From NCBI RefSeq assembly GCF_900112895.1, contig NZ_FONL01000001.1, positions 221,234 to 285,233 on the forward strand: a stretch of 64,000 nucleotides of DNA, given 5' to 3'. Below the pieces are notes generated by a model. The model was not told where the DNA came from, ran no database searches, and saw only the letters and a list, made by a program, of their open reading frames with translations. How positions within the stretch are numbered: position 1 is the stretch's first letter; each line of letters starts with the position of its first letter. Source of the stretch: Succiniclasticum ruminis DSM 9236. Its GTDB lineage: Bacteria; Bacillota; Negativicutes; Acidaminococcales; Acidaminococcaceae. Positions 1 through 64,000 of this stretch are shown piece by piece. The position numbers and the translations under genes were made by a program.

Positions 1-101
1 GCCCAGTGGCCAGCCGGAACGTCGCTGAACGGGTTGGCAGCATAAGCAGAAGCGGTTACGCCCAGTGCCATAGCCATTGCCAGTACTAAAGATTTCTTCA
101 T
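1..101 (-). CDS. SLH-domain porin OmpM, 5' fragment (runs off left edge)
   Basis: This is the first 33 codons of a fourth OmpM paralogue; the gene continues beyond base 1. The signal peptide (about residues 1-22, ending SAYA-A) and the start of the SLH domain (NPFSDVPAGHWA) are identical to those of the three complete copies downstream. Over these bases the DNA differs from the copy starting at 4061 by one base near the start codon. An AGGAGG-type ribosome site lies just upstream of the ATG. Only family membership can be claimed, because the barrel is outside the window. Confidence 0.9.
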   Translation of the reverse strand, partial: MKKSLVLAMAMALGVTASAYAANPFSDVPAGHW

Positions 102-317
102 TTTGTTTTCCTCCTTCTCAGAAAAACCTTTAATTTATTATAAGGTGCTTCCGGAGGAAAAGAATTTATCCGCGCCCGCTCGAGTGACCGTGTTTCCTCT
201 GCTTTGCAGATAAATCACTTCTCCTGTTCGCACCATATAATCCATTGTTAATACACTTCGGACATCAAAATGTAAATTACTTTGTTTATTATAACAAATC
301 AACTTAGATTTTGTAAA
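102..317 (-). promoter_or_regulatory. Leader and promoter of the left-edge ompM copy
   Basis: Reading the minus strand, a TTTACA (312-317) and TATAAT (288-293) pair 18 bases apart gives a good sigma-A promoter and a leader of roughly 180 nt. Two features shared with the other ompM leaders are present: the GAGGAAAC..GG..ACTCG motif at 179-202 and a small hairpin (ACCTT 126-130 with AAGGT 142-146) right before the ribosome site. The hairpin sequence differs from that of the other copies but pairing is kept. Confidence 0.6.
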
Positions 318-367
318 GTATCAATTCAAAAAACTTTACATGAACTAGCAACATTTTCATAACAAAT

Positions 368-392
368 AACCGGGGCTTTTTATGCCCCGGTT
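368..392 (-). terminator. Hairpin terminator after the 436-984 gene
   Basis: A perfect 9-bp stem, AACCGGGGC (368-376) with GCCCCGGTT (384-392), sits 44 bases past the stop of the secreted protein gene. The downstream tail on the minus strand is only moderately U-rich (ATTTGTT), so termination efficiency is uncertain. Confidence 0.6.
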
Positions 393-435
393 ATAAAATA
401 TCACTGCTTACAATTCTGCTAAAGCCTGTCATTTT

Positions 436-984
436 TTATTTTAACTTAAGTGTACGGTTAATATACCGTTTCAGTTCGGAAGCAAACACCATTTGCTGCC
501 AGTCATTTTTCAAGGTTAAAACTTCTTCAATTTCATCCCTGTAATACAGTTTCTTATGATAGTATTTGCCTGTCAGCCTGTTATAAGAAGCATATTCGCC
601 TTTCATAAAGATCTCCAGGCTGGGTTCACGGCGGAAGTTAATGGGTTTTTCCTTTATCTCGTCCAGCCGCATGGCCACAACAATTTCCGAATCGGTTTTT
701 TCGCAAAGATCTTTCAAGGTTGCCTGGTCATACGATTTTAAGCCTTCTTCCGGAATTACGGCAGCTACTTTCTCATCGTCCAGCAGTTCATACTCGGGAT
801 ACTTGAACTTATCAACCATAATATCCCAATAATAGCCGTTAAAATCACCGGCCCGTTCCACCAGTTCATCGTTAACCTGAATGGGCACAACCGCGACACG
901 CGAGGCTTCCGCTGTTCCTGTATAGGCGACGTTCATAAAAAAGACAGCCAGTGTGACAAATATAATAGCAAATAATTTCTTCAT
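436..984 (-). CDS. Secreted protein of unknown function
   Basis: The 182-aa product begins with a clear Sec signal peptide (basic MKK, hydrophobic core to about residue 20, cleavage near GTAEA-S). The mature part starts with VAVVPIQVND, a beta strand followed by a mixed alpha/beta pattern, and contains a DSEIVVAMRLDEI strand that resembles the opening fold of TolB-N/CsgG-like periplasmic proteins; this is a fold impression only. No cysteine lipobox, catalytic motif or membrane segment is visible. It lies between two ompM copies on the same strand, so an envelope role is plausible. A ribosome site (AGGAGG) precedes the ATG. I do not recognise the family. Confidence 0.7.
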   Translation of the reverse strand: MKKLFAIIFVTLAVFFMNVAYTGTAEASRVAVVPIQVNDELVERAGDFNGYYWDIMVDKFKYPEYELLDDEKVAAVIPEEGLKSYDQATLKDLCEKTDSEIVVAMRLDEIKEKPINFRREPSLEIFMKGEYASYNRLTGKYYHKKLYYRDEIEEVLTLKNDWQQMVFASELKRYINRTLKLK

Positions 985-1113
985 TCCTTTTCCTCCTGAA
1001 AATAAGACTGTAGACCATCTGAATAACTACTGATTATGATATCACACTTTATCTAATTGTGCCAGTGTCAATTGTGAACTTTTGCAGAATTTGAAACCAG
1101 ATATTGCCTCATG

Positions 1114-1142
1114 AAAAAGCGGGACTGCTTACACAGCCCCGC
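1114..1142 (-). terminator. Terminator of ompM copy 1258-2487
   Basis: Stem GCGGG-CTG paired with CAG-CCCGC (1119-1142), with one internal mismatch, followed on the minus strand by TTTTT (1114-1118). It lies about 115 bases after the porin stop codon. Confidence 0.7.
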
Positions 1143-1257
1143 CTGTCTTTAAAACGTATTATTATATTCACAAACTGTTCAAGCCCAAACCGATATTACA
1201 CAGATCCGTAATCGTATATACCGTTTGAAAGCTCACTTATCTGAAACCATCAGCAAA

Positions 1258-2487
1258 TCAGAAGCGCAGCTGGATTTCATTCCACAGAGTCTGATGCTTG
1301 TCGTCATTCTGGCGGCCCTTCAGGTCATACCACTGAATGCTGTACATCATGTTCTTTGCTAAGGTGTACGACGCATTCAGGCTGTATCCCTTATAGCCCT
1401 GAGTAAACATGGCATCCATGCCGCCACCATTCATAGTATGCGCCACAGCAGAGCCTGCGGGTGCATAATAGTATTTTGCCTGTAACCCAATAGAACCAGG
1501 TTTGTTGAATTTCGCACCGGCAATATCAGCTGTTACAACAAAACCGTCCTTTTTGGCGCCATCCGCAATATATCCTTTATTATCGCTGTCGGTATGCAGA
1601 TAAACTACGCCCAGACCGAATTTATCTGCCAGTCTGCCATACAGGTTGACGTTAAAGATGTCCAGATCGTCGCCAGTTGCTGCCTTAAACCGGTCATAGC
1701 CTGCGTCAAGCTTAACCTTTTTACCGAGGTTTACGCCAAGATTGGCACCATAGGCTTCATCCATTTCGGGATTCCAGCCCCATGTCTGTGCTTCGGTCGG
1801 TTTACCATAATAAGCGCCAATTCTGAATTTTTTGCCGTAGTCTAAGAAGATGCCGTCGAACTTATCATCATAGATGTTACCGTCGCCTAAATATGCCCAG
1901 GTGCGGCCAGCCCGTACGTTCATACCACCCAGCCGGCCATTGACATATGCATACGTCATTAATGTTTCTTCTTCTCCGGTGTTAGACATCGCCGGTTTGC
2001 CAGTCCGATGGAAGAACTGGTTATTTTCCAGACGGGCTACATAATTCCAGTTGTCATTAACCTTGCCATTGAAAATCAGACGGGTACGCAAACGGTTGCG
2101 GGAGGCTTTGTCATCCCCGTTTTTATTGCTTTGATAACTCCAGCGGACCTGGCCGGTAATCTTTACGTTATCAGCTTTCTTTTCCAGAGCTGCCACGCGA
2201 ACGCCCAGGGCATCCAGTTCATCAGCAAATTCAGCAGCCAGTTTGTCTACGTTGGCGCCTTTTGCCATTGCTTTCGCAACGATCTGGGCCATTTCATAAC
2301 GGGTCATCAGGCGGTCGCCACGGAAAGTGTCGTCACCATAGCCTTCGATTACGCCGGCAGCTGCCAGTTTGGAGATGCTGTCATAAGCCCAGTGGCCAGC
2401 CGGAACGTCGCTGAACGGGTTGGCAGCATAAGCAGAAGCGGTTACGCCCAGTGCCATAGCCATTGCCAGTACTAAAGATTTTTTCAT
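1258..2487 (-). CDS. ompM: SLH-domain outer-membrane porin (OmpM family)
   Basis: A 409-aa outer-membrane porin. Residues 1-22 are a signal peptide, about 24-83 one SLH domain (FSDVPAGHWAYDSI, IEGYGDDTFRGDRLMTRYEMAQIV), 84-105 a short helical coiled-coil linker (LEKKADNVK), and from about 110 an amphipathic beta-barrel that ends in aromatic IQLRF, the usual outer-membrane C-terminal signature. In Negativicutes the SLH domain of OmpM binds polyamine-modified peptidoglycan and tethers the outer membrane, while the barrel forms a diffusion pore; that role is family knowledge. The first ~110 residues are the same as in the neighbouring copies and only the barrel differs. It has its own promoter and terminator, so the copies are separate transcription units. 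Confidence 0.92.
   Translation of the reverse strand: MKKSLVLAMAMALGVTASAYAANPFSDVPAGHWAYDSISKLAAAGVIEGYGDDTFRGDRLMTRYEMAQIVAKAMAKGANVDKLAAEFADELDALGVRVAALEKKADNVKITGQVRWSYQSNKNGDDKASRNRLRTRLIFNGKVNDNWNYVARLENNQFFHRTGKPAMSNTGEEETLMTYAYVNGRLGGMNVRAGRTWAYLGDGNIYDDKFDGIFLDYGKKFRIGAYYGKPTEAQTWGWNPEMDEAYGANLGVNLGKKVKLDAGYDRFKAATGDDLDIFNVNLYGRLADKFGLGVVYLHTDSDNKGYIADGAKKDGFVVTADIAGAKFNKPGSIGLQAKYYYAPAGSAVAHTMNGGGMDAMFTQGYKGYSLNASYTLAKNMMYSIQWYDLKGRQNDDKHQTLWNEIQLRF
2161..2487 (-). repeat. Near-identical ompM 5' repeat, copy B
   Basis: These 327 bases encode the signal peptide, SLH domain and linker. Compared base by base with 3735-4061 I count five differences, all silent or conservative, whereas the barrel-coding parts that follow are clearly different. 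Direct repeats of this size can recombine. Confidence 0.9.
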
Positions 2488-2710
2488 TGCGTTTTCCTCC
2501 TTTTAGAAAAACATATTGTATTTATTACAAAACGTTTTTCTGTTCCGGAAGCCTTGCGTTTCCTGCGCGAGTGACCTTGTTTCCTCTGCATCCCGCAATT
2601 AATCCTTTACAGAATCACGTCTGCAATCATAAGGAAAATTAATACATATATGAAAGTTATTAGTAATTAATTTTATTAGCAATAATATCACGATTTATTT
2701 TTTTTGTCAA
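2488..2710 (-). promoter_or_regulatory. ompM leader and promoter (copy 1258-2487)
   Basis: On the minus strand TTGACA (2705-2710) and TATTAT (2682-2687) are 17 bases apart, a near-consensus promoter giving a leader of about 185 nt. The shared motif (GAGGAAAC..GG..ACTCGC) is at 2567-2590. A hairpin with GAAAAAC (2506-2512) pairing GTTTTTC (2534-2540) and an inner TTGTA/TACAA stem stands directly in front of the ribosome site (GGAGGAAAAC). The rest of this gap is AT-rich and holds nothing else I can recognise. Confidence 0.75.
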
Positions 2711-2724
2711 GAAAAAACGACATA

Positions 2725-2753
2725 CAAAAAACGGAGCCGCCGAAGCGACTCCG
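2725..2753 (-). terminator. Terminator of ompM copy 2799-4061
   Basis: CGGAGTCGC/GCGGCTCCG hairpin (2732-2753) followed on the minus strand by a TTTTTT run (2725-2731), 45 bases past the stop codon. Its stem sequence resembles that of the next porin's terminator at 4420-4441. Confidence 0.9.
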
Positions 2754-2798
2754 CCTTTCTTTTTTGAAATATTAAATTCTGATTCGACAAGCGTCAAA

Positions 2799-4061
2799 TT
2801 AGAAGGTGAACATCAAGTGAGCGCCTAATGTTCTGTTCTTGTCTTTCGAAACTTTGCCCTTCCAATCATAGTAAGCAACGGTGCCGACAATGTTCTTGGC
2901 AAAAGCATAGGATGCTTTTACTTCATAGCCCTTCCAGCCTTCGCGGGCAAGAGTCTTGTATACGTAGTCAGCGCCAACAGTCATCGGGGAGCAATCATCG
3001 GTGTAGGACATCGGAATCATGCCGCCTACATCCATGTATCTTGCTGCGAGGCCCCAGCTGCCCGGTTTGTTGGCTTTAGCGCCTGCAAAGCCCAGGTCAA
3101 CTACATAACCGTTCTTGGAGTCGCCGTCCTGAACCTTTTCACTGGTGTGCAGATAACGGAACCCTAAGTTAAAGTCTTTACCCAGACCGGCTTTCAGACC
3201 TACGTTGAAAATCTTGTTGTCGTCAACTACCGGAACAATGGCATCCCAGCCATGACCCTCAGTTGCATCCTTAAATACATCATAACCCACATCCAGGCCA
3301 ACTTTGCCAAACTTGGTCGCTAAGCCTACGCCGTACATTTCATCATACGGAGTGGTCCAGGCTGCATCGTTTGTGGAAGAAGACGGTTTGCCATAGTAAG
3401 CATAAATATTAGCTTTGCCAGCACCGTAACCGAGTTTCACGCCGTCCATACGGGCATCATATACAACACCGTCGCCTAATTTGTTCTGGAAACGGCCGGC
3501 AGTAACTTTCATGCCGCCGATACGGCCATCAACCCAGGCGCGCTGGAAGCTGGTGTTTTCATCACCAATTCCATTGGTGAAATCCTGTACGTTCTGTACC
3601 ATAGCAGTGTATTTCCAGCTGTCGTTTACCTGGCCGGCAAACCACAGACGGGAACGCAGGTCATGTTTGCGTTTCTTATCGCCGGCATCTCTCTTGTTGG
3701 TGGCATAGTAACGATAACGAACCTGGCCGGTGATCTTTACGTTGTCAGCTTTCTTTTCCAGAGCTGCTACGCGAACGCCCAGGGCATCCAGTTCATCAGC
3801 AAATTCAGCAGCCAGTTTGTCTACGTTGGCGCCTTTTGCCATTGCTTTCGCAACGATCTGGGCCATTTCATAACGGGTCATCAGGCGGTCGCCGCGGAAG
3901 GTGTCGTCGCCATAGCCTTCGATTACGCCGGCAGCTGCCAGTTTGGAGATGCTGTCATAAGCCCAGTGGCCAGCCGGAACGTCGCTGAACGGGTTGGCAG
4001 CATAAGCAGAAGCGGTTACGCCCAGTGCCATAGCCATTGCCAGTACTAAAGATTTTTTCAT
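2799..4061 (-). CDS. ompM: SLH-domain outer-membrane porin (OmpM family)
   Basis: A 420-aa OmpM paralogue. Signal peptide (1-22), SLH domain (about 24-83) and coiled-coil linker are the same as in the copy at 1258-2487; the barrel from about residue 110 is different and ends LGAHLMFTF. The barrel contains several alternating polar/hydrophobic strands rich in Tyr and Gly, for example the KVGLDVGYDVF and FNLGFRYLHT strands. Role by family: peptidoglycan-tethered porin in the outer membrane. It is flanked by its own promoter (4246-4274) and terminator (2725-2753). Having three or more copies side by side suggests that porin specificity or surface antigens vary between copies. Confidence 0.92.
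   Translation of the reverse strand: MKKSLVLAMAMALGVTASAYAANPFSDVPAGHWAYDSISKLAAAGVIEGYGDDTFRGDRLMTRYEMAQIVAKAMAKGANVDKLAAEFADELDALGVRVAALEKKADNVKITGQVRYRYYATNKRDAGDKKRKHDLRSRLWFAGQVNDSWKYTAMVQNVQDFTNGIGDENTSFQRAWVDGRIGGMKVTAGRFQNKLGDGVVYDARMDGVKLGYGAGKANIYAYYGKPSSSTNDAAWTTPYDEMYGVGLATKFGKVGLDVGYDVFKDATEGHGWDAIVPVVDDNKIFNVGLKAGLGKDFNLGFRYLHTSEKVQDGDSKNGYVVDLGFAGAKANKPGSWGLAARYMDVGGMIPMSYTDDCSPMTVGADYVYKTLAREGWKGYEVKASYAFAKNIVGTVAYYDWKGKVSKDKNRTLGAHLMFTF
3735..4061 (-). repeat. Near-identical ompM 5' repeat, copy C
   Basis: Partner of the repeat at 2161-2487, with five differences in 327 bases. The same segment in the 4531-5778 copy (5452-5778) is less similar at the DNA level but encodes almost the same protein (Ala to Ser in DELDSLG). 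Confidence 0.9.
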
Positions 4062-4274
4062 AGTGTTTTCCTCCTTCTTAGAAAAACAAATTTGTATTTA
4101 TTACAAAACGTTTTTCCAGTCGGATTCTCCGCACGCTTCCTGCGCGAGTGACCTTGTTTCCTCTGCATCACATGCAGGATATCTTTCCGGAACCACGTCT
4201 GTAACCGATAACAGACAGACTATGAAATCCTCATAATCCAAATAGAATGTACCACTTTGTTGAAATTTTGTCAA
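4062..4274 (-). promoter_or_regulatory. ompM leader and promoter (copy 2799-4061)
   Basis: Promoter TTGACA (4269-4274), 17-base spacer, TACATT (4246-4251) on the minus strand; leader about 180 nt. The shared 24-base motif is at 4144-4167 and differs from the 2567-2590 copy by at most its edges. The pre-ribosome-site hairpin uses GAAAAAC (4081-4087) with GTTTTTC (4110-4116) and an inner TTTGTA/TACAAA stem. Between 4275 and 4410 I see only AT-rich sequence without an ORF. Confidence 0.75.
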
Positions 4275-4413
4275 GTTTTTTATAAAAATTTTTTAGCCAT
4301 TCTCAATAACGGGTTGTTTTGTTCAGTCAAGTCAAATCCCGATTTATCTCTTCAGTTTTCCTTTTTCACATTTTGGACATTCTGTTTGCGCCCACGCCAG
4401 TCGTGCATTTAAC

Positions 4414-4441
4414 AAAAAACGGAGCCGCCTGAGCGGCTCCG
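4414..4441 (-). terminator. Terminator of ompM copy 4531-5778
   Basis: Perfect CGGAGCCG/CGGCTCCG stem (4420-4441) with a TTTTTT tail on the minus strand (4414-4419), about 90 bases after the stop codon. Confidence 0.85.
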
Positions 4442-4530
4442 CCTTTGTTTAGGGATTATTTTACCGGGTTACGGTTTATTGAACTGTACCGGTGATTGCC
4501 TGTGCAGTTATTTATGCCTTCAACAGCAGC

Positions 4531-5778
4531 TTAGAACGTAATGTTGAATTCAGACCAGATAACTTTGGCATCATCTTCAGCTTTCAGCGCCTCTGTATCA
4601 TAGTAAGTTACGCTGGCAATCATATTCTTTGCCACCGTTACTTCAGCGCCGACAGACCAGCCTTTGAAGCCGCTGTCAAAGTCGGTTTCGCCATCAATGG
4701 TGTGAATCAGGTAGGTGCCTCTGCCCTGATGGTAGTAATTAGCGTTCAAGCCCCAGCTGCCGGGTTCGGAAGCCTCTGCTCCTTTATAGCCTAAGCCGAA
4801 CACATAACCGTCTTTCTTGGTTTCCGAGCCTCTGTATTTATCGCGGTCGGAACGCAGGTACATAGCATCGAATGCCAGGTCTTTTGCCAGATTGAAATTA
4901 GCGCCTACATACCAGATGCCAACATTGTCTTTGCCGTCATAGTCAGCCTCTCCGTCGTCTCCCAATTTGGCTTTTAAATAGCCGGCTTTGGCATTTACAA
5001 AGCTGTCTTCAATGTTGCTGCCGATTTCCGCATTCCAGAAACTCTTTGAAACCGAATTGGTAGGAGCATCTTCATTTAAGTCAGTCAGTTTACCGTAGGC
5101 ACCGCTTACATACCATTTATTGCCATAAGACAGTTTGATTGCGTCATGCTCGCCATCATAGATAGCGCCGTCAGCAAACACATCATCGTCGCGGCCGGCA
5201 ATTACATTTAACCCGCCCAGACGGCCTTCCAGTTTGGCAATGTTGAACTCGGTTTTTTCATCGCCTGTATTAGACACAGTGTCATCGCCAGAATCATGGA
5301 ACCACTGCTGGTTCTGGATACGTCCTACATAATTCCAGTTGTCATTTACCTTACCGGTAAAATACAGACGGGTACGCAGGCCGGTTTCACTGGATTTGTC
5401 GTCATTATTAGGCTTTTTATAACCGTAATGGAAACGAACTTCACCGGTAATCTTAACATTATCAGCTTTCTTTTCCAAAGCTGCTACGCGTACGCCCAGG
5501 GAATCCAGTTCGTCAGCAAATTCAGCAGCCAGTTTGTCTACGTTGGCGCCTTTTGCCATTGCTTTCGCAACGATCTGGGCCATTTCATAACGGGTCATCA
5601 GACGGTCACCGCGGAAGGTGTCATCGCCATAACCTTCGATTACGCCGGCAGCCGCCAGTTTGGAGATGCTGTCATAGGCCCAGTGGCCGGCCGGTACATC
5701 GGAGAACGGGTTGGCAGCATAAGCAGAAGCGGTTACGCCTAATGCCATAGCCATTGCCAGTACTAAAGATTTTTTCAT
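4531..5778 (-). CDS. ompM: SLH-domain outer-membrane porin (OmpM family)
   Basis: A 415-aa OmpM paralogue with the same signal peptide, SLH domain and linker; in the linker one residue differs (DELDSLG instead of DELDALG). The barrel is again different from the other copies and ends in SEFNITF with a terminal aromatic. At the DNA level this copy is the most divergent of the set in both its 5' part and its leader, which suggests that the two copies to its left have exchanged sequence more recently. First gene of the array in transcription order, with its own promoter at 5941-5969. Confidence 0.92.
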   Translation of the reverse strand: MKKSLVLAMAMALGVTASAYAANPFSDVPAGHWAYDSISKLAAAGVIEGYGDDTFRGDRLMTRYEMAQIVAKAMAKGANVDKLAAEFADELDSLGVRVAALEKKADNVKITGEVRFHYGYKKPNNDDKSSETGLRTRLYFTGKVNDNWNYVGRIQNQQWFHDSGDDTVSNTGDEKTEFNIAKLEGRLGGLNVIAGRDDDVFADGAIYDGEHDAIKLSYGNKWYVSGAYGKLTDLNEDAPTNSVSKSFWNAEIGSNIEDSFVNAKAGYLKAKLGDDGEADYDGKDNVGIWYVGANFNLAKDLAFDAMYLRSDRDKYRGSETKKDGYVFGLGYKGAEASEPGSWGLNANYYHQGRGTYLIHTIDGETDFDSGFKGWSVGAEVTVAKNMIASVTYYDTEALKAEDDAKVIWSEFNITF

Positions 5779-5969
5779 GTTGTTTGCCTCCTTTAAGACA
5801 ATTAAAAATTATTATATAAATTGTCAGAAGGCTCTGCAGGCTGTTGCTTCTTTGGGCGAGTTGCCTGGTTTCCTCTCCAGTTCCACCACAACACGCAAAG
5901 GTTCCGGCAAATTATATCAAAATAATATTTTATCAGAGTAATTCTAGCACAAACAGTAATTAATTGCAA
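5779..5969 (-). promoter_or_regulatory. ompM leader and promoter (copy 4531-5778)
   Basis: Promoter TTGCAA (5964-5969), 17 bases, TAGAAT (5941-5946). The shared motif is at 5856-5879 in a diverged form (GAGAGGAAAC, then CAGGCAACTCGC). The hairpin before the ribosome site is GACAATT (5797-5803) with AATTGTC (5819-5825): a different sequence from the GAAAAAC/GTTTTTC stem of its paralogues, in the same place and still fully paired. The remainder up to 6057 holds nothing recognisable. Confidence 0.7.
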
Positions 5970-6059
5970 TAAGTATTTTTATTTAATCACCTATCTTTTG
6001 CTTTTAATAAAAAGCACTCTTTGTCCCGGTATGACTTTGCGCTGCACAAAACAGCCCGC

Positions 6060-6093
6060 AAAAAAAGCAGGAGAGCCTTCCGGCTCTCCTGCT
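6060..6093 (-). terminator. Terminator of the M48 peptidase gene
   Basis: Perfect 12-bp stem AGCAGGAGAGCC (6066-6077) with its complement (6082-6093), tetraloop TTCC/GGAA, followed on the minus strand by TTTTTTT. Confidence 0.95.
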
Positions 6094-6107
6094 GACCGTT
6101 CTGTTGT

Positions 6108-7373
6108 TCAAAATGTTCCCGCTTTATATGCTTCCACTTTTTCCCGCATGGTCATGGGACGGGCTGCTTTATCATCCGTATTCGTCCTGGCTTCCGCTTT
6201 TATGCTCCTGTTTGGTTCCGTCTTATCTTTCTTATTTTCCATCTGCATTCCGGCTGAAAGCTTTACAGCGTTTTTACTGCTGCTTAAAATCTCCCGCAGC
6301 CTTTTTTCAACCTCGTCCGCGCCCACAACCCCGTCAAAACTCATAACAGGCCGTTCGCCTACCAGCAGGGTGTTTTCACTGTTGGTCCAGACCGGTTCGT
6401 ACTGCCTGCCTTCGTGGAACACGGAAGACAAATTCCCGGCAATCAGGAAGGCCTGTTCCTGGGGGCTCATGGTACTGGTTTTTTCCGGAGTATAAAAAGG
6501 CTGCCCCATTACGGAAATCAACCCGTTTTCTTCATTAACTTTTACCTGTTTGCCGCTCCACTCTGTAATCTTCTTATTATAATTAGTGCGACGCGCCAGA
6601 CTGGTGGGATGGTCGTTGAACAGTTCCGCGAAACCGCTGGATTTACTGCCGTTCTGTTCCAGGATATGCTGCCACAGGGCCGCTCCGGCGCCCACATTGT
6701 ACCCGGCTGCCACGGCATAATCAAATGCCAGTTTGTCCGCCTGACTTTCCATCGGTTTTGTCACCCATTTGGCAGTGCCGACAGTACTTACCAGGGCCGC
6801 GCCGACAGAAGAAGCCGTGTTCCGGTTCTGGCTGGCATACAGGGCCGCTACAATAGATACCGGCAAAGCCCGCTTCACACCGGCAGCGGGATGGTTTTTC
6901 TGTCCATGCCCCATTTCATGGGCAATGACAAAAGCCAGCTCGTCTTCATTATAATTCAACTTTGTAAAAGCGCCGATGTTGACGCTCATGTTATGGCCCA
7001 GAGTACAGAACGCATTGAAGGATTTGTCATTATTGACAAAATAATTGTACGGCTTTTTAACGATTGACTCATCGGTAAGCGCCACCGCGTCGGACAGCCG
7101 GGTCATGATACGGGCCAGCATGGCGTTGGCCGCAGGATCGGTATTTACACCGTACTTATCCTTGATCTGCCCCATGTATTTGTCCCTGCCATTGTTATCC
7201 AGATAGCTGACCTGCTTGTTAAGGTACGCATACTCTGCCCCTACCTGGAACAACGCCAGCCCGGCAGAAAGCCAGTCCCAGGCCAGGGCCTGTTTTGGCA
7301 TTACGGCTCCTGAGGCAAGGGTCAGACAAAGCGCAGCGGATACAGTAGTACGAAAAACTGTCGATTTTTTCAT
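6108..7373 (-). CDS. Secreted M48-family zinc metallopeptidase
   Basis: A 421-aa exported peptidase. Signal peptide at residues 1-32; the HEMGH zinc motif is at about 152-156 (AHEMGHGQKNHP), and the third zinc ligand is likely the Glu of the MESQADKLAFDYA segment about 50 residues later, the standard M48 arrangement. The C-terminal part (after about 270) is not conserved in an obvious way and is charged and Lys-rich. M48 proteins of this type act in the envelope on misfolded outer-membrane or secreted proteins (BepA/LoiP-like), which would fit its place next to the porin array; the substrate is inferred. The start is set by GGAGGTG six bases before ATG 7373; an in-frame TTG at 7388 overlaps that site and is rejected. 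Confidence 0.88.
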   Translation of the reverse strand: MKKSTVFRTTVSAALCLTLASGAVMPKQALAWDWLSAGLALFQVGAEYAYLNKQVSYLDNNGRDKYMGQIKDKYGVNTDPAANAMLARIMTRLSDAVALTDESIVKKPYNYFVNNDKSFNAFCTLGHNMSVNIGAFTKLNYNEDELAFVIAHEMGHGQKNHPAAGVKRALPVSIVAALYASQNRNTASSVGAALVSTVGTAKWVTKPMESQADKLAFDYAVAAGYNVGAGAALWQHILEQNGSKSSGFAELFNDHPTSLARRTNYNKKITEWSGKQVKVNEENGLISVMGQPFYTPEKTSTMSPQEQAFLIAGNLSSVFHEGRQYEPVWTNSENTLLVGERPVMSFDGVVGADEVEKRLREILSSSKNAVKLSAGMQMENKKDKTEPNRSIKAEARTNTDDKAARPMTMREKVEAYKAGTF

Positions 7374-7418
7374 TGATGCCACCTCCAACAGTTTATGAGC
7401 AAATAGAACCTGTGACGG

Positions 7419-8294
7419 TTAAGACTTTTTTAAAATCGTCCAGCCGTCCTCCTGGTACACCTTGTCTTCTTTCATCAGACGGCCCAGGGCACGCTTAAAG
7501 GCTGCTTTGGAAATACCAAATTTCGTTTTAATGATCTCTGCCGGGGTATCGTCACAGTACGGCATGCGCCCGTTCCGGGACTGCAGCGTTTCCAGGATTA
7601 CCTGCGCATCGTCCACCATGGCGTTTTCTTTCTGCTTGCGCAGTGATACATCTACGTGCCCGTCTTCCCGGATGAACGTAATGCGGGCCGTGATTTGTTC
7701 CCCATAGGCAAGATACCGTTTCGGATCTGTTTCGCTCCGGTGCAGAAACGCGATGTGCCGGTCGTTGGTGAAAAGGAAGAAACCGTCTTTGGTAATATTA
7801 TAAATAGTCCCTGTAACAAGGTCTCCCACTTTGGCGTCCCCGCCAATGGGTTTCGCCGCCCGGGCCAGATCCTTGTCCACCCTCATGGTCACCGCAGGGC
7901 GACCGCTTTTGTCCCGGTACAGTTTGATCCATATCTTCTGGTTGGGGTTTACTCTTCCCAGCATTTCCGTATAAGGGAGAAAAACGCCCCGTTCCCCGCC
8001 GATATCCACGAATCCCCCGTCTTTTGTTACGTTGATGACTTTGGCGTAGCCTAACTGCCCCTCTTTCATCTTGGGCAGCTTCATGCTGGCGGTAAGGCGC
8101 CTGTGGGGATCCAGATACAGGTACACCCGCACTTCATCCCCGGCTTTTACCGGGGTCAGCTGCTGCAGCTTATGCAGCAGGATATCGTCCGACGTATTGC
8201 CGGTGCCTGCGTCCAGAAAGGCTCCCATTTCGGAGACCCGGGAAACTTTCATGGTCACTACATCGCCGGCTTTATAACGCAGGTTATTCTCCAT
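7419..8294 (-). CDS. cvfB: CvfB/YitL-type S1 RNA-binding protein
   Basis: About 291 aa with a series of S1-like OB-fold modules: residues 1-65 (YKAGDVVTMKVSRVSEMGAF), 70-130 (LGYAKVINVTKDGGFVDIG), and about 145-215 (GDLVTGTIYNITKDGFFLF), followed by a winged-helix-like C-terminus (FGISKAAFKRALGRLMKE). This is the CvfB architecture, known in Gram-positive bacteria as an RNA-binding regulator of virulence or stress genes; its precise target here is unknown. It overlaps the end of rsfS by about 11 bases, so the two are translationally coupled. Two adjacent ATGs (8297 and 8294) are possible; AAGGGG is seven bases before 8294, which I prefer. Confidence 0.85.
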   Translation of the reverse strand: MENNLRYKAGDVVTMKVSRVSEMGAFLDAGTGNTSDDILLHKLQQLTPVKAGDEVRVYLYLDPHRRLTASMKLPKMKEGQLGYAKVINVTKDGGFVDIGGERGVFLPYTEMLGRVNPNQKIWIKLYRDKSGRPAVTMRVDKDLARAAKPIGGDAKVGDLVTGTIYNITKDGFFLFTNDRHIAFLHRSETDPKRYLAYGEQITARITFIREDGHVDVSLRKQKENAMVDDAQVILETLQSRNGRMPYCDDTPAEIIKTKFGISKAAFKRALGRLMKEDKVYQEDGWTILKKS

Positions 8295-8649
8295 CATCGG
8301 TCCCCTTGAATTCTTCGCTGGGCGCGTCAGCCCACAGCTGTTCCAGATTATAGAAGTTCCGTTCCTCTTCCAGGAACACATGGACCACTGCATCACCAAA
8401 ATCCATCAGCACCCAGCGGCCATCGTTATACCCTTCCTTATGGTTGCAGAACACCTGCTGTTCCGCCAGTTTGTCTTCAATGGCATCGGCAATGGCCCGT
8501 ACCAGGGTAGTATTGGACGCACTGGCAATGACAAAATAATCTGTCATGTAGGATATTCCTTCCATGTTCAGAAGCAGTATATCTTTTCCTTTTTTATCGT
8601 CCGCAATCTTTGCAATTTTCTCTGCCAATTCTCTCGGCTGCATGGTCAT
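8284..8649 (-). CDS. rsfS: Ribosome silencing factor RsfS
   Basis: A 121-aa RsfS/Iojap protein that binds uL14 on the large ribosomal subunit and blocks subunit joining during starvation. The family core is evident: KGKDILLLNMEGISYMTDYFVIASA, the HKEGYNDGRWVLMDFGDAVVHVF strand, and a final FYNLEQLW. Length is typical. GGAGG lies eight bases before ATG 8649. It sits between the LCP gene and cvfB in the same direction, the usual nadD-yqeK-LCP-rsfS order of Firmicutes. Confidence 0.95.
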   Translation of the reverse strand: MTMQPRELAEKIAKIADDKKGKDILLLNMEGISYMTDYFVIASASNTTLVRAIADAIEDKLAEQQVFCNHKEGYNDGRWVLMDFGDAVVHVFLEEERNFYNLEQLWADAPSEEFKGTDDGE

Positions 8650-8699
8650 ACAGTCTACCTCCGCTTACGTTTCATTTTAGTTTTTGTTTCAACATGTTC

Positions 8700-10052
8700 T
8701 CAGTTCTTTGGCGCCGCCTGGGGCTTATTGCTGATTACCGGTTTGCGTATCACAGGGGGCGCGCTCTTTTTTGGTGCCGGCTTCGGCGCATTGGATACCG
8801 AAGAGGAAGATTTAGATGAACCGCCTGTTCCTGATGAGGAAACGCTTGAGCCGCCGGCTTTCTGTTGCGACGTTGCTTTCTTTTCCGATTCGGACCGGCG
8901 GACTTCCGCGGCTTTCTTGCCGGTTTCTGAAGAGGACCTTCTGGCGGCAGCCGCCGCAGCACTCCGCTGCGAATCGCTGTTGCTGCCTTCGCCCAGGTCA
9001 TCTACGCCTGTCACCGGATCACTGGCCCCCGAATCCTCTTTCAGCGCCATAAAGGGAATGTCTACCTCTGTCAGCGATTTTTCGATTTCCGCCCGGTTGG
9101 ATCTCCAGTAGCTGATGCCGCTGGAAGGTGAATCATAGAAGTTTCCATACAACATACCAGACTTGATATTGTTGTCGGACATAATATTAAAGCTGCGGGC
9201 GGCCTTCAGCATGGTCACCGTGTCCATGTCCGTTTCCACATATTCTTTCGCTGTGGCCAGAAGTTTCGGTATCTTGGTTATATTCTCCACGGAGAACATC
9301 TGCAGTCCCAGTGCTTTCAGGAATTTCTGCTGGCGCTGTACCCGGCCGATGTCACCCAGCTCGTCAGACCGGAACCGTACATACTGGCCGCTCTTTTCCC
9401 CGTCCAGATGCTGGTACCCGTGCTTGATATCGATTTTCAGGTTAGCCCAGGGATCTTCGTAATGCATGTCCCTGTCAACATACAAGTCCACGCCGCCGAT
9501 CAGGTTGATGATTTCAATAAATCCCTTCCAGTTCGCCAGGGCGTAATAGTGGATGGGGATGCGCAACAAATTGGCAATCGTCTGTTTGGCCATGGCGACC
9601 CCGCCATACGTATAGGCAGAGTTCAGTTTTTCATACCCGGTATGCCCCGGCAGGATGACCATGGTATCCCGGGGCAGGGAAATCAGTGAAATTTTATGGA
9701 ATTCCGGATCGAAACTGGCTACGATCATGGCGTCGGTACGCTTTGGTTCGCTGTCGTCCGCTTCACTGTCGCCGTCGTCAATCCCAAGCAGCAGCACATT
9801 GATGCGCTGGTTCAGTTTTTCGTCTTTCTCAATGGCAGGATCTGCCGCAACGACCTTCTTTTCCGGAGCATGGATGATATTGGTGTACACCCATACCGAA
9901 CCCCAGAAAACAGAGGTCAGCAGCACAGCCAGCACAACCAGCAGCAAAAACAGCCGTCCCCAGCGAAGTCTCCGCCGTTTAGGCCGGTGATAGTGCCTGT
10001 TGTCATTGCCGTTATGTTCCGCAGGGTTTCCGTTTCTTTTTTCTGAATCCAT
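8700..10052 (-). CDS. LytR-CpsA-Psr (LCP) family glycopolymer transferase
   Basis: A 450-aa membrane-anchored LCP protein. A basic N-terminus (residues 20-32) is followed by one membrane segment (about 33-55); the LCP domain spans about 80-300 with INVLLLGIDD, RTDAMIVASFDP, the catalytic-site stretch SLISLPRDT and the arginines of VRFRSDELGDIGRVQRQQ. LCP enzymes move lipid-linked glycopolymers to peptidoglycan outside the cell. In a diderm without teichoic acids the acceptor or donor is unclear. The last 105 residues are a low-complexity Ser/Ala/Lys/Pro tail, likely unstructured and able to reach the wall. Located between yqeK and rsfS. Confidence 0.9.
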   Translation of the reverse strand: MDSEKRNGNPAEHNGNDNRHYHRPKRRRLRWGRLFLLLVVLAVLLTSVFWGSVWVYTNIIHAPEKKVVAADPAIEKDEKLNQRINVLLLGIDDGDSEADDSEPKRTDAMIVASFDPEFHKISLISLPRDTMVILPGHTGYEKLNSAYTYGGVAMAKQTIANLLRIPIHYYALANWKGFIEIINLIGGVDLYVDRDMHYEDPWANLKIDIKHGYQHLDGEKSGQYVRFRSDELGDIGRVQRQQKFLKALGLQMFSVENITKIPKLLATAKEYVETDMDTVTMLKAARSFNIMSDNNIKSGMLYGNFYDSPSSGISYWRSNRAEIEKSLTEVDIPFMALKEDSGASDPVTGVDDLGEGSNSDSQRSAAAAAARRSSSETGKKAAEVRRSESEKKATSQQKAGGSSVSSSGTGGSSKSSSSVSNAPKPAPKKSAPPVIRKPVISNKPQAAPKN

Positions 10053-10077
10053 TTATATCCTCTTTTTTATTCTGATT

Positions 10078-10716
10078 TCAGTTCTTCTTTTTGGGCTTTT
10101 CTTTTATGGACTGCGCTGTTTTGGTTTCCGCCGCCAGCTGGTTGTATCCCGCAATGGCGTCCGGATGGATCAGCAGACCGTCTTCCAGCAGATACCGGAT
10201 GGTGTTTTCATAAGACAGAAGCATGCCTCTGTCCAGATTCTTAAAAGAGGCTTCCCGGATCTCTTCCACGCCTTCAAAATCCCGCCCCGGTTCAATCAGG
10301 TCCGCCAGGAAAACAATCTTTGCGGTTTGCGTCATATCAGCTGTGCCTGTGGAATGATACCGGATGGCATCCAGCACTTCCCTGTCATCAGGACTTACGC
10401 CATATTTATAGATAGCATAATACACGCCCAGCTTGGCATGCAACAGGATAGGTTGTGCCTCTTCTACCGGATCGACAGGGATTCCCAGTTCCTTTGCTTT
10501 GGCAACGCTGTATTCTTTGGAAATCTGACGCCCGCAGTCATGGATCAGTGCCGCCACAGCTACTTTCTGTATATCTGCATGGTAATGCTCCGCCATTTTC
10601 AGCGCCGTCTCGTAAACGCGCACGGAATGTTCATAGCGTTTCGGTTTCAGGCTCTGCTGCAAACGGATACGCATTTCTTCTATGGTCATTGTTGAGTTCT
10701 TCTCTCCCTTTTCCAT
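10078..10716 (-). CDS. yqeK: HD-domain hydrolase YqeK
   Basis: About 212 aa, an HD-superfamily protein with H (HSVRVYETALKMAEHY), HDCGRQ near residue 74, and later His/Asp ligands (ILLHAKLG, VLDAIRYHSTG, FLADLIEPGRDF). YqeK enzymes cleave Ap4A symmetrically to ADP. It lies directly after nadD, as in many Firmicutes. The start is uncertain: ATG 10716 is 24 bases from the nadD stop but lacks a clear ribosome site, while ATG 10689 (MTIEEMRI) has GGGAGAG about 12 bases upstream. Confidence 0.88.
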   Translation of the reverse strand: MEKGEKNSTMTIEEMRIRLQQSLKPKRYEHSVRVYETALKMAEHYHADIQKVAVAALIHDCGRQISKEYSVAKAKELGIPVDPVEEAQPILLHAKLGVYYAIYKYGVSPDDREVLDAIRYHSTGTADMTQTAKIVFLADLIEPGRDFEGVEEIREASFKNLDRGMLLSYENTIRYLLEDGLLIHPDAIAGYNQLAAETKTAQSIKEKPKKKN

Positions 10717-10739
10717 AACAAACAGTTAGTCAACTATCT

Positions 10740-11357
10740 TCACGGCGCAGCCCGGTACAGGCCCCGTTCATAAATATACTGCTCCACCGCCAGAGGCGTC
10801 ATGCCCCGGATAGGTTTTCCTTCCCGCAGCCGTTTCCGTATTTCAGTTGAAGAAATAGCTGTGTCCGGCACCTCTGCGTGGATGATTTTTTCAGTCACCC
10901 AGGCGCCGTAAGCTTTGGTCAGCCTTGCTACACCAATTTTCCCTTCATAACCCGGGCGCTCCGCCGCTACAAAATGTACCAGCCGCAACAGATCCGGAAC
11001 CCGGTACCAGGTGTACAGCTGTGTCAGGGAGTCTTCGCCTATAATCAGGTAAATCTCCGCATCAGGCCACAGTTCCTGCATGAAGTTTACGGTATCGTAG
11101 GTGTAGGATATGCCACCGCGGTCAAACTCCAGACTGCTCACCACAAAATTTTCATATTTTTTTACAGCTAGTTTCACCATAGCCAGACGGTCCTGCCAGG
11201 ACGCAAAGTCTGACCGGGTCTGCTTATGGGGTGGGATATAGGCAGGTAAAAAAACTACCCTGTCAAAGTCCAGCTGCCGCTGCACCGCATAAGCCATACG
11301 CAGATGCCCCACATGGATTGGGTCAAAGGTTCCTCCCATGATCGCCAGCCGTTCCAT
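10740..11357 (-). CDS. nadD: Nicotinate-nucleotide adenylyltransferase NadD
   Basis: A 205-aa enzyme that joins nicotinate mononucleotide and ATP to form nicotinate adenine dinucleotide in NAD synthesis. The nucleotidyltransferase motif GGTFDPIHVGHL opens the protein and ISSTEIRKRL (the SxTxxR motif) lies near the C-terminus. The start ATG 11357 has GGAGG seven bases upstream; an upstream in-frame extension to 11423 lacks homology to the family start and is not used. First gene of the nadD-yqeK-LCP-rsfS-cvfB run. Confidence 0.95.
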   Translation of the reverse strand: MERLAIMGGTFDPIHVGHLRMAYAVQRQLDFDRVVFLPAYIPPHKQTRSDFASWQDRLAMVKLAVKKYENFVVSSLEFDRGGISYTYDTVNFMQELWPDAEIYLIIGEDSLTQLYTWYRVPDLLRLVHFVAAERPGYEGKIGVARLTKAYGAWVTEKIIHAEVPDTAISSTEIRKRLREGKPIRGMTPLAVEQYIYERGLYRAAP

Positions 11358-11568
11358 GACCTTTCCTCCCGCACAAAGAAACATTTTTACCTGCGTTTCG
11401 ATGATAGAAAAAACGCAAATCATGTTTCCAAAAGTATTACATTATATTATAGCAATCTATCCCTGCTTTTGTAAATAAAAGCAAGAAGAAATCCCCTCTT
11501 ATTTCACATTTTAAAATACCATAATTCAGGCAAGAGATACAGCGGGAGCGGGGCCGGCGGATTATCCA

Positions 11569-11745
11569 TCACCAGTTCTTTATGTAATATATTACACCTT
11601 CCAAAACAACAATGACAGCAATCAGCAGTAAAAGCAGCCTGAACCGGTCTTTTATATCAAAAATGGTTTTAGGCCTTCTCAGAAATTCCGAGAAGGCCTG
11701 TAAAAAATTCTTGATTCTTAGCACTGTGCTCCGCTCATCCTGCAT
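11569..11745 (-). CDS. 58-aa single-span membrane protein after the MacB-type permease
   Basis: A short ORF with a clean AAGGA ribosome site seven bases before ATG 11745. The first 35 residues are charged and helical (FLQAFSEFLRRPKTIFDIKDRFR) and residues about 38-55 form one hydrophobic helix (LLLLLIAVIVVLEGVIYY), followed by a KNW end. It starts 13 bases after the permease stop, so it is probably the last gene of the macA-ATPase-permease operon. No family recognised; a small accessory subunit of the exporter is an inference from position. Confidence 0.6.
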   Translation of the reverse strand: MQDERSTVLRIKNFLQAFSEFLRRPKTIFDIKDRFRLLLLLIAVIVVLEGVIYYIKNW

Positions 11746-11758
11746 ATTGCATTCCTTT

Positions 11759-12973
11759 TTATTCATACCGCAATGCTTCGATGGGATCCAGCAATGCGGC
11801 TTTTCGCGCCGGATAAATGCCAAAGAATACGCCGATACCTACAGAGAACACTACGGAAATGATAATGATCGGAACCGAGATAACGGTCTTCCACTCTGCA
11901 AAGGTACTGATGGCATAGGAGGCGCCGATACCCAGCACCACACCTAAGAAACCGCCGATGATACCGATAACAGCTGATTCAATCAGGAACTGGAGCAGGA
12001 TATTATTGTACGTTGCTCCCAGCGCTTTCCGGATTCCGATTTCCCGGGTGCGTTCCGTTACGGATACCAGCATAATGTTCATGATGCCGATGCCGCCTAC
12101 CAGCAGGCTGATGGCTGCTATGCAGCCCAGCAACATGGTAATGGTGTTGGCCGTGCTCATCATGGTGTCCATCAGCGCCGCCAGGTTACGCACGGAGAAG
12201 TCATCGTCATCCGAGTTTTTGATCCGGTGACGGATGCGCAGCAGGTTTTCCACTTCCGCCTGCACGCTGTCAATGACGTTTTCATTCATTGCCTGTATGG
12301 TAATGTTATTCACGTACGTGATGCCCATCATACGGTTCATTGCCGTGGTCAGGGGAACGAAGACCACGTCATCCTGATCCTGACCACCGGAAGACTGGCC
12401 TTTGGCACCCAGTACACCGACAACCTTAAAAGGTGCTTTATTGATGCGGATGGTCTTGCCTACTGGATCCCCGTCGGGAAACAGGTTCTCCACAATAGTC
12501 TTGCCGATGACACAGACCCGGTCCTTGCCTGCCATGTCATGGTCGTTTATATTACGGCCTTCCTCCACCGTATAGTCACGGATATCAATAATGTTAGGGG
12601 TCGAGCCCTGCACATTGGTCGTCCAGTTCTGATTGCCCACCACCAGCTGGTAACCGCGGGAGACCATAGGCGCTACATATTTGATCCCGTCAATATTCTT
12701 TTCAATAGCTTTGGCATCCTCATCAGTCAGCCGTGCTCCGCTGCCGGCCTGAATGCGGGCCCCGGTAGCCGTACGGCCCCCGGACTGGACGATGAGCAGA
12801 TTGCTGCCAAGACGGGAAATATTATCTTTAATCTGTTCCTTGACCCCAAAACCCAGACTGACCATGGCGATAACGGCGCCTACGCCGATGATGATGCCCA
12901 GCAGCGTCAGCAGTGTGCGCAGCTTGTTGGATATCATGCCGTCAATGGCCATCTTAATAGACTCATTGAACAT
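11759..12973 (-). CDS. macB: MacB-type ABC exporter permease
   Basis: About 404 aa. The start has the MacB/FtsX signature ([37 protein letters not shown], an N-terminal membrane helix), a large periplasmic domain follows at about 50-275, and three helices at the C-terminus carry the FtsX-type GGIGIMNIMLVSVTERTREIGIRKALGA motif. Unlike E. coli MacB the ATPase is a separate protein. The ATG overlaps the ATPase stop (ATGTTCAATGA), a coupling typical of subunits made together. With the adaptor and ATPase it should form a tripartite pump exporting peptides, lipoproteins or drugs; no TolC-like gene is in the window. Confidence 0.9.
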   Translation of the reverse strand: MFNESIKMAIDGMISNKLRTLLTLLGIIIGVGAVIAMVSLGFGVKEQIKDNISRLGSNLLIVQSGGRTATGARIQAGSGARLTDEDAKAIEKNIDGIKYVAPMVSRGYQLVVGNQNWTTNVQGSTPNIIDIRDYTVEEGRNINDHDMAGKDRVCVIGKTIVENLFPDGDPVGKTIRINKAPFKVVGVLGAKGQSSGGQDQDDVVFVPLTTAMNRMMGITYVNNITIQAMNENVIDSVQAEVENLLRIRHRIKNSDDDDFSVRNLAALMDTMMSTANTITMLLGCIAAISLLVGGIGIMNIMLVSVTERTREIGIRKALGATYNNILLQFLIESAVIGIIGGFLGVVLGIGASYAISTFAEWKTVISVPIIIISVVFSVGIGVFFGIYPARKAALLDPIEALRYE

Positions 12974-13664
12974 AATCGTGTACCAGCCTTTCGTCACTGT
13001 TCAGGTGACCGTCCCGCATCACCAGGATGCGTTTGGTCTGCTGCCCGATATCCGGCTCATGGGTAACCATGACGATCGTCTTGCCCATGGCATTCAGTTT
13101 CTTAAAAATTTCCATGATTTCATAACTGGATTTAGTATCTAAGTTTCCTGTAGGCTCGTCCGCCATAACGATTGCCGGATTATTGACCAGTGCCCGGGCG
13201 ATAGCCACCCGCTGCCGCTGCCCGCCGGACAGTTCGTTTGGTTTGTGGTCCACACGGTCCTCCAATCCTACATCACGCAGGGCAATCCGGGCTCGTTCCA
13301 GCCGCTCTTCCTCCGGCACTCCGGCATAGACAAGCGGCAGCGCTACATTCTGCAGTGCCGTAATTTTGGAAAGCAGATTAAAGTTCTGGAATACAAAACC
13401 AATCTTGGCATTCCGGGTACGGGCAAGTTCGTCGTCGCTCAGCCCCGCCACTTCTTTTCCATCCAGGTAATACCTACCGGAAGTGGGACGGTCCAGACAG
13501 CCCAGAATATTCATCATGGTGGATTTGCCGCTGCCGGAAGGTCCCATGATAGCGATAAAATCCCCCTCTTCCACGCTGAAGTTCACATGATCCAGCGCCT
13601 GCAGGATGGTATCGCCCATGATAAACTGTTTCACTATATCTTCCAGCACAATGACATCTGCCAT
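12963..13664 (-). CDS. ABC exporter ATPase (MacB/LolD type)
   Basis: A 233-aa nucleotide-binding protein: Walker A GPSGSGKS near residue 40, Q-loop FVFQNFNLL, signature [15 protein letters not shown], Walker [13 protein letters not shown], and H-loop VTHEP. The NLD-containing Walker B region is typical of the MacB/LolD/FtsE class. GAGGG is six bases before ATG 13664; the ATG at 13670 abuts the site and is rejected. Middle gene of the adaptor-ATPase-permease operon. Confidence 0.93.
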
Positions 13665-13686
13665 GTTCATCCCTCATTTCCAATCT

Positions 13687-14772
13687 TTAATGTCCGCCGC
13701 CCGGCATCGGCCCTCTCCTGGTATTGTTTGTCTGCTTCGCTTTCAGCGTTTTCACCAGCAGCTTGTCACCCTGACGCAGTTGGTCGCTCTTGACGGCTAC
13801 GCTGTCATCGCCGGCCATGCCCACTTCTACATCAATTTCCGTTTCCTGCTTGGTCTTCGGATCGTATTTCTTAACATACTTGCGGCCGCCGTCATAGAAG
13901 ATGCAGTTCTGGGGAACCATCAGTACATCGCCTGCCTCGCTGATGATAATGTTGGCCCGGGCCGTCATGGTGGGGAACAGTTTATTTTTGGAGTTGATGA
14001 CATCCACATACACTTTATAATAAACCACATTGTTCGTGGTGGTAGCGCTGCGGGAAATCAGCCGCACCACGCCTTCAAAGGTCTCTTCCGGATAGGAATC
14101 AACCGTAAACTCCACTTTCTGCCCCACTTTAATCTGCCCGATATCCGATTCGTCTACCAAAGTCTCAATCTGCATCTTGTCCAGGTTGGCAATGGACATG
14201 ATGACCTGGGGCGAGCTGATACCGGAACTGATGGTCTGACCGACCGGGGTAGGCTTGCCGATTACATAACCGTCGATAGGAGAATAAATATAAGTATCGT
14301 TGGTATTCGACACTGCCTGCTCGTGGGCTGCTTTGGCCACCCTGTAGTTCATCATAGCTGTATCATATTGCTGCCGCGAGATTGCGCCTTGATTCAAAAG
14401 CGTTGCATAACGGTTAAGGGTCAGCGTTGCTTCATTCAGAGTAGCTTCCCGCTGCTCTTCCGTAGCTTTCAGTGACGAGTCATCCAGACGCAGCAGCAGC
14501 TGTCCGGCGGTCACATGATCGTTTTCCGCCACCAGCACCTCTACGATACGTCCCGTAATTTTGGAGCTGATATCCACGTTGTCCAGCGCGGTAAGGCTGC
14601 CGGTAGCCGAAACACTCTTCTGCAGGTTTCCGTATTCCACAGAAGCAGTTTTTACGGTTTCTGTTTTAGCCGCTTTCTGACTCTGGTAGTATTTATAACC
14701 CCCGAAACAGGCTCCGATCAACACCGCCAAAAATAAAAGGGCGTACAGATTGTTTTTAATAAACTTCAACAT
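13687..14772 (-). CDS. macA: MacA/HlyD-type periplasmic adaptor
   Basis: A 361-aa membrane-fusion protein. One N-terminal membrane anchor (about residues 7-26) precedes a split lipoyl domain (GSLTALDNVDISSKITGRIVEVLVAENDHVTAGQLL and later YIYSPIDGYVIG), a helical hairpin between them (about 110-160), a beta-barrel domain (VGQKVEFTVDSYPEETFEGVV) and a membrane-proximal domain ending in a basic Gly-rich tail. It links the inner-membrane pump to an outer-membrane channel. GGGAGAG lies about nine bases before ATG 14772. First gene of the operon, followed 22 bases later by the ATPase. Confidence 0.9.
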   Translation of the reverse strand: MLKFIKNNLYALLFLAVLIGACFGGYKYYQSQKAAKTETVKTASVEYGNLQKSVSATGSLTALDNVDISSKITGRIVEVLVAENDHVTAGQLLLRLDDSSLKATEEQREATLNEATLTLNRYATLLNQGAISRQQYDTAMMNYRVAKAAHEQAVSNTNDTYIYSPIDGYVIGKPTPVGQTISSGISSPQVIMSIANLDKMQIETLVDESDIGQIKVGQKVEFTVDSYPEETFEGVVRLISRSATTTNNVVYYKVYVDVINSKNKLFPTMTARANIIISEAGDVLMVPQNCIFYDGGRKYVKKYDPKTKQETEIDVEVGMAGDDSVAVKSDQLRQGDKLLVKTLKAKQTNNTRRGPMPGGGH

Positions 14773-14979
14773 GGTAATCACTCTCCCGTATTGCTTTATC
14801 ATGTATCTTTACGATAATTTATGTTTTACCGGTTTCTTTATGGCTATATTGTAATTTATAATTATGACATTTTTATGTTAGGAATTACAAAATTACATAA
14901 TTATTACTATTATTCGAGCTTATAACAATCTCGTCAGTAAACAACGGCTCATCAAGTCCGCGTACAAATTAATATCTTC

Positions 14980-15789
14980 TCATTTAAGCAGACGGTTTTG
15001 CAGCTCCTCCAGGGTTGCGCCGGTAATTCCTGTCACCTGTTTTAAATAACCCAGAGGCGATCCTCCCAGTCTGCACATTTCGTCATGGGCTGTCTGCAGG
15101 CAGTCTGCATCTGCCAGATACATCATGCGCAGCACCTCTTTTGCCTGCTCATTCCGGTACTTTTCCGGAAGATTCTCCATCTTCTGTTCCAGCCAGGGCT
15201 CCACCACGGTATTGGTCTCCATGTAATCTGCCGCAATGATATCCCAGGAAACGTTCAGAGCGGTCAGCAAAAACACTGTGATAATCCCGGTCCGGTCTTT
15301 GCCCCCGTTGCAATGATACAACAGGGCACCGGTCTCCTGAGCCAGCAACAATTCAAAAAACCGGCGTGCGGCATGCTGGGCCTGCTTCGTTGTGATAAAT
15401 TTACGGTAAATATCCTGCAGATACTGCCGGGGTGTATAGGACGGTCCGCTGGTCATATTGATCAGGGTATCCAGCACGCTGACCTTTTTCTGTGCCGTGC
15501 CTGCAAATGCCCCAAAGCCCATCTGGTCGTCGCTTAACAGGGGAATGCGGGAATAAGCTGCAATTCCCCATTGGGGATCCGGGCGTTCTTCACCTTCTAT
15601 GGCGCTCCGCAGATCCACAACCGTACGGACCCGGCAGGTTCCCAGCAGGTACGTTGCGTCGGCAGCGCTGAGTTCGCTTAAGCGGCCGCTGCGAATCAGT
15701 TTGTTCCGCTTTATGGTGCGTCCATCCAGGGTTACAGTCTCCCCCAGATCACGGATATTTTTCTGCTTTTCCAGAATGATAGGAATCAT
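14980..15789 (-). CDS. Tyrosine/serine protein phosphatase (Tyr_phosphatase3 type)
   Basis: A 269-aa phosphatase with the P-loop HCNGGKDRTG at residues 159-168 (nucleophile Cys160, Arg166) and the family start NIRDLGE...RSGRLSEL. Members act on phosphotyrosine, phosphoserine or phosphoinositides; the bacterial substrate is unknown. Its ATG overlaps the proA stop (ATGA), so it is the last gene of the obgE-proB-proA unit. It is not a usual member of that cluster. Confidence 0.88.
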   Translation of the reverse strand: MIPIILEKQKNIRDLGETVTLDGRTIKRNKLIRSGRLSELSAADATYLLGTCRVRTVVDLRSAIEGEERPDPQWGIAAYSRIPLLSDDQMGFGAFAGTAQKKVSVLDTLINMTSGPSYTPRQYLQDIYRKFITTKQAQHAARRFFELLLAQETGALLYHCNGGKDRTGIITVFLLTALNVSWDIIAADYMETNTVVEPWLEQKMENLPEKYRNEQAKEVLRMMYLADADCLQTAHDEMCRLGGSPLGYLKQVTGITGATLEELQNRLLK

Positions 15790-17030
15790 GGGCGGACCTG
15801 TCCGTCTCCGCTGATCAGATATTTATAGGTTGTTAATTCCGGAAGGGCCATGGGACCCCGGGCGTGGAGTTTCTGGGAACTGATGCCGATTTCCGCGCCA
15901 AATCCGAACTGGAAGCCGTCAGAATAGCGGGTGGTAGTGTTCACATATACACAGGCCGCATCCACCATCTGCTGGAACTTGCGGGCGTTAGCATAATTAC
16001 GGGTCAGGATTGCTTCACTGTGTTTGGTTCCGTAACGGGCAATATGGTCCAGTGCTTCGTCCAGGCCGGACACAACTTTTACAGAGAGGCGAAGATCTCC
16101 GTACTCCGTAGCCCAGTCTTCTTCCGTAGCAGGCAGGGCCTCTTTATCCATTGCGCAGACGGTTTCATCGCCGATGATTTGTACACCGTTCTCTTTGAAT
16201 ACCTCCAGCATATGGGGCAGGAAATCCTGCACCGCGTCTTTATGGACCAGTAACGTTTCCATGGCATTGCAGGCCGCCGGGCGCTGGGTCTTGGCGTTGA
16301 CCAGGATCGGCTCGGCCTGGGCATAGTCGGCGCCGGCATCCACAAAGGTGTGGCAGACGCCTACACCGGTTTCAATTACCGGTACACTGGCATTTCCTAC
16401 CACAGCCTGGATCAGCCGTCCGCTGCCCCGGGGGATCACAACGTCCACCAGCCCGTTCAGGGTGATCAGCTCCTGTACTGCCGCATGGTCCGTGCTGGTG
16501 ATGAATTGGATGCTGCCTGCAGGAATACCGGACTGCTCTGCAGCCTTTCGCAGGACATCAGCGATTTTTGTATTGGAATGAATGGCTTCACTGCCGCCTT
16601 TCAGGATTACCGCATTACCGCTCTTCATGCACAGACCAATCGCGTCCGCGGTCACATTAGGCCGGGCTTCGTAAATGATGCCGATTACACCCAGGGGCAC
16701 CCGGATTTTGGTAATCGTCAGCCCGTTCGGCAATGTACTGCCACCGATGATTTCCCCTACAGGATCTTTCAATGCCGCTACCTGGCGCAGGCCTTCCGCC
16801 ATGTCCGCCAGCCGGGCAGGGGTTAGCAGCAGCCGGTCCAGCAGAGACTCTTTCAGGCCCTTTGCTTTCCCTGCTTCCATATCCCTGGTATTGGCTGCCA
16901 GAATTTCTTCCTGTTCTGCCAGCAAGGCGTCTGCCATAGCTTCCAGGGCTTTATTTTTGATTACCGGTGAAACCGCAGCCAGCTTTCTTGCCGCTGCCGC
17001 GGCTTCCGTCGCCTGTTCCCGTATCGTCAT
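15786..17030 (-). CDS. proA: Gamma-glutamyl phosphate reductase ProA
   Basis: A 414-aa enzyme of proline synthesis that reduces gamma-glutamyl phosphate to glutamate semialdehyde with NADPH. Aldehyde-dehydrogenase fold with the ProA signatures IRVPLGVIGIIYEARPNVTADA, RGSGRLIQAV, the catalytic cysteine in the AKTQRPAACNAMETLLV stretch, and FGFGAEIGISSQKLHARGPM at the end. AAGGTG lies five bases before ATG 17030; a GTG at 17051 that overlaps the proB stop is a less likely start. Confidence 0.96.
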   Translation of the reverse strand: MTIREQATEAAAAARKLAAVSPVIKNKALEAMADALLAEQEEILAANTRDMEAGKAKGLKESLLDRLLLTPARLADMAEGLRQVAALKDPVGEIIGGSTLPNGLTITKIRVPLGVIGIIYEARPNVTADAIGLCMKSGNAVILKGGSEAIHSNTKIADVLRKAAEQSGIPAGSIQFITSTDHAAVQELITLNGLVDVVIPRGSGRLIQAVVGNASVPVIETGVGVCHTFVDAGADYAQAEPILVNAKTQRPAACNAMETLLVHKDAVQDFLPHMLEVFKENGVQIIGDETVCAMDKEALPATEEDWATEYGDLRLSVKVVSGLDEALDHIARYGTKHSEAILTRNYANARKFQQMVDAACVYVNTTTRYSDGFQFGFGAEIGISSQKLHARGPMALPELTTYKYLISGDGQVRP

Positions 17031-17047
17031 CTTCGCACCTTCTTTTC

Positions 17048-18178
17048 TCACAATATCACCAGGTCATCCCGGTGGATGACTTCATCATAGGTCTTCTCGC
17101 CTAAAATGCTTACAATGTCGCTGCTCTTATGTCCCTTAATCTTTTCCAGTTCCAGGGAAGAATAATGCGTGAGTCCACGGGCCAGCTCATTACCGTCTTC
17201 ATCCCTTACACTGACAGTATGCCCGGCCTCGAATTCACCGGAAACATCCTTTATTCCAGCGGGCAGGATGCTGCTGCCCCCCGGCCGGCGGATGGCTTTC
17301 GCACAGCCTGCGTCAACCGTCAGGGATCCTTCAATTCGGGAGCCGAAAGCCAGCCAGCGTTTACGGAACTGCAGACGGTTTTCCCGGGAGATAAACAAGG
17401 TTCCCAGTTGTTCCCCCTGCAGGATCCGGGTGATGGCATTGGGTTCCGTACCCGACGCGATAATCATGCTGATTCCGGAACTGGTTGCAGCTTTTGCCGC
17501 CTGGATCTTGGTAAACATGCCGCCGGTGCCAAAACCGCTGCCTGCCGCCCCGGCGCTTGCTTCCACTTCCGGTGTAATCTCCCTAACCTCATACACAAGC
17601 TTTGCATCCGGATGGGTTTTTGGGTTGGCTGTGTACAGCCCGTCTATATCACTGAGCAATATGTCCAGATCCGCATCTACAATGCCCGCAACCAGGGCAG
17701 ACATATTGTCGTTATCGCCGATTTTCAGGTCATCCAGGGCCACCACGTCATTTTCGTTGACGATGGGGATGACCCCCTGTTTTAACAGTTCCATAAAGGT
17801 GTTGCGTGAATTGGTATAGCGGTGACGGTCCAACACCTCCGTACGGGTCAGAAGCACCTGGGCCACGATCTGTCCGTACTCTGCAAACAGTTTTTCATAG
17901 GTATTCATCAGGATACCCTGCCCAACCGCTGCCGCCGCCTGTTTGCCCGGAATGGTCTTCGGTTTTTCCTTCAGTCCCAGCCGTTCCGAGCCAACTGCTA
18001 CAGCGCCGCTGGTAACCAGGATCACTTCCAGTCCCTTGTTATGCAGATCCGCCAGTTCCCGGCACAGATGATCTATCCGGGCGAAATTGCGGCTGCAATT
18101 GGGATAGGTAATGGTACTGGTACCCACCTTCACGACAATGCGTTTTACTTTTGCCAGATCTTTCCGGTTACGAATCAT
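17048..18178 (-). CDS. proB: Glutamate 5-kinase ProB with PUA domain
   Basis: A 376-aa kinase for the first step of proline synthesis. The amino-acid-kinase domain (about 1-260) has VKVGTSTI, LVTSGAVAVGSERLG, NENDVVALDDLKIGDND and GTGGMFTKIQAAK; the PUA domain occupies about 280-370 (GSLTVDAGCAKAI to ARGLTHYSS). It precedes proA and follows obgE. ATG 18178 is chosen because the in-frame GTG at 18187 sits on the ribosome site. Confidence 0.95.
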   Translation of the reverse strand: MIRNRKDLAKVKRIVVKVGTSTITYPNCSRNFARIDHLCRELADLHNKGLEVILVTSGAVAVGSERLGLKEKPKTIPGKQAAAAVGQGILMNTYEKLFAEYGQIVAQVLLTRTEVLDRHRYTNSRNTFMELLKQGVIPIVNENDVVALDDLKIGDNDNMSALVAGIVDADLDILLSDIDGLYTANPKTHPDAKLVYEVREITPEVEASAGAAGSGFGTGGMFTKIQAAKAATSSGISMIIASGTEPNAITRILQGEQLGTLFISRENRLQFRKRWLAFGSRIEGSLTVDAGCAKAIRRPGGSSILPAGIKDVSGEFEAGHTVSVRDEDGNELARGLTHYSSLELEKIKGHKSSDIVSILGEKTYDEVIHRDDLVIL

Positions 18179-18209
18179 AACATACACTTCCCCTCAGGCA
18201 CACGTTTCA

Positions 18210-19499
18210 CTATTCCCGGTCAGCCCATTTACTCTTCTGATAGTTGAACACCATATCCAGGATCCGCACAGTCTGTCCTTCCTGGATGCCTGCTTCCAGC
18301 AGCGCTTCTTCAATCTTCAGGCGTTTCCAGATCAGCTGGAACCGGTACAGCGCTTCTGAATTATCAAAATTCGTCATGGCTACCAGCCGTTCAATGTTCT
18401 TGCCTTTTACTTCAAAATCGGCATCTTCGGCGCCCCGGATGATTTCAAAGCTGTCCGGATCGCCTTCTTCGACAACTCCGATCTCTTCTTCCGGTTCCGC
18501 CACATACTGCCGGGCCATCTCGTAAGCTTTCCACATCAGCTCCTGCAGGCCTTCTCCTGTGGCCGCGGAGACCGGCATGATCTCATAGCCTTTTTCTTCA
18601 ACATATTCTTTTAATATAACAAAATTATCCGCACTGTCCGGCAGGTCCATCTTGTTGGCAACCACCAGCTGTTTACGGCGGGCCAGTCTGGCGCTGTAGG
18701 CTTCCAGTTCATGATTGATCTTCTCAAAGTCCTCAATGGGGTCACGGCCTTCACAGCCGGAAACATCAACGACATGAAGCAAGACTTTGGTCCGTTCAAT
18801 GTGACGCAGGAAGTCATGGCCCAGGCCCACGCCTTCCGCGGCGCCTTCAATCAGCCCGGGAATGTCCGCCAGCACAAAGCTCTGTTCTTCACTCAGGCGC
18901 ACAACTCCCAGCACGGGAGTCAGTGTGGTAAAATGATAGGCCGCGATTTCCGGTTTTGCCGCGCTCACCCGGGAGATGATGCTGGACTTGCCCACGCTGG
19001 GATAGCCCACCAGACCCACATCTGCCAGCAGCTTCAGTTCCAGCCGCAGCCAGCCTTTGGTTCCCGGTTCCCCTTTTTCCGCAAAGGTCGGGGCCCGTTT
19101 GGTGCTGGTGGCATAGCAGGCGTTTCCTTTTCCGCCCCGGCCGCCTTTTGCCGCTACAAACTCCTGCCCGTCTTCCGTCAGGTCCGCGATCATGATATTT
19201 GTTTCGTCATCCCGAACTACGGTACCCAGAGGAACTTTAATGATTACATCTTCCCCCCGGTGCCCGGTCATATTGGAAACGCCGCCATTGTCACCGCGCT
19301 TCGCTATGAATTTCCGCTTATACCTGAAATCGATCAGTGTGTTCAGGCTGTTATCCGCCCGCAAAATCACGTTGCCCCCCCGGCCGCCGTTTCCGCCGTT
19401 GGGACCGCCTTTTTCTACAAATTTCTCACGGCGGAAGCTGCTCATGCCGTCGCCGCCGTTACCTGCTTCTACATAAATTCTTGCTTTATCAATAAACAT
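18210..19499 (-). CDS. obgE: GTPase Obg/CgtA
   Basis: A 429-aa ribosome-assembly GTPase. The glycine-rich Obg fold fills residues 1-158 (FIDKARIYVEAGNGGDG, GGPNGGNGGRGG), the G domain about 159-330 (GYPSVGKSS, DIPGLIEGA, NKMDL, SAATGEG), and an OCT domain the C-terminus (FEIIRGAEDADFEVKGKNIERLVAMTNF). Length is typical. It heads the obgE-proB-proA-phosphatase run, and AGGAG lies before ATG 19499. Confidence 0.97.
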   Translation of the reverse strand: MFIDKARIYVEAGNGGDGMSSFRREKFVEKGGPNGGNGGRGGNVILRADNSLNTLIDFRYKRKFIAKRGDNGGVSNMTGHRGEDVIIKVPLGTVVRDDETNIMIADLTEDGQEFVAAKGGRGGKGNACYATSTKRAPTFAEKGEPGTKGWLRLELKLLADVGLVGYPSVGKSSIISRVSAAKPEIAAYHFTTLTPVLGVVRLSEEQSFVLADIPGLIEGAAEGVGLGHDFLRHIERTKVLLHVVDVSGCEGRDPIEDFEKINHELEAYSARLARRKQLVVANKMDLPDSADNFVILKEYVEEKGYEIMPVSAATGEGLQELMWKAYEMARQYVAEPEEEIGVVEEGDPDSFEIIRGAEDADFEVKGKNIERLVAMTNFDNSEALYRFQLIWKRLKIEEALLEAGIQEGQTVRILDMVFNYQKSKWADRE

Positions 19500-19554
19500 A
19501 AATGGACTCCTGACTACTATATAATATTTTAATTATAAATTATATCACAAAAGC

Positions 19555-21231
19555 TTACCATGCGGCAACAACGCCATCGGCGCGGGGCTCGGTAGCTGCC
19601 GCGTAAACGCCGTCAGGCTGACGGACAATGATCTGGCCTCTGCCAAAAGATGTAAACTCTTCCATAACCTTGATGTCATGTCCCCGCTGCTTCAGATTTT
19701 CTACCATTGTTTGATCAAACGATGCTTCCACTTCCACGGTTTTTCCACCTGTCCACTGCCAGCGGGGCGCATCCAGCGCTTCCTGGGGATTTAACCCGAA
19801 GTCAACCAGGTTATTGACCACCTGCACCTGCCCCTGGGGCTGCATAAAGGCTCCCATGACGCCAAAGGGACCTACCGGCTCCCCGTCCTTCATTAAGAAT
19901 CCGGGAATAATGGTATGGTACGGTTTTTTGCCCGGTGCCAGGCAGTTGTCATGTTCCGGATCCAGGCTGAAATTCTTCCCCCTGTTATTCAGCAGGATGC
20001 CTGTACCCGGCACGGACAGTTTGGAACCGAAATTATTGAAATGGCTCTGGATCAGGGACACCATGTTTCCTTCCTTGTCTGCCGTACAGAGATAAACGGT
20101 GCCGCCGCAATTCAAATCTACCGGTCTGGGAAGATGAGCTTCGGTTCTTATTTCACCCGCACGTTTTTTACCGTATTCTTTACTGAGGAAATAATCCACG
20201 TTTGCTTTCATATAACGGGGGTCCGCAATATACATTTTTCCGTCCGTAAAGCCAATCTTCATGGCCTCCAGCTGCTTATGTACCGTTTCCGGATTATCCT
20301 TCTCTGCAAGAGATACATGACGCAAAATATTAAGGGTCATCAGGACAACCAGACCATGTCCGTTAGGCGGAATCTCACACACATCACAGCCACGGTAATT
20401 CAACCGGATGGGTTCTACCCACTCCGGTCTGTAATTATGCAAATCTTCTTCGGTAAGATAGCCCCCTGTTTCACAGGAGAAACGGATTATTTCCCGGGCA
20501 ATATCACCTGTATAAAAGCTGTTACAGCGGCTTTCAGCAAGCCTGCGTAACGTTTTTCCCATCTCCGGAAGCTTCACAACACTTCCCGGGTCCAGCTCTT
20601 TATTATTAAAAAATGTCTCCAGCATGGGGAGATACATTATTTCATTTTTCAGCCCGGAAACTTTTGGGGCATTCTTCTTCCACAGCTTGCTGCAAACCGG
20701 CTGCAGGGGAAAACCTTCTTCCGCGTAGCTGATTGCAGCTTCAAAGAGGGAGCCAAACTCTGCAGCACCAAAACGTTCGTGAAGTGCTTTCCACGAGGCA
20801 GGCGCTCCGGGAATTGTCACTGTCTCCCAGCCATGATCCGGCATGTCTGAAGAGGACAGATCCAGTATTTCGCCGCTGTCCGCATAATTATCCTTTGCCC
20901 GGTCATACGTACCAAGTTTCCCCAGTACTTTTTCTCTTGTAAGCGCCATAGGGGACGGACCGCTGCCGTTTAATCCGTACAGTTTTCCTTTATACCAAAC
21001 CAATGCAAAAAGGTCGCTGCCTATACCATTGCTCGGCGGTTCCAGAACGGTAAGACTGATTGCTGTCGCGATTGCCGCATCAACAGCGTTGCCTCCTCTT
21101 TTCAACACGTCGAGCCCGGCCTGCGCTGCCAGGGCCTGGGACGTGCAGACCATGCCGTTTTTTCCATACACCACGCTGCGACGTGACGGATATTTGTTCG
21201 ATGCGCCATCAAATGAAATGTAGCTGGCCAT
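19555..21231 (-). CDS. Gamma-glutamyltransferase-family enzyme, cytosolic form
   Basis: A 558-aa Ntn-hydrolase of the GGT family. The likely autocleavage/nucleophile threonine is Thr378 in NCGGTVYLCTADKEGN, and the small-subunit part shows GTGILLNNRG and GVMGAFMQPQGQVQVV. There is no signal peptide, unlike classical periplasmic GGT, so it resembles YwrD-like or oxamate/acylase-type relatives more than glutathione-degrading GGT. Substrate unknown. A LysR regulator gene lies upstream on the same strand and a dicarboxylate-type carrier diverges beyond it, so the three may form a small uptake/breakdown module. An extended -10 (TGATATAAT) lies about 55 bases upstream of the start. Confidence 0.85.
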   Translation of the reverse strand: MASYISFDGASNKYPSRRSVVYGKNGMVCTSQALAAQAGLDVLKRGGNAVDAAIATAISLTVLEPPSNGIGSDLFALVWYKGKLYGLNGSGPSPMALTREKVLGKLGTYDRAKDNYADSGEILDLSSSDMPDHGWETVTIPGAPASWKALHERFGAAEFGSLFEAAISYAEEGFPLQPVCSKLWKKNAPKVSGLKNEIMYLPMLETFFNNKELDPGSVVKLPEMGKTLRRLAESRCNSFYTGDIAREIIRFSCETGGYLTEEDLHNYRPEWVEPIRLNYRGCDVCEIPPNGHGLVVLMTLNILRHVSLAEKDNPETVHKQLEAMKIGFTDGKMYIADPRYMKANVDYFLSKEYGKKRAGEIRTEAHLPRPVDLNCGGTVYLCTADKEGNMVSLIQSHFNNFGSKLSVPGTGILLNNRGKNFSLDPEHDNCLAPGKKPYHTIIPGFLMKDGEPVGPFGVMGAFMQPQGQVQVVNNLVDFGLNPQEALDAPRWQWTGGKTVEVEASFDQTMVENLKQRGHDIKVMEEFTSFGRGQIIVRQPDGVYAAATEPRADGVVAAW

Positions 21232-21372
21232 AATGCCCCCCTCGGTTAACAGTAAGATGAATTATCGTTATTATGTTAAATTATATCATGTCATAATGAA
21301 AGAAAGAAATAATAAAGTTAAAAAAGGTAATTTGAAGCGTGGGTATCTTCCGGCAGTCCTTTTGTATTGAAG

Positions 21373-22359
21373 TTATGATAAACTGCCTGAGACCGGGAGG
21401 CTTTGTATCAGCGGGAGCAAATCATCCTTGCCCGCTTCTTTATACAAGTCGTCCAGATTGCAAAGTTGCTTTCCATATCCGTACCTGCTGTAAAACTCTA
21501 AAAATTTAACAGCCAGCAGCGACAGGGGGCGCCCTTTCACTTTGACGACAGATTTATATATTACTGCTTCCGCATCGGTGATTTTTTTAACGACCAGGGT
21601 TTCTTCCAGTTTTTCATCTTTCGAGATGGGAATAATCGTTACTGCTGTATCAGCGACAGCCCAAAACAAGGCTGTATTACGCGTGGTGCTTACGCATTTG
21701 ACAGAGGGGACAAAGCCTGCTTTATCGCAACATTGTTTAAATTTTTCGTAATAACCGGCAGAAACACTTAAGGGTATATCCTTCAACTGATTCAGGCAAA
21801 TGCTCTTTTTCCGGTGTTCTTTAAGCCATTTGGACTGCCTGTTAAAAACAGCTGCAAAATATTCGTTTGTTCTGAACAGTTCTTCAAAGTCGCTGTTCCG
21901 GTCAGGCGGTGTGCTTAACAACCCGATTTCGCCAATCCCGTTTAATAGCTGTTTGCCCTGTTCCACCGAACTGGATTCATGAAGCGCGAAACTGATATCA
22001 GGGTAAACCTTAACAAACTCTCTGAGCATCCGTTCTACCAGCGGCCTGCAACGGGAACTTGCGACACTGAGGTGCAGCGTGCCCTTGGCTCCGCGTTTAT
22101 AGCGGCGGATGTCTTCCATCGTTGAATCGTTCAGCGAGCAGATGTATTTCGCTTTTTCATAAAGAAGGCGCCCTGCTTCCGTCAGAACAATCCGGCGGCT
22201 TCCTCTCTCTGTGAGTATCAGCTTTGCCCCGTAGTAAGTTTCCAGATGGCGCAACTGCTTGCTCAGGGTAGGCTGCGCCACATGAATCACTTCCGAGGCG
22301 GTTGTAATATTACCTGCCGCAACAACGGAGATGAAATTTCGCAACACGTTTAGATCCAT
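21373..22359 (-). CDS. LysR-family transcription regulator
   Basis: A 328-aa LTTR: N-terminal winged helix-turn-helix (residues 1-60, NFISVVAAGNITTASEVIHVAQPTLSKQLRHLE) and a substrate-binding domain (about 90-295). It is divergent from the MatC-type carrier gene (235-base gap) and upstream of the GGT-like gene, the common arrangement in which an LTTR controls its divergent neighbour. GGAG lies seven bases before ATG 22359. Inducer unknown. Confidence 0.92.
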   Translation of the reverse strand: MDLNVLRNFISVVAAGNITTASEVIHVAQPTLSKQLRHLETYYGAKLILTERGSRRIVLTEAGRLLYEKAKYICSLNDSTMEDIRRYKRGAKGTLHLSVASSRCRPLVERMLREFVKVYPDISFALHESSSVEQGKQLLNGIGEIGLLSTPPDRNSDFEELFRTNEYFAAVFNRQSKWLKEHRKKSICLNQLKDIPLSVSAGYYEKFKQCCDKAGFVPSVKCVSTTRNTALFWAVADTAVTIIPISKDEKLEETLVVKKITDAEAVIYKSVVKVKGRPLSLLAVKFLEFYSRYGYGKQLCNLDDLYKEAGKDDLLPLIQSLPVSGSLS

Positions 22360-22594
22360 GACTGTTCTCCATTCCTTGTTTTGTTACTATTATAATCTCA
22401 AAGAATTTGTTTTGCAATTATATTACAGTTTATTAAATCAATTATTCTTTTTTTTCATAATTTATCAAACAAATTACCATTTTATTGTTATTTAAAAATA
22501 TGGTATGGTAGTGTTAATAAAGCAGAAATTGTGTCCGGCTGAAAAATGTAAGCCGGTATCACAAATACGAAAAAATATAAAGGAAGTGTCTGTC

Positions 22595-23851
22595 ATGGCA
22601 TTACTGTCTCTGTTATTTTTACTGATCGCTATTTTCCTGGGATTTTTCCGCCATATGAATACGGGGCTGCTGGCAATCGGGTTTTCCCTGGTTTTGGGCC
22701 GGTTAAACGGAATCCCCGACAAAGAAGTCATCAACGGGTTCAATTATTCTCTGTTCATGATACTGTTGGGCGTAACCTATCTGTTCAGCCTGGCGCAGCT
22801 CAACGGTTCCCTGGAACTGCTGGCAAAAAAAGTCGTAGCGCTGGCCGGAAAACACACTTTCATGATTCCTATCGTCATTTATGTTTTCTCCGTAGTGCTT
22901 TCGGCCCTGGGCCCCGGCACGGTTCCTACCATGGCGATCATGATGGTGTTCTCCATGGCGCTGGCTGCTGAAATGGGCATCAATCCGGCCATGCTTTCAG
23001 CCTTATCCGTGTTGGGCGCATCCGGCGGAGGTGTGTCACCGCTGGCAGCTACGGGCATTATCGGTATCAATCTCTGTGCCGGTTTCGGACTGACCGGCAT
23101 TGAAAAACAGTTCCTGATGAACGGCATTTTATCTTCTACCGTATACGGAGCAATTGTTTATTTTCTGCTGGGAGGCTACAAGCTCCATTCAGATAAGGTG
23201 ATAAGCCAGGACGATATTCCGCCCTTCAACAAAAAACAGATCATAACGCTGATCGGAATCGGAATCATGGTCATACTGGTATTGTTCTTCAAAGTGAATG
23301 TCGGTCTGACCGGCTTTGCGGTGGCCATGGTTCTTTCCTTCCTGCGTGTGGCAGATGAAGGAGAAGCAATCAAGAAGATTCCCTGGGGCACGTTGTTGCT
23401 GATTACAGGCGTTGGCGTGCTGATGCACATTATCATTAAACTCGGAGGGATCAAATTGTTGTCAGAAGCGCTGGCGAGCGTCATGACACCGGCCACCTCC
23501 GTAACCATCATGGGCATTACGTCCGGCATTATGAGCTGGTTCAGTTCAACCTCCGGCGTAGTTATGCCGACGCTGATCCCCACCATTCCGGAAGTGCTTG
23601 GAAAACTTGGAGTAGCAGGGCCTGCGCTGGAGCTGGAAATGGCCACGGCCATCACCATGATCTCCAACACTGCAGGCATCAGTCCCCTCTCCACCGGCGG
23701 CGCCCTTGCGCTGGCCGCCTATTCTTCTGCAGCCAATGCTTCGCCACAGCTGCAACATCGCCTGTTTATCCGTATGTTCTCAATTTCCGCACTGGGCGTG
23801 GTAGTATTGAGTATTTTGGCATACTTCGGACTGTATCGCATGTTGCTTTGA
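22595..23851 (+). CDS. MatC/SLC13-like dicarboxylate-type carrier
   Basis: A 418-aa membrane protein with about 11-12 hydrophobic helices. The motif-bearing stretches are SALGPGTVPTMAIM (about residue 100), ASGGGVSPLAATG (about 145) and SWFSSTSGVVMPTLIP / ISNTAGISPLSTGGA near the C-terminus, the duplicated SNT-like substrate-site pattern of the ion-transporter superfamily. The N-terminus resembles MatC dicarboxylate carriers. AAGGAAG precedes ATG 22595, so a longer reading from 22505 is rejected. Divergent from a LysR gene, which probably controls it. Substrate not determined. Confidence 0.82.
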   Translation: MALLSLLFLLIAIFLGFFRHMNTGLLAIGFSLVLGRLNGIPDKEVINGFNYSLFMILLGVTYLFSLAQLNGSLELLAKKVVALAGKHTFMIPIVIYVFSVVLSALGPGTVPTMAIMMVFSMALAAEMGINPAMLSALSVLGASGGGVSPLAATGIIGINLCAGFGLTGIEKQFLMNGILSSTVYGAIVYFLLGGYKLHSDKVISQDDIPPFNKKQIITLIGIGIMVILVLFFKVNVGLTGFAVAMVLSFLRVADEGEAIKKIPWGTLLLITGVGVLMHIIIKLGGIKLLSEALASVMTPATSVTIMGITSGIMSWFSSTSGVVMPTLIPTIPEVLGKLGVAGPALELEMATAITMISNTAGISPLSTGGALALAAYSSAANASPQLQHRLFIRMFSISALGVVVLSILAYFGLYRMLL

Positions 23852-23855
23852 AAAT

Positions 23856-23894
23856 GGCAAAAAAATAAGCATCCGGTATTTTCACCAGATGCTT
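23856..23894 (-). terminator. Terminator of tRNA-Ser
   Basis: AAGCATC (23867-23873) pairs with GATGCTT (23888-23894), plus an inner GGT/ACC; on the minus strand it is followed by ATTTTTTT. It lies just past the 3' end of the tRNA and may also stop the converging carrier transcript, though the plus side lacks a U-run. Confidence 0.85.
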
Positions 23895-23908
23895 GTATGC
23901 CAGAAATA

Positions 23909-24000
23909 TGGCGGAGTGGCCGAGATTCGAACTCGGGCGAGCCTTGCGACCCCTAACGATTTAGCAAACCGTCCTCTTCAGCCAGCTTGAGTACCACTCC
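23909..24000 (-). tRNA. tRNA-Ser (GCT)
   Basis: 92-nt class II tRNA with acceptor GGAGTGG/CCACTCC, discriminator G, encoded CCA (23909-23911), anticodon loop TTGCTAA and a long variable arm. A strong promoter lies upstream: TTGTCA (24056-24061), 17 bases, TATAAT (24033-24038). Confidence 0.97.
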
Positions 24001-24162
24001 GTTACATTGCCGCAAAGGCAACTCACTTGGCTATTATAGCTTATTTTTTATGAATTGACAAGCTTTTCTTCAATATTTTTTACATTTTATGTCCGAGCCG
24101 GCTCCGGATAAATCCGGAACACCGCCCTAACCGGCAGGGAACAAAAAATTAAAAATACTGAT

Positions 24163-24199
24163 AGGACAGACCCGGCTTGCCGGGCCTGTCCTTTTTTTA
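24163..24199 (-). terminator. Bidirectional-looking terminator after the DASS gene
   Basis: AGGACAG-CCCGGC stem with its complement (24163-24192). One A:C opposition on the plus strand becomes a G:U pair on the minus strand, so the minus transcript of the carrier gene folds better; the plus side has the cleaner T-run (24192-24198), the minus side a looser U-rich tail. Confidence 0.7.
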
Positions 24200-24237
24200 G
24201 TTAAATTACTATGCGACTAACAAATCTTCCCAGAAAA

Positions 24238-25512
24238 TTATTTGCCGGGGAAGAAGGGCCAGAACATAGGAATCAAGATCAGGGAGATTACGAAGCAAAC
24301 GATTACCAGACCGGTACCTGCTTTTACGTAGTCCATGAATTTGAATCCGCCGGGGCCTAATACCAGGGTGTTAGGCGGCGTGCCTACCGGGGTAGCGAAT
24401 GCGCAGGATGCTGCAACGGCGATAGCCATCAGAACGGCTGCCGGATCAGCGCCCAGCTGTTTGGAGATTGCGATACCGATCGGGCACAGCAGAGCTGCGG
24501 ATGCCGTGTTGGACATGAACTGGGTCAGGCCGCAGGACAGGATAAACAGTACAGCGGTCACGATCATCGGGGACGGGGTTCCGCCCATCAGACCAACGGC
24601 CCATTCAGCGATAACTTTGCCGGCGCCGGTCTTGCTCATAGCAGAGGATACAGGCATCATGCCGGCGAACAGGAAAATGGTTACCCAGTCGATGGAAGCA
24701 TAAGCCTGTTTTTCAGTTAAGCAGCCGGTCAGTACGGAAACGATAGCGCCGGTGATGGCGGCCATTTCCAGGGTAACGCCTTTGATACCCAGAGCCATGG
24801 TCAGAACTACGGCTAACAGGATGATACCGGAAACAGCCATCTTCGTGGAAGAAGTTTCGTTAGCTTCAATTTCCTGTTCAACTTCCGTATCTTCGGAAAT
24901 CGTACGTTTCGGTAACAGGTGTTTGCCGATGAACATCATGTAAATCAGGGCTGCCAGGGTCAGAGGGATACCAATCTTCGCGAATTCAAAGAATCCGAAA
25001 GCGCGGTAGCCGGCCTGTTCCAGAGCGCCGGATGCGATGATGTTAGGAGGCGTACCTACCAGGGTGATGATACCGCCAACGCCGCAGGCGAATGCCAGAG
25101 GCATCAGTTCGGTAGAAGCAGGGATCTTTGCTGCTGCGCACACGCCCAATACTACAGGCAGTAAGCAGGCAGCCGTACCGGTGTTGGACAGAACGGAGGA
25201 TAACCCCGCGCCGACCAGCATAACACCAACCATCAGGCTGTTTTCACCGGTACCGGTGAATCTTACAACGGTTTCACCGATTTTCTGGGCCAGGCCGGTG
25301 TAGAACATTGCTGCGCCTACAACGAACATACCTGCGAACAGAACAACGGTGGAGTTGGACAGGCCGCTAAATACCTGTTTTGCAGGGATAAATCCCAGCA
25401 GGCCGCAGGCAATAGAGCCAGCCATAGCAGTAACTGCCAGAGGAATGATTTCGGTAACGAAGAATAAGGCAATTACGGCTAACAGAATGAGACACTTTGT
25501 GGACTGAGCCAT
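24238..25512 (-). CDS. DASS (SLC13) dicarboxylate:sodium carrier, probable succinate transporter
   Basis: A 424-aa inner-membrane carrier with about 11 helices and the two inverted-repeat signature pairs of the DASS family: SNTGTAACLLP with VGTPPNIIA (about 109-158), and FMSNTASAALLCP with VGTPPNTLVLG (about 345-395). DASS proteins import C4-dicarboxylates with sodium. It is transcribed in the same direction as, and just downstream of, the succinate-to-propionate operon, whose sodium-pumping decarboxylase would provide the gradient; succinate as the substrate is inferred from that context. It has its own promoter and a leader hairpin, so it can be expressed separately. Confidence 0.88.
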   Translation of the reverse strand: MAQSTKCLILLAVIALFFVTEIIPLAVTAMAGSIACGLLGFIPAKQVFSGLSNSTVVLFAGMFVVGAAMFYTGLAQKIGETVVRFTGTGENSLMVGVMLVGAGLSSVLSNTGTAACLLPVVLGVCAAAKIPASTELMPLAFACGVGGIITLVGTPPNIIASGALEQAGYRAFGFFEFAKIGIPLTLAALIYMMFIGKHLLPKRTISEDTEVEQEIEANETSSTKMAVSGIILLAVVLTMALGIKGVTLEMAAITGAIVSVLTGCLTEKQAYASIDWVTIFLFAGMMPVSSAMSKTGAGKVIAEWAVGLMGGTPSPMIVTAVLFILSCGLTQFMSNTASAALLCPIGIAISKQLGADPAAVLMAIAVAASCAFATPVGTPPNTLVLGPGGFKFMDYVKAGTGLVIVCFVISLILIPMFWPFFPGK

Positions 25513-25545
25513 TATATAACTCCTCCTCTTTTAAAATTTATATCG

Positions 25546-25586
25546 AGCGTACGGCCTAATACGCAGCGGGCAGTGTTCCGTACGCT
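25546..25586 (-). promoter_or_regulatory. Leader hairpin of the DASS carrier gene
   Basis: A perfect 9-bp stem, AGCGTACGG (mRNA sense, 25586-25578) with CCGTACGCT (25554-25546), encloses a 23-nt loop and stands about 20 bases before the ribosome site. Upstream is TATAAT with a weak -35. No U-run follows, so it is not a plain terminator; it could stabilise the mRNA or bind a regulator. Confidence 0.6.
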
Positions 25587-25775
25587 TAATATACACTATG
25601 TAATTCTCAAAGTTCATGGCATTATTATAGCACTACTCTTTAGATTTTAAAAGTACATAAGCCATATTAACGCCTGTTTTTTTGAAAACAAGTTTTCATT
25701 GAAAAAGACTAACGTCTTTTCCTGACAAACTTTTCCATTTGTCAATACCCTTTTGGGGCAGATACAAATTTCTTT

Positions 25776-25823
25776 AAAAAAGCCTGTTCCGAATGAACGG
25801 TATGCACATTCAGAAACAGGCTT
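25776..25823 (-). terminator. Terminator of the propionate operon after mmdB
   Basis: A long hairpin with AAGCCTGTT...GAATG arms (25780-25823), followed on the minus strand by TTTTT. It separates mmdB from the DASS gene. Confidence 0.9.
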
Positions 25824-25852
25824 AAGGTACTAAAGGCTACTTGCCGCAAATA

Positions 25853-26986
25853 TTATTTGCCGGCAGGTCCGATCATAGCCAGCATGGTACCAGCTGCAAC
25901 GGCGGTACCGATAACGCCTGCTACGTTGGGGCCCATAGCGTGCATCAGCAGGAAGTTGGAAGGATTGGCCTTCTGACCTACAACCTGGGATACACGGGCA
26001 GCCATCGGAACTGCGGATACGCCCGCGGAACCGATCAGCGGATTAACCTTGCCACCGGAAGTGATTTTCATAACCTGGCCAAAGAGACAACCCAGCGCAG
26101 TACCGGCTGCGAAAGCAACCAGACCTAAGCAGATGATCAGGATGGTCTGATAACGCAGGAACTTTTCAGCTTCCATGGTTAAACCGGTACCAACGGACAG
26201 GAAAATCGTTACGATGTTCATCAACGCGTTCTGGGCAGTGTCGCTCAGACGGTCCAGGCAGCCGGCTTCCTTATACAGGTTACCTAACATCAGCATACCG
26301 ATCAGGGCGCAAACCGGAGGTAACAGTAAGGAAATGAAAATGGTGGAAGCAATCGGGAAAATGATGCGTTCAAACTTGGTTACAGTACGCAGCTGGTCCA
26401 TTTTGATCATGCGGTCCTTTTTGGTGGTGCATAGCGTCATGATAGGCGGCTGGATCAGCGGAACCAGAGACATGTAGGAATAAGCAGCTACGGCGATAGC
26501 GCCCAGCAGATGGGGAGCCATCTTAACGGTCAGGTAAATAGCGGTCGGGCCGTCAGCGCCGCCGATAATACCGATAGAAGCAGCTTCACGCAGGTCGAAG
26601 CCTAACAGCATAGCGCCGATTAAGCAAACGAACACACCGCCCTGGGCAGCAGCGCCCAGCAGCAGGGTCTTCGGGTTAGCCAGCAGCGGACCGAAGTCGG
26701 TCATAGCGCCAACGCCCATGAAGATCAGCGGAGGGAATACTTCGTGGTTGATACCGTACAGGATAACCTGCATAACACCGGGTTCATCAAAGAAGCCGGT
26801 CTTAGGAATATTGCCCAACAGGCAGCCGAAAGCGATGTTGGACAGCAGCAGAGGTTCGAAACCTTTGCCGATAGCCATGTAGAGCAAAATCAAGCCTACA
26901 AGGAGCATGATTACGTTACCGCTGGTCAACCCCTCAAAACCGGAGTCGTTCCATACGGACTGGAGAGATACAATCAGAGCTTCCAT
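25853..26986 (-). CDS. mmdB: Methylmalonyl-CoA decarboxylase beta subunit, sodium pump
   Basis: A 377-aa integral membrane protein of the OadB/MmdB/GcdB family that decarboxylates carboxybiotin and couples it to sodium export. The family landmarks are present: [22 protein letters not shown], the [20 protein letters not shown] loop with the conserved Asp for sodium binding (about residues 183-202), and [38 protein letters not shown] near the C-terminus. GGAGG lies seven bases before ATG 26986. Last gene of the propionate operon, followed by a strong terminator. Confidence 0.96.
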
Positions 26987-27061
26987 ATATAGTCCTCCAC
27001 TCAGTTTAAGTTTTTAATGTTCAACACTGGATAACGAGACTATTATCCAGTTATATCAATC

Positions 27062-27092
27062 CCGGGTGGTTCCCTTGCGGGAACCACCCCGG
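27062..27092 (-). promoter_or_regulatory. Intercistronic hairpin between mmdC and mmdB
   Basis: An 11-bp stem GGGTGGTTCCC with GGGAACCACCC, extended by CC/GG across a bulged base, with loop TTGC/GCAA. No U-run follows on the minus strand (GATTGATATAACTGG), so it is more likely an mRNA-stability or processing element than a terminator. Confidence 0.7.
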
Positions 27093-27124
27093 AATTGATA
27101 AGAAACAACTTACATCAAATCAAA

Positions 27125-27514
27125 TTACATAACGATCATTACGTCGCCGGTGTTAACAGTAGAGCCTGCGGAAACGCGAACGTCAGCGATGGTGCCGTCA
27201 GCCGGAGCCATGATTTCGTTCTGCATTTTCATAGCTTCCAGAATCAGCAGAACCTGACCGGATTTTACAGCGTCGCCAGCTTTGCATTTAACTTCCAGAA
27301 CTTTGCCGGGCATCGGAGCGGTAACGGTAGCAGCACCAGCAGCAACCGGTTTGGCAGCCGGAGCCGGAGCCGGAGCCGGAGCAGCTTTCGGAGCGGGAGC
27401 AGCAGCTCTCGGAGCCGGAGCAGCAGCGCGCGGAGCAGCAGCAACAGCGCCGCCCTTTTCTTCAACTTCTACTTCATATGCAGTGCCGTTAACGGTAATG
27501 GTATAAGCTTTCAT
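27125..27514 (-). CDS. mmdC: Methylmalonyl-CoA decarboxylase gamma subunit (biotin carrier)
   Basis: A 129-aa biotin carrier. After a short N-terminal strand domain (1-20) comes a flexible Ala/Pro linker (about 22-60), then the biotinyl domain with the biotin-accepting lysine Lys96 in EAMKMQN. Carboxybiotin swings between the carboxyltransferase MmdA and the membrane pump MmdB. The gene is 59 bases downstream of mmdD and 138 bases upstream of mmdB; the latter gap holds a strong hairpin. Confidence 0.96.
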   Translation of the reverse strand: MKAYTITVNGTAYEVEVEEKGGAVAAAPRAAAPAPRAAAPAPKAAPAPAPAPAAKPVAAGAATVTAPMPGKVLEVKCKAGDAVKSGQVLLILEAMKMQNEIMAPADGTIADVRVSAGSTVNTGDVMIVM

Positions 27515-27574
27515 GGATATAAATCCTCCCTTGAATTTTTAATTTAGGTAATCTTACCCAATTTTAATAATTAA

Positions 27575-27922
27575 TTAGCAAAACGGTTGTACCGTCTGTG
27601 CTTCAGCGCGTGCGCCAACAGCCCAGGAAGTAGCCGGAGCAGCAATGCGTACTGCTACAACATTTTCGGAGCCGCCGCAGGCAGCAACTGCAGCAGCAAT
27701 AACCGCCGCAATTTCTTCGCTCTTGTCTTCAACTACCGGAGCGGCAGCAACAGCAGCCGGTGCGGCAGCAACAGGAGCGGCAGCTTTGGGAGCTGCTTTT
27801 TTCTTTGTGGGATCAACCATTTCGATCAGATGCATCAGTACGCCGAGTACGATCAGAACACCGAACACGACGATCATGTTGATGATTGCGATCAGAAACG
27901 GGTTATTAGTTACAGGACCCAT
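27575..27922 (-). CDS. mmdD: Methylmalonyl-CoA decarboxylase delta subunit (OadG-like)
   Basis: A 115-aa subunit with one membrane helix (about residues 8-32, FLIAIINMIVVFGVLIVLGVL), an Ala/Pro linker and a soluble C-terminus (SEEIAAVIAAAVAACG, then VVAVRIAAP.SWAVGARAEAQ). It anchors and assembles the decarboxylase complex, as OadG does. Veillonella has a further small epsilon subunit gene (mmdE) between mmdD and mmdC; here only 60 bases separate the two and no such ORF fits. Confidence 0.9.
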   Translation of the reverse strand: MGPVTNNPFLIAIINMIVVFGVLIVLGVLMHLIEMVDPTKKKAAPKAAAPVAAAPAAVAAAPVVEDKSEEIAAVIAAAVAACGGSENVVAVRIAAPATSWAVGARAEAQTVQPFC

Positions 27923-27975
27923 TCATTTCACCTCGTTTATATGTTTAAAATTAGCGTCGAGTTCTGCCCGTTTAA

Positions 27976-29508
27976 TTATACCGGGAAGTTGCCATGGCGT
28001 TTCGCCGGACGGCTCTCGCGTTTGGTTTCCAACATATGCAGAGCGCTGATAACTGCCGGACGGCTGTTCTTCGGCTCGATGATAATATCTACCATGCCGC
28101 GTTCAGCTGCAATGTACGGAGTCGCAAATTTGTCAACATATTCTTCGGTGCTCTTCTTCTGGGTTTCCGGATCCTGTTTCTTGAAGATGATGTTGGCAGC
28201 GCCAGCAGGTCCCATAACAGCGATTTCAGCGGTCGGCCAGGCAATAACCTGATCTGCGCCCAGTTCCTGGGAGCACATTGCCAGATAGGATCCGCCGTAA
28301 GCTTTACGGGTAACCAGGGTGATCTTCGGAACAGTAGCTTCGGAGTAAGCGTACAGCATCTTAGCACCATGACGAATGATTCCGCCATATTCCTGTACAG
28401 TGCCGGGCAGGAAGCCAGGTACGTCTACCAGGTTCAGCAGAGGAATGTTGAAAGCGTCACAGAAGCGGATGAAACGAGAGGATTTATCGGAAGCATTGAT
28501 GTCCAGGCAGCCTGCCATAACTTTCGGCTGGTTGGCAATGATACCGATGGTTTCGCCGTCCATACGGGCGAAGCAGGTGATGATGTTCTGAGCCCAGTAT
28601 TTCTGGTTTTCATAGTATTCGCCGTTATCTACGATAGCTTTGATAACATCGTACATATCGTATGCTGCATTGCTGTTATCCGGGCAAATGCTGTTCAGCT
28701 CTTCTGCGGTACGGTTCGGATCGTCGCCAGTGTCAACGATCGGAGCGGTTTCCATGTTGTTGGAAGGCAGGAAGCTTAACAGATAGCGGATCTGCTGGAT
28801 GCAGTCGGCGTCATCTTCAGCTGCGAAGTTCGCAACACCGGAACGGGAGTTGTGGGTCATAGCGCCGCCCAACTGTTCCTGGGTTACTTCTTCACCGGTT
28901 ACGGATTTAACAACCGCAGGACCGGTAATGAACATCTTGGAAGTTTCTTTTACCATGTAGATGAAGTCGGTCAGGGCCGGGCTGTAAACAGCGCCGCCTG
29001 CGGACGGTCCCATGATAGCGGAAATCTGGGGGATAACACCGGAAGAAATGGTGTTGTTGAAGAACAACTTGCCGTAGCCGCCCAGAGCGTCGATAGCTTC
29101 CTGGATACGGGCTCCGCCGGAGTCGTTCATGCCAATGCACGGAGCGCCCATCTTCAGGGCCAGTCTCTGAACTTTGGCAATCTTGTTGGCATGCATTTCG
29201 CCCAGGGAACCGCCTTCAACGGTGAAATCCTGAGAGAATACATAAACCAGGCGACCATCGATTGTGCCGTAACCGGTGGTTACGCCTTCACCAGGCAGGT
29301 CTTTTTTCTCCTGGCCGAAGTTGTTGCAGCGATGACGGACGAAACGGTCCAGTTCTACGAAAGAACCTTCATCCAGCAAAGCGGCAATTCTTTCCCGTGC
29401 GGTCATTTTGCCTCTCTCATGCTGTTTGGCAATAGCCTTCGGACCGCCGGCGCCGATAATTACTTCGGACTTTTTGAGCATTTTCTCAATTCGTTCTTGA
29501 GTAGTCAA
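27976..29508 (-). CDS. mmdA: Methylmalonyl-CoA decarboxylase alpha subunit (carboxyltransferase)
   Basis: A 510-aa carboxyltransferase of the acyl-CoA carboxylase beta family. It moves the carboxyl group from (S)-methylmalonyl-CoA to biotin on MmdC. Signatures: GKMTARERIAALLDEGSF near residue 33, the N-half oxyanion stretch MNDSGGARIQE, MGPSAGGAVYSPALTDF, and C-half VPGFLPGTVQEYGGIIRHGAKMLYA and ITLVTRKAYGGSYLAM. At 510 aa it matches MmdA and is well short of the ~590-aa glutaconyl-CoA decarboxylase alpha chain. Its neighbours are epimerase upstream and mmdD-mmdC-mmdB downstream. Confidence 0.97.
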   Translation of the reverse strand: MTTQERIEKMLKKSEVIIGAGGPKAIAKQHERGKMTARERIAALLDEGSFVELDRFVRHRCNNFGQEKKDLPGEGVTTGYGTIDGRLVYVFSQDFTVEGGSLGEMHANKIAKVQRLALKMGAPCIGMNDSGGARIQEAIDALGGYGKLFFNNTISSGVIPQISAIMGPSAGGAVYSPALTDFIYMVKETSKMFITGPAVVKSVTGEEVTQEQLGGAMTHNSRSGVANFAAEDDADCIQQIRYLLSFLPSNNMETAPIVDTGDDPNRTAEELNSICPDNSNAAYDMYDVIKAIVDNGEYYENQKYWAQNIITCFARMDGETIGIIANQPKVMAGCLDINASDKSSRFIRFCDAFNIPLLNLVDVPGFLPGTVQEYGGIIRHGAKMLYAYSEATVPKITLVTRKAYGGSYLAMCSQELGADQVIAWPTAEIAVMGPAGAANIIFKKQDPETQKKSTEEYVDKFATPYIAAERGMVDIIIEPKNSRPAVISALHMLETKRESRPAKRHGNFPV

Positions 29509-29559
29509 GTTTTGACACCTCCATAAATTATTGGGAGAACTTATTTTTATATATTACAC

Positions 29560-29584
29560 CCCGCCCGTATTTTGGACGGGCGGG
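29560..29584 (-). promoter_or_regulatory. Intercistronic hairpin between epimerase gene and mmdA
   Basis: A perfect 9-bp GC stem, CCCGCCCGT (29560-29568) with ACGGGCGGG (29576-29584). The minus-strand tail is TGTAATATATAAAAATAAG, without a U-run, so it is not a canonical terminator. Confidence 0.7.
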
Positions 29585-29627
29585 CCATGTAACCGAAACA
29601 AATTACAAACCGATCAATCTTTTTAAA

Positions 29628-30047
29628 TTAAGCTTTGTGCGGAGTGCAGAGTTCTAACAGGATGCCGACAGATTTCGGATGAACAAATGCGATGTCCATT
29701 CCGCCAGCGCCGCCGCGGGGAGCTTTGTCGATCATAACGCCGCCTTTTGCCTGTACGTCAGCAATAGCAGCTACCAGATCGTCAACCAGCAGGGCTACAT
29801 GCTGGATGCCCTGGCCGTTCTTGGCAATGTATTTGCCGATCGGGCCATCGTTGTTTTCGGTGATGTCAACCAGGAGCTCGATTAAGTTCGGGCCGCATTT
29901 AATGAATACGGTTTTTACGCCCTGAGACGGAACTGCTTCTTCACCGGTGCATTCCAAACCCAGAATATCGGTGTAGAATTTCTTGGAAACTTCCAAGTCT
30001 TTGCAGGCAACACCAATGTGATCAATCTTTGAAACTGTAAATGCCAT
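29628..30047 (-). CDS. mce: Methylmalonyl-CoA epimerase
   Basis: A 139-aa VOC-superfamily metalloenzyme that converts (R)- to (S)-methylmalonyl-CoA, the form used by the decarboxylase. Two beta-alpha-beta-beta-beta modules are visible, with metal ligands His10 (KIDHIGVA), His83 (GIQHVALLVDD) and Glu132 (GILLELC), and Glu57 in the ligand area. AGGAGG directly abuts an ATG at 30056, so the ATG at 30047 with nine bases of spacing is the real start. It lies between meaB and mmdA. Confidence 0.96.
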   Translation of the reverse strand: MAFTVSKIDHIGVACKDLEVSKKFYTDILGLECTGEEAVPSQGVKTVFIKCGPNLIELLVDITENNDGPIGKYIAKNGQGIQHVALLVDDLVAAIADVQAKGGVMIDKAPRGGAGGMDIAFVHPKSVGILLELCTPHKA

Positions 30048-30094
30048 AAGAATCATCCTCCTAGTAAATAAAATTATTTATTTTAAGGCACTTC

Positions 30095-31036
30095 TTATTT
30101 GAGTACCTTAGAAACAATATTATCGACTACAGAATACGGTTCCGTTTCCCTGCGCTGAAGTTTCTCGATGGTCTCATCGAATTCAGCGGTGCGAACCACA
30201 TTTTTATCTATGTAACGGTTAACACGAACATTGACCATATCCGTAACTTCGGATTTGATTCTTGCTTTACGGATATCGTCGAGTTTGCCGGTCTTCATCA
30301 GGAAGTCCCGATGCGCCAGGATGGAATCCACTACAGCTTCGGTACCCTGGTCCTTGCTGGCAATCGTACGGTTGATAGGCGGACGCCAGCCGGCATTCTT
30401 TTCGTTGTTTAACTCCAGCATCATTTCCATTTCAATATTCAGCTTATCGGCGCCTTCCCGATCTGCCTTATTGATTGTGAGCAGGTCGCCGATTTCAAGG
30501 ATACCTGCTTTGATAGCCTGGATATCGTCACCCATACCGGGGATGACAACTACCATGGTCGTATCGGCCGTCTTTACGATATCAACTTCAGACTGGCCTA
30601 CGCCAACGGTTTCAACCAAAATAATATCCATGCCGAACGCGTCCATCAGCTTAACCGCGTCACCGGCCTTCTGGGACAAGCCGCCCAGACTGCCACGGGT
30701 TGCCATGGAACGAATAAAGATTCCGGAATCCATCATCAGATCCATCATGCGGATACGGTCGCCTAAGATAGCGCCGCCGGAATACGGGCTCGTGGGGTCA
30801 ATTGCTACAATACCTACAGTCTTACCGCGTTTACGGAACTCTTTTGCAATCTTATCTGTCAGGGTCGATTTACCTGCGCCGGGAGGCCCTGTTATACCAA
30901 TAACATAAGCATGTCCGGTGTGAGTGTAAATCTTGGTCATTATATCAACTGCATTGTCATATTCATTCTCAACAGCTGTTATACCTTTGGAAAGCGCAAG
31001 ACGATTTTGTTTTAAAATTTCCTCTACAATGTCCAT
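30095..31036 (-). CDS. meaB: MeaB-type GTPase, methylmalonyl-CoA mutase chaperone
   Basis: A 313-aa G3E-type GTPase. Walker A GPPGAGKST is at residues 50-58, the Walker B/G3 region is IILVETVGVGQSEVD, and the base-specificity motif NKAD lies near residue 193. MeaB loads, protects and reactivates B12 in methylmalonyl-CoA mutase. It follows the mutase small subunit gene directly, as expected for that role. The C-terminal dimerisation part (RYIDKNVVRTAEFDETIEKL) is complete. Confidence 0.95.
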   Translation of the reverse strand: MDIVEEILKQNRLALSKGITAVENEYDNAVDIMTKIYTHTGHAYVIGITGPPGAGKSTLTDKIAKEFRKRGKTVGIVAIDPTSPYSGGAILGDRIRMMDLMMDSGIFIRSMATRGSLGGLSQKAGDAVKLMDAFGMDIILVETVGVGQSEVDIVKTADTTMVVVIPGMGDDIQAIKAGILEIGDLLTINKADREGADKLNIEMEMMLELNNEKNAGWRPPINRTIASKDQGTEAVVDSILAHRDFLMKTGKLDDIRKARIKSEVTDMVNVRVNRYIDKNVVRTAEFDETIEKLQRRETEPYSVVDNIVSKVLK

Positions 31037-31073
31037 AGCTCTTTATCACACCGCCTTGTTGATAATAGTTATG

Positions 31074-31113
31074 AAAGATGCAAGACCGGGAAAAGCTCCC
31101 GGCTTGCATCTTT
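31074..31113 (-). promoter_or_regulatory. Intercistronic hairpin between mutase small subunit and meaB
   Basis: A 16-bp stem (11 bp, one bulge, 5 bp): AAAGATGCAAG (31074-31084) with CTTGCATCTTT (31103-31113) and CCGGG with CCCGG. The tail on the minus strand is CATAACTATTATC, without a U-run. Confidence 0.7.
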
Positions 31114-31129
31114 AAGTTTTAAGAAGGAA

Positions 31130-31519
31130 TTACTTTACGTTAGCGTTGATGAAGTCAACAACTTTGCTGGTCGGGGTGCCGGGGGTGAATACTTCGGCAA
31201 TGCCGGCAGCCTTCAGGCCGGGGATGTCAGCGTCAGGAATAACGCCGCCGCCGATAACCAGAACGTCGGTCATACCTTTTTCCTTCAGCAGTTCAACTAC
31301 TTTCGGGAACAGGGTGTTGTGAGCGCCGGACAGCAGGCTCAGAGCTACTACGTTAACGTCGTCCTGCAGAGCAGCTTCAGCGATCTGCTCGGGGGTCAGG
31401 CGAATGCCAGTGTAAATTACTTCAAAACCAGCGTCGCGCAGAGCACGAGCTACAACTTTTGCACCACGGTCATGTCCGTCCAGACCCGGTTTTGCAACTA
31501 ATACTTTAATGTTAGCCAT
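31130..31519 (-). CDS. Methylmalonyl-CoA mutase small subunit (B12-binding)
   Basis: A 129-aa stand-alone cobalamin-binding domain. The base-off B12 motif DxHxxG is at residues 14-19 (DGHDRG), followed by SLLSG near 61-65 and the IGGGVIP loop, the full set for B12 binding. It completes the 548-aa catalytic chain encoded 39 bases upstream; together they match one single-chain mutase. Split mutases of this kind are best known from archaea and some anaerobes. Confidence 0.95.
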
Positions 31520-31558
31520 TATATTATTACCTCCGTTAATTTTTGCTTTAATTTCAAA

Positions 31559-33205
31559 TTATAATGCGGTATGAGCTTTGTATTCGCCGAATACTTCACG
31601 CATTACGCCGCAGATTTCGCCTTCGGTTGCATACGCTTCAACAGCTTCCAGAATCAGCGGAACCAGATTTACATGTTCATCAGCGCAAGCAGCTTTCAGA
31701 GCAGCCAGTTTAGCAGCTACAGCAGCGTTGTCGCGTTTTGCTTTAACTTTGGCGATCTTGTCAGCCTGCAGTTTGCCTACAGAGCCGTCTACGCGCAGCA
31801 GGTTTTTCGGAGGTTCTTCTTCCTGGGTGAATTTGTTAACGCCAACGATGATGCGACGGCCAGCTTCGATATCCATCTGCCATTTGTAAGCGGAATCCTG
31901 GATTTCTTTCTGGATGTAGCCTTTAGCGATAGCTTCGGGAGCGCCACCGAGTTCGTCAATCTTTTCAATGTAATCCCAAGCTTCTTTTTCGATCTTGTTG
32001 GTCAGAGCTTCTACATAGTAGGAACCGCCCAGCGGGTCGATGGTATCAGCCAGGCCGGATTCGTACGCAACGATCTGCTGGGTACGCAGAGCGATGGTAA
32101 CGGATTCAGTGGTCGGCAGAGCCAGAGCTTCGTCCTTGGAGTTGGTGTGCAGGGACTGGGTGCCACCCATAACAGCTGCTGCAGTCTGTAAAGCAACACG
32201 AACGATGTTGTTGTTGGGCTGCTGAGCAGTCAGCATGGAACCAGCAGTCTGAGTGTGTACACGCAGCATCATGGATTTAGCTTTCTTAGCGCCAAAGCGT
32301 TCTTTCATAACTTTAGCCCATACGCGGCGGGAAGCACGGAATTTAGCAACTTCTTCCAATACGTTGTTATGAGCATTCCAGAAGAAGGACAGACGGCCTG
32401 CAAAAGCGTCAACGTCCATACCAGCTTTGATAGCAGCTTCTACATAAGCGATGCCGTCAGCGATGGTGAATGCGATTTCCTGGGAAGCGGTGGAACCAGC
32501 TTCACGGATGTGGTAACCGGAAATGGAGATGGTGTTCCATTTCGGAACGTATTTGGCGCAATATTCAAAAATGTTGGTGATCAGACGCATGGACGGTTTC
32601 GGCGGGAAAATGTAGGTGCCGCGTGCAGCATATTCTTTCAGAATATCATTCTGAATGGTGCCGCGCAGTGCGTCGGAAGGAACGCCCTGTTTCTTGGCAA
32701 CAGCAATGTACATGCACAGCAGTACGGATGCCGGAGCGTTGATGGTCATGGAGGTGGAAACTTTGTCCAGAGCGATCTGGTCAAACAGGATTTCCATATC
32801 AGCCAGGGAGTCGATAGCTACGCCTACTTTACCAACTTCGCCTTCAGCCATCGGATCGGTGGAATCATAACCGATCTGGGTCGGCAGGTCGAATGCGCAG
32901 GACAGGCCGCTGCCACCGTTAGCTAACAGGTAACGATAACGTTTGTTGGATTCTTCAGCAGTGGAGAAACCAGCATACATACGCATGGTCCAGAATTTGC
33001 CACGGTACATGGTCGGCTGTACGCCACGGGTGAAGGGATATTCTCCAGGAAAGCCGAGGTCTTTTTCATAATCAAAGCCTTCGATATCCAGAGGGGTATA
33101 CAGACGATTGGGTTCCAGGTGTGCACGTTCCGGGAATTTAGCGCTGGCAGCATCAGCTTTCGCCATGTACGCATCAAATCCCGCTTTCAGAGTTTCATTT
33201 GCCAT
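31559..33205 (-). CDS. Methylmalonyl-CoA mutase large subunit (catalytic)
   Basis: A 548-aa TIM-barrel subunit that isomerises succinyl-CoA and (R)-methylmalonyl-CoA by a radical mechanism with adenosylcobalamin. [23 protein letters not shown] near the N-terminus, [33 protein letters not shown], and [24 protein letters not shown] are methylmalonyl-specific; isobutyryl-CoA mutases carry a different AGFG-type motif. The B12 domain is absent and supplied in trans by the next gene. AGGAGG lies before ATG 33205; the longer reading to 33250 is not supported. A 258-base structured gap separates it from the CoA transferase gene. Confidence 0.96.
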
Positions 33206-33251
33206 TCTCAAATCCTCCTTAAAAATATAAATATAAATTTGGTTTCGCAAC

Positions 33252-33407
33252 GCGGATTGGACAGTTCCGCATCACGGTGAGAGTGTTCCGTCAGAGACGG
33301 CTTTGTATGGCAAGATCCATTGGGATCCAGTCAACAATCGGAAAATCACAATTGGACGATTGTGATTTTGCATTTTTAGGGGGTGGGACTGAGCATCAGC
33401 CCCACCC
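33252..33407 (-). promoter_or_regulatory. Five-hairpin intercistronic region before the mutase
   Basis: In mRNA order the 258-base gap holds: a 12-bp hairpin (33407-33381, with one G:U pair that is an A:C clash on the other strand), an 11-bp AAAATCACAAT hairpin (33369-33342), GATCC/GGATC (33327-33314), CCGTC/GACGG (33300-33288) and GCGGA/TCCGC (33270-33252). None has a following U-run. A TTGACT with poor -10 candidates (33336-33312 area) might be a weak internal promoter. I see no cobalamin-riboswitch core. Confidence 0.65.
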
Positions 33408-33463
33408 GACTAATACATTGTAAACTATTTTACACAATAATTCAAGCGTTTGCCAAATTATTT

Positions 33464-35002
33464 TTATTCAGCCGGTTTTTCCATGGAGCCGGTCTCTTCG
33501 AACCATTTGTAAACGTCGAATGCTTCGGAGAGGATATGCGGGGTCTGGCTGTTGCCGCACTTCTCGCATGCTCTCTTGAAGTAATCATACAGGTACGGCT
33601 GATACTTCGGGTTGGCAATCTGATCGATGATGATCGGAGCTTTTTCTTTCGGGGTCAGGCCGCGCAGGTCAGCAACGCCGCGTTCGGAAACGATAACGTC
33701 AACGTCCAGGGTTGCATGGTCAATGTGGCTGCAGAACGGAACTACGGAACTGATCTTGCCGCCCTTTGCCAGGGAGTTGGTGAAGAATACGGTCAGGTAG
33801 CCGTTACGTGCGAAGTCGCCGGAACCGCCAACACCGTTCATCAACTTGGTGCCGCAAATATGGGTGGAGTTAACGTTGCCATAGATATCAACTTCGATAG
33901 CGGTGTTCATAGCGATAACGCCGATACGACGGGCAACTTCCGGGCTGTTGGAAATTTCCTGCGGACGGAGCAGCAGATATTTTTTGTAGAAGTCTACGTT
34001 TTCATAGAACTTCTTCTGGCATTCCGGAGACGGAGTCAGAGCGGTACCGGAAGCAACGCGCAGTTTGCCGGCGTCGATCAGGTCGAACATACCGTCCTGG
34101 ATTACTTCGGTGTAAACGGTCAGATCTTTGAAGTCGGAGTTAACCAGACCGTTGATAACCGCGTTGGCAACGGAGCCTACGCCGGACTGTAACGGCAGCA
34201 GGTTAGCCGGCAGACGGCCTTCCTTAACTTCGTTCTTCAGGAAGTTAACCAGGTTCTGGCCCATATGTTTTGCGTCTTCGTCGATTTCGCCCAGCGGACG
34301 AACTTTATCGGTGATGTCGCAGGGAACTACAGCTACGATCTTATCCAGTTCGCAGGGGATATACGGAGTACCGATACGGTCTTCCGGTCTTTCAATAGGA
34401 ATCGGTTTACGGTTCGGAGGATCCAGCGGAACATAGGAGTCATGCATGCCTTCCAGGCTTACCGGCTGGGTGGTGTTAACTTCTACGATTACTTTCGGAG
34501 CAGTAGCAACGTAAGAGGAGCTGTTGCCCATGGAAGTGGTCGGGATCAGGCCAACTTTGCCGTCGCCCAGGTCGTTGATCTTGCAGACTTCAACGATAGC
34601 GAAATCAATTTTCTTACGGTCAGCCATGAAGCCGTAACGGGCCATCTGTGCGAAATGGGACAGATGAATGTCGGCATAACGAACTTTGCCGGCGTTGATA
34701 GCTTTACGCAGGGTTGCATTGGTCTGATAAGGCAGGCGGCGGTCCATGCAGCCAGCTTCAACCATGGCAGCATCAATTTCCGGACCTACGGACGCGCCGG
34801 TCCAAACATTAACTTTGAAAGGAGTCTTTTTTGCTTTTTCAGCCAGAGCCAGAGGCACAGCCTTCGGATAGCCGGACGGAGTAAAGCCGCTGACGCCGAG
34901 GCAGTCGCCGTCTTTGATCATTTCAGCAGCTTCTTCAGCAGTTTTAAATTTGCAAACTACTGATTCACAAACACGATCTTTGATGTCTTCAAAACCTACC
35001 AT
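33464..35002 (-). CDS. Succinate/propionyl-CoA:CoA transferase (Cat1/AarC family)
   Basis: A 512-aa class I CoA transferase that makes succinyl-CoA from succinate, probably with propionyl-CoA or acetyl-CoA as donor. The likely catalytic glutamate is Glu299 in LTVYTEVIQDGM, at almost the position known for acetobacter AarC. Other family stretches are VSGFTPSGYPKAVPLAL, GNSSSYVATAPKVIVEVN, SGVGSVANAVINGL and RGVADLRGLTPKEKA. Start ATG 35002 has AGGAGGAAGG upstream; the extension to 35080 is not supported. First gene of the propionate operon. Acetyl-CoA hydrolase activity cannot be excluded from sequence alone. Confidence 0.92.
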   Translation of the reverse strand: MVGFEDIKDRVCESVVCKFKTAEEAAEMIKDGDCLGVSGFTPSGYPKAVPLALAEKAKKTPFKVNVWTGASVGPEIDAAMVEAGCMDRRLPYQTNATLRKAINAGKVRYADIHLSHFAQMARYGFMADRKKIDFAIVEVCKINDLGDGKVGLIPTTSMGNSSSYVATAPKVIVEVNTTQPVSLEGMHDSYVPLDPPNRKPIPIERPEDRIGTPYIPCELDKIVAVVPCDITDKVRPLGEIDEDAKHMGQNLVNFLKNEVKEGRLPANLLPLQSGVGSVANAVINGLVNSDFKDLTVYTEVIQDGMFDLIDAGKLRVASGTALTPSPECQKKFYENVDFYKKYLLLRPQEISNSPEVARRIGVIAMNTAIEVDIYGNVNSTHICGTKLMNGVGGSGDFARNGYLTVFFTNSLAKGGKISSVVPFCSHIDHATLDVDVIVSERGVADLRGLTPKEKAPIIIDQIANPKYQPYLYDYFKRACEKCGNSQTPHILSEAFDVYKWFEETGSMEKPAE

Positions 35003-35041
35003 AATAATTACCTTCCTCCTTAAAATATTATGAGAAAATTT

Positions 35042-35057
35042 CCGCGGCAAGCCGCGG
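35042..35057 (-). promoter_or_regulatory. CUUG-tetraloop leader hairpin of the propionate operon
   Basis: CCGCGG-CTTG-CCGCGG forms a very stable stem with a CUUG loop about 20 bases before the ribosome site of the CoA transferase gene. The likely -10 is TATAAT at 35130-35135 with a weak -35 (TCGCTT, 35153-35158), giving a leader of about 120 nt. Confidence 0.65.
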
Positions 35058-35176
35058 GTAAAACAAACCTGGTTCCGCAAATCCCGTATCTAAATTTACG
35101 GAAACAAGGTTTGCTTTGAATCCGAAATTATTATAACACAAAAGAAACAAAAAAGCGAATGGAATTACATAAAAAA

Positions 35177-35227
35177 TGGACCAAATCAAAATCTCCGGTA
35201 AAACGCCTTCAGTTTTTGATTTGTCCA
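35177..35227 (-). promoter_or_regulatory. Long inverted repeat upstream of the propionate operon promoter
   Basis: TGGACCAAATCAAAA (35177-35191) is the inverted copy of TTTTTGATTTGTCCA (35213-35227), with one extra C. On the minus strand it is followed by TTTTTT, so it can be the terminator of the O-antigen-ligase gene; its place just upstream of the -35 also allows an operator. The remaining bases 35228-35367 show nothing recognisable. Confidence 0.55.
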
Positions 35228-35367
35228 TAACCAGAAACATACTATTTCAAAGCAACTTTGTTTTCCGAATCTGATTCTACCAATTATCGACGTTTTGCGC
35301 AAGACGATTTACACATTTCGTTTTTTTTTAAAAGGAAACATTCTCTTCTGCTTCGTTACGCGCTCTG

Positions 35368-36687
35368 TTATTCGGAGGCAAACCTATTAAAGTGCCAGAT
35401 TACGACTAACAACGCGTTCAACAGCCAGAAAAGGACCCCCATACGCACATTGAACAGGACATGATCGCCGATGCCCCCGATTGTGACGCCAAGGCTCATC
35501 AGCAGGTAACCTGCCGCAAAAGCCCTCGCCCATAAAAACCTTGCCTTCCGGGCCAGCTTTACAGCCAGATAAAGCATGCTGAACCAGGCACACAGGAACA
35601 GAATCAGTCCCGGGATCCCCAGCTCCGCAGCAACATTTAAAAACAGGTTGTGGCAGTGATACATAATTACGTCCGGATTTTTAAAATAGAAATCGTATTC
35701 CGGAAAAACATAACGGTAATTGTACCAGCCGATCCCCAGCGGATGATCCTCCACAACCGCCTGGGCAATTTCCAGGTAGGCCAGCCTCATGGCGGCCGAA
35801 GAATCTTCCGTAACATGCCGGAGAGTATTCAGGCGCTGCCAGACGGCCGGGCCTGCCAGCGCGGCTCCTGCCAGCGCGACACCTAAAAGATACAGGATGC
35901 CTTTCCGGTAAAAGACAAGGACAAAGGCCAGCACCTCCACCGCCATGGCCACCCAGAAACCCCGGGAAAACGTAAACACCTCGCAAAGGATGACCAGCAG
36001 CAGGATGCCGAACATCCCCCAGCGTTTCCGCGAATTTTTCTCCACGCCGATGTATCCCATGATATAAGCTGCCACGATGCATAAGTAACCGGAAAAGATG
36101 TTGGGATTCTCCCAACTCGAAAAGACACGGTTCCGCAACAGCGGGTTCGCTTCCCGGTCAACCCATAACGCATCGGTAGCGCCGCCAAAATAGTGCTGTC
36201 CGATCCCAATCAGGACGGATACAACAGCTACCCATCCCAGAACCCGCAGCATGCGCACGGGAAAAGGCTGACGCATAAAAATCTTCCAGAACGGCAAGCC
36301 TTCTTCGTAAGGAGCCGGCTTTGCAAAACGGCTTTTCCCCGCAAAACAGTTCCCGAAACGCGTGACCAGCCAGACGACGGACACATACTGCCCCACAACA
36401 TAAAAGAAATTAAACGTACAATCAAAGGGGTGGGTAACCAGCGGATTATGCAGGGAAACATAACCTGTGGCCAGCAGCAGGAGCAACAGCCATTTTAAAT
36501 GACGGGGCCAGACGCGCAGCTGTGGAACACTGCGTTCCTTCCATGCAACCTGCAGTCCCATCAGCAGCGCCAGAAGAATCACAACGCTGAGCAGGGTCTG
36601 GTCAATGGCGATACACCCCGCGATCAGCAAAAGAAACTTCTGCATCTTACGGTATTCTTTTGCCGTTACGTTTGTATCTTCTATCAT
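35368..36687 (-). CDS. O-antigen ligase/polymerase-like (Wzy/WaaL) membrane protein
   Basis: A 439-aa polytopic protein with about 11 helices and the Wzy_C signature in its large periplasmic loop: HPLGIGWYNYRYVFPEYDFYF, then YHCHNLFLNVAAELGIPGL. Such proteins ligate or polymerise glycans on lipid carriers at the periplasmic face. Ligase and polymerase cannot be told apart by sequence. It is the last gene after valS and folC (112-base gap) with no other polysaccharide genes nearby. RENPNIFSG-type stretch (SSWENPNIFSGYL) is also typical of the family. Confidence 0.85.
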   Translation of the reverse strand: MIEDTNVTAKEYRKMQKFLLLIAGCIAIDQTLLSVVILLALLMGLQVAWKERSVPQLRVWPRHLKWLLLLLLATGYVSLHNPLVTHPFDCTFNFFYVVGQYVSVVWLVTRFGNCFAGKSRFAKPAPYEEGLPFWKIFMRQPFPVRMLRVLGWVAVVSVLIGIGQHYFGGATDALWVDREANPLLRNRVFSSWENPNIFSGYLCIVAAYIMGYIGVEKNSRKRWGMFGILLLVILCEVFTFSRGFWVAMAVEVLAFVLVFYRKGILYLLGVALAGAALAGPAVWQRLNTLRHVTEDSSAAMRLAYLEIAQAVVEDHPLGIGWYNYRYVFPEYDFYFKNPDVIMYHCHNLFLNVAAELGIPGLILFLCAWFSMLYLAVKLARKARFLWARAFAAGYLLMSLGVTIGGIGDHVLFNVRMGVLFWLLNALLVVIWHFNRFASE

Positions 36688-36799
36688 CTCCGCACCTTAA
36701 ACCATTCGTTTCTCCGGATTTCAAATTGCACAATTTCAAAATGCACAAAAACACGGAATCCCAAAATGCTGCGCATTCATAATGAATCAGCTTTTATTC

Positions 36800-38083
36800 T
36801 TATGTTCTTACGCTCGCTTTAAACGTCCCCACCAGATACAGGGAACCGCAGACGCAGACGACACCGTCAGCACCTGCTGCCTCACAGGCCTGCCGGTATG
36901 CCCGGCTGACAGAATCCGCCGCTGTGGCATTGCTGCCGACCCGGGCAGCCAGGTCAGTCGCTTCCGCTGCCCGGGGACCGTCATCGGCCCGGACGGTAAA
37001 CACCGTATCAATCGGGCGGAACAAAATCCGGATTACCTCATCTACACTTTTGTCCCCCATCATACCGAAAACAAAAGCCCGTTTCCTGTCCGGATAATAT
37101 TTGTCCAGCGCGTTCCGCAGGGCTTCCGCCCCGTTGGGATTATGGGCCCCGTCCAGGATCACATCCGGAGAGCTGCTGATTTTTTCCAGCCGCCCCGGCC
37201 ATTTCGTATGGGCCGCCCCCAGATGCAGATGCTCCTCCGTAATCCGGGAATCCTGCTTCGATACAATTTTGGCTGCCACAATGGCAAGGGAAGCGTTGAC
37301 GATCTGATGCGCCCCCGGCAACTGTATCTCATACTCTGAAGCATAATTAGTCCCGGCCATCAGCCTGAACTTCTGTCCATCGACAGAACTGCTGATTTCC
37401 TGTCCCCGGAAGGACCTGCCGTACTCATACAGCGGAGCCTCCTTCAGGGCGCCCATCACCCGGATCGGTCCCAGGGCGTCGCCTTCCGCCCCGGTGACCA
37501 CCGGCACCTTTTCCTTGATGATGCCGGCTTTTTGCAGGGCAATTTCTTCTATTGTATTACCCAACACCTTAGTATGGTCCAGGGCAATATTGGTAATCAC
37601 GGAGACCAATGGCTTGATTAAATTGGTAGAATCCCATAAGCCCCCCAGCCCTACCTCGATCACGGCGTAATCCACCTGCTGCAGGGCGAAGTAATGAAAT
37701 GCCGCTGCTGTCAGGATTTCAAACTGGGTAGGCTGCTCGCAGGCTTCCTTTTTCACCAAGTCATCCGCAAACTCACGCACCGTGGTCAGAACTTTCGCGA
37801 AGTCTTCATCCGGAATATCTTTTTCATTGATCTGGATCCGCTCGTTATAACGGACAAGGTGCGGGGAAGTGAATTTTCCCACCCGCAGCCCTGCCTCCGC
37901 CAGAATCGCGGCAATCATGGTGGTGACGCTGCCTTTGCCGTTGGTTCCGGCCACGTGAATCGTTTTTACCTGGTTTTCGGGATGGCCCAGCACAAACAGA
38001 AGCTGCTGGATCCGCTCCATTCCCAGGCGGATGCCGAACTGGCCCAGACTTTCCAGATATGCGATACTTTCCTGATAATTCAT
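36800..38083 (-). CDS. folC: Folylpolyglutamate/dihydrofolate synthase FolC
   Basis: A 427-aa Mur-ligase-like enzyme that adds glutamate to folates. The ATP-binding motif VAGTNGKGSVTTMI is near residue 42, followed by TSPHLVRYNERI, the EVGLGGLWDSTN motif, and the C-terminal VILDGAHNPNGAEAL. Length fits the bifunctional FolC. It starts 13 bases after the valS stop, so the two are co-transcribed under the valS T-box, a usual pair in Firmicutes. Confidence 0.95.
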   Translation of the reverse strand: MNYQESIAYLESLGQFGIRLGMERIQQLLFVLGHPENQVKTIHVAGTNGKGSVTTMIAAILAEAGLRVGKFTSPHLVRYNERIQINEKDIPDEDFAKVLTTVREFADDLVKKEACEQPTQFEILTAAAFHYFALQQVDYAVIEVGLGGLWDSTNLIKPLVSVITNIALDHTKVLGNTIEEIALQKAGIIKEKVPVVTGAEGDALGPIRVMGALKEAPLYEYGRSFRGQEISSSVDGQKFRLMAGTNYASEYEIQLPGAHQIVNASLAIVAAKIVSKQDSRITEEHLHLGAAHTKWPGRLEKISSSPDVILDGAHNPNGAEALRNALDKYYPDRKRAFVFGMMGDKSVDEVIRILFRPIDTVFTVRADDGPRAAEATDLAARVGSNATAADSVSRAYRQACEAAGADGVVCVCGSLYLVGTFKASVRT

Positions 38084-38096
38084 AGTGTATTCTGCC

Positions 38097-40748
38097 TTAA
38101 ATCGTTTTCAGATATGCCAGCCGTTCTTCAATGGTTTTGATCTTGGCCGCGAATTCTTCCGCTTTCACCTGTTCTTTTTCCACAACCTCTTTCGGCGCTT
38201 TGGCCAGGAAGCCCTGGTTCTGCAGCTTGCCGCTCACCCGCTGCATCTCTTTCTGCAGTCCGGCCAGTTCCTTATTCAGACGGGCGGTTTCCACCTCCAC
38301 GTCAATCAGCGCTTTCAGCGGCAGATATACTTCCACGCCCGCATTCACGGAGGCCATGGCATTTTCCGGTTTGCCGGCAGTCAGCGGCAGCAGTTCCATG
38401 TCGTCCACATTGGCCAGCAGATGGATATAGGCGGCATTCTCCCGGAACACTTCCGTCAGTTCGCCCGATACCAGCAGGATCGCGGGAACTTTTTTGCCCG
38501 GGTTCACATTCACCTGGGACCGCATTTCACGGATGGACCGGATGGCGTTCATGATGGCTTCCATGCCCTTTTCCGCCGCCTTATCCTGCAGGGCGGGATC
38601 CGCTTTCGGCCAGGCGCTGATCATGATGCTTTCGGTGTCATGGGGCAATGCCTGATAGATTTCTTCCGTAATAAACGGCATGTAAGGATGCAACAGTTTC
38701 ATGGCGCCGGTCAGCACAGTCACCAGCACCTGCTGGGCCGTTGCCCGGGCCTCTTCCCCGGCTTTGCCGTACAGTCTCGGTTTGATCAGTTCAATATACC
38801 AGTCGCAGATCTCGCCCCAGATGAAATCATACACGGTCCGGCCGGCTTCGCCCAGTTCAAACTTATCCAGCAGCGCGGTCACATCCGCAGCCACATCCTG
38901 CATGCGGGAAAGGATCCACTTATCCGCCAGTTCGTAAGGCGCCCGTTTCGCGTCGGCCTGATAGCCTTCCAGATTCATCAGCGCGAAGCGGGAAGCGTTC
39001 CAGATTTTATTGGCAAAGTTACGGGTGGCTTCCAGACGGCTCCAGTAGAAACGCATATCGTTGCCGGGCGTATTGCCGGTGATCAGCATGAAGCGCAGGG
39101 TGTCGCAGCCATACTGTTCGATCACCTGCAGCGGATCGATACCGTTGCCCAGGGATTTGCTCATCTTCCGGCCCTGTTCATCCCGCACCAGGCCATGGAT
39201 GAACACCCGGTCAAAGGGAATGTCCTTCATGAATTCCATGCCCATAATCAGCATGCGGGCCACCCAGAAGAAGATGATATCGTAGCCGGTCACCAGTACG
39301 CTGGTGGGATAGAACTGTTTCAGGATATCCGTTTTTTCCGGCCAGCCCATGATGGAGAATGGCCACAGGGCCGAACTGAACCAGGTATCCAGCGCATCTT
39401 CATCCTGATGCACGTGACCGCCGCACTTCGGGCATTTGTCCAGATCCGTGCGGGATGCGATTTCCGCGCCGCAGTCATCACAGTACCAGACAGGGATACG
39501 GTGTCCCCACCAGATCTGACGGCTGATGCACCAGTCGTGCATGTTTTCCATCCATCCCAGATAATTCTTGGTAAAACGTTCCGGCACGAACTGGGTGCGA
39601 CCGTCTTTTACGCAGTCCGTGGCAGCCTTCAGCAGCGGCTCCATCTTCACGAACCACTGGGTGGAGATCAGAGCCTCGATAGGTTCGCCGCAGCGCTGGC
39701 AGTGACCTACGGAGTGGGGACAGTCTTCAATTTTTACCAACAGTCCCAGTTCGTCCAGGTCTTTTACGATATTCTTACGGCATTCATAGCGTTCCTGTCC
39801 TTCATAGGGTCCGGACTCTTTGGTCATGATACCGTCTTTATCGATGACAACGATGGCTTCCAGGTTCTGCCGCAGGCTCATCTCATAGTCGTTGGGGTCA
39901 TGGGCCGGGGTGATCTTCACCGCGCCGGTACCGAATTCCGTATCAACATAGTCATCGGCGATAATGGGAATTACCCGGTTCATGATCGGCAGCAGGATTT
40001 TTTCGCCTACCAGCTTGCCGTACCGCTCGTCTTTCGGATTTACGGCCACCGCCGTATCGCCGGGGATGGTTTCCGGACGGGTGGTGGCAATGGTCAGGTA
40101 TTCCCCTTCATGGCCGATGATCGGATACTTGATATACCACAGATGGCCCGCGTCGTCCTTGTGCTCTACTTCAATATCGCTTAACGCCGTATTGCAGTTG
40201 ACGCACCAGTTGGTGATGCGGGTGCCCCGGTAGATCAAGCCTCTTTCATATAAGGAAACAAACACTTCCCGAACTGCGCGGGAGCAGCCTTCATCCAGGG
40301 TAAAGCGGATGCGGTCCCAGTCACAGGAAATGCCCAGGCATTTCAGCTGGTCGATGATCCGGTTACTGTACTGTTCTTTCCAGGCCCAGACCCGTTTCAC
40401 GAACTCTTCCCGGCCCAGATCATAGCGGGTCAGTCCTTCATTCTTTTTAATTTCTTCTTCTACTTTAATCTGGGTTGCCAGTCCGGCATGGTCGTAGCCG
40501 GGGAACCAGATCGTATTATCCCCCATCATACGGTGCCAGCGGATCAGGATGTCCTGCAGCGTGTTGTCCAGGGCATGGCCCATGTGCAGCTGTCCCGTAA
40601 TATTGGGAGGCGGAATGACAATGGTAAACGGTTTTCTGTCCGGGTCCGGTTCCGCGTGGAAATATTTATTCTTTTCCCAGAACTGATACCATTTCTTCTC
40701 CACCGATGCGGGATCATACGTTTTAGGGATGTTGTGCTCTTCTGCCAT
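38097..40748 (-). CDS. valS: Valyl-tRNA synthetase
   Basis: An 883-aa class Ia synthetase. HIGH motif in PPPNITGQLHMGHAL (about residue 46-60), the editing domain (about 150-350) with TTRPETIPGDTAVAVNP, zinc-binding CDDCG/CPKCGG, KMSKS motif in GRKMSKSLGNGIDP, anticodon-binding domain after about 600, and a C-terminal coiled coil (LNKELAGLQKEMQRVSGKL). Full length. Expression is governed by the T-box leader at 40861-41246. GGAGG precedes ATG 40748. Confidence 0.98.
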   Translation of the reverse strand: MAEEHNIPKTYDPASVEKKWYQFWEKNKYFHAEPDPDRKPFTIVIPPPNITGQLHMGHALDNTLQDILIRWHRMMGDNTIWFPGYDHAGLATQIKVEEEIKKNEGLTRYDLGREEFVKRVWAWKEQYSNRIIDQLKCLGISCDWDRIRFTLDEGCSRAVREVFVSLYERGLIYRGTRITNWCVNCNTALSDIEVEHKDDAGHLWYIKYPIIGHEGEYLTIATTRPETIPGDTAVAVNPKDERYGKLVGEKILLPIMNRVIPIIADDYVDTEFGTGAVKITPAHDPNDYEMSLRQNLEAIVVIDKDGIMTKESGPYEGQERYECRKNIVKDLDELGLLVKIEDCPHSVGHCQRCGEPIEALISTQWFVKMEPLLKAATDCVKDGRTQFVPERFTKNYLGWMENMHDWCISRQIWWGHRIPVWYCDDCGAEIASRTDLDKCPKCGGHVHQDEDALDTWFSSALWPFSIMGWPEKTDILKQFYPTSVLVTGYDIIFFWVARMLIMGMEFMKDIPFDRVFIHGLVRDEQGRKMSKSLGNGIDPLQVIEQYGCDTLRFMLITGNTPGNDMRFYWSRLEATRNFANKIWNASRFALMNLEGYQADAKRAPYELADKWILSRMQDVAADVTALLDKFELGEAGRTVYDFIWGEICDWYIELIKPRLYGKAGEEARATAQQVLVTVLTGAMKLLHPYMPFITEEIYQALPHDTESIMISAWPKADPALQDKAAEKGMEAIMNAIRSIREMRSQVNVNPGKKVPAILLVSGELTEVFRENAAYIHLLANVDDMELLPLTAGKPENAMASVNAGVEVYLPLKALIDVEVETARLNKELAGLQKEMQRVSGKLQNQGFLAKAPKEVVEKEQVKAEEFAAKIKTIEERLAYLKTI

Positions 40749-40860
40749 GTTCTTTCCTCCTGTGAACCTATAAAAATTTAATTATTACCAAACTCAATGC
40801 TTAAGGCAACACTGATTAATTCGTCCGCACGCAGGCCTGTTAATCAGCGTCTGCTGATAA

Positions 40861-41281
40861 AAATAAAAAATCCTGTTGCGACATTGCAACAGGACGAATG
40901 ACCGTGGTACCACCTGAATTCTCTGTTCATCATTCAGGTGAAACTCCGGCTTATCTTACGCAAATACGGATTGAATCAATATTTGTGTGATATGTTGCCC
41001 ACCTGACTATGGACAAAGCTCTTATTGATTACGTAACGTGTAACACGGGAACGCTTACGCATACAACAGCACAACGAAAAAACTTACGTCTTCTTCATTA
41101 TTAATTATTGCTGTCATACTTCAGCGTTCCGGCTCCCGGGCTACCTTCCTGCATTTCCACCGGACGGTTTTCACCAGCCCCGTCCTCTCTTCAGGTTTTC
41201 CTGCAGTACTCCTCCCGCTCACGGCCGTTTTCTATAAAAATTGTACTTTTTTAGTTTATCAACCTCAGGTAACGCTGTCAA
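40861..41281 (-). promoter_or_regulatory. T-box riboswitch and promoter of valS-folC
   Basis: Minus strand: TTGACA (41276-41281), 17 bases, TAAACT (41253-41258), then a leader of about 380 nt. The conserved T-box sequence GGTGGTACCACGG is at about 40900-40913, and the terminator stem CCTGTTGC/GCAACAGG (40871-40894) is followed by TTTTTTATTT. The GGAGGAGTACTGCAGG and GACGGGG elements near 41180-41215 belong to stem I. Uncharged tRNA-Val should open the terminator. I could not fix the specifier codon by eye. Confidence 0.93.
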
Positions 41282-41405
41282 GCAATATTTTTGTCCAGGA
41301 AATAAAAAGCGCATAACCGTTTGAACTTGTCCGGCGTAAAAACAAAAAACATTTTATAAAAATTTCACAATTTCCCTGATTCATGCGCCATGCGGCGAAG
41401 CCGAT

Positions 41406-41475
41406 GCTAACTGGGGTTAGCGCATGTTAACAAGGAAAAATTCCTATTGACAAATCAATTTCACGGCCTTATTAT
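41406..41475 (+). promoter_or_regulatory. Promoter and dyad of the CDF exporter gene
   Basis: TTGACA (41447-41452), 17 bases, TATTAT (41470-41475) make a near-consensus promoter with a leader of about 185 nt. Just upstream is GCTAAC-TGGG-GTTAGC (41406-41421), nested in CATGCG/CGCATG arms. Lying upstream of the -35, it is DNA-level, perhaps an operator for a metal-responsive regulator. The leader 41483-41666 has complementary ACTGCCC and GGGCAG segments but matches no riboswitch I know. Confidence 0.6.
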
Positions 41476-41666
41476 TGTCGTTAATATCCGGAAAGGCAAT
41501 TTCGTTCCACTGCCCAATGTTGCATCTGCCTTATAAGGATACGCCGATCGAATGCGTTTCTTTGCAGACGGATTAACCGGTTCTTCCTTACGTTCTACAG
41601 CAAAGGGCAGCGTCCGGCGTGCGCAGCATCATAAAACGCCCAAAAAATTTTTAAAGGAGTGTTTTT

Positions 41667-42596
41667 ATGAGCTCACTGCATGTTACTTCCAACCGTGAAA
41701 AGATTGCCATGCGCATCTCCTGGTACAGCATCGCAGTCAACGTCTTTCTGTCCCTGGGCAAATTCATCGCCGGTATCTTCGGCCATTCCGCCGCCATGGT
41801 CTCCGACGCCATCCATTCGGCCTCGGATGTTTTCGCAACGTTCATCGTCATGGCCGGCATCAAGATCTCCGGAAGAGCGTCGGACGACGACCACCAATAT
41901 GGCCATGAACGCCTGGAGTGCGTGGCTTCCATCCTGCTTTCAGTTATTTTAGCCCTGACCGGGCTGGCCATCGGCTACGCCGGCATAGAGAAGATCCTGA
42001 ACCAGGATACCGAGTCCATCGCGATTCCCACGTTCCTGCCCCTGGCTGCCGCTATCATTTCTATTGTAGTAAAAGAAGCCATGTACTGGTATACGCGCCA
42101 CTATGCACTGATGCTGGAATCCGACGCGCTGATGGCCGACGCCTGGCACCATCGCAGTGATTCCCTTTCGTCCATCGGCAGCTTCATCGGTATTCTGGGC
42201 GCCCGCATGGGCTACCCCATCCTGGATCCCATCGCCAGCGTGGTAATCTGCCTGATGATCCTGCAGGCCGGATATGAAATCTTTATGGGCGCCATTGACA
42301 AAATGGTTGACAAAGCCTGCTCCAAAGAAGAAGAAGATGCCATGCGGGCCAAGGTTGCCGCGGTTCCCGGCGTCAGTCACATCGACCTGCTGCGCACCCG
42401 TCAGTTCGGCAGCCGCATCTTTGTGGATGTGGAAGTCAGCGCCGACGATAACCTGACCCTGCTGCAATCCCACCAGATTGCGGAAGAAATCCATCATTCC
42501 ATAGAAAAAGACTTCCCCAATGTCAAGCACTGCATGGTACACATCAATCCCCTGAGCGAAGTGTCCCATGAGTGTTACGGAGAGCACCGCCATTAA
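41667..42596 (+). CDS. Cation diffusion facilitator (CDF) metal exporter
   Basis: A 309-aa CDF protein with six membrane helices (about 15-205) and a C-terminal cytosolic ferredoxin-like domain (about 210-300, VDVEVSADDNLTLLQSHQIAEEIHHSI). Metal-site residues in helix 2 (SDAIHSASD) and helix 5 (ADAWHHRSDSLSS) are complete. The D/D and H/D set fits Zn, Fe or Mn export; the metal cannot be fixed by reading. AAAGGAG is before ATG 41667. It stands alone, divergent from the valS T-box. Confidence 0.92.
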   Translation: MSSLHVTSNREKIAMRISWYSIAVNVFLSLGKFIAGIFGHSAAMVSDAIHSASDVFATFIVMAGIKISGRASDDDHQYGHERLECVASILLSVILALTGLAIGYAGIEKILNQDTESIAIPTFLPLAAAIISIVVKEAMYWYTRHYALMLESDALMADAWHHRSDSLSSIGSFIGILGARMGYPILDPIASVVICLMILQAGYEIFMGAIDKMVDKACSKEEEDAMRAKVAAVPGVSHIDLLRTRQFGSRIFVDVEVSADDNLTLLQSHQIAEEIHHSIEKDFPNVKHCMVHINPLSEVSHECYGEHRH

Positions 42597-42670
42597 ACCG
42601 GGGTTCCGGAACCCAAAAACGCTTGCATATAATTCTTACATTTAAATATCCCGCCTTTTCAGGCAAATAA

Positions 42671-42701
42671 AAAACCCGCATGGTCCAGATGCGGGTTTTT
42701 T
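42671..42701 (+). terminator. Terminator of the CDF gene
   Basis: AAAACCCGCAT (42671-42681) pairs with ATGCGGGTTTT (42689-42699), followed by a T-run. A-run and T-run on both sides make it bidirectional, so it could also catch readthrough of the RNA gene from the other side. Confidence 0.92.
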
Positions 42702-42794
42702 ATTTGCAGCTGTGTCAAAAGGAGAAGGAGAAGGATGGGAATTTGCTAAATGACTTGTGAATAGCAAACGATTTATCAAAATATTTCGCCCTGC

Positions 42795-43018
42795 AAGTAA
42801 TAGAATAAGACCGTTTCTGCTTGCGCAGGAACGGTCTTGATATCATTCACTGGCATCTTCCCACTCTCACCTAGAAAGATACTTCATGTCCAACATCACT
42901 ATCCTGTCGCTCGCAGGTTAAGCAAGGATGCTTATACAGTTTACACTCCGGTTATACGGTGACGGGATCACATCGGAATTGCGCCGATTTAATAAACTGC
43001 ACGAAATATTTATTTGAT
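42795..43018 (-). ncRNA. Unassigned structured RNA of about 220 nt
   Basis: A transcript unit without ORF between converging genes. A perfect promoter, TTGACA (43048-43053), 17 bases, TATAAT (43025-43030), points into it. The 5' part folds as a junction: CAGTTTA pairs TAAACTG and encloses ATCGG/CCGAT, GTGA/TCAC and CCG/CGG hairpins; then CCTG/CAGG and AAGC/GCTT hairpins follow. It ends with a 14-bp hairpin (42807-42838) and an AU-rich tail (ATTCTATTACTT). I do not find SRP, tmRNA, RNase P or cobalamin-riboswitch cores. 6S RNA or raiA-like RNA are families to test, not claims. Confidence 0.65.
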
Positions 43019-43024
43019 GGTTTA

Positions 43025-43053
43025 ATTATAACGATTCCTATTAAGTCTGTCAA
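43025..43053 (-). promoter_or_regulatory. Consensus promoter of the 42.8-43.0 kb RNA
   Basis: TTGACA, 17-base spacer, TATAAT on the minus strand, matching sigma-A consensus at all 12 positions. It starts 44 bases after the engB stop codon and no protein gene lies downstream on this strand until the CDF terminator. Confidence 0.88.
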
Positions 43054-43096
43054 GCTATTTATTTTAATTTTTTCATATTTTCTGTCAGCTGTATGA

Positions 43097-43753
43097 TTAT
43101 TCTTCCAGAGTCACTTCGGAATCTGCTGTCAGAGCAGCCATGATCCGGTTAATAAAGTCCAGCCGCATGGTGGGCTGAAGGACAGAATAGGCTGTAATCT
43201 GTTCGTCCGCAAGCCCCAGCGCTTTCTTAAAAGCCGCGCGCTGCGACATGGCCGCATTCCGGCTGAGCTTATCCGCTTTGGTAAGCACGACATGTATATT
43301 AAGCCCGCACTCACGCATCCATTTATAGGCCTCAATATCACTTTCCATCAGCTGATGACGTATATCCATAAGCTGGCAGACCAGCGCCAGATTCGGCGCC
43401 TCTTCCAGATATTTGCGGATAAAACCGGACCACTGTTCCTTGTTCTTATGATTGGTTTTGGCGAACCCGTAACCGGGAAGATCCACCAGATAGAACTGTG
43501 TCCTGTCTTCGGCCTGTTCCGTAACCCGCTTGGCATCCAGCCGGTAAAAATTCAGCGTCTGTGTCTTGCCGGGCGAAGAACTGACCCTGGCCAGCCCGTT
43601 CCGGCGGCAGACCGAATTGATCAAAGAAGACTTACCTACATTGGATCGCCCTATAAAAGCTACTTCAGGCAAATATGGCTTGGGATACTGTTCCGCACGG
43701 ACTGCAGATGTAATAAATTCCGCACGGATCACATCCCAGTGTTCTTTTGTCAT
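43097..43753 (-). CDS. engB: Ribosome-biogenesis GTPase EngB/YsxC
   Basis: About 218 aa. G motifs: GRSNVGKSS (G1, about residue 35), SSSPGKTQTLNFY (G2), DLPGYGFAK (G3), LTKADKLS (G4). EngB is needed for assembly of the 50S subunit. AGGAGG lies five bases before ATG 43753; the GTG at 43759 is inside that site and rejected. Last protein gene of the tig-clpP-clpX-lon-engB neighbourhood. Confidence 0.96.
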   Translation of the reverse strand: MTKEHWDVIRAEFITSAVRAEQYPKPYLPEVAFIGRSNVGKSSLINSVCRRNGLARVSSSPGKTQTLNFYRLDAKRVTEQAEDRTQFYLVDLPGYGFAKTNHKNKEQWSGFIRKYLEEAPNLALVCQLMDIRHQLMESDIEAYKWMRECGLNIHVVLTKADKLSRNAAMSQRAAFKKALGLADEQITAYSVLQPTMRLDFINRIMAALTADSEVTLEE

Positions 43754-43803
43754 GCGCACCTCCTTATCTGCTCAGACTAACGCCGGACCGTACCCGGCGT
43801 TCC

Positions 43804-45189
43804 TTATGACAATTTCTGTGCCCGTTTTCCTATCTCTCTCGCAATATACACACCGCTGGCACTGGCCTGGGACAGGCCTCTCGTAATGCCGGCCCCGTCT
43901 CCGGCCGCAAATAAATTGGGGATTTTCGTTTCCAGATGTTCGTCCAGGTCCAGGCGTGAGCTGTAGAATTTTACCTCCACGCCATACAAAAGCGTATCCG
44001 CATTGGCCATGCCGGGAGCGATCTTGTCCAACGCATAAATCATTTCAATAATATCGTCCAATTGCCGTTTCGGAAGCACCAGACTTAAGTCACCCGGCGT
44101 CGCGTTCAGGGTAGGACGCGTAAAGCTTTTAGCCAGCCGCCTTTCATCGGTACGGCGCCCTTTGACCAGGTCTCCGAAGCGCTGCAGCAGTACGCCGCCG
44201 CCTAACAGATTGGAAAAGGAGGCAATCCGTTTTCCGTACTGATGCGGTTCTTTGAAAGGTTCCGTAAATTTGTTGCTCACCAGCAGGGCAAAATTCGTAT
44301 TCTCACTCTGCCGTGCCGGATCCGCATAGCTGTGGCCGTTTACGGTGACGATGCCGTCCGTATTTTCCGCAACTACATAGCCGTTGGGGTTCATGCAGAA
44401 CGTCCGCACCAGGTCATTGTACTGTTTGGTACGGTACACCAGCTTGGCTTCATACACTTCATCGGTAATATGCTTGAAGACCGCGGCCGGCACTTCCACC
44501 CGGACGCCTATGTCTACCGCATTATTGGTAAAGGCAAGCCCCAGCTTCCGTCCCTGTTCCGTAAACCATTCCGCGCCGGCTCTACCGGGAGCCGCAATCA
44601 GATAGGTGCTGCGCAGTTCGCCTTTCGACGTATCCAGCACGAATTCATCCGCTTCCTTGCAAAAGCTGTTCACTTTCGTATCACAGAAAATATCAACCTT
44701 TTTGCTCAGGTCTTCGTAAATATTTTCCATGATCTGCAGATTGTTTTCCGTACCCAGATGGCGGACCTTGCCGTTTAACAGATGCAGGTCATAGCCCAGG
44801 GCCTTGCGGCCGATGGAAGAATTCTTGGTTGTAAAGGTTTCGCCGGGCGCGCCGTACCTGCAGTTGATGGAATCCACGTAATCAATCAGGTCCATCACGG
44901 TCTGCTTGGGCAGATATTCAGGCAGCCAGCCGCCGAATTCGGTAGTAAAGTTGTATTTGCCATCAGAGAAGGCACCAGCGCCGCCGAACCCGCGCATGAT
45001 CGCGCAGGGAACACAGCGCAGGCAGTGGTCGGTTTTGCCGGCAGCCAGCGGGCAGTGACGTTTCGCCACCGCATGCCCTTCTTCCAGCATTACTACGGAA
45101 AGCCCGGGGAACTTTTCACTGAATTCCCAGCAGGCAAAAATCGCGGCAGGTCCGCCGCCAATTACAGCAACATCATATTTTTTCCGCAT
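43804..45189 (-). CDS. FAD-dependent dehydrogenase of unknown substrate (COG2509 type)
   Basis: A 461-aa flavoprotein. The FAD-binding GxGxxAxxA motif opens it (YDVAVIGGGPAAIFACWEF), a Cys-containing stretch (DHCLRCVPCAIMRGFGGAGAFSDGKYN) follows near residue 70-95, and the C-terminus has NLFAAGDGAGITRGLSQASASGVYIARE. This is the pattern of the uncharacterised FAD dehydrogenases related to GidA/HI0933-like proteins. The paired cysteines may hold a redox or metal centre. It lies between lon and engB, where it is not a usual member. GAGGGG precedes ATG 45189. Confidence 0.85.
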   Translation of the reverse strand: MRKKYDVAVIGGGPAAIFACWEFSEKFPGLSVVMLEEGHAVAKRHCPLAAGKTDHCLRCVPCAIMRGFGGAGAFSDGKYNFTTEFGGWLPEYLPKQTVMDLIDYVDSINCRYGAPGETFTTKNSSIGRKALGYDLHLLNGKVRHLGTENNLQIMENIYEDLSKKVDIFCDTKVNSFCKEADEFVLDTSKGELRSTYLIAAPGRAGAEWFTEQGRKLGLAFTNNAVDIGVRVEVPAAVFKHITDEVYEAKLVYRTKQYNDLVRTFCMNPNGYVVAENTDGIVTVNGHSYADPARQSENTNFALLVSNKFTEPFKEPHQYGKRIASFSNLLGGGVLLQRFGDLVKGRRTDERRLAKSFTRPTLNATPGDLSLVLPKRQLDDIIEMIYALDKIAPGMANADTLLYGVEVKFYSSRLDLDEHLETKIPNLFAAGDGAGITRGLSQASASGVYIAREIGKRAQKLS

Positions 45190-45281
45190 ACTACCGCCCC
45201 TCATTCTTCCGGAAATGCTGATGCGATGCGTCCGCATTTCCCTTTATCTGATTACATTATACTACAACTGCGCCGATACCG

Positions 45282-47603
45282 TCACGGCTTCAGCGCCAGT
45301 TTCAGCACTTCATCCATATGGGTTACCGGAACAAAATGAATATCCTCCCGGACCTTTTGCGGCAATTCCGCCAGGTCCTGCATATTCCGCTCCGGCAGCA
45401 GCACGGTCTTCACGCCATAGCGGTGCGCGGCCAGCATTTTTTCCTTGATCCCCCCAACGGGAAGTACCTTGCCGGAAAGGGTTATTTCGCCGGTCATGGC
45501 CAGATCTGCTTTGACAACCCGTCCCGTTAACGCGGAAACCATCGCCGTCACCATGGTGATACCGGCGGAAGGCCCGTCCTTGGGAATGGCGCCTTCCGGC
45601 AGATGGATATGGATATCCGTTTTATCATAAAAGTCTTCTTTTAATCCCAGCTCTTTGTAACGGGAACGGATATAGGTGTATCCGGCCCGGGCCGACTCTT
45701 TCATCACGTCGCCCAGCTGACCGGTCAGGGTCATGCCGCCCTTCCCTTCCGCCGCCAGCACTTCCACTTTCAGCAGTTCGCCGCCCACGCTGGTCCAGGC
45801 CAGCCCTGTCACGATACCGACCTCTTCCCGGGCGCGCATATCCGATTCCAGATAGATGCAGGGGCCAAGGTAGTCCGTCAGATTCTTCACGGTAACTTTC
45901 GCGTCCGTTTCCTTTGCCGTGACAATACGGTAGGCAACTTTGCGGCACAGCTTCGCGATCTGCCGTTCCAGACGGCGCACGCCTGCTTCCCTGGTATAAT
46001 CCCGGATGATCTTCCGGATGGCGCCGGACGTAATGGAAAGGGTTTCCCGGGTCAGCCCGTTGGCTTCCATCTCCTTCGGCAGCAGATGCAGCCTTGCGAT
46101 ATTCAGTTTCTCATCTTCCGTGTAACTGGATAACTCAATGACCTCCAGCCTGTCCAGCAGGGCGGGAGGAATGGTATCCGACGTATTGGCCGTTACGATC
46201 CAGAATACAGAAGACAAATCAAAGGGATATTCAATAAAATGATCACTGAAGGCATGGTTCTGCTCCGGATCCAACGCTTCCAGCAGCGCCGAAGCAGGAT
46301 CGCCCCGGAAATCACTGGCCATCTTGTCCACTTCATCCAGCAGGAACAGCGGATTCAGGCAACCGACTTTCTGCATCCCGTGGATGATGCGTCCCGGCAT
46401 GGCTCCGATGTAGGTGCGTCGATGCCCGCGGATTTCCGCCTCATCCCGCACGCCGCCCAGGGAAACCCGGGTAAACTTGCGGTTGATGGCTTCCGCAATC
46501 GACACGGCCATGGACGTCTTGCCCACGCCGGGAGGGCCTACCAGGCATAAGATCGGCGCCTTATTGGTTTTTGCAAGCTTTTGCACCGCCAGGTGTTCCA
46601 GGATGCGTTCCTTGACTTTTTTCAGGCCGTAATGGTGTTTGTCAAGGATCCGGGCAGCCTTGTTAATGTCAAAACCGTTTTTGTCATATTTTCCCCAGGG
46701 GAGATCCAGCACCGTGTCCAGATAATTCCGGATTACTGCACTTTCCGCCATCATGGGGGGCATCTTGAACAGACGGTCAACCTCTTTGTTCAGCCCTTTC
46801 AGCACTTCGTCCGGTAAGGGCAGCGCCTTTATTTTTTCCCGGTACTCTTCCGCTTCCGCGTGAACATCTTCGGCGTCACCCAGTTCCTGGCTGATGACCT
46901 TGATCTGTTCCCGCAGGTAATACTCTTTCTGGTTTTGTTCAATATTCTGATGCACCTTCTGGGCAATGTCTTTTTCCAGTTCGGAAATCGTCATTTCCTT
47001 ATGCAGGATCTCGTACAGTTTTTCCAGCCTGGATTTCACAGACACCGTTTCCAGAAGCAGCTGTTTTGTTTTCAGATTCACGTCCAGATACCCGGCAATG
47101 GTATCCGCCACAACGCCTGCATCCGGGTTGTCCTTGAAGGAAAGCAGTACCTCCGGACTGATTTTTTTGCCCAGCAGCACCCACTTTTCAAACTCGGATA
47201 TCACCATGCGCCGCAGGGTTTCCAGTTCCAGCCCTTCTTCCGGCAGGGTCCTGGCCGACAGTTCCGTAAAGGAAGCAGCCCAGCCGCCTTCCGCGTCTTC
47301 CGACACACGGTCCGCCGACGCGCGGAACAGGCCTTCTACCAGAATCCGCACAGCGCCCCCCGGAAGTTTCAGCATCTGTCTGATTTCAGCCACAACGCCT
47401 ACCCGGTACAGATTCGCCAGTTCCGGTTCTTCTGTTTCTGATTTTATCTGGGAAACGATCAATATTTTTTTGCCGTGCCGCATTGCCGCATTTACGGCAT
47501 TTAACGACCTTGCCCTGGCAATGTCAAGATTCATCACCATGCCGGGAAAGATGACCATGCCGCGCAAGGGCAGCAGGGGCAAAATTCGGGAAAAGGTATC
47601 CAA
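45282..47603 (-). CDS. lon: ATP-dependent protease Lon
   Basis: A 773-aa Lon protease. LonN substrate domain (residues 1-190, [21 protein letters not shown]), coiled-coil middle (about 190-300), AAA+ domain with Walker [10 protein letters not shown] and LDEVDKM, and protease domain with catalytic Ser in [11 protein letters not shown] and Lys in [17 protein letters not shown] at 47603 is chosen as start: GGAGG is seven bases before it and it gives the normal Lon beginning. A TTG at 47627 would overlap its own ribosome site. It starts 13 bases after clpX. Confidence 0.96.
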
Positions 47604-47616
47604 CTCAAATCCTCCG

Positions 47617-48873
47617 TCAGGCAACAATCAGCTGCGGTTCCACATGCCGCCGTACCGTATCCTCAGTTACTACGCATTTCACCACATCGGTGCGGGAAGG
47701 AACTTCGTACATTACGTCCCGCATGATTCCCTCGATAATGGCGCGCAGACCGCGGGCGCCGGTCTCCCTGCGCAATGCTTCTTCCGCGATGGCCACCAGG
47801 GCGCCGTCTTCAAACACAAGCTCCACATCATCCATGCTCAGGAAATGCTGGTACTGTTTGATTAAAGCATTTTTTGGTTCCTTCAGAATCCGCACCAGCG
47901 CTTCCTTGTCCAGGGCGTCCAGGGAAACCATGACCGGCAGGCGTCCCGCGAACTCGGGAATCAGGCCGAACTTCATCAGGTCTTCCGGCATCGTCTGTTT
48001 AAACAGGGAATCTTCCGCCTTCAGTTCCGTTTTCTTTTTGATATCCGCGCCAAAGCCCATGGCTTTGGTGTCGATACGCTCTTTGATAATGCTCTCCAGA
48101 CCCGCAAACGCGCCGCCGCAGATAAACAGGATATTGGTGGTATCGATCTGCAGGAACTCCTGGTGGGGATGCTTGCGTCCGCCCTGGGGCGGAACATTGG
48201 CTGTCGTGCCTTCCAGGATTTTCAGCAGAGCCTGCTGCACGCCTTCACCGGAAACGTCCCGGGTAATGGAAACGTTTTCCGACTTTCTGGCGATCTTATC
48301 AATTTCATCGATATAAATAATGCCTCTCTGGGCTTTTTCAATATCGTAATCCGCGTTCTGGATCAGGCGAAGCAGGATGTTTTCCACGTCTTCGCCCACA
48401 TAACCCGCTTCGGTCAGCGTCGTAGCGTCCGCAATGGCAAAGGGAACCTGCAGGATTTTTGCCAGCGTCTGAGCCAGCAGCGTTTTCCCGCTGCCGGTAG
48501 GCCCCAGCATCAGGATATTGGATTTCTGCAGTTCCACATCCTTATCTTCCGGCCGCGTGCTTCCGTAATTGATGCGTTTGTAGTGATTATACACCGCGAC
48601 AGCCAGCGTCTTTTTCGGCTCTTCCTGCCCGATTACGTACTCATCCAGAACCGCCTTGATCTCTTTCGGGGTAGGAAGGTTCTCCAGGGCTTTCGGCGCC
48701 GTAATGTTATTATCCCGTTCATACTCTTCCTTCAGCACTTCCGAGCATAATTCGATGCATTCATCGCAAATATACCCGTTGCGACCGGCCAGCATCCGCT
48801 TGACCTGGTCGCCCCGTTTTCCGCAGAAGGAACAAATCACATCACTGTTTTTATTATTATCGGAAAAACTCAT
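47617..48873 (-). CDS. clpX: ClpX unfoldase
   Basis: A 418-aa AAA+ unfoldase partner of ClpP. N-terminal zinc-binding domain with Cys14, Cys17, Cys36 and Cys39; Walker A GPTGSGKT near residue 117; Walker [12 protein letters not shown]; pore loop GYVGEDVE; ClpP-binding IGF-type loop replaced by the [16 protein letters not shown] region typical of the family. It lies 25 bases after clpP and before lon. Confidence 0.97.
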
Positions 48874-48898
48874 CTGTAACTCCTCTTAACTGTAGTAT

Positions 48899-49489
48899 TT
48901 ATGCTTCCGGCATACGGTCCACGACCTGGTCGATGATGCCGTAAGCCAAAGCTTCTTTTGCTGTCAGGAAATTATCCCGGTCCGTATCCGCGGCCACAGC
49001 TTCTTTGGTCTTGCCTGTATGCTTCACGATTACATCGTACATTTCTTCCCGGATCCGCAGGATATTTTTCGCGTGGATGGCAATATCGGAAGCCTGTCCT
49101 TCGTATCCGCCCAGGGGCTGATGGATCATAACCTCCGAATGCGGCAGGGCATAACGTTTTCCTTTTTTGCCCGCCATCAGCAGGATGGAAGCCATGCTGG
49201 CGGCCAGCCCTACGCAGATGGTAGACACATCGGGTTTGATGTACTGCATGGTATCGTAAATTGCCATGCCGGCGGTCACGCTGCCGCCCGGGCTGTTAAT
49301 ATATAAATGGATATCCTTGTCCGGGTTTTCCGATTCCAGGAACAGCAACTGCGCAATGACGACATTCGCTACTTCATCCGTAACCGGGCCCGTCAGAAAA
49401 ACGATCCTGTCTTTCAACAGGCGGGAATAAATATCATAGGAGCGTTCGCCCCGGTTATTCTGCTCAACCACAATAGGAACATAATTCAT
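48899..49489 (-). CDS. clpP: ClpP protease
   Basis: A 196-aa serine protease forming the chamber of ClpXP. Catalytic Ser98 in GLAASMAS, His123 in MIHQPLGG and the Asp of DTDRDNF near residue 172; [18 protein letters not shown] is the typical oxyanion area. ATG 49489 is chosen: AGGAG lies six bases upstream, whereas a GTG at 49498 overlaps that site. Order tig-clpP-clpX-lon is conserved in Firmicutes. Confidence 0.97.
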
Positions 49490-49540
49490 ATCGTTCACTC
49501 CTTCCAGGTTTGCTTTAACTGTGTGTTACTTTTAGGATAA

Positions 49541-49570
49541 AAGGGCTGTCTGTACATGTGCACAGACAGC
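49541..49570 (-). terminator. Partial terminator between tig and clpP
   Basis: GCTGTCTGT (49545-49553) pairs with ACAGACAGC (49562-49570); on the minus strand the tail is CTTTTATCC. Likely an attenuating stop that lowers clpP readthrough from tig. Confidence 0.65.
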
Positions 49571-49594
49571 TCCTCATGTTTTACCGCTTATTTA

Positions 49595-50893
49595 TTATTT
49601 TGCGTTGTCCAGAATTACATGGGCAGCCTTGTGACGCAGGATGTTGGCCAGAAGCAGTCCCATGTTGTTGTTCTTGCGGATGATGGTCTTTACATCTTCC
49701 ACACGGGCGCCGTTCTGGTCCGCGATGGACTGGAGCTGGGCATCTACATCGGCCATGTCCACCTGAATGTTTTCTGCTTTGGCGATGGCATCCAGCACCA
49801 GATCGGTGCGGACATTCTTTTCCGCGCCTTCCCGCTGGGCTTCACGCAGTTTCGCCATATCCATGCCGGTGTACTGCATGTACTGTTCCAGCGTCATCTT
49901 GCGGCTTTCCAGGTTCAGTTTGATCTCTTCCACCATCTGGGTGATGCGGTCTTCGATCATAACGGCCGGAATTTCCATCTTGGCATTGTTTACGGCAGTA
50001 TCAATCAGAGCGTTTTCATATTCTGTTTTGGCTTCCCGCTCCGCAGCTTCCTGCATGCGTTTCTTATAATCTTCTTTCGCTTCCGCAACGGTTTTGTAGC
50101 GGGTGTACTTGGCGATGTATTCATCGTTCAGTTCCGGCAGTTCCTTATGCTTTACAGCCTGGATATGCACTTTGAAGATGGCCTGTTTGCCGGCCAGTTC
50201 GGGAACGAAATAGCTTTCCGGGAAGGTTACGTCTACATCAGTGTCGTCGTCTTTCTTCAGACCGATCAACTGGTCTTCAAAGCCGGGGATGAAGGAGCCG
50301 GAGCCGACTTCCAGCGGATAACCCTTGCCTTCGCCGCCGCTGAAGGCTTCGCCGTCAACCGTGCCGGCAAAGTCGATAATGGCGAAGTCGCCTTTTTCGA
50401 TGACGGTCTCGTCATCGGTATCCACCATCTTAGCACCGCGGTTGCGCAGGTCTTCCAGTGCTTTGTCAACGTCTTCGTCGGAAACGCTGGCTTCTTTTTT
50501 CTCCACATGGATGCCTTTGTATTCACCCAGTTCCGGTTCCGGTTTCAGCACAACCTTAACTTCCGTTTCAAAGTCCTTGCCTTCTTCAAAGCTTTCAAAC
50601 GCTTTCTTCTCATCCAGCACTTCCGGATCGGAAACCGGCATCAGTTTTTCTGCTTCAATCGCTTCCTGGTAAGCCCGGTTCACACAGATATTGAATGCTT
50701 CTTCCTTTACGGCACCTTTGCCGTAATGCATTTCGATAATATTACGAGGCGCTTTGCCCGGACGGAAGCCGGGGATCCTTACCTGGTTCGCAATCCTTGC
50801 CACAGCCTGTTTAAAGCTTTTGTCAACTTCAGCAGCAGAAACAGAAATTTTTAATGTCGCATCGTTTCCTTCTCTGGTAACACTTACATTCAT
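49595..50893 (-). CDS. tig: Trigger factor
   Basis: A 432-aa ribosome-bound chaperone. Ribosome-binding domain (1-110) with the signature GFRPGKAPRNII, FKBP-type prolyl isomerase domain (about 150-245, GDFAIIDFAGTVDGEAFSGG...FIPGFEDQLIG) and helical arms after about 250. It has its own promoter, TTGTCA (51010-51015), 17 bases, TATTAT (50987-50992). Confidence 0.97.
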   Translation of the reverse strand: MNVSVTREGNDATLKISVSAAEVDKSFKQAVARIANQVRIPGFRPGKAPRNIIEMHYGKGAVKEEAFNICVNRAYQEAIEAEKLMPVSDPEVLDEKKAFESFEEGKDFETEVKVVLKPEPELGEYKGIHVEKKEASVSDEDVDKALEDLRNRGAKMVDTDDETVIEKGDFAIIDFAGTVDGEAFSGGEGKGYPLEVGSGSFIPGFEDQLIGLKKDDDTDVDVTFPESYFVPELAGKQAIFKVHIQAVKHKELPELNDEYIAKYTRYKTVAEAKEDYKKRMQEAAEREAKTEYENALIDTAVNNAKMEIPAVMIEDRITQMVEEIKLNLESRKMTLEQYMQYTGMDMAKLREAQREGAEKNVRTDLVLDAIAKAENIQVDMADVDAQLQSIADQNGARVEDVKTIIRKNNNMGLLLANILRHKAAHVILDNAK

Positions 50894-50986
50894 TTGAAAA
50901 AATCCTCCCTTAATATATGTTACTATTTGTAATAACCCTGTAAATTTTGGGGTACAAAAACCACCCCATTTTCACAATGCTACAAT

Positions 50987-51015
50987 ATAATATCACAACG
51001 TACTCTATTTGACAA
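50987..51015 (-). promoter_or_regulatory. Promoter of tig
   Basis: TTGTCA, 17 bases, TATTAT on the minus strand, leader about 85 nt to the ATG at 50893. Confidence 0.75.
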
Positions 51016-51128
51016 GCAAACACACCGAAAAAGCCCCTTTCAAAAGAAAAATTTCTGTGAAACCTGCAAAGAGTCTGACGGTTCCCCCGAAACCGGACAT
51101 TCTCTTTCAGAAAAGGCTTTCCCGGTAA

Positions 51129-51157
51129 TAAAAAAATCCCGGTCATCAGACCGGGAT
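51129..51157 (-). terminator. Terminator of tRNA-Gly
   Basis: ATCCCGGTC (51136-51144) with GACCGGGAT (51149-51157), followed on the minus strand by a T-run of seven. Confidence 0.93.
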
Positions 51158-51166
51158 GGATTTGCA

Positions 51167-51242
51167 TGGAGCGGAAAACGAGACTCGAACTCGCGACCCC
51201 AACCTTGGCAAGGTTGTGCTCTACCAACTGAGCTATTTCCGC
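51167..51242 (-). tRNA. tRNA-Gly (GCC)
   Basis: 76 nt, acceptor GCGGAAA/TTTCCGC, discriminator T, encoded CCA, anticodon loop TTGCCAA. It has a fully consensus promoter: TTGACA (51285-51290), 17 bases, TATAAT (51262-51267), which begins only nine bases past the transporter stop codon, and its own terminator. Confidence 0.98.
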
Positions 51243-51298
51243 ATCGGTAACAACATGGTTGATTATAAAGTAACATTTTAGTTTTGTCAACAACTTTT

Positions 51299-52906
51299 TT
51301 AGAAAATTCCCAGCACCATCTGGCTGATATTTTTCGCGTGGTCGCTGGTCCTCTTCATGTTAATTAAAATTTCCAGGAAGACCAGGCCGGAATCCGGATG
51401 GCAGGTGCCTTCATTCAGACGCCGGATATGGTTCTTGCGCATTTCCTTTTGCGCCGCTTTCACCTGGCGGCACACGCTCCAGGCTTCTTCCGCCAGCTTG
51501 GGGTCGTTTTTCGCAAAGCTTTCCATACTGACTTCCAGTGAATGTTCCATCAGCTTGCCGATTTCCGCAATCTCCTGCTGCGCTTCCGGGGAGATTACGA
51601 TTTTTTCCTCAAAAATTTTACGGCTGCGCTTCACCAGGGTCTGGGCATGGTCGCCGATCCGTTCCAGATCGATGCAGGCATGCATCAGGGCCATGTGCTT
51701 GGCAGACAGGGAACTGCCCAGTCCTTTTTCGGAAATATGGGTCAGGTACCGGGTGATTTCTTCATTCAGCTTATCCACAATCGGTTCATGTTCCAGCACG
51801 TACTGCACCTTGGCAGGATCGTATTTCACAAGGGACTCCACCGCCGCGTGCATGTTTTTCCGGGCCACTTCCCCCATGCGGATCACTTCTTTTTCCGCCA
51901 GTACGATAGCGATGGACGGGGTTGCCAGCATCGCGTCATTCAGGTACAGCGGTTTCACGGAAATCTTATCGCCCTTATCCGGCAGCAGTTTTTCAATGAG
52001 ATGGGTAAACGGAGTGATCAATGGCAGGAAGATCAGGGTGTTCAGCACGTTGAAGGCGCTGTGGGAGTTGGCGATCTGCCGGGCAATATCCCCTGCCGGG
52101 GAAATCGCCAGCACGACTTTGACAAACAAAGGCAGAAACGCAAGGAAAATCACGCAGCCGAAGGAGTTGAACAGCACATGGGACAGCGCCACCTGCTTGG
52201 CCGAAGTGTTGCTCCGGGAAGCCGCCACGATGGCCGTCAGGCAGGTGCCGATATTATCGCCCAGCAACACCGGAATAGCCCCTTCCAGCGGAAGCAGGCC
52301 CTGACCGGCCATGGCCATCAAAATGCCGACCGTAGCCGCGCTGGACTGGACCATAATGGTAAAGATGATACCCACGATAACCCCCAGCGCCGGGTTATCG
52401 GCAAAACGGGAAACGAACTCTACAAACACCGGACTGCTGCGCAGGGGGGACGCCGCGGCGCTGAGCACCTTCATACCCAGCATCAGCAGGCCGAAGCCCA
52501 GCAGGATCTGACCGATGAACTGGCCCTTCTTGCGTTTGGCAAGGACGCGGGTCATGGCCCCGACAAAGATCATGACCGTAAAATAATCGGTCAGCTTGAA
52601 CGCAATCAGCTGGGCCGTAAAGGTCGTCCCGATATTGGCCCCCATGACCACGCTGAACGCCTGCTTTAACGTCATCACACCGGCGTTGACCAGGCCTACC
52701 GACATCACGGTGGTTGCCGCGGAAGACTGCAGGGTCGCCGCTACCAGCGCGCCCAGAAGCACGCCCATCACCGGCACGCCCGTCAGGGACTGCAGCACCT
52801 TCTGCAGCCGGGCGCCGGCAGCCTGCTGCAGACCGCCGCCCAACAGTTCCATACCGTATAAGAAAAGTCCTACGCCGCCTAAAAAAGCAAAAAGATGTAC
52901 TATCAT
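51299..52906 (-). CDS. Na/phosphate cotransporter with C-terminal PhoU-like domain
   Basis: A 535-aa protein. Residues 1-300 have two repeats of the Na/Pi-cotransporter motif (GALVAATLQSSAATTVMSVGLVNAG and IFTIMVQSSAATVGILMAMAGQG), each with the QSSA sequence, in about eight to ten helices. Residues 340-530 are helical and PhoU-like (LERIGDHAQTLVKRSRKIF, KRTSDHAKNISQMVL). It should take up phosphate with sodium and may sense phosphate status. No clear ribosome site precedes ATG 52906. Confidence 0.9.
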   Translation of the reverse strand: MIVHLFAFLGGVGLFLYGMELLGGGLQQAAGARLQKVLQSLTGVPVMGVLLGALVAATLQSSAATTVMSVGLVNAGVMTLKQAFSVVMGANIGTTFTAQLIAFKLTDYFTVMIFVGAMTRVLAKRKKGQFIGQILLGFGLLMLGMKVLSAAASPLRSSPVFVEFVSRFADNPALGVIVGIIFTIMVQSSAATVGILMAMAGQGLLPLEGAIPVLLGDNIGTCLTAIVAASRSNTSAKQVALSHVLFNSFGCVIFLAFLPLFVKVVLAISPAGDIARQIANSHSAFNVLNTLIFLPLITPFTHLIEKLLPDKGDKISVKPLYLNDAMLATPSIAIVLAEKEVIRMGEVARKNMHAAVESLVKYDPAKVQYVLEHEPIVDKLNEEITRYLTHISEKGLGSSLSAKHMALMHACIDLERIGDHAQTLVKRSRKIFEEKIVISPEAQQEIAEIGKLMEHSLEVSMESFAKNDPKLAEEAWSVCRQVKAAQKEMRKNHIRRLNEGTCHPDSGLVFLEILINMKRTSDHAKNISQMVLGIF

Positions 52907-52993
52907 AAATGTGTCACAGTCTTCTTCTCTTATCGTTTGACTCAGCTATCGATCTCAAAAAATATAAGGCAGACCTGCTCATCACAAGCAGCC

Positions 52994-53023
52994 AAAAAAT
53001 CAGCCGGAGGTTCTCCGGCTGAT
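52994..53023 (-). terminator. Terminator of nifJ
   Basis: ATCAGCCGGAG (52999-53009) with its complement (53013-53023), loop GTT/AAC, followed on the minus strand by TTTTTT. 74 bases past the nifJ stop. Confidence 0.92.
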
Positions 53024-53096
53024 TTTAATGTACGGAAACAACGGAAACGCTTTCTGTTCCTCTCCGCCTCGTCAGCCAGTGTTTCCTGATTTAACT

Positions 53097-56000
53097 TTAT
53101 TCTTTTCCTGCCATTTTCTTGTAGTTGGCGATCCGTTCCATGGCATCCGCTTCGGTCTTCTTATACAGCTCTTCAGCCAGCTGCGGACGGACTTTCTGCA
53201 GGGACGCGAAACGCACTTCGCCCAGCAGGTAGTCACGGAAGCTTTCGGTAGGTTCTTTGGAATCCAGGATGAACGGATTCTTGCCCTGGGCCTTCAGTTC
53301 CGGATTGTAACGGTAGGTTGCCCAGTAACCGCAGGCAACGGCGCGTTTTTCTTCCAGCTGGCTGCAGCCCATGCCGGCTTTCAGGCCGTGGTTGATGCAC
53401 GGGCAGTACGCGATGATCAGGGACGGGCCGTCGTAAGCTTCCGCTTCCGTCAGCGCCTTCACCAGCTGATTCTTGTCCGCGCCCATGGAAACCTGCGCCA
53501 CATACACGTAGCCATAGCTGATGGCCATCATGCCCAGGTCTTTCTTCTTGGTGCGCTTGCCGCTGGCAGCGAACTGCGCAATGGCAGCGGTCGGGGTCGC
53601 CTTGGAGGACTGGCCGCCGGTGTTGGAGTACACTTCCGTATCCAGAACCAGAACATTAACATTCTTGCCGCTGGCCAGCACGTGATCCAGTCCGCCGTAG
53701 CCGATGTCATAAGACCAGCCGTCGCCGCCGAAGATCCAGTGGCTGCGTTTGATAAAGAACTGTTTCAGGTCAAGGATTTCCTGCAGCGCTGCGTCCGCGC
53801 CTGCTTCTTTCGCCAGCAGTTCCGCCAGCTTGTCCGCCCGTTCCCGGGTGCCTTCGCTGACATTCTTGTTTTCTTTCCAGTCTTTCATGGCAGCCTGCAG
53901 ATCCGCAGAGCCTTTGCCTGCAGCCAGCGCCGCATCGATCAGTTCTTCCACGCGGTCCCGGGACTGTTCCACGCCCAGGAACATACCTAAACCATATTCC
54001 GCGTTATCTTCAAACAGGGAGTTAGCCCAGGCCGGACCGTGTCCTTTCTTGTTCACGGTATACGGCATGGACGGGGAAGAAGCGCCCCAGATGGAGGAGC
54101 AGCCCGTAGCGTTGGCCACCATCATACGGTCGCCGAACAGCTGGGTCACCAGTTTTACATACGGCGTTTCGCCGCAGCCGGAGCAGGCGCCCGAGAACTG
54201 CAGCAACGGCTGTTCGAACTGGGAACCTTTCACCGTATTCTTCTTCATGGGATTCGGTTTTTCCGTCACTTCATTCACCGCATAATCCCAGGCAGGCGCT
54301 TTGTCAAGCTGGGAATCCAGCGGTTTCATGAACAGCGCCTTGCCGGGCGCCGGGCAGATCTGGGCGCAGTTGCCGCAGCCCTGGCAGTCGTACGGGGAAA
54401 TTACCATGGCAAACTTGCTGCCGTCTTTTACGCCCATGGCCGGTTTGGACGGATAGCCGATCTTTTCCGCTTCCGCGTCGTTCAGCAGCACCGGACGGAT
54501 GGCAGCGTGCGGGCAGACAAACGCGCACTGGTTGCACTGGATGCATTTTGCCACATCCCATTCCGGCACGTTGATGGCGATGCCGCGTTTTTCGTAAGCG
54601 GAAGTGCCAACCGGGAAGGTGCCGTCGGCGTGACGGGCCATAATGCTGACAGGCAGTTTGTCGCCTTCCTGCCGGTTAACCGGAACCAGAATGTCGTCGA
54701 TGAACGCATTGCCGGTCTTTTTGGTTTCCACTTTGTCTTTTGCATCAGCCCAGGCAGCGGGAACATCAATCTTCACAATGGCTTCGATGCCTTTGTCGAT
54801 GGCCGCATTGTTCATGTCAACCACATTCTGGCCTTTCATGCCATAGGATGCTTCCACGGCGTCCTTCAGATATTTCACCGCGTCGGCCAGCGGAATGATA
54901 TCCGCCAGTTTGAAGAACGCGGACTGCATGATCATGTTAATGCGGCCGCCCAGACCGATGGACTGGGCAATCTTCACCGCGTCAATGATATAGAAATTAA
55001 CCTTCTTCTTCGCAATGTACTGTTTTACGGCAGCCGGCAGTTTCTCGTCCAGTTCTTCCGGAGACCAGCTGCAGTTCAGCAGGAAGTTGCCGCCCTCTTT
55101 CAGGCCGGACATAATATCATATTTGTAAACGTAGGACTGATTGTGAACTGCCACATAGTCAGCGTCTTTGATCAGGTACGGTTCCATGATGGGCTCTTTG
55201 CCGAACCGCAGATGGGATACGGTAATGCCGCCGGATTTCTTGGAATCGTAAGCGAAATAACCCTGCGCATACATGTCGGTGTGGTCGCCGATGATCTTGA
55301 TGGCGCTCTTGTTGGCGCCAACGGTACCGTCGGAACCCAGGCCCCAGAACTTGCAGCCCTTGGTTCCCTTCGGGGTGGCGTTCAGGATCTTGCTGCTGGT
55401 CAGGGAGGTGTTGTTCACGTCGTCGTTAATGCCAACGGTAAAGCCATTCTTCGGCGCAGCCTGACGCAGGTTTTCAATAACCGCGTACATTTCGGTGGGC
55501 GTAAATTCTTTGGAACCCAGACCGAAACGGCCGCCCACGATGACCGGTTTCATGTCGCTCTGATAGAACGCGCTGCAGACATCCTGATACAGCGGTTCGC
55601 CCAGGCTGCCCGGCTCTTTGGTGCGATCCAGCACAGCAACCTTTTTCACGGTTTTCGGAACCGCAGCCAGGAAATGTTTCACGGAGAACGGACGGTACAG
55701 ATGAACCGCCAGCACGCCGATCTTTGTGCCTTCTGCCGCATTGACCAGTTCCGCGGTCTTGATGGCGGTCTCCTGGCCGGAGCCCATAACCACGATCAGC
55801 TGGTCCGCGTCCTTCGGACCGTAGTAATTGAACAGATGGTATTCACGGCCGGTGATCTTGCTGACTTTGGCCATGTATTCTTCCACGATTTCCGGAACCG
55901 CTTCATAGTATTTGTTAACGGCTTCGCGGCTCTGGAAGTAAGTATCCGGGTTCTGGGCCGTGCCGCGCATAACCGGAGCATCCGGATTCAGGCCACGCTG

Positions 56001-56609
56001 CCGGAACGCTTTTACAGCTTCCCAGTCCAGCATGTCCGCATAATCTTTGTAATCGAATACTTCAATCTTCTGAATTTCATGGGACGTACGGAAACCGTCA
56101 AAGAAGTTCAGGAAGGGAACGCGGCCCTTAATGGCGGCCATGTGGGCTACGCCGGTCAGGTCCATAACTTCCTGCACGCTGCCTTCCGCCAGCATGGCGA
56201 AACCAGTCTGACGGCAGGCCATTACGTCCTGATGATCGCCGAAGATGCTCAGGTTGCTGGTAGCCAGCGCACGAGCGGAAACGTTGAACACGCCCGGCAG
56301 CAGTTCGCCGGAAATTTTATACATGTTAGGAATCATCAGCAGCAGACCCTGGGAAGCCGTGTAGGTAGCCGTCAGGGCGCCCGCCTGCAGCGAACCGTGT
56401 ACCGCGCCTGCAGCGCCGGCTTCAGACTGCATTTCCAACAGTTTTACCGTCTGTCCGAACAGATTCTTTTTGCCTGCGGAAGCCCATTCATCCACGTGTT
56501 CCGCCATAGGCGAAGACGGAGTGATGGGATAAATGCAGGCTGCGTCAATAAAAGCATAGGATGCATAAGCGGCGGCTTCGTTGCCGTCCATCGTTTTCAT
56601 GATTGCCAT
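53097..56609 (-). CDS. nifJ: Pyruvate:ferredoxin (flavodoxin) oxidoreductase
   Basis: A 1170-aa single-chain PFOR that converts pyruvate and CoA to acetyl-CoA and CO2 with reduction of ferredoxin. N-terminal domain I (YPITPSSPMAEHVDEW, about 25-40), CoA-binding domain III, two [4Fe-4S] ferredoxin motifs (CIQCNQCAFVCP and CQGCGNCAQICP, about 690-765), a further cluster/TPP region CSGCGETPY, and the TPP motif GDGWSYDIGYGGLDH with YSNTGGQSSKATP. Full length. AAGGGG precedes ATG 56609. Key enzyme for pyruvate from serine and lactate; transcribed alone. Confidence 0.97.
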   Translation of the reverse strand: MAIMKTMDGNEAAAYASYAFIDAACIYPITPSSPMAEHVDEWASAGKKNLFGQTVKLLEMQSEAGAAGAVHGSLQAGALTATYTASQGLLLMIPNMYKISGELLPGVFNVSARALATSNLSIFGDHQDVMACRQTGFAMLAEGSVQEVMDLTGVAHMAAIKGRVPFLNFFDGFRTSHEIQKIEVFDYKDYADMLDWEAVKAFRQRGLNPDAPVMRGTAQNPDTYFQSREAVNKYYEAVPEIVEEYMAKVSKITGREYHLFNYYGPKDADQLIVVMGSGQETAIKTAELVNAAEGTKIGVLAVHLYRPFSVKHFLAAVPKTVKKVAVLDRTKEPGSLGEPLYQDVCSAFYQSDMKPVIVGGRFGLGSKEFTPTEMYAVIENLRQAAPKNGFTVGINDDVNNTSLTSSKILNATPKGTKGCKFWGLGSDGTVGANKSAIKIIGDHTDMYAQGYFAYDSKKSGGITVSHLRFGKEPIMEPYLIKDADYVAVHNQSYVYKYDIMSGLKEGGNFLLNCSWSPEELDEKLPAAVKQYIAKKKVNFYIIDAVKIAQSIGLGGRINMIMQSAFFKLADIIPLADAVKYLKDAVEASYGMKGQNVVDMNNAAIDKGIEAIVKIDVPAAWADAKDKVETKKTGNAFIDDILVPVNRQEGDKLPVSIMARHADGTFPVGTSAYEKRGIAINVPEWDVAKCIQCNQCAFVCPHAAIRPVLLNDAEAEKIGYPSKPAMGVKDGSKFAMVISPYDCQGCGNCAQICPAPGKALFMKPLDSQLDKAPAWDYAVNEVTEKPNPMKKNTVKGSQFEQPLLQFSGACSGCGETPYVKLVTQLFGDRMMVANATGCSSIWGASSPSMPYTVNKKGHGPAWANSLFEDNAEYGLGMFLGVEQSRDRVEELIDAALAAGKGSADLQAAMKDWKENKNVSEGTRERADKLAELLAKEAGADAALQEILDLKQFFIKRSHWIFGGDGWSYDIGYGGLDHVLASGKNVNVLVLDTEVYSNTGGQSSKATPTAAIAQFAASGKRTKKKDLGMMAISYGYVYVAQVSMGADKNQLVKALTEAEAYDGPSLIIAYCPCINHGLKAGMGCSQLEEKRAVACGYWATYRYNPELKAQGKNPFILDSKEPTESFRDYLLGEVRFASLQKVRPQLAEELYKKTEADAMERIANYKKMAGKE

Positions 56610-56812
56610 AGATCGATTCCCCTTTTCATTAAACTCATCAATACATCATTCTGTTTTGTTATTTCTAACTAATATCATAATGAGCCATTATAATATTATT
56701 CACTTTATTATATCGTATCAACGACTCTTCCGCAATGTTAAACTTGTTGTATTTTGTATTCTTACCAATTATAAATAATGTGATATAATATTATCGAAAG
56801 AAGGTGTTGTCT

Positions 56813-57304
56813 TTGAATATTTTACTTACACTGCTGAATGAAAAACTGCAAGACCTGCTTCATGCGGAAACGGAAATTACCGAAAGCAAAACGGAAACGC
56901 TGCTGACCTACGCAAACCCGTACGGCGGAAAACCGTTGCAGGTACTGTACCGGCCCGGGGAAGATTTTAAAGTGACCCTGAACAAAACGCCCCGCTATTA
57001 CCAGCAGGATTCCACCAAACGTCTGCTGGCCGACGTGGCCGGTTACGCGGAAGGAAAAACCGTTTCCCTGGACTGCACGGACCACAACGGAACCGAAAGC
57101 AGATCGGACCGTGTCGTCAACGCTGCCGACCTGGAAGGCATAGATTTGGACGCTCTCATTGCACTGGCCGTCCGCGTCAGTCTGCTGGACAGCGTTGAAC
57201 TGAAAGACCTGCTGGCAAGCGGCGGCACGGTCAACGCGCATTTCTGGAACGCCAAAAAGGATTTCCGGTACCGGCAGATCGGGGACCGGCTGGAAAAAAT
57301 CTGA
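56813..57304 (+). CDS. Protein of unknown function, 163 aa
   Basis: A cytosolic-looking protein without signal or membrane segment. It begins NILLTLLNEKLQDLL and has a beta-rich middle (LQVLYRPGEDFKVTL) and helical C-terminus. I do not recognise it. TTG 56813 is the preferred start (AAGG eight bases upstream); a GTG at 56804 lies within the ribosome site. Promoter TTGTAT, 17 bases, TATAAA, with a second overlapping TGTGATATAAT, lies in the 200-base gap it shares divergently with nifJ. A shared terminator (57323-57361) follows. Confidence 0.65.
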   Translation: MNILLTLLNEKLQDLLHAETEITESKTETLLTYANPYGGKPLQVLYRPGEDFKVTLNKTPRYYQQDSTKRLLADVAGYAEGKTVSLDCTDHNGTESRSDRVVNAADLEGIDLDALIALAVRVSLLDSVELKDLLASGGTVNAHFWNAKKDFRYRQIGDRLEKI

Positions 57305-57322
57305 TTCGCAACAAAACAAAAA

Positions 57323-57361
57323 GCGCCTCTGCAAACAGGTAAACCCTGTCCGCAAAGGCGC
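57323..57361. terminator. Shared terminator of converging genes
   Basis: GCGCCT (57323-57328) with AGGCGC (57356-57361) plus an inner ACAGG/CCTGT; A-rich on the left, TTTTATTT on the right, so it can serve both the plus-strand unknown and the minus-strand carrier. Confidence 0.85.
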
Positions 57362-57364
57362 GTT

Positions 57365-58534
57365 TTATTTCATCCAGCCAAGCTTGTCCGCCAGATACGT
57401 TCCCGTACCCGCCGCAACCGAATTCAGCGCCGAACGGCAACCGTCCAGCAGCCACTCGAACATCAGCAACGGAACCGCGGCACGCAGCGGCAGCCCCAGC
57501 ATAAAAAGAAGAACCAGCACGCAGTACAGCCCGCTGCCCCGGTGTTTCATCCCCGCCAGCGAGAACAGCAGGACCCAGATAAAGAAACCGACACCCGGGA
57601 GAACGGAAACCGGCATGCCAACATACCGAACCGCCAGCATACAGGCAATTCCCAGATACAGCACCGTGCCTGTTTTGCCCAGCAGTTTTCCGCAGCGCCA
57701 GGCCGTCCGGCCCGCTTCTCCTGCAATCCCCATGCGCTGCAGACTGTGCAGGGCCTCCCCTTCCCCGGAACCGGAAGAGCAGGCGGTAAAGGCCTGCAGC
57801 AGAACCGGTTTGAAGTTGCGCAGGAAATGCGCCGGGCAGTCCTTGCCGCAATGACGCAGCTGATATCCGTAAACCAAAGTTCCATAAGCCGCACAGCAGA
57901 AAGCCGTCACCAGGACCAGTTTCACACCGGGCCACAGAACGGCCAGCCCCCGGATCCCGATCATGGGACAAAGAAGGAAAAACAGGCCCAAAGGCAGCAA
58001 ACGCAGCAACAGGGTTCCCGCATAGCCGAACACATCCGCCAGGGAACGGAACAGCCGGCGGGCTTCTTCGCCCTCCGGTCCGATTTTCGCCGCAGCGGCA
58101 CCGGTCAGCACCGACAGCAGCATCGCCCATGGCACGAGGGGCCGGAACCAGCGCAGGCCGAAATCGGAAAAACCGGCAAAAGCGGCCGGAATCTGTGCAG
58201 ACCCGGCAATGCCTCCCGCCGCCAGGCCAAGGACCGCGGCGCCAGTCACCGCAATGCTGTGGAAAAACCATAACCGTGCAGGCGACGAACCGTCGGACCG
58301 CAGCTGCAGCCGCTGCATCACGCCGGAAACAAGATTCAGAAAAACGATGGGAAGCGCCAGCAGGAACAACAGTTTCAGGTAGGCCATGCCCACCGAATAC
58401 AGCATCGTGTACACGCCGCGCCCGGCGCCCGCGAGGTTAAGGATTAGACCCGCCAGGACGCTTATGATAAACGAAGCGATCATCAGGACCGTACTATTCA
58501 ATTTTAGGTTGACCGGTATTCCGTGAATCTGCAT
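57365..58534 (-). CDS. Divergent DAACS-family (GltP/DctA-like) carrier
   Basis: A 389-aa protein with about eight helices. YLKLLFLLALPIVFLNLVSGV and the late FEWLLDGCRSALNSVAAGTGTYLADKL match the sodium:dicarboxylate/amino acid symporter fold. The hallmarks of functional members are altered, however: the serine-rich hairpin is ACSSGSGEGEAL instead of a TSSSAATLP type, and the NMDGT region is KTGTVLYLG. Codons in this gene are GC-rich and it has no close partner genes. Substrate unknown. A long plus-one reading frame in the same DNA (57231-58271) is a shadow. Confidence 0.7.
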   Translation of the reverse strand: MQIHGIPVNLKLNSTVLMIASFIISVLAGLILNLAGAGRGVYTMLYSVGMAYLKLLFLLALPIVFLNLVSGVMQRLQLRSDGSSPARLWFFHSIAVTGAAVLGLAAGGIAGSAQIPAAFAGFSDFGLRWFRPLVPWAMLLSVLTGAAAAKIGPEGEEARRLFRSLADVFGYAGTLLLRLLPLGLFFLLCPMIGIRGLAVLWPGVKLVLVTAFCCAAYGTLVYGYQLRHCGKDCPAHFLRNFKPVLLQAFTACSSGSGEGEALHSLQRMGIAGEAGRTAWRCGKLLGKTGTVLYLGIACMLAVRYVGMPVSVLPGVGFFIWVLLFSLAGMKHRGSGLYCVLVLLFMLGLPLRAAVPLLMFEWLLDGCRSALNSVAAGTGTYLADKLGWMK

Positions 58535-58588
58535 GGTCCGCCCTTCCTGTTAACACAGCGCGATATAAAAAACAACAGCGCCGTCCTG

Positions 58589-58618
58589 TAAAAAAGCCGG
58601 TTCCTTGCGGTTCCGGCT
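58589..58618 (-). terminator. Terminator of tRNA-Leu
   Basis: AGCCGG (58595-58600) with CCGGCT (58613-58618), an internal AA/AA mismatch and loop GCAA, followed on the minus strand by TTTTTT. Confidence 0.88.
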
Positions 58619-58627
58619 GTATTTTTT

Positions 58628-58711
58628 TGGTGCGGGCGACAGGACTTGAACCTGCATGGATAAACCGCCAGATCCTAAGTCTGGTGCGTCTGCCAATTCC
58701 GCCACGCCCGC
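58628..58711 (-). tRNA. tRNA-Leu (TAG)
   Basis: 84-nt class II tRNA, acceptor GCGGGCG/CGCCCGC, discriminator A, encoded CCA, anticodon TAG in the ACTTAGGA loop. I see no promoter in the 21 bases between the upstream protein gene and the tRNA, so it may be cut from that gene's transcript. Confidence 0.97.
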
Positions 58712-58732
58712 AAAACATTTTCTAATGTGTTG

Positions 58733-59263
58733 TCAGCTTTTTACTCTCATGGCTATGCTTATTACTTTACGTTCGCTTGCGTCTTTCCCACCACTCAAGG
58801 CAAACTGCAAACTCCATCCATCCGCTTCATAACCAACTATACAAGGGTCCTGATAGTTTTTATCATCCATAGATATACGGTTATTGTTTATATCCAGACA
58901 TTCATCAGGCTCCCCATACGCTTTTTTCAGTTCCGAGCCGGTAGAACCGGTTTTGATGCCGGCTTTTGTTGCTATCGTTATGTCACCGTTAAGGGCAACG
59001 CTTAATACCGGCTTGTCACCGGACGGCGCCGCATCTACCAGGAACCATGTCCCATTCCCTTCTTTAACGAAGTAATATCTGGAATACTCGTTTGACTGCT
59101 CCTGATGCACCGGCTGTCCGTATTTCGCAATTACTTCAGCAAGGGGTTGCCCTAAACGGATATTTCCAATCAGAAAATCCTCTTTCGATACTGCAAAGCA
59201 AGTACCTGTCGCCATAATGGCCAGCATGGTTATAACAGTCATTACTGCTTTTTTGATAGTCAC
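58733..59263 (-). CDS. Secreted protein of unknown function, BamE/SmpA-like pattern
   Basis: A 176-aa exported protein. Signal peptide at about residues 1-24 (cleavage after CFA), then IRLGQPLAEVIAKYGQP and later GSTGSELKKAYGEP: two copies of a G-x-x-x-x-x-V-x-x-x-Y-G-x-P motif as seen in BamE/SmpA and BLIP-like folds. No lipobox. Function not known; an envelope role is only a guess. GTG start at 59263 with AGGGGG upstream, and a good promoter TTGAAG (59338-59343), 17 bases, TATAAT (59315-59320). tRNA-Leu follows 21 bases after the stop. Confidence 0.7.
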   Translation of the reverse strand: MTIKKAVMTVITMLAIMATGTCFAVSKEDFLIGNIRLGQPLAEVIAKYGQPVHQEQSNEYSRYYFVKEGNGTWFLVDAAPSGDKPVLSVALNGDITIATKAGIKTGSTGSELKKAYGEPDECLDINNNRISMDDKNYQDPCIVGYEADGWSLQFALSGGKDASERKVISIAMRVKS

Positions 59264-59421
59264 AGGAACGACCCCCTTTAAAATCCGGATGGTTTCTCAT
59301 ATTAGCGATACCTAATTATACTATCCTTTTTGTTCTTCTTCAACAGTTTTCGCATTCACATATATTTGTTATTTGTTCTCCTTCCTCATATTGCGAACCC
59401 CTTACACTTCACACTGGTGTG

Positions 59422-59454
59422 AAAAAAAACAAAACGCCCGCGTTAAGCAGGCGT
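59422..59454 (-). terminator. Terminator of the Rpn-type nuclease gene
   Basis: ACGCCTGC with GCGGGCGT (minus sense, 59454-59434, one U:G pair), loop TTAAC, followed by TTTTGTTTTTTTT. Beside it (59408-59423) is the 16-base dyad TTCACAC-TG-GTGTGAA. Confidence 0.88.
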
Positions 59455-59520
59455 AACGGAAGAACCGCGCAGTCTAAATTTTATGCTCTAATACATTTTA
59501 TTCGAATTATACGAAAAGAA

Positions 59521-60405
59521 TCACCCCAACGCCGCCACTTCTTCCACAGGAAGATTCGTTATCCTGGCAATCTTTTCTACAGACATTCCATCTTTTAATA
59601 AAGATTTGGCAATTTCAAGAGCTTTCTTCTTTTCACCTTTCATCTCTCCACTTTTTTCACCTTGTTGAAAAAATCGCTTCTCCATTATTTTCTGATCCAT
59701 TTCCCATGTCATAACCCGCGCCCTCCAAATTTCGTCATCCTTCACCCGCGCCGTTTCCCTGTCCACGGTCCGGGTGAACTCACTTTCCGGTTTATTTCCG
59801 TTAACATACGATAGAAACGCTGACAACTCTTTATCGTCTGCCTTGTCCGCAGCCCTGGCATTCAGAAAAATATTCTCCGTCAAATCCTGCATCTCCAAAG
59901 CGTTGTTCTCTTTACAGCGGTATGTGAAATGATAAACCGGCAGGCCTTTCCCAAACGGATCAAAAGTACAGATAAAAATCACATACGACTTGCGCAGCTC
60001 ATTGTATGTCATTCCCCGGTGCAGCATATCCATGCTGGCAAGGCTCTGGTAATACCGGGTGCGCAACGGCAGTTCGCGTATTACCTCTTCCTCGTCCGTC
60101 CCCCGGTAGACAGTACTGTTAGGTCCTGTCGTCTGCATCTCAATATCCAATACCGTATCTTTTTCATCCTTCACATAAACATCAAGTCGAATCCGCTTGC
60201 TGTCAATTCGTACGCTAATGCTCTTATCTGTTTCAAGATAAAGAATTTCCCTGATGTGTATGTGCAGGACCTGTTCAATGAGACGCTTGCAAAGCTCTTT
60301 GTTCTTCATTACTTCCAAAAACACAAGGTTATTGGAAAAAGTCATGGAATCCCAGTCAATCGGTTTAAAATTACTCAATTCTTCACCTGTCTTTCCGACC
60401 GGCAC
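59521..60405 (-). CDS. Rpn-family PD-(D/E)XK nuclease (transposase-like)
   Basis: A 294-aa member of the Rpn/PDDEXK group once called putative transposases. Nuclease core: Asp75 in RIRLDVYVKD and Glu89-x-Gln91 in LDIEMQ, then YRGTDEEEVIRELPLRTRYYQSLASMDML typical of the group. The last ~60 residues are a basic linker (GEKSGEMKGEKKKALEIAKSLL) and a short helical motif (MSVEKIARITNLPVEEVAAL) common to Rpn proteins. Such nucleases promote recA-independent recombination or act in phage defence. GTG start 60405. No inverted repeats bound it, so it is not part of a recognisable insertion sequence. Confidence 0.88.
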   Translation of the reverse strand: MPVGKTGEELSNFKPIDWDSMTFSNNLVFLEVMKNKELCKRLIEQVLHIHIREILYLETDKSISVRIDSKRIRLDVYVKDEKDTVLDIEMQTTGPNSTVYRGTDEEEVIRELPLRTRYYQSLASMDMLHRGMTYNELRKSYVIFICTFDPFGKGLPVYHFTYRCKENNALEMQDLTENIFLNARAADKADDKELSAFLSYVNGNKPESEFTRTVDRETARVKDDEIWRARVMTWEMDQKIMEKRFFQQGEKSGEMKGEKKKALEIAKSLLKDGMSVEKIARITNLPVEEVAALG

Positions 60406-60579
60406 GATTCCTTCCGCAGTTGTATTATAGCATAGTTTTCATGCGTTTTCTATGAAGAATAACGCCTTTTGCAATTATCTACACTATTTGCATTACTTCT
60501 TTGATTTGTTTCTAATCGCTTTTTATTACAGCCGAATAATGATTTAGAGTCAATTACTTTTGAAAAACTCATTGTTTTA

Positions 60580-60608
60580 TTGATTTTAAATAACAAACAT
60601 GGTATGAT
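60580..60608 (+). promoter_or_regulatory. Promoter of the XRE-sdaAB-sdaAA unit
   Basis: TTGATT (60580-60585), 17 bases, TATGAT (60603-60608), about 50 bases before the XRE start. The AAGGAGGGAGG ribosome site is unusually strong. Confidence 0.65.
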
Positions 60609-60656
60609 AACCGTAAGAAAGCTCGAAGTATTTCCTTAAGGAGGGAGGTCCTGCCA

Positions 60657-61073
60657 ATGTTGGAGCTGCATGAAAATATCAGGGCGAGACGCGTCGCGTT
60701 AAACATGACGCAGCAGGAGCTGGCCAAAAAACTGGGCTATAAATCCACGTCAACCATCGCCAAAATAGAATCCGGCGAAAATGATATCCCCCAGGCAAAG
60801 ATCGCCGCTTTTGCCGCCGCGCTGGATACCACGCCGGCTGAACTGATGGGATTACAGATCATAACCATAGGACCTGATGAACCCGACGATACGGTAACGG
60901 TCACTATCGCAAAGGGTAAGCCGGAACTGGAAGAAGCCATCAGACGACTGGACGGACTCAGTGAAAAACGGCTGAAGAACACCCTTGCTATTGTCAATGC
61001 CATCATCGACAGCTACGAATCCGGCAAAGACTTGCATATGATCATTAATATCGAGTCGCGCCCGGTTGAGTAA
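60657..61073 (+). CDS. XRE-family transcription regulator
   Basis: A 138-aa protein with an N-terminal helix-turn-helix of the Cro/CI type (residues 5-62, ENIRARRVALNMTQQELAKKLGYKSTSTIAKIESGENDIPQAKIAAFA) and a C-terminal part of about 70 residues with a beta strand and a long helix (LEEAIRRLDGLSEKRLKNTLAIVNAIID), possibly for dimerisation. It is 74 bases upstream of sdaAB in the same direction, so it may control serine breakdown or its own unit. Confidence 0.88.
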   Translation: MLELHENIRARRVALNMTQQELAKKLGYKSTSTIAKIESGENDIPQAKIAAFAAALDTTPAELMGLQIITIGPDEPDDTVTVTIAKGKPELEEAIRRLDGLSEKRLKNTLAIVNAIIDSYESGKDLHMIINIESRPVE

Positions 61074-61147
61074 GCCGCGTCTCCCGACCGGCATCCGGTT
61101 CATATATTCTGTCGTTTTGCATCACGTGATGGAGGGAGAAAGAAAGC

Positions 61148-61813
61148 ATGAACATTTTTGATATCATAGGCCCCGTCATGATTGGACCCAGCAGTTCACA
61201 TACGGCGGGCGCCTGCCGGCTGGGGCTTCTGGCAGCGGGGATCCTGGGGGAACGGCCCCGAAAGGCGGAAATCTTACTGCACGGTTCCTTTGCCCATACC
61301 TATAAAGGTCACGGAACAGACCGGGCCCTGATTGCCGGTCTGATGGGATGGCAGCCCGATGACGCGCGCATTCCCGACGCGTTGCGCCTGGCGGAGGAAA
61401 CCGGTATGGAGTTTTCGTTTACGCCAGGTGACCTTGGCTCGATGGCGCATCCGAATTCCGTCCAGTTCCGGCTGACCGGGGCAAAGGGCAATACCTGCGA
61501 AATCATCGGGGCGTCCATCGGCGGCGGGCAGATTATGGTGACCAACGTGGACGGCTACCCCGTAGAATTAAGGGGCGTGCTGCCCGCGCTGTTTGTCCCC
61601 CATCGGGACGAGCCGGGCGTCATTGCGCTGGTAAGCACGATTCTGGCACAGAAAATGATCAACATTGCCTCCATGCGGGTGTTCCGCGAAGGCAAAGGGG
61701 AAACGGCTACCATGGTCATCGAGTGCGACCAGCCGGTTCCGGCGGCCGTAATCCGTCACCTGGAAGAACTGGGGCCGGTAAAGCTGGTACGGTTTGTGGA
61801 TAAAGTATCGTGA
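61148..61813 (+). CDS. sdaAB: L-serine dehydratase, beta subunit
   Basis: A 221-aa subunit of the two-subunit, iron-sulphur L-serine dehydratase that deaminates serine to pyruvate. The start FDIIGPVMIGPSSSHTAGACRLG is the family signature, and the C-terminus carries an ACT-like domain (PGVIALVSTILAQKMINIASMRVFREGKGETATMVIECDQ). It is followed by the alpha-subunit gene 16 bases later. GGAGGG precedes ATG 61148. Confidence 0.95.
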   Translation: MNIFDIIGPVMIGPSSSHTAGACRLGLLAAGILGERPRKAEILLHGSFAHTYKGHGTDRALIAGLMGWQPDDARIPDALRLAEETGMEFSFTPGDLGSMAHPNSVQFRLTGAKGNTCEIIGASIGGGQIMVTNVDGYPVELRGVLPALFVPHRDEPGVIALVSTILAQKMINIASMRVFREGKGETATMVIECDQPVPAAVIRHLEELGPVKLVRFVDKVS

Positions 61814-61829
61814 CGCGGAGGAATGATCC

Positions 61830-62732
61830 ATGAAGAAAGATAAATTGTCGTGGGCCCTGCTGGTCAGCGAGGCGGAAGCGAAACAGCTTCCATTGATAGA
61901 CTATTTACTGGAGAGAAGCGCGGCCCAGGTTGAAACAGACAAGGCCGCTGTCCTGAAAAAAACGGAAAGCATGCTGCAGGTCATGGAAGAGGCTGTTGCC
62001 TACGGCATGACAGGCGTGAAATCCAACAGCGGGCTGACCGGCGGTTCCGCCAAAAAGCTGAAGGAATACATTACGGCAGCTGCGGGCAAAAAGAAACAGG
62101 ATCTGTTAGGTCCTGTTGCCGGAACGGCCGTTATGTATGCCCTGGCCGCGGCGGAGGCCAATGCGGCCATGGGACGCATCGTGGCGGCGCCTACCGCGGG
62201 AGCCAGCGGGATCTTGCCGGGGGTGCTGCTGTCGCTGAAGGAAAACTGCGGCGTGCCCAGAAAGAAACTGGTGGAGGCTCTTCTGGTGGCCGGCGTGATC
62301 GGCGAAGTGATCGCCAACCGGGCATCCATCGCCGGCGCTACCGGAGGCTGCCAGGCTGAATGCGGCAGCGGCGCGGCCATGGCCGCGGGCGCGGTGGTCT
62401 ATGTTTTCGGGGGAAACGGTAACCAGATCGGCGACGCGGTTTCCATCGTTTTTAAAAATATGCTGGGACTGGTATGCGATCCGGTGGCGGGTCTGGTGGA
62501 GGTCCCCTGCATCAAACGCAACGCAGGCAGTGTAATGCAGTGCCTGCTGGCCGCGGAACTGGCGCTGGCCGGCGTGGGCAGTTTCATTCCGGCGGATGAG
62601 GCAATCGACGCCATGGACAAGGTAGGACGTTCCCTGCCCGGCGGGCTCCGGGAAACGGCGGAAGGCGGACTGGCCGTGACCCCGACGGCAAAAGTCTGGA
62701 CAGAGAATTATTTTAAAAAGATTCATGGTTGA
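61830..62732 (+). CDS. sdaAA: L-serine dehydratase, alpha subunit (Fe-S)
   Basis: A 300-aa catalytic subunit. The 4Fe-4S cysteines lie in GGCQAECGSGAAMAAGA, LVCDPVAGLVEVPCIKRNAG, and TGVKSNSGLTGG forms part of the active site (KSNSGLTGG near residue 61-75). It supplies pyruvate for the PFOR encoded at 53-56 kb. Its TGA stop overlaps the -35 box of the tRNA promoter that follows. Confidence 0.96.
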   Translation: MKKDKLSWALLVSEAEAKQLPLIDYLLERSAAQVETDKAAVLKKTESMLQVMEEAVAYGMTGVKSNSGLTGGSAKKLKEYITAAAGKKKQDLLGPVAGTAVMYALAAAEANAAMGRIVAAPTAGASGILPGVLLSLKENCGVPRKKLVEALLVAGVIGEVIANRASIAGATGGCQAECGSGAAMAAGAVVYVFGGNGNQIGDAVSIVFKNMLGLVCDPVAGLVEVPCIKRNAGSVMQCLLAAELALAGVGSFIPADEAIDAMDKVGRSLPGGLRETAEGGLAVTPTAKVWTENYFKKIHG

Positions 62733-62757
62733 CAGGTAAATTTGCCTGTGTTATAAT
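62729..62757 (+). promoter_or_regulatory. Consensus promoter of the tRNA His-Gln-Lys cluster
   Basis: TTGACA (62729-62734), 17 bases, TATAAT (62752-62757), all 12 positions consensus. The -35 box includes the sdaAA TGA stop codon (62730-62732). The spacer is a near-palindrome, CAGGTAAATTTGCCTG (62733-62748). Confidence 0.92.
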
Positions 62758-62785
62758 AATTTCCGTCATTAAGCGACGCTTATAT

Positions 62786-62862
62786 GGTGGGTATGGTGAA
62801 GCGGTTAACACGGCGGATTGTGGCTCCGTTACGCGCAGGTTCAAATCCTGTTACCCACCCCA
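62786..62862 (+). tRNA. tRNA-His (GTG)
   Basis: 77 nt including the extra 5' G(-1) paired with C73, acceptor GTGGGTA/TACCCAC, anticodon GTG, encoded CCA. Confidence 0.98.
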
Positions 62863-62874
62863 ATTTTTTCATTT

Positions 62875-62950
62875 TGGGGTGTAGCCAAGTCGGTAAGGCA
62901 CAGGACTTTGACTCCTGTATGCGTAGGTTCGAGCCCTGCCACCCCAGCCA
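62875..62950 (+). tRNA. tRNA-Gln (TTG)
   Basis: 76 nt, acceptor TGGGGTG/CACCCCA, discriminator G, anticodon TTG in CTTTGAC, encoded CCA. Second gene of the cluster. Confidence 0.98.
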
Positions 62951-62959
62951 GATTTTAAC

Positions 62960-63035
62960 GGTCCATTAGCTCAGTTGGTAGAGCACCTGACTTTTAATCA
63001 GGGTGTCCCGCGTTCGAGTCGCGGATGGATCACCA
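62960..63035 (+). tRNA. tRNA-Lys (TTT)
   Basis: 76 nt, acceptor GGTCCAT/ATGGATC with one G:U pair, discriminator A, anticodon TTT in CTTTTAA, encoded CCA. Third gene of the cluster. Confidence 0.98.
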
Positions 63036-63042
63036 GAAAAAC

Positions 63043-63073
63043 AACTCCTGTTCTCCGGGAACAGGAGTTTTTT
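63043..63073 (+). terminator. Terminator of the tRNA cluster
   Basis: AACTCCTGTTC (63043-63053) with GAACAGGAGTT (63059-63069), followed by TTTTTT. The following 195 bases up to the next gene show only an AT-rich promoter-like stretch. Confidence 0.95.
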
Positions 63074-63268
63074 ATTTGCGCCGGCAACAGGGGGTAGTAT
63101 TTTTCTTCGTAATCGTATATAATAAATTAGTTATAAGGGAAAGTGTTTTTATGATTTGCTATTAATAACACTGCGCATTCCGGAGTAAAATTTCCCCAAC
63201 GGAAGAAAACCGGATGTTCATTTAGTAATGGCGAATCATGAAATCACGCAGGAAAGGAGGAACCGGCC

Positions 63269-64000
63269 ATGTACAAAATTTTGAAAAGCTCCAACACCGG
63301 CGTTGATGAATTCGACATCGAAGACATGGAAAAAGGCTGCTGGATCGATATCGTCGCCCCTTCTACGGAAGAAATCGATGAAATCGCCGAAGCAACCCAT
63401 ATTTCCAGAGACTTTCTGACAGCCGCTCTGGACCGGGAAGAAAAAGCCCGTACGGAAATTGACGAAGAGCAGCTTCTGGTCGTCATCGACATTCCTTTTT
63501 TCCGCAGCAACAAAGATTATGACACCATGCCGTTAGGCATCATTGTCACAAAAGACGTCATCGTTACCGTCTGTCTGGAAAGCAACGCGGTCACGTCCGG
63601 CTTTAACGCCAGAACGTTCAAAATGTTCAGCACCTATAAGAAGACCCGGTTCCTGTTCCAGATCCTGTATAAATCGGCTACGTTGTATCTGAAATATATC
63701 CGCAACATCATCCGCAGGACAGATGATTTGGAAGCGCATCTGCGTCAGGCCATGGAAAATTCCAAGCTGTTCAGCATGCTGGACCTGCAGAAATCCCTGA
63801 CCTATTTCACCACGTCCCTGCGCAGCAATTACATGGTGACGGAAAAACTGCTGCGGCTGCGCACCACCGCCCAGACACAGCAGCTGATCAAGATGTACGA
63901 AGAAGACGAGGACCTGCTGGACGATGTTATCGTAGAATACAAGCAGGCCATTGAAATGGTCGAGATGTACAGCCACATCGTGCAGAGCATGATGGAAGTG
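63269..64000 (+). CDS. CorA-family divalent-metal transporter, 5' part (runs off right edge)
   Basis: The first 244 codons are open to the end of the window. The start (MYKILKSSNTGVDEFDIEDMEKGCWIDIVAPSTEE) and the region LTAALDREEKARTEIDEEQLLVVIDIPFF, followed by a long helical stalk (LRQAMENSKLFSMLDLQKSLTYFTTSLRSNYMVTEKLLR), match the cytosolic funnel of CorA magnesium channels. The membrane helices with the GMN motif lie beyond the window, so metal choice cannot be judged. GGAAAGGAGG precedes ATG 63269. Confidence 0.88.
   Translation, partial: MYKILKSSNTGVDEFDIEDMEKGCWIDIVAPSTEEIDEIAEATHISRDFLTAALDREEKARTEIDEEQLLVVIDIPFFRSNKDYDTMPLGIIVTKDVIVTVCLESNAVTSGFNARTFKMFSTYKKTRFLFQILYKSATLYLKYIRNIIRRTDDLEAHLRQAMENSKLFSMLDLQKSLTYFTTSLRSNYMVTEKLLRLRTTAQTQQLIKMYEEDEDLLDDVIVEYKQAIEMVEMYSHIVQSMMEV

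Follow-up and report, generated by a model that had tools for sequence, protein, structure and literature searches.

A gene on the minus strand of Succiniclasticum ruminis DSM 9236 probably encodes a stand-alone regulatory RNA, in which a cobalamin riboswitch lies between the promoter and the body of a CU-rich trans-acting small RNA (sRNA) and in which B12 would truncate the sRNA. The gene lies within a window of 64,000 nucleotides (contig NZ_FONL01000001.1, positions 221,234 to 285,233), whose first-pass annotation, made from the sequence alone, had described a structured non-coding RNA gene with a strong promoter. Comparative analysis supports that description in silico, adds conservation to it, and changes both the extent of the gene and the family to which its 5′ part is assigned.

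Locus and distribution of the RNA gene

Transcription is predicted to start from a minus-strand sigma-A promoter (43025-43053) with TTGACA at 43053-43048, a 17-nt spacer and TATAAT at 43030-43025, which agrees with the consensus at 12/12 positions, as annotated; the spacer and the -10 region (CTTATTAGGAATnnTTATAATTAA) are kept across genera. The entire RNA gene is placed at 42665-43018 (-), a length of about 350 nt, with its start predicted from the -10 element and its end from a strong terminator (T2). It does sit between two converging protein genes: engB (43097-43759, -) lies upstream on the same strand, and a cation efflux gene (41667-42596, +; Pfam PF01545) converges on the RNA unit from the opposite strand. 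That the unit encodes no protein is borne out by the lack of any ORF of at least 60 aa on either strand between 42597 and 43096, and a small ORF inside the hairpin region was rejected because the reading frames are unconserved among orthologs. Elsewhere in the window, a T-box leader precedes valS (40887-41231, -; 112.1 bits).

The RNA locus is present in 14/14 genomes of the genus Succiniclasticum. Scanning named genomes with a DNA pattern gave 30 loci from Succiniclasticum, Phascolarctobacterium and other Acidaminococcaceae/Selenomonadales; P. faecium DSM 14760 and strain ET69 are among the Phascolarctobacterium sources. With a covariance model (R1), orthologs across nine genera of the family scored 167-239 bits, and the next matches reached at most 113 bits. 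The lower-tier matches that were read (L154, L155, L156, L161 and L162) are ordinary cobalamin leaders before a protein gene; R1 alone was therefore rejected as a family marker, and the family was instead marked by the gap in R1 bit score plus the presence of the 3′ domain. The presence in every genome of the genus, together with the helix covariation described below, indicates that the RNA element is more than a chance arrangement, and the conservation asked of it by the first-pass annotation is thus found both within the genus and across the nine genera.

The gene upstream of the RNA is often engB, and the downstream gene varies between genera (the cation efflux gene, ridA and others). This variation argues against cis control of the neighbour, and probably no downstream gene is under the control of the RNA. 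Ordinary cobalamin riboswitches were seen in several other places in the genomes. One at L009:1501-1682 (109.7 bits) lies ahead of a gene whose sequence was read as encoding a methylmalonyl-CoA mutase subunit, cbiD-like (L010) and TonB-receptor-like (L011) genes follow others, and three of the leaders named above (L155, L161 and L162, genus g6) stand before genes with an S-layer-homology (SLH)-like start. In genus g15, a canonical copy with the same promoter type (L041:1338-1510, -; 97.9 bits) precedes an msrA-like gene. Two NiCo riboswitches (L043:28-118, 74.5 bits; L060:3240-3334, 67 bits) lie no more than a few kb from the RNA.

Aptamer, internal terminator and alternative pairings

A permissive Rfam search (4227 models, 4 kb) matched RF01482 to window positions 43019-42894 over the full model (1-149) with 34.6 bits (E 8.5e-4), a score below the cut-off of 50 bits for this family; RF00174 (cut-off 31.5 bits), run on the organism's own genome, did not report the window copy. 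The RF01482 cut-off is passed by orthologs L046 (57.2 bits), L071 (56.5 bits) and L039 (51.7 bits), and that of RF00174 by L043 (38.6 bits), identical in sequence to the P. faecium DSM 14760 copy L073, and by L037 (31.6 bits). Because these orthologs pass one or the other cut-off, the 5′ part is, as judged from sequence, a cobalamin aptamer that has diverged in Succiniclasticum. The aptamer, of the AdoCbl type, occupies 42894-43019 (-) and comprises P3, P4, P5 with its loop L5 (GATCCCGTC), P6 and P13. The annotated multibranch junction is present (GCAGTTTA...TAAACTG around three hairpins): its CAGTTTA/TAAACTG arms are P3, and the enclosed hairpins are P4, P5 and P6. The conserved cobalamin core and covarying P3-P6 helices are accompanied by no ORF behind the aptamer and by a downstream neighbour that differs between genera, so that the aptamer does not occupy a leader before a regulated gene; such a position is usual for cobalamin riboswitches and not obligatory. 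The earlier statement that no known riboswitch core could be recognized is overturned. Like that annotation, the Rfam search found no match to SRP, tmRNA or RNase P; the families that the annotation had proposed, a divergent 6S or raiA-type RNA, likewise gave no match and were rejected, along with other Rfam families.

Covariation was assessed in an alignment (A3) of 26 distinct sequences that had been aligned without structure information. Across seven local helices, 96.2% of pairs are standard and 25/37 pairs show double-sided changes, with a covariation score of 0.490 compared with 0.234 for shuffled sequences and at most 0.170 when the partner strand is slid. Behind the aptamer, a hairpin with a variable stem and the conserved loop GUGAGAGUGG (42852-42882, -) has double-sided changes in 4/4 scored stem pairs. 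It is followed by T1 (42795-42838, -), a predicted intrinsic terminator with double-sided changes in 9/11 pairs. T1 contains the long hairpin at 42838-42807 (-), with AAGACCGTT/AACGGTCTT plus CTGC/GCAG arms, that had been annotated as a 14-bp terminal hairpin. The hairpin itself holds up; its terminal role does not, as conserved non-coding sequence runs on for about 130 nt beyond it, up to T2 near 42665. The U-tract of T1 is weak in Succiniclasticum, including the window copy, and stronger in several Phascolarctobacterium orthologs (L032, L038 and L039). T1 looks like an internal attenuator and not the transcript end.

Further pairings join the two sides of T1. The 5′ strand of P1 (AAATATTTCG, 43002-43011, -) pairs with 42788-42779, part of a segment downstream of T1 (42779-42794, -) that consists of GCAGG followed by the P1 3′ strand (CGAAATATTT). 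In addition, the 5′ strand (42917-42913) of the P13 hairpin (CCTGCGAGCGACAGG, 42903-42917, -) can alternatively pair with this GCAGG (42794-42790), forming P13*. P1 holds in 95.8% of cells, and P1 and P13* together in 96.9%, compared with at most 45% for slid versions; double-sided changes occur in three P1 pairs, and P13* shows one-sided changes only. P13 is possible in 26/26 sequences at each pair, and P13* in 25-26/26. Because GCAGG would pair with the P13 5′ strand, formation of P13* excludes the P13 hairpin. Since P1 and P13* use sequence beyond T1, the conserved RNA does not stop at T1, and two mutually exclusive pairings are possible within it. No clear candidate was found for an antiterminator, which would have to compete with T1 before polymerase has moved past.

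The 3′ domain and its compact relatives

Downstream of the P1 strand come a small hairpin (TTTGCTA...TAGCAAA, 42742-42768, -), a CU-rich candidate seed (TCCCATCCTTCTCCTTCTCCTTTT, 42717-42740, -) that is predicted to be 93% unpaired in the window RNA, and T2 (42665-42705, -), a strong terminator with loop CTGGACC that is apparently bidirectional and common to the convergent cation efflux gene. A CU-rich, anti-Shine-Dalgarno-like run is found in 21/24 orthologs and is short or broken in the other three (L038, L060 and L159); purine- and pyrimidine-rich motifs do arise easily. Succiniclasticum also carries compact genes of about 100 nt that resemble the window RNA in promoter (TTATYAGGAATnATTATAATTA), CU-rich run and terminator (CCCGCATnTGGACCATGCGGG) and that contain no aptamer. 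By exact pattern, six of the 14 genomes (G000, G002, G003, G007, G011 and G012) hold a compact copy in addition to the aptamer version. The best BLAST pieces between the compact genes and the 3′ part of the window RNA are 35 nt at 94% and 19 nt at 100% identity. Compact genes lie at L171:1480-1600 (-), L189, L194, L195, L202 and L232, and their neighbours include genes for CbiK-type chelatases, a solute-binding protein and a FecCD permease. The 3′ domain is best read as a CU-rich sRNA body that would act in trans, mainly because aptamer-less compact genes share its promoter type, CU-rich run and terminator.

One pattern search with the seed complement gave no convincing target; the near-complete complements fell in the RNA's own locus and its compact paralogs and, with three mismatches, at a few purine-rich sites. 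In genus g16, a minimal aptamer-less RNA (L040:1391-1477, -) has the same promoter type, the GGGGUGAGAG loop and AATCCTCCTTCC; its match to RsaE is weak (35.7 bits against a cut-off of 79).

Upstream of some copies there is a PerR/Fur-type repeat (ATTCTTATTGAGAAT) resembling one upstream of a perR-like gene. It reaches significance in L028, where it is of the PerR type, and in the g15 copies; a Fur box in the window-copy promoter is not significant (p 0.65), nor is a Fur/PerR-like box in most copies of the window genus. A metal or redox regulator from the Fur/PerR family may also control the promoter in at least some Phascolarctobacterium. In the feo promoters upstream of feoA (L077-L092) there are GTTAGC...GCTAAC repeats, an operator of the DtxR-like and not the Fur-like kind.

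Proposed control and its alternatives

These features fit a model in which adenosylcobalamin, once bound, would keep P13 and the contact between its loop and L5 in place, T1 would form, and termination there would release an RNA of about 220 nt without the tail. With little B12, polymerase would read through T1, after which GCAGG-n-CGAAAUAUU could capture the P13 5′ strand and the RNA 5′ end. The full RNA of about 350 nt would then expose its CU-rich seed, which could block the Shine-Dalgarno regions of target mRNAs. Which of P13 and P13* is favoured by B12 is something we infer. A doubly gated, lineage-specific sRNA, in which a promoter of the compact-sRNA family (possibly of the Fur/PerR type) times synthesis and an inserted cobalamin riboswitch gates the base-pairing tail, is plausible to us and somewhat short of probable.

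In EutX and Rli55, a stand-alone non-coding RNA begins with an AdoCbl aptamer followed by a terminator and is shorter with B12 (PMC5821096, PMC8079631). At the sequence level, the present RNA resembles EutX (Enterococcus) and Rli55 (Listeria) in that an AdoCbl aptamer forms the 5′ end of the autonomous non-coding RNA and is followed by a terminator, and in its predicted short and long forms and presumed action in trans. The alternative that the read-through part acts as a sponge of this kind, sequestering an RNA-binding regulator (an ANTAR or other protein) and not pairing with mRNAs, is in our view unlikely. An ANTAR protein is present in 19/19 family genomes tested and in the organism's own genome is a response regulator adjoining a histidine kinase, and the conservation of the GUGAGAGUGG and CCGGACA loops on variable stems is as expected for protein sites. 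Nevertheless, dual A1/G4 hexaloop hairpins of the EutX/Rli55 kind were found downstream of T1 in no ortholog: most Phascolarctobacterium orthologs have a single AGGGGU hexaloop hairpin (A1, G4) near the 3′ end, which at most counts as one strong candidate downstream of T1, and the window copy has none. In their place the present RNA has a CU-rich tail, and there are compact sRNA paralogs. Nor is there eut context at the six ANTAR loci read, where the pair adjoins carAB/purF/amt-like or tsaD/groES-like genes. One such histidine kinase and ANTAR response regulator pair lies at L176:4972-7114 (-). Similarly improbable is a reversible switch or ribonucleoprotein, in which B12 would toggle P13 against P13*/P1 post-transcriptionally, altering exposure of the loop or seed, and T1 would be merely structural. 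Control could act in this way, since neither P1 nor P13* can form until T1 has been read through; both pairings need sequence beyond T1, are supported by covariation, and accompany a weak T1 U-tract in the window. Against it stand the strong U-tracts of L032, L038 and L039, which are typical of real termination.

AspocR of Listeria, a non-coding RNA for which base pairing is the presumed mode of action, is truncated by a B12 riboswitch (PMC8079631). The present RNA would share with it the truncation of a non-coding RNA by a B12 riboswitch; AspocR, however, is a 1.4-kb antisense RNA of the adjoining pocR, whereas here about 350 nt are predicted to end before the coding region of an unconserved neighbour. 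That the RNA controls the convergent cation efflux gene in the AspocR manner, as an antisense RNA or by 3′-end overlap, with cobalt as the metal link, strikes us as very improbable. The efflux gene is convergent right behind the RNA in Succiniclasticum and a few others, yet T2, the predicted end of the RNA, comes ahead of the efflux coding region (stop at 42596), and the neighbour differs in most Phascolarctobacterium. Just as little weight attaches to a relic of a cobalamin riboswitch left after loss of its gene. The sub-threshold aptamer score in the window and the missing gene behind the aptamer are what a relic would leave, but all 14 genomes of the genus keep the RNA, which spans nine genera; almost every helix carries compensatory changes, and the promoter and both terminators are intact.

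The sRNA-type tail of the preferred reading has its closest likenesses elsewhere. Some of the C-rich sRNAs FsrA, IsrR and RoxS (RsaE) are Fur-controlled. In FsrA, a C-rich motif binds Shine-Dalgarno sequences (PMC9410917). With these sRNAs the present RNA shares a predicted unpaired C/U-rich stretch and a strong terminator, a likeness without demonstrated homology; unlike them it has an aptamer, and unlike the FsrA/IsrR type it has unsupported Fur control in the window genus. From RF00174/RF01482 riboswitches, whose aptamer core and P13/L5 elements it has, it differs in having no regulated gene and in the additional P1 and P13* pairings to sequence past the terminator. The open-licence papers searched yielded no published description of this RNA, an absence that is not proof, and a keyword search of two structured-ncRNA surveys found no mention of Acidaminococcaceae. 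The suggestion that the gene might be something new survives for its stand-alone, sRNA-linked setting, which is unusual, and fails for the aptamer, which belongs to a known family and is ordinary by the annotation's own rule that a confident family hit makes it so.

To our knowledge, riboswitch control has been described for few non-coding RNAs (EutX/Rli55, AspocR and SreA/B). If correct, the truncation model would add a case in another bacterial class, from rumen and gut, and the aptamer-less paralogs suggest how ligand gating could join an existing sRNA family. The model is testable in the culturable Phascolarctobacterium faecium, where B12 should set two RNA lengths. Propionate formation in rumen and gut bacteria rests on the B12-dependent methylmalonyl-CoA mutase; a doubly gated sRNA, if true, would represent AND logic of metal or redox state and B12 in propionate-forming gut bacteria.
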